In this document: positions 1 to 64,000 of the stretch, piece after piece | Position numbering within the stretch: position 1 is the first letter of the stretch | Layout: every line of letters starts with the position of its first letter | NCBI RefSeq assembly: GCF_009727055.1 | Contig: NC_052359.1 | Coordinates: forward strand, 15,202,028-15,266,027 | Reading direction: 5' to 3' | DNA length: 64,000 nucleotides | Source of the DNA: Benincasa hispida | Lineage: Eukaryota > Streptophyta > Magnoliopsida > Cucurbitales > Cucurbitaceae | Translations under genes and position numbers: made by a program | Notes under the pieces: generated by a model | Databases searched by the model: none | Seen by the model: only the letters and a program-made list of their open reading frames with translations | Told to the model about the DNA's origin: nothing

Positions 1-1430
1 CTGGGAGAACTCTTCGTCCCAAGTTGATGCTACTTCCAAACCTTCCTGTCCACAGCATCTCCTTCTCTTGAAACTTCATGACCGACGCATGGTCTTGCTA
101 CCAACGCATGCGTTCTTTCATCAACGCATTGTCTCCTCCCAATTAGTCCTCATATAATCTTCCTAATGTCCTTTTGAAGAGAACTCGAGTTATAATATGA
201 AGAGAAGTCCTTGACCCTATTTATAGGCGTCCAAAATCTCTCCAAGGTCGACACCTCCTACTCGGCCGCATGTCCGCATGTCCAAGTGTCCTTTCCTTAT
301 ACTATTAATGCAATCTTACGTCATCACAACCCAAGGTGTCCTCTTCCCCTTTTACCAACGCATAGCCCGCACATTTGCATGCCTCCTTGTGCATCCACCT
401 TATTTGCTTAAGGCCTAAGATTTCATCCCAACAAGCCACATATCCGGATGACGACCTTGAATGTGTCCATCCAACTTCATATGCATTCATCCCTCATATG
501 CGTCCTTCTAACTTCATATGTGTTCATCCAACCTTACCTTGTGCATCCCATTGACGCAACTTGGTCGCATATGCTAGATACTTGCAAGGCTCATCCTTGG
601 CCGCATGCCCTCTACTGCATGGCTTACCTTTGCCTTATGCGCTCAACTAGGATTATGACCAACCCTCTTCCACCGCATACTATTTGTTCAAGCCTTGTCC
701 ACATGCCTCGAATGTCCTCGGCACATAGCACATCACCAACGCATAACAACCTTTGGGTTGACTTGGTTCTCAACTTGACACCTCATGGTATAGCTCACCA
801 TCGCCTAGGCTCTTACTAACACATCCCTTATGACCAACGCATGTATGTCCTTGTTGCTTGTCAACATCCTTAGTCTCTACTTCAAGACCAATGCAACTAA
901 TCTTACAAGCCTTATGTACCAAAGCCTTAGCAACGCAAGACGTTTCACCATGCATTCACCATAGCTTGTCTCCTCGCCTAGCAAGGTCGCCGCATAGCAT
1001 CATCGCATAGTGTTGTCGCATACCATTGCATAGCATCGTCACATACCCTTGTGTAGCATCGCCGCATACCATCGCGTAGCATTGCCGTATCTTTCGTGTA
1101 GCATCGCCACATATCATCGCGTAGCATCGCCGCATACCATCGTCTAGCATCGCCGCATACACAATTAACCCGCGAATGCTTCTCCAACGCCTAGCACCTA
1201 TGTCCGCACAACATGAGGCTACCGCATGCTCTACTAACCTCCCAAGACATTGGCTGCCGCGTGCTTGTCCTCGCATAGCCTTTCCTCTCGGCCATACTAT
1301 AGCTTCTTTCAACACCCAAATAACCACTCAAATGTTCATGGCCAAAGCATGGCACCACACCAACGCTTAGCACAAGGCCAACACATTGTCAAATACTTTT
1401 CCCTAGCCTCCAACGCATAGTTGTTTTTGG
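1..1430. repeat. AACGCAT-rich degenerate repeat, probable LTR of an unidentified retrotransposon
   Basis: The stretch is unusually C-rich for this window and is full of the word AACGCAT or CGCATAGC, often as ACCAACGCATG. From about 988 to 1160 the word condenses into a short-period tandem array built on CGCATAGCATCGC. A TATA-like TATTTATA at 219-226 resembles an LTR promoter. Open frames here only read through the repeat and match no protein family I know. I infer an LTR or LTR-adjacent block from the promoter-like element and the general look. The partner LTR is not in the window, so the family is unassigned. Confidence 0.4.
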
Positions 1431-1439
1431 ATTCATACT

Positions 1440-3410
1440 TAACCAAATTTTCACTAGTTAAGGCTTATCTCAAAGTTACTAAACAATCTTATTTAAACAC
1501 TTAGAATTTTCCTACTCTTTAACATAGGATTTAACTTCCACTTAGTTAATTCCTTTAATCACCTGCTTAAGTAGGAAAAATGGAAATCCGGGTTTCACAT
1601 GAACATACCCTTGAAGAACATTTTCTTCTCATACTTCTTCGATCCAACAGCATGAACGCAATGCCTTTGGAATATCCTCGAACACAATCGATACCACTCG
1701 ATCTTCGACCTTCGAACAGCAAACTCGATACTACCAAGAGGCTACCTTGGTATTCTCGATATGAGAATCCAGGAGGTATGGGCTCTGTATGGATTTGGTA
1801 GAAGGAAAGAGGAACAAAATGATCGAGGAAGTGGGAGAATGAGAAAGATTATCATACAAACTTGGATACTTGATCATTGAGTAGCGAGGAGCTATCGTCT
1901 AGCAAACTTGATACTTGATTGTTTACACTCTCAAGGCTATTGTATATCCTTTTCTTTATGTGCTATTGATTTTAAAAAAATAAAAATGTTTTTCATTTTA
2001 TCCATCAGTTATCAAAATTGATTAAAACTTCCCACTCATTTGGTTAATAGAGAAAAAGATAATCAACAACAATTATCTCATAATTGTTTTGTTATAAATA
2101 AATAAATATAATAACTCATTTATCATATTATATTTATAACCTATAATTTTAATAACATCATATGTAATATTTAAACCATAATTCTTTTTCTTCTTCATGG
2201 CATTTAATATAAATCATATTTATATTAATTCCTCCAATTAATGTATCTAATACATCAAATCAATTATATCACATATAAACTAATCAATTTAATTATATCA
2301 TATATAATCAAATTCCCTTTTGTTAATTTGGACACTTCAAACTAACCCAAAAGCTAATTCTCAACTTGAATCCATTGAGCTACCAAGGGAACCTTATGGA
2401 CCTGTAGATTGAAACTCCAACGATACGTGAATAACTGACTAAACTCTTTAATCACGACATCCATCATTCGTTAACTGCCGGACACTCCACTAAAGATATA
2501 TTTCTGTGTCCATTGGATATAACCAATCAACAATACGATGACCTTTTAAAAATTGCTCGTAAGTACAGTTAGGCCAATTAACCGTTTTGCCGCTGTAGTT
2601 ACATCTAACTTCTTAAGTACCACTGATTCCTCTAATGAACAATACGTCATAGTTCCACTATGAGTAAACTCTTCCCGGGCTATGAGAAGGTGTGGCGCCA
2701 CATTGTTCAAGCCCGGAAATCAACCCTTAAGGGAGCAATTTATCTACCCACCCCTACTTCGGGGAAGGAGTGAATTTTGTCTTGTGTAGCTGAGTTCCCA
2801 GTTCCACAATCAGACGTATCTCCAAAGTTGTAGGTTTGAGTTGGCGATCTGGCTACTTGCACCCATGCAAATCAAAGGACCGCCTTCATAGGTATGAGTT
2901 CACAACTCACTCAGGATTAAGGTCACGTTACCTATGGTCATCCTATTGAAATGAAAGTTTCTGTCATGAACGACGTTATATAACGAGACTAAACATTTCG
3001 TGGTCCGGTCTTATACAAACTCCTTTGTATAGAGCATCCCCGCTGACATGTCTAATACATGAATGGTCAGGATCAGACCATTTATAGCACTTTACAACAC
3101 TTGTAACACCTATAAAGCAGGCCACACTCGTAGTGTCACCAAGATAAGGTTTCCCTTCTTTATCCATATACTAAGACCATTTAGGTTATCACTTAAAGCA
3201 TGATCCACTTGTATGTCTCCACATACATGCTTAAGTTACAATGATAACCAAGGATCTTAGTTTATTGGTTTGTGGTTAATGCAACTAAAATAACTCATAT
3301 TTCATACACTATAGTGAATAAAATATCTTATATTATTACAACACAAAGAGTTTGTTCATACAGGTGTTTACAAATTATAGAATCTTATGAGATTTAAGGC
3401 ATCAACGCCA
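1440..3410 (-). mobile_element. Copia LTR, reverse orientation (solo or truncated)
   Basis: The sequence parallels the LTR at 8736-10702 along its length. Shared landmarks are the CTCTAATGAACAATA block, the ACATTGTTCAAGCC block, the AAGGGAGCAATTTATCTAC block and the terminal segment ending in CAACGCCA at 3410, which on the minus strand reads TG followed by the family's LTR start. The left boundary is approximate: similarity is clear from about 1590 (GGGTTTCA, then TTGAAGAAC, matching about 8875-8900), and 1440 is projected from the length of the better-defined copy. No internal coding region of the same orientation adjoins it, so it is a solo LTR or a truncated element. Confidence 0.6.
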
Positions 3411-3412
3411 AA

Positions 3413-3523
3413 CTCTATATATACATATATGTGTATACATATATACACATACATATACGTATATATGTGTGTGTGTGTTTGTGTGTGTGTGTATATATAT
3501 ACACACACACACACATACATACA
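3413..3523. repeat. TA/TG/CA microsatellite
   Basis: A compound dinucleotide repeat of TATATACA, TGTGTGTG, TATATA and ACACACAC tracts starts three bases beyond the reverse LTR end at 3410. The TG and CA arms are complementary, so the stretch could fold into a hairpin. The following 3524-3726 is AT-rich and shows no gene. Confidence 0.85.
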
Positions 3524-3726
3524 GGGATTAGCCCCCAAAATGAATTTCTAAATCTGCGGATTTATCAATGTCAAGTTCGTAAAAAAAAAAAAATCAGATA
3601 AAAAAATTATGAAAACTTTTTTCTTGTTTATATTATTTACTATATTTAGGAAATGACTTGTATTACATTACTAGTCATAGTTTGAATATTGTGAGGAAAC
3701 CTGTTTTACTTTTTTTTTTTCCATAG

Positions 3727-4943
3727 CTGCATTTTATGATTATGAAATATGGCAAATGGATGTCAAGACAACCTTCTTGGGCTATCTTGAAGAGATATCT
3801 ATGTGTCTCAACCAGAAGGGTTTATTAAACAGAGTCAAGAACAAATGGTTTGTAAGCTTAATCGATCCATTTATGGGTTGAAACAAGCATCTAGATTCTC
3901 GAATATGAGATTTGACAATGTGGTTAAATCTTTATGATTTTGAAAAAAAAAATGTTGACGAACTTTGTGTTTACAAGAAAATTGGTAACAAAACTGTCGC
4001 TTTTCTGGTGTTGTATGTTGATGATATTCTATTCGTTGGAAATGAAGTAGAATTTCTAGCTGACATTAAGAGATGGCTGGCTACGCAATTCCAAATGAAA
4101 GATTTAGGAGACAAAACTTTAGCATTATCTTAAGTATCTTTATAGACAAGATGTTGTCTTGATATGAAATGCAAAATTCCAAGAAAGAAGCATTTCAGAC
4201 ATGGAATTCATCTGTCAAAAGAACAAAGTTCTAAGACACCTCAAAATGTGGAGGTTATGAAACGAATTCCATATGCATCAACAGTAGGGAGTTTAATATA
4301 TGTTATGTTGTGTACTCGTCTTGATATATGCTATGCAGTTGGAATAGTCAGTAGATTTCAGTCCAATCCTGGATATGATCATTGCATTGCCGTTAAGAAC
4401 ATTATCAAGTATCTTCAGAGAATGAGAAATTATATGCCCGTGTATGGTTCTAAGGATCTGATCCTTACTGGATATATTAATTCTGACTTCTAGATCGATA
4501 TAGATTCGAGGAAATCAACTTCAGGGCCAGTACTCACTCTGAATGGAAGAGCAGTAGTGTGGAGAAGTATCAAGCAAAGTTGTATTGCTGACTCCACAAT
4601 GAAAGTTGAGTATGTAGCTGCAAGTGAAGCAGCGAAAGAAGTAGCATAGCTCAAAAAGTTTTTGACTGATTTGTAAGTGGTTCCAAATATGCACCTGCTA
4701 GTCACCTTATATTATGATAACAGTGGAGAAGTTGCAAATTGAAAGGAACATTGAAGCCATAAACATGGAAAGCACATCGAACGGAAGTACCATCTCATCA
4801 GGGAGATTGTACACAGAGGAGACGTGATCGTCATGCAGATAGCCTCACAAGGAAACTTAGCTGATCCATTTACGAAGGCCCTCTCGACTAAAGTGTTCGA
4901 GGGTCACCTAATAGGACTAGGTCTCCGAGATATTTGTAACTAA
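3727..4943 (+). pseudogene. Copia retrotransposon fragment: reverse transcriptase and RNase H
   Basis: This is the C-terminal part of a Ty1/copia polyprotein. It enters inside reverse transcriptase at a segment reading YDYEIWQMDVKT, then has the catalytic YVDDILF motif at 4014-4034. RNase H follows, with TRLDICYAVGIVSRFQ, DSRKSTSG, IADSTMKVEY and ADPFTKALS. The reading frame is broken by several stops and frameshifts (for example between the RT and RNase H blocks and within DSF-stop-IDIDSRK), so it cannot make enzyme. Integrase, protease and gag are absent upstream. The frame ends at the TAA at 4941-4943, and polypurine tracts lie downstream. The order RT then RNase H is diagnostic of copia; the motifs look like the Tork/Tnt1-type branch. 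Confidence 0.85.
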
Positions 4944-5490
4944 GAAAAGTGAGAGAATTTATGGGTATCTGATGCCCTAGTTTATTGTATTTATTCTTTT
5001 TATTCTCTCATTGTAACTTAACATTATATATATTTGTATATATTGATCCACTACAGTTTCAGCCCAAGTGGGAGTATTGTTAGGTTACAATGAGAGAATA
5101 AAAAGAATAAATACAATAAACTAGGTCTACGAGATATTTGTAACTAGGGCAAGTGGGAGAATTTATGGGTATCTGATGTCCTAGTTTATCGTATTTATTC
5201 TTTTTATTCTTTCATTGTAACCCAATAATTCTCCCACTTGGGCTGAAACTCCAATGGATCAATATATACAAATATATACAATGTTGAGTTACAATGAAAG
5301 AATAAATACAATAAATACAATAAACTAGGGCATTAGATACCTATAAATTCTCCCACTTACCCTAGTGACAAATATCTCATAGACCTAGTCCATATTTATT
5401 CTTTTTTTTTCTCTCATTGTAACTCAATATCGTATATATTTGTATATATTGATTCACTAGAGTTTCAGTCCAAGTGGGAGTATTGTTGGG
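4917..5490. repeat. Copia 3' non-coding segment repeated in alternating orientation
   Basis: The segment between the RNase H stop and the LTR occurs as five partial copies. Approximate positions are 4917-5078 forward, 5083-5125 inverted, 5127-5221 forward, 5222-5398 inverted and 5399-5489 forward. Marker words are CTAGTTTATTGTATTTATTC and its complement, GGGAGAATTTATGGGTATC, and the polypurine word AAGTGGGAG (or CTCCCACTT when inverted). Only the last copy is followed by an LTR start. A normal copia has one such segment. Confidence 0.8.
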
Positions 5491-5550
5491 TTGTATGTCC
5501 TAAAACTCGCAGTTTGTAAAGTTAAACACATTTTATTATCAATAAAGATG
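5484..5550 (+). mobile_element. Start of the copia 3' LTR (truncated)
   Basis: Directly after the polypurine tract AAGTGGGAGTAT the sequence begins TGTTGGGTTGTATGTCC and CTAAAACTCGC, the LTR start seen also at 17298 and 20467. Similarity to those LTRs fades after about 70 bases, so the LTR is cut short and joined to unrelated sequence. Confidence 0.65.
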
Positions 5551-6119
5551 TTATTCAACGTTTCTATGACGAGATGCGTCGAAGCAATCTTATCTTTCTA
5601 CCAATCATCTTCCAAATCAGCGACAAGGTATTTACTACCTCTTCTATCCGAATGATTTTATTCACCTGGGTTTCTGGCCCCATGAAGCAGAGAAGTCAAA
5701 TTGCCTCTAAAGCCCCTTCTTTTGGAATAGCGGAACAAGCTACTTGAATTTGTCCTTTTCACCCTACTTACTCCTTCGTCCTTTGAGCCTATTGGCATCT
5801 TATTCGTTTATGCTCACCCCTCGATTATTCCTTGTGTTGACTACTACCTTTTTTACGTGTTCTTCATCGCGTAGCACAGTAGATTGGTTTTGGAACAATA
5901 CTGATTCTAACAAAGTGGTAACAAAAATAAAAATTAGAAGAAAAAAGAAAAATGCCAAAAATCGAGAACCAAACTGATAATAACATGATCTAATAAAATC
6001 AATCCAATGTTTTTGTTCTTTATTTGACATTGATTTGGATCTCTTCTTTTTAAAATCGATTGATTTGTTTGGTTCTTGGTTGACCTTAAAATCGACAAAA
6101 TCAAATCGACTATCACCCC
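5551..6119. other. Unassigned segment between two copia fragments
   Basis: About 5590-5870 is less AT-rich than its surroundings and matches none of the local repeats. Both strands carry open frames of 77-108 codons without recognisable motifs. About 5930-6119 is AT-rich and has internal inverted words built on AAATCGA and TCGATTT. The right edge abuts the point where the reverse copia integrase stops abruptly. I cannot name a source. Confidence 0.4.
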
Positions 6120-8735
6120 TGTCCAAAAATGAAAAGACAAATATTTAGCATGTAATATCGCTCGATCCATCTCCTGTAAAGTCCGGTTTTTCCTTTCCAC
6201 AACCCTATTTTGCAGGGGAATGATTGAAGTGGAAATTCATGATGAATCCCAACAGTATTACAAAAGGCAGCAAAATGAGAGTTTTCAAACTCCCTTCCAT
6301 GATCACTCCTGATTTGAATCACATTTAACTCTTTCTCATGTTGTAACTGAAGACAGAGAGTTTGAAAATTTGCAAACGCATATGAATTTTCACAAAGAAA
6401 CCAAATCCAGGTGTAACGGGAAAAATCATCAACAACAATTAAAACATACAGTTTACCTCACAGACTTTCTGGTTGCATATCATAAAGTCCAGGTGAAGAA
6501 ATTCCAATATCCATGTAGAACCTGAGTAAGACATCTGTTTATGTGGCTTTCCTGATTAACAATTTTCACAAATAATTCCAGTCGATGTAGGCAAAGATGG
6601 ATGGCCAAATATAACATTTTTAGCTAGTGTTTTTATGGATTTCTTTCATGCTCATATGACAGAGGCGCTTATACCATAGGCTTGCTACATCCCATTAAGA
6701 AATATGACAAACTTGCGAGACAAAGTTAGGAGTCCATAGATAACAGTTATTAAATAACCATGTATTTGTCATTAACAAGAGCTTTAACATTGCCACTAAC
6801 AACACACTGATCTTTTGTAAAGCTTACATTCAGACCCTGATCACATAACTGGTTGATGCTAATAAGCTTGACATTGAGTCTTTCAATCAACATATATCAT
6901 TCAAATATGGTAGTCTTGAAAATTTTAGTTTTCCATTTCTAATGATCTTTCCTGAAGCACCATCACCAAAAGTGACCTTTCTTAAGTTGATAGGTTTAAT
7001 ATCTGACAGATAATTCTTGTCATCAGTCATGTGACGAGAGCTCCCACTATCAAAATACCAATCTCCTTTAGCTGAATATATGAGGGAAGTCAGAACAACA
7101 TTGCATCTATTAAGAACCTTCTTTACTCTCCACACCTGTTTTACTTTCGACTTTCTTTGAGAATTATTTTGTGAGATTTGAGAAACCTTTCTAGAGTAGC
7201 CAAATTTGTTAAGACTTTTTTAATAGTTGATAGCAAAATGGACATGTATGGCCCATTCTTCCACAGTAGTGATAGACCCATCTTGGTCTGTAAATATGAT
7301 GGACTTTCGGCATTGAATTTCTAGAGGAAGTACTTGTAAAGCCATAAGACTCTGGATTCAGAGCTTTAAAAAACTCAATATTTTACTTCCCTCTGTATTG
7401 AGATTGTAAATTATAAAGCTTATCACCTCTTGAGACCCCTAACCTAGAATTATCACCAACTGATTTTTTCCTTTTGTCAAAATTTTCTCCAGCGACTTAG
7501 TACTAGTATTCAACATTCTAAAATTTTTACAAACAAATTCTTTATTGGCTCTAACTTGTTTAAGTTCATGCTTCAAATTTACAATAACGTCAAAAGCCTG
7601 TGATTGTCAACCATCAGAGTCTCAAATCTTTCCTTTTGCACATCAATAACTTTCTGATCATCCTGCCATTTAAGAAAAAGAGCTTAATAGGAAGGATCCA
7701 TAGACCCATGAGTGATCATGTGGTGAACATTCTCTACATATACATCATATTCAGAAATCTCACATGTCAAGGTGTCAGATGAGATGTTACTGAAAAGAGC
7801 CTTGACATCTTGCTCAAAGTCAGTGCTATCTTCAGACTCATCATCGGATAAAGTTAAAACATAACTTTTACCTTGTTTCTTTATGAAATTATGTCATTCT
7901 ACTTGAAAATGACCATAGCCTTCACACTCTTTGCATTTCAATGACCTTTCTTTTTGAAGATATAAAGCACCGAACTTATTAGCCTCATTCTCACAGCTAC
8001 TTTGAATTCTGACTTGCTTGAGGAGAAAGTGAGTCACCAGACTTATTGTTTTTATAACTGAAATTTTCAGGCTTCTTACCAAATCGTTTAAAAATACTAT
8101 TGAATTGTTTTGAAAGTAATGAAAGAGATTTAGTAAGGGAATCCTCGGACTCTCTGTTAGCATCATCATGCTCATCATTAACTGATTGACATGAAATTCC
8201 CTTATTCTTCTTCTCAGGCTTTCCATCCAAAGACATTTCAAAAGTTAGTAAGGAGCCAAATAGTCCATCAACTTTCAGAGATGATATGTCTTAAACCTTC
8301 TCAATTGCAGTAACTTTCATATCAAATTTCTTATGAAGAGACCTAAGCACCTTCCAGACAAGTCTTTCTTACGAAATTTTCTCTCCAGGAGCAAAAGACT
8401 CATTACTAATATCCAGTAAACGAACGTCGAGTTTAGCAATAGTATCATCATCTTGTATTTTAAGATTCTCAAACTTTAACGTCAACAATTGTAACATTGA
8501 TATTTTGACTTTTGAAGTCTCTTCATGAGCAATGGAGAGGATATCTCAAGCCTCTTTTGTAGAAACACATGTATTAATTAGTCTGAGTATATTGCGATCT
8601 ACACCATTAAATATGGCATTTAAAGTACAAGAATTTTCCAAAGATGTTTCATCTTCAACTTATGTCCACTGTAATCCTAGTTTTAAGATTTTCTTCCCAT
8701 CATCAGTTTTTAGTGGTTGGATGAGACCATCCAGT
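6120..8735 (-). pseudogene. Sirevirus-like copia gag-pol, main part (broken)
   Basis: On the minus strand, reading downward from 8735, the gag protein continues with WDILSIAHEET and SKVKISMLQLLTLKFENL, then a zinc knuckle KCKECEGYGHFQ near 7920. Next come an acidic serine/aspartate stretch, the protease segment WYFDSGSSRHMTDD (about 7035-7065), and integrase with RSDHGREFENSHFAAF and ERKNRTLQEMDRA near 6190-6310. Coding similarity stops near 6120 just after FHFW, so most of integrase, RT, RNase H and the 3' LTR are missing. Stops and frameshifts occur throughout. The CxxC-type knuckle with GYGHFQ and the DSGSSRHMT protease motif are typical of the Sirevirus (SIRE/Maximus) branch. Confidence 0.8.
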
Positions 8736-10707
8736 TGAAAGAACGGTGAAGTTCCATTGCAAAAATGGGATCTTCCCAATTTTTAGATTTCATAGAAAAG
8801 AAATTTTAAAGAATATAATTATGCAATAAATAGGAAAATTTTACAACATGCAATAAAGAAATGAATAGGATTAGGGTTTCAAGAAAACTTAGACTTGAAG
8901 AACCGTTCTTCACGTAATTCCTCTCCGAAAAGGTCATGAACCTTCAATGAATTTCTATCTCCAAAAACACAGCAAACCAAAGAGACACCACCAAACGAAG
9001 CCTTCTATATTCTCTTTTGGGTAGAGAATTCTCAAGAGTGTGTCGGCTCTGAGTTTTGGGAGAAGGAGAGAATTTCAAGAGAAAAATAGTTCTTGGGAGA
9101 ATTTTTTCAGATTAATAAATATCACAATGCACACCACAACTCTTTGTAACTTCTCATGAAGAAGAAGAAGAATTACATAACCACTCTCATTATCACGTTT
9201 TTTACTAAGAAAGAAAAAGGGGAGGGAGTTACAACCCCTCCCATATTAATTTTAAAAAATAATATAAAAATAAAATAATTTAATAAAATAATTTTAATAA
9301 AAAAAATAAATATATAGGTATATGATAACTACCTTATCATATAATATATATTAAAATATATGTTATATCAAATATAACACATAACTTATAGTTCTTATAT
9401 TGTATAAAATACAATGTAACCTGTAGTTTGTTTCTCTCTCAATAATGCGTGCATTTAATATAAATCACATTTATACTAAATTTAATTATATTAATCTCAT
9501 CCATATAATAAGTATTTGAATCATATTAAAATATTTAATTCCTCTCAAAATAAACTATATTATAATGTATCAAATACATTATATTAATTATATCATATAT
9601 AATTAGTTAAATTAATTAATTCCTTTAATTAATTTGAATAATTCTAATTAATCTAAAATTGATTCTCATTAATCCCTAGATTTAAGCTCTAATGGTACTT
9701 GAATAATTAATTAAACTCCTTTAATTAAATTATTCAATATCCATTAGCTGTCGGTCACTCCACTAAAGACTGACAGCTGCACTCTTCGCACTACAGATAT
9801 ATTTTTGTGTCCATTGGATATAACTAGTAAACAGCACGATGATCTTTCACAAATTATTCGTAAGTACAGTTGGGCCAAAAGTACCATTTTTCCCCTGTAG
9901 TTACATCTAACTCCTTAAGTACCACTGATCCCTCTAATGAACAATATATCATAATCCAACTATGACCAAACCCCTCTCGGGCCAAGAGAGGGTGTGGCGT
10001 CACATTGTTCAAGCCTCGAAATCAGCTCTTAAGGGAGCAATTTATCTACTTGCCTTGATATTAGGGAAGGAGTGAATTCCGTCTTGTGTAACTGTGTTCT
10101 CAGCTCCCTAATCAGACGAATCCCCAAAATGGTAGGCTTATTAAGTCCGCGATCTGGCCACTCTCAACCATATAAATCAAATGAGTGAATTTCGTCTTGT
10201 GTAGCTATGTTCACAACTCACTTAAAATTCAAGTCATGTCACCTATGGTTATTCTGATGAAATACAAGTCTCCATTATTAACGGTGCTATATAATGAGAT
10301 TAGTTATTTCGTGGTCCATTCTTATACAAACTCCTTTGTATAGAATACTCATGCTCACATGTCTCTACATGAAGGAGCAGGATCAGATCATTAGTAGCAC
10401 TTTACAACAATTGTAATATCTACAAAGCGGGTCGTATTCGTAGTGTCACCAAGATAAGGCATCCAGCCTTATCCATTTACTATAGACCATTTAGGTTATC
10501 ACGTAAACATGATCCACCTGTATGCCTCTACATACATGTTTAAGCTACAGAAGATAACCTTGGATGTTAGTTTATTTTTTTGTGGGTTAATGCTACTAAA
10601 TGTCGAATAAAATATCTCATATTTTATTAAATAAATAAAATTGTTTATATATTATAATTACATACTACAGGACTCACGAGATTTAGGGTATCAACCCTAA
10701 CACTAGT
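8731..10707 (-). mobile_element. Solo copia LTR inserted in gag, with 5-bp target duplication
   Basis: The LTR itself is 8736-10702 (1967 bp). On the minus strand it starts TGTTAGGGTTGATACCC and ends TTCTTTCA, giving the expected TG...CA ends. It is flanked by CCAGT (8731-8735) and CTAGT (10703-10707), a 5-bp target duplication with one mismatch. The gag reading frame of the host element resumes on the two sides. No primer-binding site or coding region lies inside, so this is a solo LTR left by LTR-LTR recombination. It belongs to the same family as the reverse LTRs at 1440-3410 and 35040-36390. Confidence 0.8.
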
Positions 10708-10841
10708 AACCACAACCTTCTACGTTTTGCAATCAATTAACTTTAGAAAGGTCATCATTTGAGCTTTCTAGTAAGAATAGTTTCTTCCATATAAAATAGG
10801 AGGACGAATGGTGGAGCCACCTTCTTTGATTCCGTTCATGA
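10703..10841 (-). pseudogene. N-terminal gag of the Sirevirus-like copia element
   Basis: The minus strand opens with ATG at 10841 and reads MNGIKEGGSTIRPPILYGRN, then YSY-stop-KAQMMTFLK and a KTWKVVV-like stretch (one frame slip). This is the standard copia gag N-terminus, in which the PPILxGxNYxYWKARM pattern is conserved; here the tryptophan codon is a stop. It runs into the solo LTR at 10702 and continues at 8735. Confidence 0.75.
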
Positions 10842-10868
10842 TTCAAACACCTGAAATAAAGGTGACTT

Positions 10869-10880
10869 GCTCTAATACCA
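10869..10880 (-). other. Primer-binding site of the Sirevirus-like element
   Basis: The minus strand reads TGGTATTAGAGC, a one-base variant of the initiator-methionine tRNA primer site TGGTATCAGAGC. It lies 2 bases inside the 5' LTR end at 10883 and upstream of the gag ATG. Confidence 0.8.
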
Positions 10881-10882
10881 AT

Positions 10883-11985
10883 TGAAAAACGCGATAGGAT
10901 GACTCATCATTCGAAATACGAATGTTAAACGAAAAGCACTGAAAAATATTATAACAACAAAAAGTCAACAACAAGAAAACAAACAAAACAACACTAAAAT
11001 TGGTAACCTAGTTCGACGATAAACCACTTACGTTAGAGGGGAAGTGTACCCAAGAAGGATAATCCACTAATATTAAAGAGTTAATAAATTACAACATAGT
11101 CCTTATCTATAATACTCCGACTACTACAGTGATTTATGTAGAGTCCAACTCACAAGTCACCTAGGCTCCCCTAGATGTGAGTCTTCCTCTCAAAAGAACT
11201 TATGCTCCACTAAGTATGATAATATTAGTGTTGAACACTTTGGCTTCCGACAGTCTGTGAGATTGCTCTCCACTTGATTATCTTCCTTACAACTCAATGA
11301 ACTCTTTTCACTGATGAATCTTAGGCCCTCCCTAAGATGGAGAAATCCTTTTCGAGTATGAAGTTCTAGGCTCCCCCTAAGACAGAAAATTCCTTTTCTT
11401 CAGCGATCCTTAGGCTCCCCCTAAAACAAGTATCTTCACAAGTTCTTTGAATGATTTATCCAAAGGATACGCACAATAGAATAAAGTGGGCAAAGATTAA
11501 CAAAACCCATGATGTGGAAAACGACTATCAAGAATAAATCGGTTGCCAAGACATATCACAATGATGCACTATTTGATTACAAAGAATTACTTACTTATGA
11601 TAATCAACAAATGCAACGACCCTCGAAGAAGATCAGAATTCGCCTTAAAAAGATAGTGGCCAATTAAAGAAAGAATGTCCATAAATTATTTTCCTTTCTT
11701 GAAAGATAAAATGCACTATAAAAAAGAAAATATCGACCAATATATTTATGTAGAGATTTATAGAATTAGGAAATAAACATATTATGCATATAAATTCCAG
11801 ATTAGAGATTTCTAGAATTAGGAAATAAACATATTATGCATATAAATTCCAGATTAGGAAAATAAAAAAGTCTGCAATAATTAGATATGTCTGAAGCAGA
11901 AGTTTAAGACATCATTTGTGACAACTACAAACACTATCAGAAGCTGCCTTAGAAAAATATAGAGACAATCAGTAAATCTCCAACA
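10883..11985 (-). mobile_element. 5' LTR of the Sirevirus-like copia element
   Basis: On the minus strand the LTR begins TGTTGGAGATTTACTG at 11985 and ends CGCGTTTTTCA at 10883, next to the primer-binding site. Its length is 1103 bp and it differs from the other copia LTR families here. The 3' LTR was lost when the element was truncated near 6120, so target duplications cannot be compared. Confidence 0.75.
11754..11857. repeat. 52-bp tandem duplication inside the LTR
   Basis: Two adjacent copies of a unit containing AGAATTAGGAAATAAACAT and TAAATTCCAGATTAG differ by one or two bases. The marker GGAAATAAAC recurs at 11769 and 11821. The near identity suggests a recent slippage event. Confidence 0.8.
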
Positions 11986-13805
11986 AAAACTTATTTTCTT
12001 TTAGTTTTTAAAACATAGCTCAGTTTTAGAAAACATGAATAGATAATAGTAACTAGGCATGGAAACTTTTTTTTAACTCACAAAGCATAGAAGCTTATGG
12101 AGTAGTAGTAATGTTTATAAACTTGATTTTAAAAAACTCAAAAACAAAAAAACCGAGGTCTCCTAGTTAGCCATTTGGTCTCTGGATTTAGAAAATTAAG
12201 CATATTTTCTCTTAATTTCGTATAATAATTTGAACATTTTTTTTATGCAAAATAGTTGAATTCTTAGTTAAATTCTAAAAATAAAAAGAAATTTTTAAAG
12301 TTTTTTTTTTAGTTTAAAAAAATTTGGCTTGATTTTTTAAACCATTGTTAAAAACTAAATAGATAACAAAACAAGACATTTAGAGTTGAAAAGTGATAGT
12401 TTATAAATTTACTTTCTAAAAATTAAAAACTAATAACCAAATGGTTAGTAATTCAAGTATAATGAGAATGATACTTTTACATCATACAGGGTGATAGAAT
12501 TCAATTTGTGACCTCAAGGTTGATAGTATTTTATTTATTTATTATTATTATTATTATTTTTTATAAAAGTTATGGAATGATCAAAGTTATGGACTAAATT
12601 TATAATTTTGAAAGTTTTTTTTTTTGTTTTTTTTGTTTTTTGTTTTTTTTATTTAAAAAACTACAATAAATTTATAAGACAATTTATGTAAACATGTGGG
12701 AAATGTACCAATTACTTTAATATTAAAAGATATTTTCACTTCCATAAACTTTTTACATTAAAAAAGATAGTTAAGAAAAATTTTAAAATTACAACCCCTA
12801 AATTCGTGATGGTATGAATTTAAACTCTAAACTAACAATTATTAATATTTAAATCCTAAACTTAACAATTATAATTAAACTTCTAAATTGTTATAAGTGA
12901 ATCAATTTAGACACATTTATTAAGATTACATTTGAAACTTAGTCCATGCATTCAATTCTTACACTTTGTGTAGCCATTAAATGTATAAAATCAACGATTA
13001 GAATTGATGCATAGATAATATTTAAAGAAAATTTATTCAAGAGTATAAATTGATTCGTTTATAAAAATTTTAGGGATTTAATTGATGAATTAATAGACAT
13101 CAAAAATACGTTTATCAAAATAATAGATAATGTAATTGATACATTTACCAACTCTGTAATCGAAGTCTATCGTAGTATGTTCTAATATGATATCGATTTT
13201 TGTTATTTTTAATATATTGACTCATTTTCTTTTATCAGGAAATAGTCATTTTTTCCACGATCATCCACACAAACTAGTTTTATAAGTGGATGAAAAAAAA
13301 AGCTATTTTGAGCGGAGATTTCGACAAAAAAAAAAAACTAATTTGAAATGGGAAAACTATTTTGAGTTCGCTGAAAAAAGAACCAAAAAAGGGAAATAAG
13401 AAGGAATGAAAAAAAAAAAAAAATTAAGTGGATGATTAACACTTTTCGCAGGCTGCACAATCTGTCTTACAAAGTATTTCTAAAATTACTGTAAAATATT
13501 GGTTGGTTGCAATTTGGTCTCCACATTTTAAAATAGTCTGTTCAAGAAAAGGAAAAAAAAAACAGTTATTGTTGTTCTATTTTCTTTTTATGGTTTTTAG
13601 TTCAATAATTGTTGAGAAATTTTAAAGAATGTCTAAAATTGTGAATTGATTTTGAAAAATGTCTACTTTAATTATAAATGAAAAATGTCTAATAGTGAGG
13701 CACATGTGTATATCTATTGATTTGTATTTTTCTTTTTTGCCCTCCTAACTATCTTGTAAGCCAAGCTTCACACGTATTTTTTTTCTTCTTTTAAAAATAG
13801 ATTTA
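11986..13805. other. AT-rich intergenic stretch, no gene seen
   Basis: The sequence is strongly AT-rich with homopolymer A and T runs and an ATT microsatellite near 12538-12560. No open frame shows a known motif, and none of the local transposon families could be recognised. Confidence 0.6.
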
Positions 13806-15640
13806 GGGAGTGTTCGACTTACCAACATGAGTTGAGTTGAGTTGGGATAATATACCAACTCAATATTTGACCTAACAACTTTAAGTATTGGTGGAGTTGA
13901 GTTGGTTTAGTTTACCAACTCACCCCAACTCTCACTTCTTTCAATGTTTTCAATGGCTCCACCCATCGACTACTGTCGATAACTATCTTTGCCACACTCC
14001 AAGAACCAACTCTTGCTCTGACAACCACCTTTGCGCAACCAACTTTGACAACCAATTTTGGGTTTCGACAACTACATTCGACAATAAATTCCATGACCAA
14101 ATCCAACAACCACTTTCATAGGCTTCGACAACCACCTCCGACTACAAACTCCGACGAAAATCACCTTCGATGATCAACTTTGATGACCACCTTTGAGCAA
14201 GCAACTCCGGAAACCACCTCCGCAACTCCGGTGACCAACTTCGACAACTAAGGACCACTTCTATTGACAACTCCGATGACCCAACTCCAATAACCACCTT
14301 TGCACGACCAACTCCGACGATCAATTTTGGGTCCTAGCAACCACCTCTATTTCCAACAACAAACTCTGATGACCAACTCCGACAACCACATTCGCAGGCT
14401 TCAATAACCATCTCTAACTACAAACTTCCATGAAAATCACCTTTGATGATCAACTTTGAGGACCACCTTCGAGTGAACAACTATAACAACCAATTCTAAT
14501 ACCACCTTCATGCGACCAACTACGAGCTCCGACAACCACCTCCAACTATAAACTCTGGCGAAAATCATCTTGGATGATCAACTTCGACAACCACCTTTGC
14601 GCAACCAACTCCGACGACCAACTTTAGGCTCCGAAAACCATCTCCGACAACAAACTTCGGCGACCAACTCCAATACCACCTTTACGCGACTAACTTTAGA
14701 CTTTGACAACCATCTCCAACTACATACTCCAGCAACAATCATCTTCGATAATCAACTTGGACAACTACTTTCGACTATTATAAGATCGATGACTGTTAAA
14801 GTATGTTAAAGGGTGTTGATTATGTAAATAATATTGTTTTATCTACATTAAGTGTAATATTTATATGTAGAAATTTGTAAATTTTATTGAATTCACATAT
14901 CAACGAGTGCTAGTAATATTTGGAAAAGTATGTATGCAGATGAAAAGTATGTAATACATAAAAAAAAATCATAAAATAGATATTTTTTTCCTAGAACATT
15001 TTATGGCAAGAAATAGTGAAAAATAGAGATTTGTTCTCTGATGATCCTTCAAATTTGGAGGAACTGAAAGTGAGTGTTGAAGAAATGTGATGACATTCCA
15101 TTGGTTGCTAAAATGATGGGGGAGATTCAACTAAAAAAATTAACAAAAGAGTAAAAGTATAGTGTAACAACATAAAGAAGAAGAAAAGGAAGAAGATGAT
15201 GAAATTCATGGAGAAAAATTATGAATCAAAAGTTTTGATTTCTTTTTTATTTAATTATATTTCTGTAAGAAATGTAGTAGATTAATTGTTGTTCATTACC
15301 CATAAAGAGAGAAAGAAAGAAAGAAGGAGAGAAAGAAACAAACAAACAAACAAATACTTTAAAAATTAAAAGAAAAAATTGCAATCCATATTTTATTCAA
15401 CACAAAGATAGATAGAATTATTGAATAATCAAAATGAAAATAACCATCATAAAAGCAGATTATTTAGAGTTAAAAAAAGTGTACCAAATATATCAAACAT
15501 ATGAACTCAACTCTGCACGTCAAACATAGACATATGAACTCAAACCAAATAACTCTGTACCTCAAATACAGACATATGATCTTCACAGACATATGAACTC
15601 CACAAGCATCATATCTCAACTCAGCGTCTCAAAAAATCCC
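13806..15640. repeat. Terminal-repeat family with CAACTCCGAC core, copy 1
   Basis: The left end reads GGGAGTGTTCGACTTACC followed by ACCAACATGAGTTGAGTTGAG. The right end carries CATATGAACTCAACTCTGC-type words and finishes CGTCTCAAAAAATCCC, a poor inverted match to the left end. The flanks are TTA (13803-13805) and TAG (15641-15643), so a TTA/TAA target site is possible but imperfect. The core at about 13960-14790 is a degenerate short-period array of CAACTCCGACAACCACC words. No transposase is recognisable. The same ends and core recur at 46287, 57086 and 62305. Confidence 0.6.
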
Positions 15641-17179
15641 TAGGTGATTTTTATGTGTGCCTTATCGCCTTTTTTCTGTTTTAAAATAGATTTACGTGGT
15701 TTATTGGCTAGTTTTGAGATAGATTCTTTTGGATCTTTGTTAGGATATGTTATTTTTTTTACTTGTTTTGAATTCTAAATAATATTTCCTCTTAATTTAG
15801 CATAGTTTTATTGTACTTAATCAAGCTGTATATTGCTCCTTGGAAGAAAAGAAGTGGCTCGAAGCTTCTCAAACATCTATTTGATGACAGACAAATTGGA
15901 ATCCATTCTACCACCGTCTCTGTGTTGTAGCCCCATCAATGACATTGCTCTCTTTCTCTCTCTGAGATCTCCCATCCAACACTTCGTCCTCTCTTTCAGT
16001 TCTTCCTCCCTCTTTTGGATTTTGTTGTTTAGACTACTTTGCAAACAACTGATTAGAGTATTCTACAATGTGGTAGGTGGGATAAAAATAATAAGCACCA
16101 TTACTTTAATTTTAGTTTCTTTCCATGTGCCACTTGACTCCAATTTTGAACATTTCAGAGAGCGTATTAGGAGAAGTTGTAACATGGTGGTAATGAAGGT
16201 ATTTCTTGACTAACTATGCATAGAAATAGATTGCATGAATATAACCTAATTATATTTACCAAAGAAAAACGATGCTATATCTTAACTACACTATCTATAC
16301 ATGGTAACAAGTAGAACAAAAATGACATACCTACAACACAGCCACGACACAAACTCAGTCTGGATAGTCATGACGATAAATCTGGACAGTGGTAGGCTAG
16401 TCGACGAGGCTAAACTACATTAGAATAGGATGAACTCAAGTGAATCCGACAGTCACAGAGGTGGTCGGATCTAAGTGGGGATAACGACGTTAAGAAGAAA
16501 GACAACTATCAACATCCTTGGTTAATGCTAATTGTTTCAAAGGATTTGACACCTTCAAATACACTGTCTATGTAAGGTAAAAATAAGTAGCTCACCCATA
16601 AGGTACAAACAACATGTGTATTATAAATAGAGGAAACATTTATGTTTTCCTTTCTTTATTGGGGAGGAGATGGCGGAGAATATGAAGGGATTTGAGATGT
16701 CAGTTTAATGGGATGATTTGAGAATATGAAAGGGTTTGGGACGATGGAGAATATGAAAGGATTTGAGATATCAGTTAAATGGGGTGAGAGGGTGATTAAT
16801 GTTGATTTAGGAGATGTGTCAAATGCATGCTAATTCTTAGGGTGGTAGGTGTCATTATTTTGATTTTAAATTGCCAGTCTTGGGATTTACACCATAATGT
16901 GTATAGACTTTGTATTTGCTTTATAGAGTTTTATTTTTGTTTTCATATTGACTTTAAATTTCTTCCTAGACATTGTATTTGGATGTACACAGTTTGAGGA
17001 CAGCTTTTCGCTTTCATACAAAAATTTGTTTTTCTTTTTGTTTTGTATAATCTTCCATTGATTCTCAATTTAATATTCCTTCAATTTCCAATTTTTGTTA
17101 GGTTGGATTATAATTCCAACATTTACGATAGTTTTGAAAATTTAATTACATTTTGATTTTATATTGTTTAATTTTGTTG
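15641..17179. other. Unassigned sequence with a promoter-like TATA and short tandem repeat
   Basis: A 126-codon open frame at 15833-16213 has no motif I recognise. At 16622-16629 a TATAAATA box precedes a short frame starting ATGGCGGAG, which stops after 12 codons. From about 16675 to 16790 the phrase GAGAATATGAA(A)GGGATTTGAGAT recurs two to three times with spacer changes. I see nothing that establishes a gene. Confidence 0.35.
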
Positions 17180-17915
17180 TGTCAAGGGTATATAGATGTC
17201 TTAGTCTATTGTATTTTCTCTTTGTATCTCAACCTTATGTATATTATATATTTGTATATATTTATAATTCATTAGAATATTAGTCCAAATGGGAGATTGT
17301 TGGGAATGTCCTAAAACTCGCATTTCGTATAAATATTTAAATAAAATATTTTCAATTTTATAAAATTCAAATTCTGATTTGAATCTTTTGATTAAGCTTA
17401 ATCTTATTTTTTTTTATTAATTTTAAAAAGAACATGAAAATAGAAGTCTATACGATAGACTTCTTCTTTCTAAACGATCGAGTATTTAGTCTATACGATA
17501 GACTTCATTCATCTCCCATTTGCTCGATTGTCTACCTCATGCTTTCCTCAATCCAAAATCGTACAAAGCCCATAACTCCTAGATTCTCACACCAAGAATA
17601 CCAAGGTAACCATTGTGGTAGTGTTCTAGTTTCGTTCGAGGTTCGAGGTTCATCCAGACGTTCATTGAGATCGTGTTTTGATCGTTGTGATCGAGTTCGT
17701 ACTGTGGAACCAGTTGTTGAACAATCAAGGGATACTTAAAGAAAGATTATTCAAAGTTTGCATACTCTATCCCTGTTTGTTCATTTATAAGGAGCATGCT
17801 GTAATTTATAGTATATGCATAATCGTTTCCGTTTAGACTGTAATTGTTGTGTTCATTCTCAATGGGATTTGGAACGATCCAATTCCACTTACTGGATCTC
17901 GATTTAAAGTTCTTT
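17180..17915 (+). mobile_element. Copia 3' internal tail plus LTR (left LTR of the 17-21 kb element)
   Basis: 17180-17297 matches the 3' non-coding tail at 20345-20466 (shared CTCAACxTTATGTATATTAT and TTGTATATATTTATAA words), ending in the polypurine word GGGAGAT. The LTR starts at 17298 with TGTTGGGAATGTCCTAAAAC. The LTR runs to about 17915, where TTCATTCTCAATGGGATTTGG marks its 3' part, and coding sequence of integrase follows within a few bases. There is no primer site, gag or protease between the LTR and integrase. Confidence 0.65.
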
Positions 17916-17925
17916 CAATTTCGTC

Positions 17926-20340
17926 GATTTTGTTGATGATTATTCATGATATGATTATATTTACCTGATGAGTCACAAGTCTGAAACTCATGAAAAGTTC
18001 AAAGAATTTAAGACAGAAGTTGAAAGCTTATTAGGTAAAAGAATTAAAACACTTCGATCACATCGAGGTGGTGAGTATATGTATTTACAATTCTAAAACT
18101 ATCTAGTAGTTCATAGAATTCAATCCCAACTCATAGCACTTGGAACACCACAACAAAATGGTGATGTAGAAAGGAGAAATCGAACCTTGTTGGACATAGT
18201 TCATTCAATGATGAGTTATGCTAAATTACCTCAATCCTTTTGGGGGTATGTAATGCACACTGTTGTATATATTTTGAACCTAGATCCCTCAAAAAGTGTT
18301 TTGGGAACACCATATGAGCTATGGAGAGAACGTAAAGGTAGTTTACGTCACTTAGAATCTAGGGATGCCTGACACATGTGTTGATGCAAAACTCTAAGAA
18401 ATTGAAACGACATTTAAAACTATGGCTATTTGTAGGATACCCTAAAGAAAAAAAAAATGTGGATTTTTTTTATGATCTTCAAGATGATAAAGTATTTATA
18501 TCGACAAATGCTATATTCTTAGAAGAAGATCATATTAAGAATCATCAACCTCGCAGTAAACTAGTATTAAAGGAAATGTCCAGAGAAATTACAAATTCAA
18601 CAAGAGTTGTTGATCAAGCTGGTCCATCAATAACAGTTGTTGCTTCATCACATCCTTCTCAAGAATTAAGAATGCCTCGACATAGTGAGAGGGTTATACG
18701 ACAACCTGATCGATACATGGGTTTAACAGAAACTCAGGTCATCATACCTGATGATGGCTTGGAGGATCCATTAACCTTTTAACAAGTAATGGAAATTGTT
18801 GATAGGGATCAGTAGATAAAAGCCATGGACCTAGAAATGGAATTGATATACTTTAGTTCTATCTGAGAACTTGTAGATCAACCAGATGGGGTAAAAACCG
18901 TTGGTTGCAAGTGGATCTGCAAGAGAAATCGAGATCAAACTGGTTAGGTGCAGACCTATAAAGCCAGACTCGTGGCAGAAGGTTTTACCCAAAGAGAAGG
19001 GGTAGACTATGAAGAAACCTTCTCTCCTGTTGCCATGATAAAATCTATAAGAATACTTTTATCCATTGATAGATTTTATGACTATGAAATATGACAAATG
19101 GATGTCAAGACAGCCTCTTTGAATGACCATCTTGATGAAAGTATTTACATGTCTCAACCCGAAGGGTTTATTGAATAGAGTCAAGAGCAAAAGGTTTGCA
19201 AGTATAAAAGTTCCATTAATTTATAGGTTAAAACAAGCATCTAGATCCTAGAATATAAGATTTAACATTGCGATCAAATCTTATGGTTTTGGCAAAATGT
19301 TGACGATCCTTATGTTTACAAGAAGATAGTCAACAAAAGTGTAGCTTTCCTTGTCTTTTATGTTGATGATATCTTGCTCATTGGGAATGAGACAAGTATT
19401 CTTGTTGACGTAAAAAGATGGCTAGCAATGTAATTCCAAATGAAAGATTTAGGAGATGCACAATACGCTCTTGGAATCCAAATAGTTCGAAATCACAAGA
19501 ACAGAATGCACTTTCTCAACTATCTTATATTGACAAGATGTTGTCAAGGTATAATATACAAAATACCAAAAATGATACGTTACCTTTTAGACATGAAATT
19601 CATTTGTCAAATGAACAGTGTCCTAAGACACCTCAAGAAGTTGAGAAAATGAAAAGAATTCCATTTGCATTAGCAGTTGGGAGCCTGATGTACGCTATGT
19701 TGTGTACACGTCTTGACATATGCTTTGCAGTTGGAATTGTTAGCAGGTTCCAATCTAACCCTAGACATAATCATTGGACTGTTGTTAAGAATATCCTCAA
19801 GTATCTTCTGAGAACGAGGGACTATATGCTTGTTTATAGGCCTAAGTATTTGATCCTTATAGAATACATTGATTCTTATTTTCATATTGATATAGATTCT
19901 AGGAAATCTACTTCGGCATCACTTTTCACTCTTTAGCGAGGAGCTCTAGTGTGAAGAAGCATCAAGCAGAGTTGTATCTTTGACTGCACGATGGAAGCTG
20001 AATATGTAGTTGCATGTAAAGCAGCTAAAAAAATTGTATGGCTACGCAAGTTCCTGATAGATTTGGAAGTGGTTCCAAATATGCATCTACCTATCACTTT
20101 GTATTGTGATAACAGTGGAGCAGTTGAAAATTTAAAGGAACCAAGAAGCCACAAATGCAGAAAATATATCGAGAGAAAGTAACATCTCATCAGGGAGATA
20201 GTACATCGAAGAGACTTGATAGTCATGAAGATAACCTTTTAAGATATTCTTACTGATCCATTTACGAAGGCCCTCTCGGCGAAAGTGTTCGAGGGCCACC
20301 TGATTGGATTAGGACTACGAGCTTCATTATCTAGGGCAAG
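17926..20340 (+). pseudogene. Copia polyprotein remnant: integrase, RT, RNase H
   Basis: Integrase starts near 17930 with FVDDYS, followed by TLRSHRGGEYM, then GTPQQNGDVERRNRTLLD and SFWGYVMHTVVYILN (about 18140-18280). The C-terminal integrase region has LFVGYPKEKK and LEEDHIKNHQPRSKLVLKE (to 18780). RT includes [34 protein letters not shown] and the catalytic YVDDILLIGNE (YVDDILL at 19359-19379). RNase H has TRLDICFAVGIVSRFQ, DSRKSTSA, CTMEAEYVV and DPFTKALSAK. Many stops and several frameshifts break the frame. Domain order INT-RT-RH is copia-specific; motifs resemble the Tork/Tnt1-type branch and the fragment at 3727-4943. Confidence 0.85.
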
Positions 20341-20466
20341 TGGGAGAATGTCAAGGCTATATAGATGCCCTAGTTTATTATATTTTCTCTATGCATCTCA
20401 ACATTATGTATATTATATATTTGTATATATTTATAACTCACTGGAATATTAGTCCGAGTGGGAGAT

Positions 20467-21356
20467 TGTTGAAAATATCCTAAAACTCGCCGTTCGTAAA
20501 TATTGGAAGCATCTATTTTTCAATAAAAGTATTATTGAGTTTTTCATTCAATAAAATGTTATTGATATTGCATTCTGTTATAAAAATCCAATAAACGAAT
20601 CCATGGCTATAATATGAATACGTTAACTTTATGTAGAGATATAAATATGGATCAAGTTTTAGTATATGTCAAAATGGTCTATAAGTATATGGATGAGATT
20701 GGGTACCTCATCTTGACAACACTACTGAATGCGGCCCACTTTGTATACCAATACAAATGATGTGATCCCAAAATCATTCATGTGGAGACATGCAAGTGGA
20801 GGCATCATATGCAAAGGATGTTTGCATAAGACCAAACCTCGAAATAGTCACTTTTCCTTATAACGACCATTTACTGTTAAAACTGACTATTTCAAATTCG
20901 ATGACCTAGGGTAACTCAATCTTAATCCTAAACTAACTATGAACTCTTGTTTATTTGGGATTATCCTTTGATCTGCACAGGTCAGAGTCGTTCCATAACA
21001 CTGCTCAATAAGCCTCTCATTTTGGGATAAGACCGGATAGATAGTTGGAGACATAGTTCTACAAGATGAAATTCACTCCTACCCAATTTAGGGTTAGTAG
21101 ATAAGTTGTTCCCTTAAATACTGGCTTCTGGTTTTGCACAAAGGGGCCCCACCCTCTCATGGTCAAGAGGGATATGGTTTATTAGTTGGACTATAAACCA
21201 ATTGTTCAATAGAGGATCAGTGAGCTTAAGGAGCAAGATGTATTTACAGAGGTAAACCGGTAATTTTGACCTAGCTATAAATACGAATGACCTGGTTAAA
21301 ATAAACAGAAATATATCTACAGTGAGGAGAGTACAACTATCTTGCAGGACTATGTC
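20467..21356 (+). mobile_element. Copia 3' LTR (truncated)
   Basis: The polypurine tract GAGTGGGAGAT is followed at 20467 by TGTTGAAAATATCCTAAAAC. The LTR body shares blocks with the reverse LTR at 39271-41215, including the words around GACCATTTA, CTCATTTTGGGATAAG and TCTACAGT. Similarity ends near 21356, so the 3' part of the LTR is missing. Confidence 0.65.
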
Positions 21357-21639
21357 CCCAACAATTTTAAAATTCCTAGACATCTTTAAAACCTTAAACC
21401 AAACGGTTTCTAAGGAAATTCGAAAAACTCCTAAACTCATATCCTCGATCAGTTTGTAATGTTTTTATCTTTTTCTCAAATTTATTCTTAATAAAATTTT
21501 TATATTAAATAAAGGATTGGGAGGATGGACTCTTATGGTTGAGATGATAGATATAGGTCAATCTAGTGAAACTATAAACTAAACTAATCTAGTATCTATA
21601 ACCCAAGCTAGATGTTATTGGTGATAGACCCATAGATCA

Positions 21640-22129
21640 CAAGCTATAAGCAATTGTTTAGCACTAGGCTCTGACTCTTTAAAAGTAAGAACATGAGATT
21701 TTCCATACTGATAGACATTGCGAAACAGGTTAGTTTCATTATTAAGAGCAATTACATTTGCAGACTTGAAAACATTTGAAAGAATTCCGTTTAGATGGAT
21801 GGCCTAGCCATTGGTGCCCCACATCTCTAGACACGTCAAATTGGCTCAAAAAGGAAATATTTGAAGACTCACCTATAGAACTTAACTCAAAAGAACTAAA
21901 ATTCAATATAAATTCTCTTTAGATGGCAAACTAAGAAAATGTTGAACTTGGGATGAATTGGACATGGCAAGCAGAAGATCTAGTTGATAGCGTACATTTT
22001 TAAATGTGTCTTTAAAACAACACCCTCCTTGTTTCCTTGTCCTTAACTAAGCAATAAGAAGAGTGAAACTCAACGAATTAAAACAACAAAATGACAGCAC
22101 AAGTATGTTATGAAACCAAAAATAGTAGT
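21640..22129 (-). pseudogene. Copia fragment: gag-pre-integrase region, left of the CACTA insertion
   Basis: On the minus strand 21794-21820 encodes GHQWLGHPS, the HxRLGHPS signature of the copia gag-pre-integrase domain. Upstream is a KDTFKNVRYQLDL-like stretch where such proteins have GxLKNGLYxxDL. The frame is broken. It is the continuation of the gag fragment at 25952-26700, separated from it by the CACTA element. Confidence 0.6.
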
Positions 22130-22145
22130 TGACACTAGAAGAATT

Positions 22146-22345
22146 TCGGGCTTTAATGTCGGTTTTAAACCGACATTAAAGATAGTGTTAGTAAAGCCCT
22201 TTAATGTCGGTTGTCTTTGATGTCGGTTTTAAACCGATATTAAAGGGCTTTAATAACACTGTCTTTAACGTCGGTTGCAACCGACATTAAAGCCATTTAA
22301 TGAAATTTGCAACCGATATTAAAGCCCTTTAATGTCGGTTGTAAC
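22146..22345. repeat. Left subterminal repeats of the CACTA element
   Basis: The word AATGTCGGTT or its complement AACCGACATT recurs about eight times with small variants, often as back-to-back palindromes such as GTCGGTTTTAAACCGAC. In CACTA elements such subterminal motifs bind the element's own regulatory protein; here that role is inferred. Confidence 0.85.
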
Positions 22346-23759
22346 TGAAGCCCAAGAATAAAATGAAGCCCTTTAAACCGACATTGAAGTCCAGAATCTG
22401 TCCGTTTTATCAATTATTGTCCTTTTTTTTTAAAAATTTCGTTGCTGAATCCATTTTATTGGTCAGAAATTATAACATGACACATCATCATCGAACGTTG
22501 TGGCTATGACATATTATTCATGTATGGATTGTAAATTTATTATATTTAATCTGCAAATTCTGCTATAAAATTATAATTTAAAAGGTTGTACAATAATTCA
22601 AGATTTGAAAACACAAATTACAAGTAATACAAACATTATGATTTTACAAACACTATGAGTTTACTGTCCCTCTCTACTTGGTAAGTATAGATCCCTTTAT
22701 AATTCTTCTTGAACAGACCCCTCCAGCTTCAGCAGTATCTAGTTATAGGCATCTTTATCTGACTACTGTTGTTCAAAGGATCACAAATAAAAAAGGTTTA
22801 AGACAAAGGATTGAAAGTAAAAATATGATCAGAATTCATATTCAACTAACCGTGTTTATTGGGAATATGCATAAATGGTACATTCAAGACAAAATTCTTG
22901 TAGTGAATGTGTTGGATCTAGAGTTCCCCAAGAAAAAGCATAAAGAGGTTGTGATACCAAATCTTTACTCCTTTGTTGCACCTGCAAAACAAGAAAACTC
23001 AATAGTTGAATAAATGAGAGAATCTTCTTTTTCAAAATCTTTACTCCTTTTTCAATAATCTTATTTTTCAAAATTTTCGACAACATAACGATGTTACCAC
23101 AACAAAACCAAAAATTTACCTTGAACTTGTTCAAAGAAACACACTCCCAAAAATATTTCACAACCACTTGTTCTCAACATAACTATAAGAATTTCTAAAA
23201 AATTAATATTCAAGAACACATACATCAATAAGCAAATTTAGCTCACAATGTACTTCAAATCTCAAAAGTTGTCACAAAAACTACCATAATGCATGAATAA
23301 CCCACAAACTACCATAGTGTAACCCACAAACTCAAACACCTTGAATCAAATCTAAACTACAAATAAATAGTACCCATGAGTCATAAGCTGGTGTTACATT
23401 CTAATCCAATATGGTCCAAAGAGAAATAAGCACACTATAACTTCTTAAACAGGAATTTCCATATCATTAGAGTCACTTGAAAACACTTAGAAACTGTGCT
23501 TAAAACTGCAAGTATTCAAAAATGCACTTACTAGGAACAATTTTTACGTGAATCCCTTGCTGTTGCAAGAAATCCATCTCCTCCCCACCCCTTCCAAACA
23601 CCTAAAAAACATACAAACAACACCATTAAAAGTATAGGGTAGAAATCCATCTGCTCCCCACCCCTTCCAAAAGTTGATATCAATAGATATAGCCAATTAC
23701 ATATCTCCAGCTCTTCTAACTCCATCTAAACCATCTCTCTTAGTTCTCATCAGTTTTCA

Positions 23760-24110
23760 AATTGAAAAATTACAGAAATGGAAGAACAGAAGTTCCAAAA
23801 TCCAACACAACAAATATATGTTGAGTTTGAAGTCAGTAAATGAAATCTCAAATCACAAAAACCCATAAAACTTCATATTCTTTAGTTTAAATATGGATAA
23901 TCAAAAACTAATATGAAAATATGAAAATAGGACCTTTAAAAAACAGAAAAAATAGAAGAACAAATGCTCCAAAATCCAACACAACAAACAAAAGTTAATT
24001 TTGCGGTCAATAACAAAATCCCATGAAATTTTATATTCAAATGCAGAAATAGAAGAACAAAAAGCTCCAAAAACCCATAAAAACTTGTATTCTACCTCTT
24101 TGCATTCAAA
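23760..24110. repeat. Diverged tandem repeats inside the CACTA element
   Basis: Three decayed copies share GAAGAACA(A/G), CTCCAAAATCCAACACAAC and a tail ending AAA(A)CTTxxTATTC, starting near 23770, 23940 and 24045. A further pair of ATCCATCTxCTCCCCACCCC words occurs at about 23571 and 23647. No coding function is apparent. Confidence 0.6.
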
Positions 24111-24936
24111 ATTACTCCCAGAAACAACTTGAAACGATCCAAACAATGTGCGCATAGTGTGCCTTTGAACTTCCCATTCGACACGAACCGATCAAGAAAC
24201 TTCTCATCGGTAAGAACCCTTTCCTCGCCGCTGTCAAGCTCAAAAGCACTGCTACAAAATTCTGGCAAATTCATCTCTTCCTTTCTTCTGATCACTCCTT
24301 CAATCTGCTCGCCTCCTCCGAACTATTGATCATTAGAGTGTAAATTATGTCTATCTATGATTCCCTTCATGCTTCAGAAAGTCAAACACAGATAGTAATA
24401 TAATCAATGGAGGAAATGACTAAACAATAAGAAATTAATGATAATGAATTCATGTTTCCACTCCAATCTTTATAATTTAGAGAGATCAAAGAGTCAAGCA
24501 TAAACATCGTTATCATAACTGCAATAGTTAGAATTGAGTGACTGAAAAGTTCAGTCATCACTATTACCATAAACCTCGTTGTTGATGAGAAAGCTAGGCT
24601 CGAGGCATGATTTATAGTTTTCATTTAGCCTTTTCTGTTTGTTATGACAAAATTTATGAGGCACTACTTTACAAGAATATCCTCTTGTATCCATTATCGA
24701 ATTGGTTAATATCCTTATTTGTTCTCATCTTTTTCCGTAAGATTGTTGTAAGCAAAGTACATGTGTTTTCTTTGGTTAGTTCTTTATTTCTGTCTCGGTT
24801 CTCACCCTTTTTAATAACATACTGTCCTTTATAAATGGAATTAAAGTAGGTTCGAGAAACGTAGAACTCAGAAAACGTGGGAAACTGATTACAGTTTTTG
24901 TTTCTGGAAAAAATAAAATATAAGAAAGAGAGAAAT

Positions 24937-25118
24937 CTTGAGCTGGAATACTCAAACAACTTTCTAGTGGTGGAGAAGATAATGAGGGCAACATCGACAT
25001 CGCATAAAATGGAAAGCTCTTTAGCTTTGTTGAAAAGTCCCCTCCGACGCTTGGAGAAAGTGATCTGCCTCGCAGTGGCGTTATCGATCTTCCTGATCTG
25101 AATTTTCTCCTTCACCAT
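24937..25118 (-). pseudogene. MADS-box first exon, SVP/AGL24-like, captured in a CACTA element
   Basis: The minus strand starts ATG at 25118 and encodes a 60-residue MADS DNA-binding domain: [18 protein letters not shown] at the N-terminus, then [22 protein letters not shown] and KLFEYSSS. The [18 protein letters not shown] start is typical of the SVP/AGL24 (StMADS11) clade of flowering-time and dormancy regulators. The 182-bp length fits the usual first exon of MIKC-type MADS genes. The frame is intact, but three normally fixed positions differ (NKA for KKA, CDVDVA for CDADVA, TTRKL for xxGKL). The dinucleotide after the expected exon end is AT, not GT, so normal splicing is doubtful. No I, K or C domain exon follows. 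I read it as a captured gene fragment. Confidence 0.8.
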
Positions 25119-25340
25119 TTCAATCTCTATAACTAGCTATAGCCTTGCTTTATGATAGAGAAACACTGAGAAAATTGAGAGAGAAACATGAAAAAAGTTC
25201 AGATAAAATAGTTTCAGTTAGAGAAATTTGTAGTTTCGTGAAAAGAAACAGTAAAAGGCCGAACTAACCAGTGAACAATTGAAGGAATTGAGCCAGAAAT
25301 AGAAAATCCGAAATAGGCCTCACAGGAACGGAGAGGGACA

Positions 25341-25606
25341 GGGGAGTGAGACCAAGGGAGATAAGAAGGCAAGATGGGCTAGGGCTTGGAAGAATGTGGA
25401 TTTTCCGGGAAGGGGAAGCGTTTTTCAGAAGTGGGATTCCGATGAGGGGAAGTGGGAGGGGAGGTTTTAGAGTGGGGAGTGAGACCAAGGGAGATAAAAA
25501 GGCAAGATGGGCTAGGGCTTGGAAGAATGTGGGTTTTCCGGGAAGGGGAAGCGTTTTTCAGAAGTGGGATTCCGATGAGGGGAAGTGGGAGGGGAGGTTT
25601 TAGAGT
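25341..25606. repeat. 133-bp tandem duplication upstream of the MADS exon
   Basis: Two nearly identical units follow each other, with GAGACCAAGGGAGATAA at 25348 and 25481 (period 133). Each unit ends GGGAGGGGAGGTTTTAGAG. On the minus strand the region is CT-rich and leader-like, lying between the right CACTA end and the MADS ATG. The few differences suggest a recent duplication. Confidence 0.9.
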
Positions 25607-25796
25607 GAGAAGTGAAGTAAATGCAGAAAGTTAGAGTGTTGAAAGCGAAGAAAAGGAAGATGATCTTGAGTAACAGAGGGTTTTGGCCTTTAGAAAGGGA
25701 AATGAAAAAACAAGAGCTTGGGTTTTGGCCTTCAGAGAAGGAAATGAAAAAAATGGGGGGAAAATAGAAAGTTAGAGGAAAAAGTGAAGTGGATCT

Positions 25797-25935
25797 TTAA
25801 TGTCGAAATCGACATTAAAGATACTCATACAATGTCAGTTTAAAACTGACATTAAAGATCCGTTTTAAAAAAAAAAAAAACAAAACCGACATTATACATC
25901 CAATTTCACTTTTTCCAACCGACATTAAAGCCCAA
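25797..25935. repeat. Right subterminal repeats of the CACTA element
   Basis: Copies of TTTAATGTCG, CGACATTAAAG and AACTGACATTAAAG in both orientations mirror the left subterminal array. An A-run interrupts the array near 25866-25880. Confidence 0.8.
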
Positions 25936-25951
25936 AATTCTTGTACTGTGA

Positions 25952-26700
25952 CCTATCCTAGCTCGCTAATAGTGGCAACATATGTTATGCTATCATTTTC
26001 AACTTAGGATCCAATATATAGTCCAGCAAAATCTCTTTTGAACCTCTTGAAACATACTACTGCAATATGAATATATTGCCACACAATTGACACATTGGCT
26101 ATGAGACATTATTTCTGTAGTTTCCATTTCTATCAAGTCATCTTCCTCGTTCATTTCCTGATTGGCTCTTCTAAATGAGCCACTATTTTTTTTGTTTGCT
26201 TTCGTTTGCATCTTGTCTATGGGAGACATAATTGGCATTCAAAGTATCCACATTTTCATCAGTACACTTATCACGCACACATTCAATCTCCCAATATTAT
26301 GTTCGAATGTTAGTAATGTGGAATAATGCAAAGAAGACCACATAATTAATTCTATACCTTTAATTTGACAGACTATTGGGATGAGTTCAGCTTCTAACCT
26401 GACTAGAATACAATATATAAGATAATTGAAAGGAACAACTTCACTTTCTAGATTGAGATTTTCAAAGTTTGTTTCATGAATACAAGGGAAGCTAGGCATC
26501 CTCATTAGTCTATTTCCTTGTGGTTTGCAAAACATTCCTTTAGTTGAATTATTTTTGCCCTACTTGTTGCAGCATATTGGTCTTCTAATGCTACCTACAC
26601 TTCCCTTGAAATGCTAAGATAAACTACATCACAAGCCATTGATGCAGTCATAGAGCTCTAGGAGACACCCTAGTAGTGCTTGGCCAATGACCACTCCATT
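25952..26700 (-). pseudogene. Copia gag fragment, right of the CACTA insertion
   Basis: On the minus strand a UBN2/gag-type segment reads RLEAELIPIVCQIKG, where copia gag has GLxxExxPIVxxI. It is followed near 26090 by a zinc-knuckle remnant in which CQLCG is visible in a shifted frame. Stops and frameshifts are numerous. With 21640-22129 it forms one reverse copia element interrupted by the CACTA insertion. Confidence 0.55.
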
Positions 26701-29700
26701 CTTCGTGAGTTGGATTGGATATGGGTTATAAAGTTCATTCGAGCTTCTATTCATGGAAAATGACAATGAAGAATATTAATATAGAATTTGGAACCTCACT
26801 TCTTATTGAGTATTATTATTTGGAGTATTTATACAGCCTTGAGAGTACAAAAATAGCAACATGGAGTCAATTGTGTAGAGTTTGTTACCCAGCCCACAAC
26901 TAAGGAAGCAATAACTTACTCTTATTTTCAATGTCAATAACCCAACACACCCATTAGCCAAAATATTCCCTACAAAATAGAAGAATTGCTAATGCGTTAG
27001 TGACTTTAATGGTGCTTATTCATACAATGCTCACCATCAAGTTACATTTTCATATTCCATCTTTGTTTTAACCAACAAGTTGATGAACTGGTTGTTTTGT
27101 AAATTTAAATTTTAAAAGATTCTAGATTTAAAAAAAATGAAAATTCTAAAATATAATAAGCTTAGGCATGGTCTATTTTATATAATTTTACATAAAAGAT
27201 GTGACAAATCAACTTTATAAAGTACCAAAAAAAAAAATGAAAAATGAAAAATTGTTATAAGAACCAAATTGTTATGTTGCAACAAGTGGCAGATATCTCC
27301 ACTTGGTCCAAAAGTTGACATTTGAACAAGAAATTGTGAATGCCCCTCCTCCTCTCAATGTGACAATGGAATTTTGAGAGCTGAAAAACCAATACACTAA
27401 ACAAGCATATTCCAATATTGCTTTAAGAAAAGGATGGGAAAAAAAGGCAAATATGAAAGATGCCAATTCCATTTAGAAGAAAAATGCACCAAAATATATA
27501 TATATCACAATGTGATTTGGTAGTTAAATAAAGGGCCCTTGGCCCTTAAGAAAATGAAGAATATGGAATGTTTGTACTTAAAAGTAAAGATAAAGAGCCA
27601 AACACCATACCCATAATATATATTCCTTTCCCTTAACTTTGTATAATTAATAATGCATGTTTGGATGAGAAATATTATTTCATGAGTATAAATATTAAAT
27701 ATCTAAAATTTAAATGCTTAAATTTTAAATATCATAAATAATTAATGTAGGTGTTTTGAATATACATAATAATTATTAATGTCGAAAAGTTAAATTTGTA
27801 TGCTTGATTTTAGAGAAATTTTTACTATAAAATGTAAATATTTTTAAATATTTTTTTTATATTTAAAAAGACCCATTTGTTTTATCAATTTTTTTATAAA
27901 AACCAAAATCGAATAATTAATTGGTTATATGTAAAAAAACAATTAAAGTAGTAAAAAATTCAGATTAATATAATTTAATATATTATTTTATCAATTAATA
28001 ATTGAATCACTAAAATAAATCAAATGAATATTTTAACATTAAACATTAATTTCATTATTTAATTTAACTACTAAAAATAATTAAATAGAATATTTATAAT
28101 TATTAAGAAAATTTTATCTTATAAAATATTAATGGTACATCTATAATTGAAATTTATGAAGTCTAAATAACACATTTATATTTTAGTAATTAATTAAAAT
28201 TAGTAGAAATGATTTATTGATATAATTTTATTAATTAATCAGGTTATATTGTTATTGTTACTCTCCAAGATATAAAAAATACCACCTATATGGAAGGTAT
28301 TAAAAAACTCACGAGATAGAAAATTGTAGAGTGGAGAAGAAGTCGTAAATTTAAATTCTAGATGAAGTTCATGTTCAAAATTGAGAGTAGCTTATATGAA
28401 ATTATAATAATGTATTTTTAAGGAGAATGACCGAAGTTTACCTTTTCCTCTTTGCATTAAGATGAGGTATATCTTTTCTTATCTTACATAAGTTAGGAAT
28501 AGATCTGATTGGATCAATGATTAGGTTGCACTTGAACTTATTTGATCCCAAGTCAACTTCATCTTGGATTTATCTTCCCTGTCTAAGCTCCTGATGTCTT
28601 GCATTATTCTTTGATGTATCCTTGTTCATTCTATCCTATAAGTATTGTCTTTTCATTGGTTTTTCACCATGGGTTGACGTTCTTTAGTGTCTTTTACCAT
28701 AAAAGATTTTTCTTACTGGGGGTTTATTTTTCTTTGGTTTATGACTATGGATGTGAAATTACGTATGTCTTTTTCTACAAGACTTCTTCCTTGGATAGTT
28801 AGATTGCGAACAAGTTCAACTTGGTTTTCATCATCTTCTTAATTTTGGAATAGAAAGGTAGAGCACTCTCGTTTTTATAGATGACGCTAACTGTTGATGT
28901 TAAAATCTGGACAATGGAAAACGCATATGATCTTCACGTGATAACAATTGTAAATTTGGAGAAGAGATAACCTGCAAAATAAAGAAAAATTGATAGTTTT
29001 GCTATTCTTGCAACCTCAAAAAGTATCTTTATTTTCCAAAAGATATTTTATATAAAATAAATTGCAAAGTTGTAATATTATATTTTACTTTAATAAAAAA
29101 AATCCTTCATTTACATAATTGACATCTAACCTAACATAGAAATGATTAATTAGGTCGAACAAAACATAACTCAACTAACATACGATATGTATTAACAACT
29201 AAGAGGTATGTAATTCGAATTCTCCCACCTCTACTAGAAAAGAAAGAAACAACATTCTCTTTCAAAATTACGGCTAGATTCATGGTCAAAATTGAGTTGT
29301 TGGTCATTGAAATTTGATCGATATTTGAAATCTTTAAAAGAATGTTATTAATGAAATTTTAATAACGTTGATTAAATGATTAAAACAACTAAACTAAAAA
29401 AACATAATAATTATCAAACAAACCTTAAAACGGACATGGATTTGGTAGGTAAAAGAGGAATATGAACAAAAATATAAAGGGTATAATATTCACGAGAGAT
29501 TGGTAAAAGATATTAAAAGAAGATTAGATTTAGAGAATGGAGTAGGAAAAGAAATTTTTGTGTATAGCTAAAGTCGAATGTTGAATGGATTATTCAAGCA
29601 GTACGGCGGTTGTCCTCCAATCCTTCTTTGAAAAATTAAGAAGAAGATAGGAAAGAAACTACATATAGTATTCACACAAAGTTTAAAGAATATAGAATCC

Positions 29701-30500
29701 CATATATATACTAATCCATCAAATGTTAGTTTAAAGAAAATTATTAAAATATATAAGCCCAAAAATAGACTATTTAAAGCATATTTCATAACACCTTTTT
29801 TTTTTTTTTTTTTCTTTTTTTGGTTTTTATAAGAAGTGGCTTCTTATCCAACCATATTTTCTTTGTTTTCTTATCTAACTTTTTCAAAAGAAAAAAACTA
29901 TATTGTAAAATTTTACCCAAATTTTGAAATCTTTTGGTTCTATAATTTGACTAAAATTTCTCAAAAGTGCCTATAAACGAGTGAAAAACACGAAGAATTT
30001 ATGTAAGAAGTTAGTTATATGACAGATTTAATTTCTAAAAACAAAATCATCATAACTTAGACTCACATAACTAAACACGCAGTAGATAGAAAAAATGTCA
30101 AAACACTCAATAGATACTAATATACTTCTATCAGCGTCTATCAATGATAAACTTATATCAATCTCTATAAAAAAGGATTAAAATAATTTTGTTATTTTGT
30201 GTAAATAGTTACTCTTATTTTTCTATTTTTTAAAATGTTCCTTAAAGAAATATGTATTTTCTCAAATTAATAAAATTTTTACATAAAATCAAATCGAGTG
30301 ACACCAAAGGAGTAAACTATGTGAATTTGTGTTTGGAAGGTAATAGACACGCACTCTAATTCAATCAAATCTATGAGTTAAAAATCAACCAAATAAATTA
30401 ACGATTTTGAATCATACATCACAATGGAATCAATCTAAGGCGAATGAAAACCAAATTCATGGAACCATGAAAGGAGTGATGTGAGTTTTGCATTAGAAAG
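26701..30500. other. AT-rich intergenic region, no gene seen
   Basis: The region is very AT-rich, with a short TA microsatellite near 27497 and a long T run near 29795-29820. Short open frames occur but none shows a motif or splice pattern that I can support. A stretch near 28890-28990 resembles 48750-48830 (shared GTAAATTTG, GGAGAAGA and CCTGCAA words), so part may be dispersed repeat. Confidence 0.5.
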
Positions 30501-30794
30501 AAAATGACACCATATTCTAGTAGCTAAAGGATGGAGAGCTTGGGTAGAGCTTTTTCTTTTATCATCCTCAAAAAGGTAAAAATTTGTATCACATCAAGAT
30601 AATGGCATCTAAGGCAAAGTTGAGAACCCAAATATATGCCTACCCACATTATCACCTCACCATTAACCCAACAAAAAAAGGGAAAACAAAAGCAAGATTC
30701 CAATTGCCTTTACAGCCCTCCAAATATTCCCAAAGCATTTTTGCTCTTGTGCAATGCCATATTTTTTCCCTCATCCTTTGTCTTTAACATGTGT

Positions 30795-30801
30795 TATAAT
30801 A
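30795..30801 (+). promoter_or_regulatory. Candidate TATA box of the small heat-shock gene
   Basis: TATAATA lies 77 bases upstream of the ATG at 30878, which would give a leader of about 50 bases. I see no convincing run of nGAAn heat-shock element units nearby. Confidence 0.4.
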
Positions 30802-30877
30802 TTAATAGCTCCAAGACACACTTCCAAGTTTTCTCTTGCACCCTAGCCACATACTGCTCCACCCCTCCCTTCAAGCC

Positions 30878-33800
30878 ATGGCCACTTCAAAACAACAACT
30901 TGAAGTCCGTAAAGAAGACCACCATACTCCATCAAAATGGACTGTTGCTTTGGGAGAAGATGTTTTTAGAAGATTTCTAGGGCAATCTAACACTGCTGTG
31001 CAAAAGGTGTTCAGCGATGGCTCGTTGTTTAGCCCGTTGCTGTTCGGAAAGTTCTTCGACCCGGCCGATGCTTTTCCGCTATGGGAGTTTGAGTCTGATC
31101 TACTGTTGTCTAACCTTCGCAGCTCTGGAAAATCTTCAATAGATTGGTTTCAAACTGATCAAGAATACGTTCTACAAGCAGAATTACTAGGTATTTTTTT
31201 CACTTATTCCACCTTTTCTGAAAAATACTAATACATTTTTTTTTTTATGGAAAATTCAACCTCAAATCTTGAGATTTTTAGTATAAATTTATGTTACACT
31301 AAATTATGTTCACATTAGCTTAATTACTATTCTTATCATCTCATTTGAAAATTTTAAAATTAAAAGATCAAGCATTAAAATTATATAATTAAGTAATAAA
31401 GAAAATGTGTAAGGAGAAATTTAGTAAAAAAAATTATATGTATATTTTATTTAGTATAATTAGGATTGAAGAATTCAAATCACAAATCTTGTGATTAGTA
31501 CACTCATATACCAATTGAGTTATGTTTATTTTGACTTAGATTTCAAAATATGAAAATAGTATTTAATAGTGTAAAATTAAACATTTAATTGATTTTGAGT
31601 GATTAATGTTATGCTTTTAATCAACTCATATGCTATGATCGATTTTCTTATAGTAAATATTGAAAACCACTTTTGGTCCCTCAATTTTGTTAGAAATATC
31701 AATTTAGTGGATCTTGAACTTTGAATTGTTATAACTTAGTCCATATAATTTTAGTTTTATAACAATTTAATTCTTGTATGTTAGTAAGAAACAAATTTAG
31801 TCACCGTACTTTTAAATTTGTAAAAGTTAATCTCTATTGGAAAAAGTTTTATAAAGATTAAACATCAACTTTTGTTGTTTAACAATTTGGACTTTGTAGC
31901 TCATAAACATATCGAGAGACTAAATAGTTTGTTGATTTATTGCGATTGAGGCATAAGAAATGTAATTAAATCTTAACAATAAAATAAGGACTAAATTGTT
32001 GTATGTTAAAATTTAAAGGCTAATTAAATTGTTACAAAATTTAAAAATACATCTAGATGGTCACAAATGAAAAGTTGGAGGATTTTTAAGATTTTTAGTT
32101 CGGCTAAAAACACTTCCTGAAAACTATTAGATAATTTCAAAATTTATAACCTTATTAATTATTATTTTTTTTCTTTAACTGAAGGTCTAAAAACAGAGAT
32201 GAAAATGGTGGGAGGACAAAGTTACTTTAAATCATAGACTGAAGAACTAAAAAATGTCCCACATCGAAAGACTTTTAGAATCTCGAAGCCTTTAAAAAAT
32301 TTAATTTAAAGTTGTTAGCCGGGATGTGGGTAGGAACACCACGCGCTATTCTAAACCCTAAACCTAATACAGAATTATGGGGAATTTCCCCGGCGTCTAC
32401 CCCGTAGACCTCGAAAATAAACGCCGATGCTTTGCGTGTGGTTTTAAGTTTCCGGTGGTCAAATTACGCCTTTGAGGTTCGTAGGTGGTGTGCTGCTCCA
32501 CCGTGGCCAATTGGTGCCATTGCAGTCACCAGTATCCTCGCCTCTTAATCATCCCATTTTTTATAATATTCCAAAGTACTTTATTTTTGTTATTATTATT
32601 TTTGTATATAATAATACCTTTTTCGTCTTGGTGTTTATTCAGTGGGTTTTTATTCTTTCTTGTTCACTTTAGAAAGCCACTTTTTTTTTCATAGGGTTCT
32701 TAACTTTAAATTTATAAAGTTAACTTTTCTCTCAATTCTACTAGCTTTATCAAATACTTATTTTACACTATAACTCAACTTGTTAAAATATAAACTTTGA
32801 ACTAATTCGAATTCTTTCACATCTATTTGGTTCTTCTTTCACAATCCTTTTTCTATATGCACACAACAATTCTAATTATGTAGAGATCAAATTCTATTAT
32901 TAGTTATTTGTCTCTTAGGAACATATTTTTATCAATAATATATGTCTAGGCACTTGATTGTTTTATTTTATTTTATTTTATATTTTTAATTATTCTCATT
33001 TTAGTAATTTACTATTCAAGAAATTTTTTAATGTAACTAAAACTTTTAATTAGATCAAACAAAAAATTGAAATTATACCACTAAGATGAAATTATAAGTT
33101 TAATTAATGTTTTTTTAAGTTTATGTCTAATCGGTTCATGAACTATAAAAAAAATAAAATAAAATAAAAAATTCTAGTAAGTTTCGAAAATTTTAATTTT
33201 GTGAGTAGGTTACTAAATTTTAAATATAGTGTTTAATAAGTCTTTAAATTTTTAATTTATATTGAATAGAGATCCTTTGAACTATCAATTTTAAGGTTCT
33301 TGATTTGTTCAACATTGTAAAAAACTCAAACATCTATGGGTAATTGTTTTAAATGGTAAAATTGTTGAAAATATTTTTAAATATAACAAAATATCACTGT
33401 CTATCAGTAATGGACCGCGATAGAATTTTTAATTTTATGCTTATTAGGTCTCTAGAAAGTTTCGATTTTTTATATAATAAGTCTTTGACATATTTAACAT
33501 TTTGTTAAAAGAAATTAATGTAACTATTAGACATAAGGTTGAATCTTCTGTTTGATGGACTTTGAAATTCTATTATATTTGTAAATAACTTGGCTTATTT
33601 TTATTTATTTAAAAATAACCCAACATCTATTATATAATTTAACGTAGAAATATATTTTTTTGACAATATGTGAGGTGGGGATTAAACCTCGAGCTTCGAG
33701 GTCAATAGTCCATAATTGATGTCAGTTAAACTATACTCTAGAAATAAAATATTAAGTCTTTTAATAAGCTATATAATAATTATTATTATTATCATTAAAG

Positions 33801-34546
33801 TATTAATAGAAGTTATTTTTACCATAATAGTTTTTGTGAACCTTCTTACCATAACTTTTTTTTAGTACAAAAGGGTGAGAGGATTCAAATATAGATCTCT
33901 TGTTCACAAAAAAATATTAAATATTAGTCAAAGTATTCTCATTTTGACCATTCCTATCATAAAAAAGGGATGATCAATATATTATAGTCAAAACAGGTAT
34001 TATTTTTTATTTTTTAGTAGAAAAGTGCTTTTAACTTTGATCATGGTTAAGAGCATTTCTCAAACATTTATTTTGCAGAGATTTGAAGTTGAAAGGATCA
34101 TGATAAGAGAATAGATTTTAATGCTGAATTATGTATGCAACAACTACATTTTAAAAGACTCTCCAAAGGCCCTTCAATTCTCTCTGTTGCTTCTCATACA
34201 AAAAAAGTTGGGTGATATGTTTGATTTGACACAAAGCAAAATTTGACAAACCACAGAAGCTTGGAGAAATGCATTACAAATCTCCATAGAAGATGGGAAG
34301 GTGTTAGAGATAAGTGGTCAGTTGAAGGAGCAACAAAGAGAAGGCAAGACGATCGTCGATTGGCGACATGTCAATTGGTGGGAGCATGGATACGTTCGAC
34401 GACTCGAGTTGCCCGAAGACGCTGATTGGTCTAGAATGGAGGCTCGTATGAAGAATGACAATGTTCTTGAGATCAAGATTCAAAAGTCAGAAACTAATCA
34501 AGGTGTTGAATCAAAGAGCAAAGATAATTCTGATGAAGATGCTTAA
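30878..34546 (+). CDS. Class VI small heat-shock protein (HSP20 / alpha-crystallin family), two exons
   Basis: Exon 1 is 30878-31190 and exon 2 is 34257-34546, together 603 bases or 200 residues plus stop. The protein begins MATSKQQLEVRKEDHH and contains SKWTVALGEDVFRRFLGQ, LFSPLLFGKFFDPADAFPLW, SIDWFQTDQEYVLQAELL, then after the splice ISIEDGKVLEISGQL and NWWEHGYVRRLELPEDAD. This pattern matches plant 21.7-kDa class VI small heat-shock proteins as I know them, which are of similar length (about 190 residues). They are ATP-independent chaperones that hold unfolding proteins; the alpha-crystallin domain covers roughly residues 90-180. The splice uses GT at 31191 and AG at 34255-34256 in phase 1 and restores the expected residue spacing. 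The 3066-bp intron is long and holds a candidate Pol III RNA gene. The acidic serine-rich tail ends KDNSDEDA. No frameshift or stop is seen, so it is probably functional. Confidence 0.85.
32256..32300 (+). promoter_or_regulatory. Plant snRNA-type promoter: USE plus TATA at Pol III spacing
   Basis: GTCCCACATCG at 32256-32266 is an exact match to the plant snRNA upstream sequence element RTCCCACATCG. A TATA-like TTAAAAAAT begins at 32292, 25 bases after it. In plants this roughly three-helical-turn spacing specifies RNA polymerase III (U6, U3 and MRP RNA genes), while a spacing about 10 bases longer specifies polymerase II. Transcription should begin about 25 bases downstream of the TATA. Confidence 0.65.
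32317..32557 (+). ncRNA. Candidate Pol III small RNA gene in an intron (possibly RNase MRP RNA)
   Basis: The stretch between the snRNA-type promoter and a T6 run is much more GC-rich than the surrounding intron and has no meaningful open frame. Visible hairpins include GGGGAATTTCCCC (32379-32391) and GTCTAC-CCC-GTAGAC (32395-32409), and GGTGG pairs with CCACC near 32485-32505. Its length of about 240 nt fits plant RNase MRP RNA. The block GGGGAATTTCCCCGG resembles the GGGGAAAGTCCCCGG core (CR-I) of vertebrate MRP RNA. I cannot confirm identity without a covariance search; RNase P RNA or an unknown Pol III RNA are alternatives. It lies on the same strand as the host gene. Start and end are estimated from promoter spacing and the terminator. 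Confidence 0.5.
32557..32562 (+). terminator. Candidate Pol III terminator (T6)
   Basis: A run of six T residues follows the GC-rich candidate RNA. An earlier TTTT near 32443 could also stop transcription and would give a shorter RNA of about 125 nt. Confidence 0.45.
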
Positions 34547-34571
34547 GTTGATCATGAGCAAATTTCTAATG

Positions 34572-34679
34572 GAAAATGTGTTTAACTTAAACATAATTTA
34601 CATATTCTCTGTGATTGTGACAAAAGAAAATGTGTTTAACTTGAACATAATTTACATATTCTATGTGATTGTGACAAAA
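34572..34679 (+). repeat. 54-bp tandem duplication in the 3' region of the heat-shock gene
   Basis: Two units of 54 bases start GAAAATGTGTTTAACTT at 34572 and 34626 and end TGATTGTGACAAAA. They differ at two or three positions. They lie just after the stop codon, probably in the 3' untranslated region. Confidence 0.85.
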
Positions 34680-35039
34680 CAACAAGGCATGGATCTCAAT
34701 TATGTGTATGTTAATGTTATTGCTGACCAACTTATATGGATGAGAATACAAACAATTTCAAAATGTCTAGTACTATATACAATTTCATTTCGTTTCTAGT
34801 CTCGAATCAAATTCTTACCGGCTAATTACCATTATTATTATCATAATTTCGTTTACATTATTCTAATTGAACTTGAAAAGAGATCCAAGATTTATATCCA
34901 AACCTTTTATGATAAAGTGATGGCCAATAATTTACTGGTCTAAATTACCTATACATATTGTTGAAATGCCTTAAATCTGTTATCTGGTACTCCGAATGAT
35001 CAAACACAGGGTCTAAATTACCTATACCGGCCTATACAT

Positions 35040-36390
35040 ATTGTTCATGAAGGGATTGAATCTCGTAGTTGAAGTGAATGATTGTTTTACTTTCAATTTT
35101 GTTTTACAAACAACACAAAACAAAAGAATACAACATAAATAATGAACAAACTCAATAGGTTAAGCATGTTTAATTAATTATACAAAGAAAAAGAAACAAT
35201 TTAACACTCTTTAAGAATTCTAGTAATTCTTCTTCTTCCTCAACAAATAACATCAAGATCTCCTCTAGGATGTGAACATAATACCATCACTGGGTCTTCC
35301 CGACTATTCTCTTGATAAGGACTGGTTTGTGTAAACCGACTTTTGAAAGAGAGAGAATTTTGTTGTGGAGAAGAGTTTTTCTACTAAGAACTCTTTCTTT
35401 GTGAAAAAAAAAAAAACTTGAGAGAGATAGGAGGGAGAGTAAGAGATATGGATTAGACACACTAACCCCTTTCCCCTTTTTTTCTTTTAGGTGAAGTAGG
35501 AGAGAAACCACCCACTTTCTATTTATTTATTAAAATTAAATAAAATACATTTAATTTAATTATAATTAATTGATCGAATTAAATTGATCTTAAATTATAT
35601 ATCTCATTATTTAATTAAATGTAGAATTAAATCATATTCAAATGCATATTTTTCTCATAACATATGTTTTTAATATGAATTTCATTCATATTTATTAACC
35701 TATAATTTTAATATGAATCTCCTTCATATTAATTTTTAACCCACAGCTATAATAAGAATCTTATTCATATTATTTTAATATGAATCTAATTTATATGATT
35801 TATTATTTGAATCTTATTATATAGTTTAATTTTGAATTTTATTCAAAATTAACTTTATATTATAATGTATCTATATACATTATATTAATGGTATTATATA
35901 CGATTAATGTTGTTCCCTTAATTAATTTGAACAATATAAATTCTTTCAAACCTAATGGTCTTTGTTTATCCATTATGAGAGAGACCTAATGAACCAACAG
36001 ATTAGAAGCTCCAATGATTCGAGGTTAATTAATTAAACATTTTAATTAAATTAACCAACATTCATTAACTATGGATCACTCCACTTGAAGACTCACAGTG
36101 CACTCTTCACGCTGTAGAAGATTTTGTGTCCATGGATCTAACCATTATAAGTAAGTTGACCCTGCATCAGTTGTTTGCAATTACAATTGGGTCAAATTAT
36201 CGTTGTACCTCTGTAATTACCTCTTACTCCTTAAGTACTATTAATCCCTCTAATGAACAATCTATATATGATCCTACCATAAATCAAGTCCCTCTTGGGC
36301 CAATGAGAGGACAGGTACATTCGTTTTACCCCTGTAATTACCTCTTACTCCTTAACTTGAATCTATATCCAGGTTAGGTGAGTATTCTCC
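35040..36390 (-). mobile_element. Reverse copia 3' LTR (truncated)
   Basis: The segment shares the LTR landmarks of the 1440-3410 and 8736-10702 copies, including the CCTCTAATGAACAA block and the preceding words about TACTCCTTAAGTAC. Its left edge is uncertain and may be TGTTCATGAAGGG near 35043. The right edge is disrupted: a phrase built on CCTGTAATTACCTCTTACTCCTTAA occurs twice (near 36210 and 36330) before gag sequence begins. The start half of the LTR is missing. Confidence 0.6.
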
Positions 36391-36399
36391 ACTAGGCAT

Positions 36400-37299
36400 G
36401 TTTCAACTATTAGTAAATTTTATTTACCTTGGTTCGCTTTTTTCACTTTCTTTTCTGCCTAGTACTTTGGGCAATTACACTTCCAATGCCTATCTTCTCC
36501 GCAATGGAAATACTTTCCTTTGGGAGCTTATTTTTTTTTTCTTAGTAGTGATTTTCTTATTCCCTTTACCCTTCTTCTTCATTTGTACATCTTTGTCTTT
36601 TGAAGAAGAGGGAACAGACTTCTTTTAATAAGTGGGTTTTGTTCCAGACGTAGAACCTTTTACAAACTTTTTAGATCGTGAAATAACATTTACTTCACTT
36701 TCTTTAAGTTTCATCATAGATTGATATGTCTGTAGCTCATTCAACAGTGTAGTCAAATTGTAAGTAATTTTGTTAATAACAACATTTGTTCTGAAAGGTA
36801 GATAACTCGCTGGGAGAGATTCTAATATCATATTGACGTGATTGATTTCATCTATCATCGCCCCATGAGCCTCAACAATATTAAAATGAACCATCATATC
36901 GAGAACATGTTCTCTAACGTTGGTACCATATTTCATGCGAGTACTATAAACATACTTAATGGCTTCTTGTCGAACAGAGGATGACGGTTGCTCGAACATC
37001 TCTTGGAGCGACGTCCTTATCTCACGGGCAGTGGACATTACCTCATGTTTCTTATTAAGTACATCGGATATACTTGCTAAGATATAAGCCCTAGCTTTTT
37101 CGTTAGCCCTAACCCATCGATCATAGATGTCCTGAACATTTCGGTTCGCTGTTGTACTGGAAACCGGAGGACATTCATCCGACAACACAAACCTGAAATC
37201 ATCCACAACTAATATTGTATTAATGTTAGATTTCTAGTTTGAATATCCTTCTCCGTTAAATTTATCAGAAGCAAGCAGTTGTATAATTCAATTTGACAT
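36400..37299 (-). pseudogene. Copia gag (UBN2 type) with zinc knuckle, pol deleted
   Basis: The minus strand begins with ATG at 37299. FNGEGYSN-stop-K stands where copia gag has LNGxNYxxWK. An uninterrupted 193-codon stretch follows from 37206, with NTILVVDDFRFVL just across its start, ANEKARAYILASISDVL, TSLQEMFEQPSSSVRQEA and LESLPASYLPFRTNVV. A lysine-rich tail follows a stop near 36627, and a shifted frame gives a knuckle remnant FHCGEDRHWKCNC near 36490. The first cysteine of the CCHC box is a tyrosine. Gag forms the virus-like particle of copia elements. No protease, integrase or RT follows: the element was internally deleted down to the 3' LTR. Confidence 0.8.
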
Positions 37300-39256
37300 T
37301 GTTGAAAAAAATTAAACAAATTCTATTAAACTTATGCATCTAAATCCAATTTTTAGCAAAAAACAATAAAGTACCCAAAAAACTTTATTTATTTGCAACG
37401 ATACTTTAGTGATTTAGAATAGTTGCTACCGTGAGGCAGTCAAATATTCCTTTTCCTGAAGCAAGAAAATTTTGACCAAATACTATATCAGAATAACTCT
37501 TTATTCCTATAGTTCTTTTGGTTATCGTTTTCGGTCAAGATCTTTACTAATAATCAGTAATTCTTGTAAGTGTGACCCGCCTTTTTCAGATTTTATAGAA
37601 CGGTATGAACATGCCCCTGAAATGAAGACAATATCCAACACGAAACTATAAGGCCCTATTCATTTTTTAAGCTTGAGTTGTTCCAAATCCTATGTTACAA
37701 CCCTCCGTGGGGATCATTGTGGTTAACGACTGGCTAATGCCACCTAAAAACGACAACAAGTGCAACATAGGAATCTCACGGTTCAAACTAATGGAGAAGA
37801 TTGTAGAACAATGTTGACACATTTCCTTCACCCACTTACTATGAACTACTTCCCCCATTCACTTTGTTATTGACCTATGCAAACACTTTCCATATGAAGT
37901 AGTCACGGTAAAAGCGATAGGAAGCTGAGCATGGATCTCACTGTGTGAACTCTTGGGGACGTAAGAGCTATTAACTTTATATCGAATATATTGTTATTCT
38001 CCCACTGAAGTGTTCTAAATGTTTGGATATTAGGTTTTATTACGGCTAATTAAGAAGAACCTAAGTCTGTGATTTTATCCAAGTATAATGTTTATATTTG
38101 GATATTAACATACGATGTCTATGTATTTAAACTAGTTTTAAACCTCACATCACTCACGCAAGCTCATAAAATCAGTTAACAATGCTGAATATTTCGGTCA
38201 TAATCCCCAAGTAGGAGGTGTTATGTAAACCATCAACTTAAGTACCTCCAGCCTTAGACAGGTTTATGAACCGATTTGAGTTTGTAACCAGATTTATAAG
38301 GTACAATCTATTTTAACAGTTAAAACTAGTTGTTAGCCTAAGTGAGCATGTTGTTTATCTTTGTTATGGATTTTAAAGTCTAATTTCATTTTATAACAAA
38401 CTTATGAAACAAATATGCTTTAAATCAACCATAACATGCTCCAAAGGCAAAAATTAACATAACAATTACATCAATTTTTAGCAAACCCTAAAACATGCAT
38501 ACTATATATTATAACTAATTCTAACATATAATAATGCATGTAGCATGTTTACTTATGGTGGGATTTTAAACTAAAATGGCATATTTTATGCATAAACATG
38601 TTTAATTCAAAAATAATACATATCAAATGCATACAATAATTAAATAACACTAATATGGTTCAACTTTGGCATTCTAAACAAACAAATAAGCTAAATTATT
38701 ACAATAATAGCTCAAGAACAACTTAATTTGATGAAGAACCGCTCGAACCGATCCAAATTGGACCTGAACTGGCCCACCAAGGCACCAAATGATGTTGAAC
38801 CGGACCGGTTTGGGGGAGAACTGATCGAACCAATTTCTTCAACCCACGAACCAGCCAGACAAAGCGTGAAGCAAAAACCCTTGGGATGAACAGCGTCGTG
38901 ATGCTGCATCCTAGCATTGCAATACTATTCATCAGTAAGCCCGTGCATTGTAACGCTCGATGAACAACGTCGTGATGCTCCTGGGCAGAAGGCTTAGCTC
39001 TAGTTTTTTGCTCGAACATGTTTGCTTCAATCTTCAAATTACAACCTATTTTGAACTCTAATGACTCCAAATAAATTATAGACTCTAGAGCACATATATA
39101 AACTCATCAAACAAGAGCCAATTAAAAATTTAACTTCGAAATGAAAGAGAATTCTAATGCCAAAGTTGAATTTCAACCATATCAATCACATATTCAAACA
39201 TGCTTAGAAATTCACCCACCAAACTCAATATAACGATACTTGAGTGCTTAAATCAT
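37300..39256 (-). mobile_element. Leader between primer site and gag of the reverse copia element
   Basis: No gene is seen on either strand. The region joins the primer-binding site at 39257 to the gag ATG at 37299, so I assign it to the element's unusually long leader (about 2 kb). A GC-richer block at about 38740-39000 contains two ACAxCGTCGTGATGCT words. Confidence 0.5.
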
Positions 39257-39268
39257 GCTCTAATACCA
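39257..39268 (-). other. Primer-binding site of the reverse copia element
   Basis: The minus strand reads TGGTATTAGAGC, the same initiator-methionine tRNA primer variant found at 10869-10880. It lies next to the LTR and upstream of gag. Confidence 0.75.
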
Positions 39269-39270
39269 AG

Positions 39271-41215
39271 GAGTAATCTAACATGCAGCGGAACAAATTA
39301 GAATAAAAAAGCACTCTAACTACTCTTAGTTTGAGTTTTGAATATGCTATTCAAGTGATATTCATAGAGAGTTTGAAGCAAACTTTAACTTTGAAGAAAA
39401 CTCCACGAATTCAGCAAGAAATCCAGAAATTTGAGCTTGAATCTTCAAGTAGACCACCACCAAGATCTTCTCTACTAATCTCAAGGAGGATTGTATGGTG
39501 TAAACACTCAAATTAAACTGAATTTTGGATGAACTTAAGTGGGTTTTGTAGGTTTTCACAGCAGCAGTTTTCTGTTTCAAAATCACAGCATCTCTCCAAA
39601 ATTCTCAGCATGGAGCTTCAATTTATAAGCTAAAAAAAGCATGGAGATAGTGTTTGCATGGAGGTCAACTCCAGCTGCACTAATTTAATGAAATTCAAGT
39701 GGGATTTGGTGATTAACCATTTAATTACAAAGTGGATTTTACCAAAAACTTGAAAAAAATCCACTCAATCCAATTTTATCATTTTTTAATCAAATTGGTT
39801 TTAAATGATTTTATATTTAAATAAACTTATTTTATTTAAATATTTAGTTTTACAAAATTAATTCAAAATAATTAATTTTAAATAAAAATAATTTTAATTT
39901 TAATTAAACTTTTTAATTAAAATATTAATTTAATATATTAATATCAAATTAATAAAACAAATTCCACTAATATGATTCAATTTCATATATTTAGTATTTA
40001 AATCAAAATTTAAATATTAATTGATTCTCCAATTTCGTTTAATTTTGATAAAATTAAACGTTTCAATTGTATCGTATTCAATTAATTGAAAACCCTAAAT
40101 TAAATTTGAATATTTGAAATTCATAACCCTAATTTCATCCAACAATACTCAATTTATTAATCCAATTTACGAGCTAGTAGAGAGACCTAATGGACCTATA
40201 GATCAAGAGCTCTAATGATTTATAATTAATTGGTTAAACTCTTTAAATCGAATTAATTACTATTTGTTAACTATCAAGGCACACCACTATAGCTCGATAG
40301 TTGACTCTCCTTACTGTAGATGTGTTTCTGTCCATTTCAACCATAATCAATAAGTCGATCCTTTACAAGCCGTTCGTATTTACAGCTAGATCAAAATTAT
40401 CGTTTTACACCTGTAAATACATCTTGTACCTTAAGCTTCCACTTACCCTCTATTGAACAACTGATTTATAATACCAGTTATAAATCATATCCCTCTCTAC
40501 CAAGAGAGGGCGGGGCTCCGTTGTTCAAGACTAGGCATCAACACTTAAGAAAACAACCTATCTGCTAACCCTAAGTCGGGGAGGAGCGAACCCATCTTGC
40601 ATAACTATGTCTCCAGCTATCTACCCCGTCTTATCCCCAAAATTTGAGGCTTATTGAGCAGTGTTGTTGAACTACTCTCACCTATGCAGATCAAAGGATA
40701 ATCCTAAAATAAACAGATCAAAGTATCATCTATATAGATCAAAGGATAGTTAGCTCAGAATTAAGATCGTGTTAAGGTCATTTTAGTTTGAAATAGTCAG
40801 TTTTAATAGTAAACGGTCGTTATAAAGAAAAGTGACAATTTCAAGGTCCAGTCTTATGCAAACTTATTACATAGGATGTCCCCATTCACATGACTCTATA
40901 TGAATGATTTGTGGATTACATCATTTGTATCAATATAGGAAATGGGCCGCATCCAATAGTGTTACTAGGATGAAATACCCAACTTCATCCATATACTTAT
41001 AGACCATTTAGGCTATATACTATAACTTGATCCTGTTTATGTTACCACATAAAGGTAAAGTATTCATACTATAGCCATGAATTTGTTTATTGGATTTTCA
41101 TAATAGAATGCAATATCAATGACTTTCTTGAATAAGATACTCAATAATATTTTATTGATAAATAGAATGTTTAACACAAAATTTACGAACTACGAGTTCT
41201 AGGACATTCCCAACA
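39271..41215 (-). mobile_element. 5' LTR of the reverse copia element
   Basis: On the minus strand it begins TGTTGGGAATGTCCTAGAAC at 41215 and runs about 1.94 kb to the primer site. It shares blocks with the forward LTR at 20467-21356 and, more distantly, with the reverse LTRs near 3.4 and 10.7 kb. The inner boundary lacks a clean CA, so 39271 is approximate. Confidence 0.7.
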
Positions 41216-42059
41216 GATGTTTATAAATAGTGTACACATGTTATGAGGGATGTCAGGAACTAGTTACACTACAAGAAATCTGACTTCTCCCGACATCACA
41301 ATTCATCGAAAAAGTGTGAAAAAAGCGTCGGTAGAGCCTCTCCCGATGAATAAATGGTCGTCGAAAGTTTAGTCGGGAGAAATCCGTCGGGAGAGGAACT
41401 CCCGACGCACTGGGAGTTAGTTGGGGAACTCCCTACGCACATATAGGGCGTCGGGTTCCAATAATTGCCGACGCCTGATTACGGCGTCGGTAGTTCTAGA
41501 ACTCCCGACGACCTATATGTGCGTCAGGAGTTCCCCGACTAACTCCCGACGTCGTTTTAAAAGTGCGTCAGGAGTTCCCGAACTCCCGACGGTTGTTCCA
41601 TGCGTCCGAAGTTCCAGACCTCCCGGCGGTTTTATTTAATGCGTCGGGAGTTACAAGAACTCCCGACTTAGTAATATATACATGGAAGTTCATTCATTAG
41701 TTGAAAATTATCTATCGAATATTTTTAATTTATCGTTTATAATTTTTTAAAATTTGATCTGAATAACCTGTAAACATAATAAACGAAATAAAGATTCACA
41801 TAATTAAACAACGAAAATGAAGTCCATATTATAACAAGTAAATAAAAAATTACAATATCTAAACAAAGTCGATACTAGACTTCATAAAACATACAAAAAT
41901 ACATAGAAGAAATAAAATGAAAACAACGTCTAGAACACGTCTGGAACACAGCATCTTCAACAATTGTCCTAGCTCATATCCGAACAACATTCTACAATAA
42001 ACAAAAACATTCAAATGTCATATCGACAAACATCCACAATACGTTTAAACTTCAATATG

Positions 42060-42700
42060 GGTGTAATGAAACTCTACCACCCCCATGACAAACATGGAAC
42101 ACCCGAACATCAAAAAAACACAAAATGAGTAAACAAGAACCAACACACATAAAACTCAAACTTTGTCCCCAAAATGGTTTAAGCCAATCTCAACCCCCCC
42201 CCCCCCCCCACACACAACACACAAAACACATTAGAATTTCGTAAACATTCATAAACATACATTCATAAACATACAAGAACTCCAAGTTCAACGACAAGAC
42301 GGATGTAATGAAACTCTACCAACCCCCCACGACAAACATGGAACCTCCCGAACATTAAAATCATACAAAATGAGTAAACAAGGACCAACACACACAAAAC
42401 TTAAACTTTGTCCCCAAAATGATTTAAGCCAATCTCAACCCACCCCCAACAACACATTAGAACTTCGTAAATATTCATAAACATACAAGAATTCCAAGTT
42501 CAAGGACAAGATGAGTGTAATGAAACTCTAACTACCTCCACGACAAACATGGAACCTCCCGACTATCAAAAATACGCAAAACGAGTAAACAAAAACCAAC
42601 ACACATAAAACTCAAACTTTGTCCCCAAAATAGTTTAACCCAATCTCAAACCTCCCCCCTCCTCTACCCACCCCCCACGACAAAACAACAAAAAACACAT
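42060..42700. repeat. Threefold tandem repeat inside the second CACTA element
   Basis: Units begin TGTAATGAAACTCTA near 42061, 42304 and 42516. Each contains GACAAACATGGAAC, GAGTAAACAA and ACTTTGTCCCCAAAAT. Unit length falls from about 241 to about 180 because of internal deletions. A run of about 17 C residues sits near 42197-42213, and C-rich variants occur at the same place in the other units. Confidence 0.85.
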
Positions 42701-42840
42701 CAAAATCTAGTTGTTTGGCTACCATAACTGCAAGATAGCCAACAATTCTTTATCATAAAGCTACTTAAGACATAACTACTTTGCTACCATAACTGCAGGA
42801 TAGCAGCATATTAGACAACTAAATAATGTAGTAATCATAT

Positions 42841-42948
42841 CTAATTCAATGGGTCTCCTCTTTGTGATCGTATCATGTCTTCAATCATTTTTCTCATTTC
42901 TTGCATTTGTCTTGCATGATCCTCTTTCATTTGTTTCTGAACAATAAC
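42841..42948 (-). pseudogene. Last exon of a Ptta/En/Spm-type CACTA protein
   Basis: The minus strand encodes 35 residues and a stop, with QKQMKEDHARQMQEMRK followed by MIEDMIRSQRGDPLN. This charged, methionine-rich coiled-coil end is typical of the plant Ptta/En/Spm protein family encoded by CACTA elements. An AG at 42949-42950 after a pyrimidine-poor stretch could be its splice acceptor. The rest of the protein is gone, so it is a remnant. Confidence 0.55.
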
Positions 42949-43539
42949 CTAGATTAGAGGATAAAGTACAAAGTATTTATTAAGCATGAAATTTGATTAA
43001 AATTATCCAAGTTTGTTCGGAGTATTTCAAATTTTAACTAATTTATAATACGTGATTTGACTTTTTTTGCCTCTAATGATATTGATGTTTTTTCCCTAAA
43101 CTAAGTCCAAAATTAAGTAAGTTGAAACATCCACAATCCATGGCTTATATAAAAAACAATGATAATTAAAAACAATCCACAATAACATTCATACTCCAAA
43201 AAATTGCATAAATTGAAACATCCACAATCCACAATAACAACTCAATTAACAAGAACATGCTATAAATTAATCCACAATCCATAAAAGAATTGCATAAATT
43301 GAAACATCTACAATCAACCATAACTCAATCTATAAATTAATTTACATTCAATAACAATAACAACTCAATAAAAAATCAATCCATTAATTGAAACATCTAC
43401 AATAACACAATAACAATTTGCATAAATTATTTAAATTATGATTTTTCAATTAATCAATCAATAATGATTAAATTAATATACAATAGAAAATAATGATTTA
43501 AATAAATATATAAGAGAAAATAAAATGAGAAGATTACCG

Positions 43540-43860
43540 GCGGCGGCAACGGGCAGTTGAAGGCAGCGACTAAACGAGAGGAGGAGATGACGACGGCGGC
43601 GGGCGGTTGATTGCGGCTGCTAACCGAAGGAAGGAGGCAACGGTGAAGGGGTGGCGACGGCAGGGAAGGAAGGGAAAAATGGGAGAGGGAGGGAGAGGAG
43701 TGGGGGGAGGGCGAACGGCGGCGGCGAGGAAGGAGGGAAAAAATGGGAGAGGGAGGGAGGGAGAGAAGTGGGCGGCAGCGGGAAAGGGGAAAAATGGGGC
43801 GACGGCGACAGGTTAGGGTTAGAAGAGAGGGAAGAGTGGGAAAAAATGGGAACTCTCGAC
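43540..43860. other. GC-rich leader-like block of the second CACTA element
   Basis: GGCGGCGGC and GGGAGAGGGAGGGAG words alternate, and AAAAATGGGAGAGGGAGG recurs. Read on the minus strand it is CT-rich like a plant leader (CCTCTCTTCTAACCCTAACC near 43815-43834). It starts about 230 bases inside the right terminus. The open frames here reflect repeat composition only. Confidence 0.55.
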
Positions 43861-44095
43861 GGTTAATGTATGGTGTCGGGAGTTCCCCGGGAACTCCTGA
43901 TGCCCTTAATCGTCGGGAGTTTCCCGGGAATTTTCGAAGACAATTTTAGTCGTCGGGAGTTCCCAGGAACTCCCGATGGGCCTTTGAGAACTCGCGACGC
44001 CTTCTTACGTCGTTGAGAGAGACTGTTTTTCCCGACGACCAAACTTCCGATGCTCGGTTTAGGCGTCGGAAGAACTCATTTTTCTTGTAGTGTTA

Positions 44096-45774
44096 GGTTA
44101 TTTTGGGCCTAGCTGAATCTAGTTGTCAATAAATATTATAACTGTTGTATATTAAGCTTGTTCATATGTTAAGGTTGAAGTTATGTGTTCCCTGTGCATG
44201 AGTCGGTACTAGACTTTATAAATGTTTATCAGGTTCCTACTACAGGAGATTGTTTAGAGTAGACAATAAGTGCTGGCCAAGGATTAATAATCGTTGCCGT
44301 CACATCTTCTTTCAAGTTAAGAGAATACTATTAATGAATTTAAAAGAATTTATGATCGATTAAGTTTCAATTTTTTTTTATCACTACTAAAATGAAATTT
44401 TGAAATTTCATTCTCCATAGCTATTTTAAATTAATTAATAAATATTAAAAAAATTTCTGAGTTTGAAAAATTCATTTGATAATTAAATTGAAAATTTAAG
44501 TTGCATTTTTAATAAACAAACAAAATATTAAAAAAAATTAAAAAAATAATTTGAAATTTGGAAAAGTACATTATCAAATCAAATTGGTTAAAAAAATATT
44601 TATAAATACTTGTATATCTTTTGGTTTTTACATAATTTATATATATTTGTTTAAAATCCCCTCCCAACTCCCTCATAGTCATAACAAAATATTTTCTCCC
44701 GTGCTCTCTAAACTTTCCATTTCAACACTCTCCGTCCCCTTTCTCTTCTCCACCGTAAGTAAATTCTGATCTCTAGTTTCATTGTCTTTTCGGTTTAACA
44801 ATAACACAAAATCTTGTAGTTTAGGGTAAGTTTTAACTTCATGATTATACGATAAATTTTTAATATTGTATAAATAATAAATATTAAGAATTTTTAATTA
44901 TATGATTTTCAGAACGTATAAGTTAGAGTAACTAAATTGATCCATGATGTAGAATTACGTAATGAGTTAGGAAAATGACCCACCCTTAGGGTTTTATTTT
45001 TATATAAACATCTCTCATCATATGTTTAATTATCTTTCAGTTAATTTGAAATCATACACTAAAATAATAGGTCTAAAAGATAAAACAGTAGATACTATGA
45101 TGGCAATGATAGTCTTAAATTTGAAATAAAAGCAACGATTATACGCAGCTTAGATTACACCTATCATTTATGCTCTCCACTTTTCTACCACACAAAAAAA
45201 ATAAAATAAAATAATTATTTTTTTATAAAATAAAAATACCACGTGATAGCATTTCATTGGACCATACTTGGGATGCACCAAGATGAATGCATCTTAGGGA
45301 GTAACTAAATTTTCCCTTAAGATAAACCTAACATTTAGGGTTAATTATTATCTATATCATACCCTCTCCTCCTATTATATTTATATGCCTTTTTGTTTCT
45401 AGATATTCGGTTTGAGCAAAACTCCAACTTCAATGAACCATGTTTGCAGGGGAGGTTGAAGATGCTGCCCACCTTCGATTTGGAGATGGTATAGTAATTA
45501 AATCAAATCATTTTTTTTTTTTTAGTTTCTCTTGTTTTAGAGTGAATTGACTTGAGAAAAAAATATATTTTTTTTAAAAAAACTCATTTTTATTTAAACA
45601 TATTTGATAAAAACTAATTAAAATAAAATTGAAAAGTTATTTTGAGTGGTTGTCAAACCTTCAATTTCTTCCAAAATGACTTATTTTTTAAATTAAACAT
45701 TTGAAAATGTATTCCAAACCCACCCTTAATTTCCATCTATATTATATTTTTTGTTTAGGATTTGCGATCCCAGG
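44096..45774. other. No gene recognised; short exon-like signals
   Basis: A CT-rich stretch at 44650-44757 ends ACCGTAAGT like a leader exon with a splice donor. At 45453-45492, GCAG precedes about 40 bases that can encode GEVEDAAHLRFGD and end at GGTATAG. These fragments could be decayed exons, but I cannot link them or identify a protein. Confidence 0.3.
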
Positions 45775-45905
45775 TAAGATCGGTTCAAGATTATGAGATC
45801 CTTTTCTATCAGATAGGAAGGGCTATTGCACAAAATGTACTTCTAAGTAATTGCTCCATAGATCCTATATCTATCTATATGAAGAAGAAATCATGTAATG
45901 AAGGG
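45775..45905 (+). pseudogene. ycf2: Plastid ycf2 fragment (nuclear plastid insertion)
   Basis: The plus strand reads [19 protein letters not shown], then [20 protein letters not shown], a highly recognisable internal piece of plastid Ycf2, the large AAA-type protein of the chloroplast inverted repeat. Only about 43 codons are present and no start or stop belongs to it. The left edge is approximate. It is fused at its right end to inverted plastid 16S rRNA sequence. Confidence 0.75.
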
Positions 45906-46128
45906 GATTCGTGGCATGTCAAGCCCTGGTAAGGTTCTTCGCTTTACATCAAATTAAACCATATGCTCCACCGCTTGTGCAGGCCCCCGTCAATTCCTTT
46001 GAGTTTCATTCTTGCGAACGTACTCCCCAGGCGGGATACTTAACGCGTTAGCTACAGCACTGCACGGGTTAATACCCACAGTGCCTAGTATTCATCGTTT
46101 ATGACTAGGACTACTGGGGTATCTAATC
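45902..46128 (-). pseudogene. rrn16: Plastid 16S rRNA fragment (nuclear plastid insertion)
   Basis: The minus strand carries universal 16S segments: complement of CCCCCGTCAATTCCTTTGAG (about 45988-46007), CGAACGTACTCCCCAGGCGG, TTAACGCGTTAGCTACAGCAC and ACTACTGGGGTATCTAATC ending at 46128. The version matches chloroplast rather than mitochondrial small-subunit rRNA. Several positions near 46067-46110 differ from the plastid gene as I remember it by C-to-T or G-to-A changes, as expected for methylated nuclear copies. About 227 of roughly 1490 bases are present, so it is non-functional. Confidence 0.9.
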
Positions 46129-46286
46129 TATGTATCTCTTTATGATTCTCAAATATGTTATTTTTTTACATTTAGAATTCTCAAAAGCCAAATGCTTAAT
46201 GAACTCTGAAGTTTCAATCATGTTAAACCACAAATATTAACAACTTCACCAAATGTGTGCAGATCTAACCAATCAGCTCTCTGAGA

Positions 46287-48416
46287 GGGTATTTGGCGTA
46301 CCAACATGAGTTGAGATGGTAAAAATTATCAACTCAATGTTTGTCCCACCAACTTTAAATGTTGGTGGAGTTGACTTGGTTTTTTTTTTTTTTTACTAAC
46401 TTACTCCAACTCACCCCAACTCATTCTCTCCCTCTAGTGTTTTTAATGGCTCCACCCATCAGCCCCCATCGAAGACTACCGTTGCCACACTCTTGTGACA
46501 TACTCAACCACCTTCATCGGCCAGCTCTAACGACCAACTCCAGAATCTGGCAACCATCTCCGACAATAACTCTGACGACCACCTTCGCACAAGCAACTCC
46601 GAAAACCACCTTCATGTGGCCAACTCGATGATCAGCATCGAGCTCCAGCAACCAACTCCGACGACCAACATCGGGCTCTGGCAACCACCTTCGACGATAA
46701 CTCTGGCAACCAACTCTAACACTATCTTCGCACAAGTAACTCTAATGACCATCTTTGCATGACTAACTCAAGGCTCCAGTGACCACTTTCAATGCAACTC
46801 TGATAATGACCGCCTTCGATGACCAACTATGGTGACAAAAACCTCTGTCAACCAACATTAACATTCACCTCAAGCGACCAACTCCGATGAAGACTACCTC
46901 TAATGAGACCCTTAATGACAACCCTAGTTTTTGTGAACATGTAAATAAACCCTTAATAGCAATCCTATTTTTTGTGCATGTTCAATCATATAATCTGCAA
47001 CCATTAAATTATATTTTAGGGTTGATTATATAAATAATAGTATTTTGTTTATATTAAATGCAATATTTCGATCTAATTCATTTTGGACCTTTGAAGGTAT
47101 GTAGTAGTGCATTTGATTTTAATTCTATTTGCATTTAACTTCATTCTAATCTAACTATAGTTTGTTATCTTACTTAGGAGTGCAACAAAAAACCGAAACA
47201 CCGAAAAACCAAAAAACTATAGTTTGTTATCTTACACTTACTTGTAGCACAATTCCTCCAATAATTAGTTTGAGGTTCCTTAGTTTTAAGTTCGGAGTCT
47301 ATTTTTTATAGTCCAAATTTTGTATATTGTTGGAAACAATTTGTGATGTATTGAGTGTTATTCATTGCTATGCATTTTTTTATATGTACATAAATAGTTT
47401 TGTGGACATCATTATTTCAGTTATAAGTGACAAATTAGACTTAACCATAAAAAATGTTTGCAAAAAATGAATTTGCACAAAAAAAAACCATTTCATTGGA
47501 TTAGTGTAAAATGTGAAGAATCAAACATTTGCACAAAAAAAAACCAATAACCATAAAATTTGAAATTCATATTTCACAAATAGCCCAAAAATAAGATATG
47601 AATTAGTTTATTTTTTATTTTTTTTATTAACATTTATGGTGTTGAGTTAAAATAAATTAAAAAAATTAAAGGTTAGGGATTAAAGAAAATGTTCATTTTA
47701 TTGGAATATGACAAGTCTTTAGGAATGTAAACAAAATTGTTAAGCAATTAAGTGTTCAAGTTGTGTGGTGAAAATATGTTACATTTTTCAAGAAGGAAAA
47801 ACAAAATGTTCCATTTTTAAGCTTGTTTAGTGTTCATGATTGAAGGTTAAGTAGTTATGAAAAGTTTTTTCATTTGTTTGGAGTATGTTTGGTGTTTAAG
47901 AATGAGAAAAGTATATATGTTACGGAATTGAGTGTTCAAAATTTGTGTTTAGTATATGTTTACTTTGTAGGAGTTTGTTATGTACGTTAAGAATGAGAAA
48001 AAGAAATAAAATTTTTTTTAATTTTAAAAATTTTAGAAAAATATGTGCATAGTTGGAAATTTAAGAAAAAGAAAAAACAAAAAAATTCAAGACAATATCA
48101 ATTTCATTTAAAAAAATTGCACTAGATACTCCAACTCAAGTTACCTCAATTTTGCACCCCAAACACAAATTTTCTGACTCAACTCGACTCAACTCAACTT
48201 ACTCAACACCCCAAACACAGACATTTCAACTTGATTCAACTCAACTCAGTACCTAAACACAGACATTTTGACTCAACTCAACTTAGCTCCCCAAATATAG
48301 ACATTCCAACTCAACTCAACCTATCTCCACCCCCCAAACACAGACAATCTAACTCCATAGATGATCTAACTTATCAGATAATAATTATCAACTCAACTCT
48401 GCACGTCAAATGCCCC
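46287..48416. repeat. Terminal-repeat family with CAACTCCGAC core, copy 2
   Basis: The left end GGGTATTTGGCGTACCAAC and the right end, read inward, GGGGCATTTGACGTGCAGAG are inverted relatives (GGGxATTTGxCGTxC). The core at about 46450-46915 has the same CAACTCCGACGACCACC-type degenerate array, and 48120-48410 is rich in CAACTCAACTC words complementary to the left GAGTTGAGTTG. The right flank is TAA but the left flank is AGA, so no target duplication is visible. No transposase is seen. Confidence 0.6.
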
Positions 48417-60443: not shown

Positions 60444-60660
60444 ATTAACTCATTTCGAATAAAACACTATTTTTCTCCCAATTTTCAAGTTTGTTTTTAT
60501 TTTGAAGGGGTTGTTCGATGACTAGTAAGTTTTGGTTTTTAGTTTTTAGAAAACGAGTTTGTTTCATTTCCAATTGAGTTTTTTTTTTTCAATTTTAAAA
60601 AAGTTATTTAAAAATATCAAGAAATTTTGAAAATAGAACAAAGAAAAAAAACGTTAAAGG
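60431..60660 (+). repeat. Third, shorter copy of the duplicated tRNA flank
   Basis: The sequence after the tRNA (TTTTCTATTTTTTAT, TTTTTCTCCCAATTTTCAAG, AAAACGAGTTTGTTTC, AATTGAGTTTTTTTT) parallels 56088-56300 and 61315-61520 but is more diverged. It links the intact tRNA locus to both duplication copies. Confidence 0.75.
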
Positions 60661-60965
60661 CACGAACGACATTTGACGAAAACTTGAGCAAAAAAGTCGA
60701 GAAGATAGCATGATTTGGGTCAAGAGTGCCAGCTTAGAACGAAAATGTACTTTGGTTCAAGCTAGTATGCTTGGGCTGAGGTCTTGGTTGTGGCCAAGTC
60801 TCACCAAATGCCTAATAGGGCATGCCTCACGCATGCCCCTGCCCAACTGACAGTTGTAAGCAAAGTAAAGTCTCCGGCCTAGGCTGAGGCCGACCCCAGC
60901 AAATTTCCATACACGGTATAGCCCTCGTAGGCCAAAGCTGAAGAAGTTAAAAGGAAAACCTAAGG
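60661..60965. other. Unassigned GC-richer spacer
   Basis: The stretch is less AT-rich than its flanks and contains a GGCCTAGGCTGAGGCC near-palindrome (about 60878-60893) and a GCATGCCTCACGCATGCCCC pair of GCATGCC words. No gene or known repeat was recognised. The segmental duplication begins just after it. Confidence 0.4.
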
Positions 60966-61297
60966 CAATTGGGAAACCCAAATGGAAGGGTTGTAGGTCA
61001 ACTATACCGATAAAAACATCATGGTAGCTCCAAGGGAAGTAAGTCCATTCTAATGTTGGAACTCTCTACTTGTTACACATATTCACTTTCTGACTTATGC
61101 ATCGAAGCCTGTGTGACAAGTACCATACCAATGTGCAGCTTTTTTCATCTTGTAGGACACATTCTTCCTTAAAATACAAATTTACCGTTGTTACCACGTA
61201 AAGGTCAAGTGCATTCTCCCTTGTCCAAATTTGGCATCAACAAAAGCTTTTTTTTTTTCAAATTAAATAAAAATAAAAAGCCACTTCGACACTTACC

Positions 61298-61314
61298 AAC
61301 TCACAATGAAAGCA
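61298..61314 (+). pseudogene. tRNA-Thr 3' end remnant in duplication copy B
   Basis: AACTCACAATGAAAGCA is identical to the remnant in copy A and differs once from the intact tRNA at 60414-60430. Confidence 0.6.
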
Positions 61315-61818
61315 TTTTCTATTTTTGATAAACTCACGTTCAATTAATACCTCATTTTTATCCCAACTTTCAAGTTTATTTTATTTTGGTTTTTAAGGGT
61401 TGTTTGATAACCAATTTTGGTTTCTAGTTTTCAAAAAACGAGTTTGTTTTGTTTCAAATTGAGTTTTTTTTTTAAAAAAACAAAAATAGATTTTAAAAAT
61501 GTTAAGAAATTTTGAAAACATGTAAAAAAACCATTTTCAAAAGTTGGTTCTTGCCTCTAAACTTTTAAAATGTTTATTTTGGTCGTTAAAGCCTTTTTTC
61601 CATGAAACTTTAAAATGCCTATTGAGGTTTTTTAACTTTAAAAAAAACACCACTTTGACCTTTATTTTTATTCATCTTGTTTAACGAATTAATGACATAG
61701 TTTTACGTATGATACTAACATGTTAATATAAGTTATTTTTGAATTGGTTCTTTCCCATTCAAAGATAACTTCAATGGAATTGATTGTTCAAGTGTTCAAG
61801 TTTATTATATTTATGTTT

Positions 61819-62304
61819 GGGTTATTGGGATTGATGCCCTAAATCTCGTGAATCCTATAGTTTGTAATTGTACTGTACAAAATGTTTATTTATTTAATAA
61901 AATATTAGATATTTTATTCGCATTTAGTAGTATTAATCCACAAAAAAAAAATAAACAAACATCCAAGGTTCTATTTTATAGCTTAAACATGTATGTAGAG
62001 ACATACAGGTGGATTATGTTTAAGTGATAACCTGAATGGTCTGTAATAGATGGATAAGGCTGGGTACTTTATCCTGGTGACACTACGAATACAACCTACT
62101 TTGTAGATGTTACAATTGTTGTAAAGTTCTACAAATGATCTGATCCTAATCATTTATGTAGGGACATGTGAGCAGGAGTGTTCTATACAAAAGGATTTGT
62201 ACAAGATCAGTCCACGAAATGAATAGTCTCATTATATAATATCGTTAATAGTAAAAACTTACATTTCACTAGGAGGACCATAGATGACATGACCTGAATC
62301 CTAA
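61819..62304 (+). mobile_element. Copia LTR fragment in copy B
   Basis: It corresponds to 56588-57085, starting TATTGGGATTGATGCCCTAA and ending GACCTGAATCCTAA at the left end of the terminal-repeat family member. Confidence 0.65.
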
Positions 62305-64000
62305 GGGGGTGTTTGGCTCACCAATATGAGTTGAGTTGAGTTAGTATAATATACAAACTCATTGTTTGGTCTACCAACTTTAAATGTTGGAGGAACTGAG
62401 TTTGGTATATTTTACTAACTCACCCCCCCCCCACCCCAATCACCCTAATTCTCCTTTCTTCTAATGTTTTCAATGGCTTCACCATCGGCCTCTATCACAC
62501 CTTGGGAACCAACTTCGGGCTCCAATAACCACCTACAATGACAACTTCGATGACCAAATTCGGGCTCCGACAACCACCTCCAATGAATACTTCGACGATA
62601 AAATTTGGGCTTCGATAACCACCTCCGACGACAGTTCCGGCGACCAACTCCAGGCTTTGACAACCTTTGAGCGACCAACTTCGACAATCAATTCCGAGCT
62701 GTGACAACCACCTCTGGTGACTCAACTCTAATAACCACCTTTGCGCTATCAACTCCTATGACCAATTCCAGGCTTCGACAAGAAACTCCGATGACTAACT
62801 TCGACAACCATCTTCGTAGGCTCCGACAACCACCTTCGACTACAAACTCCAATGAAAAACGCGTTCAATGACCATCTTTGAGCGAGCAACTTCGATGACC
62901 AACTCGAGGCTTCAACCACCTCCGATGACAAACTCCAACAACGAACTCTAATACCACCTTCATGCAATTCACATTCGAGCTCCCACAGCCACCTTTGACT
63001 ATAATCTCCTGCGAAAATCATCTTCGATGACCACCTTCGCCTGACCAACTCCAGGATTTGAAAACCATCTTCATGTGAGTAACTTCAGGATTCGACAACC
63101 ACCTCCAACTATAAACTCCAGTGAAAGCATCTTCGATAATAAACTTTGACAATGATTTTCGCCTATTATAAGGCTAATGACTGTTAAAGTATGTTGTAGG
63201 GTGGTTGATTATGTAAAAAAATATACTAGTTTGTCTACATTAAGTGCAATATTTATACATAAAAATTGTAAAAAAAATAATTTTATTTAATTGAATCCAC
63301 ATATTAAATGAGTGTTAAAAGTATTTAGATGAAAAATAAGTGTGCAGTTGAAAAGTATGTAACCTATAAAAAAAAGATATAATTAAAATTTTTTCCTATA
63401 ATATTTTTCAATAAGAATTAGTGAAAATAGAGATTTGTTCTCCGATGATTCTCCAAATTTAGAAGAATTGAAAGTGAAATCTTATTATCATTATTTTTGC
63501 TTGTTGGCTCTCATGTAGGTACTAAGTAGAGATGAAGCATTTTGAGAATGGTGAATCTGACTTGGAAGAGGGTAAAATGGAAAAGGACAAAGGTAAAATG
63601 GCTCTCTTGTTCTTTAAATTTTAGGACTTTTTAGGTTGTGGTGCTTAAGTTTAGTAATTTTAAGTTGTTTCAATATATATGTTGCAGTTTTGGTATTTGA
63701 TGTAGGTGCTCAAAGCGACGAGTTCGAGGTAGGCTACGTTATTCTTGTGGAGGCATGAGCATAGTAAGCGAGATGTGGCTAAGATTACTTCATACAGGAT
63801 TGATAGGTATAATTTGTTTTTAATTGTTCTTAGAGGGGATGGGGTTGTTGATTGTACAATAGGAAATGTGTTCATATGGGGGTTGATAGTTTTGTATACT
63901 TTTGAAATTGTTCATATGGGGTTTTCCATATTCTTTTAACTTAGAAATACTTTATGAGGTTGTAATATTGACAATATTAAATAAGTGAAGTTTTTATAAA
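62305..64000. repeat. Terminal-repeat family with CAACTCCGAC core, copy 4 (incomplete)
   Basis: The left end GGGGGTGTTTGGCTCACC follows TAA at 62302-62304, the best candidate for a TAA-type target site. The core at about 62480-63160 repeats CAACTTCGACAACCACC-type words. The right end is outside the window. Confidence 0.6.

Follow-up and report, generated by a model that had tools for sequence, protein, structure and literature searches.

Does the GC-rich block that lies inside the long intron of a heat-shock gene in wax gourd (Benincasa hispida) encode an RNA of its own, and if so, which one? The original prediction had proposed a gene transcribed by RNA polymerase III (Pol III) for a small structured RNA, possibly the RNA of RNase MRP, on the same strand as its host. 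Our analysis of the whole 64-kb stretch of DNA that surrounds the block (the window) retains the gene and changes the identity of its product: we assign positions 32318-32562, with a probability of about 92%, to the telomerase RNA (TR) sequence of this species, a figure that includes the case of a non-working or second TR copy. The best explanation for the locus as a whole is a TR gene, probably transcribed by Pol III, that lies in sense orientation within the 3066-nt intron of a class VI small heat-shock gene. What was observed in support of this reading consists of promoter elements, a template, a terminator, predicted stems and a host gene model (Table 1), and the assignment is built on features described for other TRs; none of the Rfam families matched the block.

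Table 1. Features of the host gene and of the putative telomerase RNA gene, with positions counted from the first base of the window.
Feature	Position	Strand	Basis or remark
Host exon 1, 21.7 kDa class VI heat-shock protein (HSP20)	30878..31190	+	Open join and protein match
Host intron, 3066 nt, GT-AG	31191..34256	+	Carries the RNA gene in sense orientation
Upstream Sequence Element (USE) GTCCCACATCG, exact RTCCCACATCG	32256..32266	+	Consensus per PMC9845283
TATA-like AT-rich box, begins TTTAAAAAATTTAATTTAAA	32291..32310	+	Pol III-type spacing, rule in PMC9845283
Predicted telomerase RNA, ~240 nt	32318..32562	+	Both ends deduced from the promoter spacing and the T6 run
Closing stem P1, 5′ strand GGGATG	32321..32326	+	Pairs with 32550-32555
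Template-boundary-like helix, 5′ strand ACCACGCGC	32338..32346	+	Pairs with 32434-32442, one G-U
Template CTAAACCCTAAACC, complementary to two full TTTAGGG repeats	32351..32364	+	Sequence, pair probabilities
Possible pseudoknot P2, 5′ strand TTATGGGG	32375..32382	+	Pairs with 32400-32407
Possible pseudoknot P3, 5′ strand CGGCGT	32391..32396	+	Pairs with 32421-32426
Possible pseudoknot P2, 3′ strand CCCCGTAG, in C-rich stretch	32400..32407	+	Pairs with 32375-32382
Possible pseudoknot P3, 3′ strand ACGCCG, A-rich loop before it	32421..32426	+	Pairs with 32391-32396
Template-boundary-like helix, 3′ strand GCGTGTGGT	32434..32442	+	Pairs with 32338-32346
Arm built of successive stems and internal loops, candidate P4/P5/P6	32448..32507	+	MFE helices; assignment inferred
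Closing stem P1, 3′ strand CATCCC	32550..32555	+	Pairs with 32321-32326
T6 run, Pol III terminator	32557..32562	+	Sequence
Host exon 2 up to stop codon	34257..34546	+	Open join and protein match

The promoter and terminator were found as originally described. According to a review, plant U6 and U3 promoters carry a USE with the consensus RTCCCACATCG, placed one helical turn nearer to the TATA box than in Pol II snRNA genes (PMC9845283). The exact element in the intron is the sole match to this consensus at up to one mismatch on both strands of the window, and since 0.74 such matches are expected there by chance, the USE by itself constitutes weak evidence. The TATA-like box follows after a 24-nt gap from the end of the USE and begins 27 nt upstream of 32318, so that the RNA is predicted to start at 32318-32321 and to end within the T6 run. 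Counted from this inferred start it would measure ~240 nt, inside the 234-390 nt range given for plant TRs (PMC12169523). The GC-rich block of about 240 bases was also borne out, with a GC content of 51% over 32318-32556 versus 23% in the remaining intron. Taken together, the USE, the TATA-like box and the T6 run support the claim of a plant snRNA-type (type 3) Pol III gene anatomy for a small structured RNA.

The nesting of this gene within a heat-shock gene intron, on the same strand, likewise held. Fourteen joins of exon 1 to downstream exons stay open, and the one that we chose (Table 1) yields a 200-aa protein with 100% identity over its full length to the annotated Benincasa hispida 21.7 kDa class VI heat-shock protein, an identity from which we take the host intron to be real. 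The second-best match, among the best 120 of 305 proteins, was from Citrullus colocynthis (90% identity), and HSP20 was the Pfam domain found in the spliced product. Within the intron we identified seven families of direct repeats of at least 16 nt, two of which (D1, 71% identity; D3, 79% identity) have copies on either side of the block. Delivery of the RNA block by a transposon was considered and rejected, since the D1 and D3 repeats are AT-rich and lie at least 162 nt away from it, and the four short AT-rich pairs (9–12 nt) in its near flanks are unconvincing as target-site duplications. Elsewhere in the window we noted an open frame that encodes a DNA-binding domain of the MADS-box (SRF-TF) type (24669-25136, minus strand) and three retrotransposon remnants, with a retroviral polymerase SH3-like domain (18363-18782, plus strand), a copia-type gag (36625-37233, minus strand) and an integrase core (53669-54151, plus strand), the last of which scored just below its curated cut-off (30 versus 32.6 bits).

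The identity first suggested for the RNA did not survive. RNase MRP RNA is similar in size to the block. Its genes also share the promoter class, the USE being found in U-RNA, MRP RNA and SRP RNA genes alike (PMC12133305), and a length of ~240 nt would suit MRP RNA or another USE-driven RNA such as U3, U6 or SRP RNA. When the whole window was searched with 4227 Rfam families at the gathering threshold, however, none matched at the block, and a search of 31800-33000 at E <= 10 returned no MRP, RNase P, U3, U6 or SRP match; it yielded three chance-level matches (PISRT1, DUF3800-XI and ZEB2_AS1_2). This evidence against MRP is strong but not absolute, because the model was run without a plant MRP positive control. 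The core P4 motifs of MRP RNA are also absent from the block, which instead carries a telomere-repeat template, and such a template has no known place in MRP, U3, U6 or SRP RNAs. We therefore consider it barely credible that the block encodes RNase MRP RNA or another of these USE-driven RNAs.

Two further classes of RNA were rejected. For nuclear RNase P RNA there was no Rfam match at the block, and RNase P in plants is reviewed as having lost its RNA (PMC10226581). For a tRNA or a tRNA-derived SINE, inspection by eye revealed no A box and B box spaced as they usually are, and the single tRNA that ARAGORN reported in the window is the one at 60357. This tRNA-Thr (AGT) gene (60357-60430, plus strand) was also the sole Rfam match at gathering level in the window.

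The feature that points to a TR is the template CTAAACCCTAAACC, which had been overlooked in the original prediction. With 32318 taken as base 1, the template starts at base 34, which lies 95 nt downstream of the USE start, and it complements the general plant telomere repeat TTTAGGG over more than one repeat. At 14 nt it is the longest telomere-repeat complement in the window, in which the minus strand reaches a maximum of 9 nt, and none of 3000 dinucleotide-shuffled versions of the block contained a 14-nt run of this kind. Bases 32353-32364 of the template are predicted to be unpaired (P at least 0.89), while 32351-32352 are partly paired (0.38 and 0.46). The published rule by which plant telomerase RNAs have been found asks for a USE and a template within 200 nt of each other (PMC12133305), and this combination occurs once in the 64-kb window.

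The same kind of counting bears on the possibility that there is no gene here, and that motifs resembling a USE and a telo-box lie by chance with a GC-rich patch of intron. The rate at which a USE is expected in the window and the modest z-score of the fold (see below) both speak for such a coincidence, as does the abundance of 9-nt telomere motifs: 18 overlapping counts of telomere-like 9-mers were obtained over both strands of the window, compared with a shuffle mean of 5.4, and motifs of this kind reportedly occur often in the vicinity of plant genes (PMC6765143). The joint arrangement of USE and template, however, is rare: with far more permissive requirements (one USE mismatch, nine template nt), 2 of 300 shuffled windows contained it. 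The difference in GC content between the block and the rest of the intron also argues against a random patch. Likewise, a 10-nt USE core followed 70–100 nt downstream by a 9-nt template was found in five stretches of a prokaryote collection whose size is given as 257 billion bases; this count is no more than a rough chance rate, because composition there differs from that of plants. The USE core with a 10-nt template was found in no viral contig. Chance assembly of the locus thus appears very improbable.

A looser pattern of USE and template did pick out two mutually similar viral contigs, L006 (812-906) and L007 (7754-7848), in which CCCACAT and CTAAACCCTAAAC lie within a 95-nt span, compared with 106 nt here (32258-32363). 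We took these matches as chance, since by eye neither is accompanied by a properly placed TATA-like box or by a terminator.

We then compared the predicted fold of the RNA with the architecture described for plant TRs (PMC12133305), in which P1 is the closing stem, P2 and P3 form a pseudoknot, and a template boundary element and the stems P4, P5 and P6 complete the set; in the 268-nt Arabidopsis TR, a long helix closes the template-pseudoknot domain (PMC10226581). Among 200 dinucleotide shuffles of 32318-32560, 11 folded as well as the sequence itself, whose minimum free energy (MFE) was -73.7 kcal/mol (z = -1.58), so that the fold overall is just modestly more stable than shuffled sequence. 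The clear hairpins that had been claimed for the block therefore held for two helices, which are strong (mean pair probabilities of 0.99 and 0.93), and not for the fold as a whole. The shuffle counts given below for helices come from searches over all registers, and the structure tests are post hoc, because the stretches and loop limits were picked after the fold had been seen.

The closing stem P1, of 6 bp, brings the start and the end of the RNA together in the MFE structure of 32318-32562 (pair probability 0.96–0.99), and a terminal helix as long as this was found in 63 of 3000 shuffles. Overlapping this stem, in the G-rich 5′ end of the predicted RNA, the bases GATGTGGG (32323-32330) were seen by eye to be the reverse complement of the USE core CCCACATC, possibly by chance. 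A predicted 9-bp helix (Table 1; pair probability 0.86–0.93) encloses the template region; it was matched in 97 of 3000 shuffles with G-U pairs allowed, while its longest run of Watson-Crick pairs only, 5 bp, was reached in 808 of 3000 and is not unusual. Downstream of the template, the best H-type pseudoknot in 32366-32445 combines TTATGGGG/CCCCGTAG with CGGCGT/ACGCCG, its first loop bearing U and its last rich in A, and 10 of 2000 shuffles offered an equally favourable stacking of P2 and P3 together. This candidate pseudoknot faces competition from two nested hairpins, 32379-32391 and 32395-32409 (mean P of 0.86 and 0.82), which exclude P2; hairpins and pseudoknot also compete in other TRs. 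Enforcing P2 raised the nested energy from -73.7 to -66.1 kcal/mol (a cost of 7.6), and enforcing P3 raised it to -71.8 kcal/mol (a cost of 1.9), in folds of a type that does not score the pseudoknot itself. The arm proposed to correspond to P4/P5/P6 is poorly defined, with mean pair probabilities of 0.18–0.39. An AT-rich region close to the 3′ end of the RNA, a conserved TR feature according to PMC6765143, could not be made out clearly by eye. The template, closing stem, enclosing helix and pseudoknot-capable region fit the plant TR described in PMC6765143 and PMC12133305.

A sequence of this description could also be a TR paralogue or a recent pseudogene that landed in the intron, the working TR being elsewhere, a reading compatible with the block being TR sequence. 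The Mimulus TR genes provide a model for it, since they are duplicated, occupy non-syntenic sites in different sections and include one decayed copy (PMC12169523). At the wax gourd locus, by contrast, the exact USE, the TATA-like box, the 14-nt template, the closing stem and the T6 run are all intact, and a self-BLAST of the 64-kb window revealed no second TR copy, with matches of just 13–23 nt beyond the block itself. We accordingly consider such a non-working or second copy unlikely.

By analogy with AtTR, for which Pol III and SNAPc dependence and the templating function have been reported (PMC6765143), a TR gene at this locus would operate as follows. SNAPc would bind the USE, and factors bound at the TATA-like box would recruit Pol III, which would start near 32318-32321 and stop in the T6 run to give an RNA of ~240 nt. 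The ends of this RNA would pair as P1, the 9-bp helix would enclose the template region, and a pseudoknot could form downstream of the template. The RNA would then assemble with TERT, and perhaps with dyskerin, which has been reported for Allium TR (PMC6765143), and the template 5′-(CU)AAACCCUAAACC would be copied by the complex into TTTAGGG repeats. Transcription, the start site, protein binding and telomerase function are thus the inferred parts of the TR reading.

If this reading is correct, the telomere sequence of the species can be predicted from the locus, which also provides a concrete candidate for a cucurbit TR. Among the literature matches listed, there was none for a TR from wax gourd or cucumber, and a cucurbit TR may stand in the supplement of PMC6765143. 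It was not until 2019 that genuine plant telomerase RNAs were first characterised (PMC7658794), and since no Rfam family matched the block, routine annotation can miss genes of this type. Nor did any of the literature matches listed describe a plant TR within an intron of a protein gene, and the word “intron” is absent from the texts of PMC12169523 and PMC12133305; the sense-strand nesting of a TR in a heat-shock gene intron may therefore be unreported. For a Pol III unit in an intron there is precedent in an antisense mammalian repeat in the first intron of Polr3e, which exerts transcriptional interference on its host (PMC5358760). With an essential RNA made by Pol III from within a same-strand intron of a Pol II heat-shock gene, the locus would offer a natural test of interference between the two polymerases.

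We also considered whether the TR and heat-shock genes could be functionally coupled, such that heat stress alters the supply of TR and the arrangement has been kept by selection in cucurbits. Since the TR gene lies in sense orientation within the intron, Pol II transcription of the host would affect it, and induced transcription would either disturb Pol III initiation or free extra TR from the intron. We regard this coupling as a long shot.

Finally, we compared the locus with known plant TRs. In its USE, TATA box and terminator it resembles, by described features, Arabidopsis AtTR/AtR8 and 75 candidate land-plant TRs (PMC6765143). It shares with land-plant TRs a G-rich 5′ end, a template near that end, a C-rich region downstream and a length near 240–270 nt, and by eye the order of G-rich 5′ end, template, downstream region and C-rich region resembles that in PMC6765143. 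It differs from them in lying inside a protein-gene intron, a position that bears on the evidence for plant TR genes changing genomic site, as the Mimulus paralogues indicate that they can (PMC12169523). The templating AACCCTA and annealing AACC of those paralogues can both be read here, adjacent to each other, at 32354-32364. The template is of the TTTAGGG type, as in Arabidopsis TR, in which, however, the telomere complement spans 9 nt (CTAAACCCT) rather than the 14 nt of Benincasa hispida. For this greater length there is a precedent in carrot: the TR of Daucus carota, compared at the template alone, likewise has a 14-nt template region with two complete repeat units (PMC7658794).
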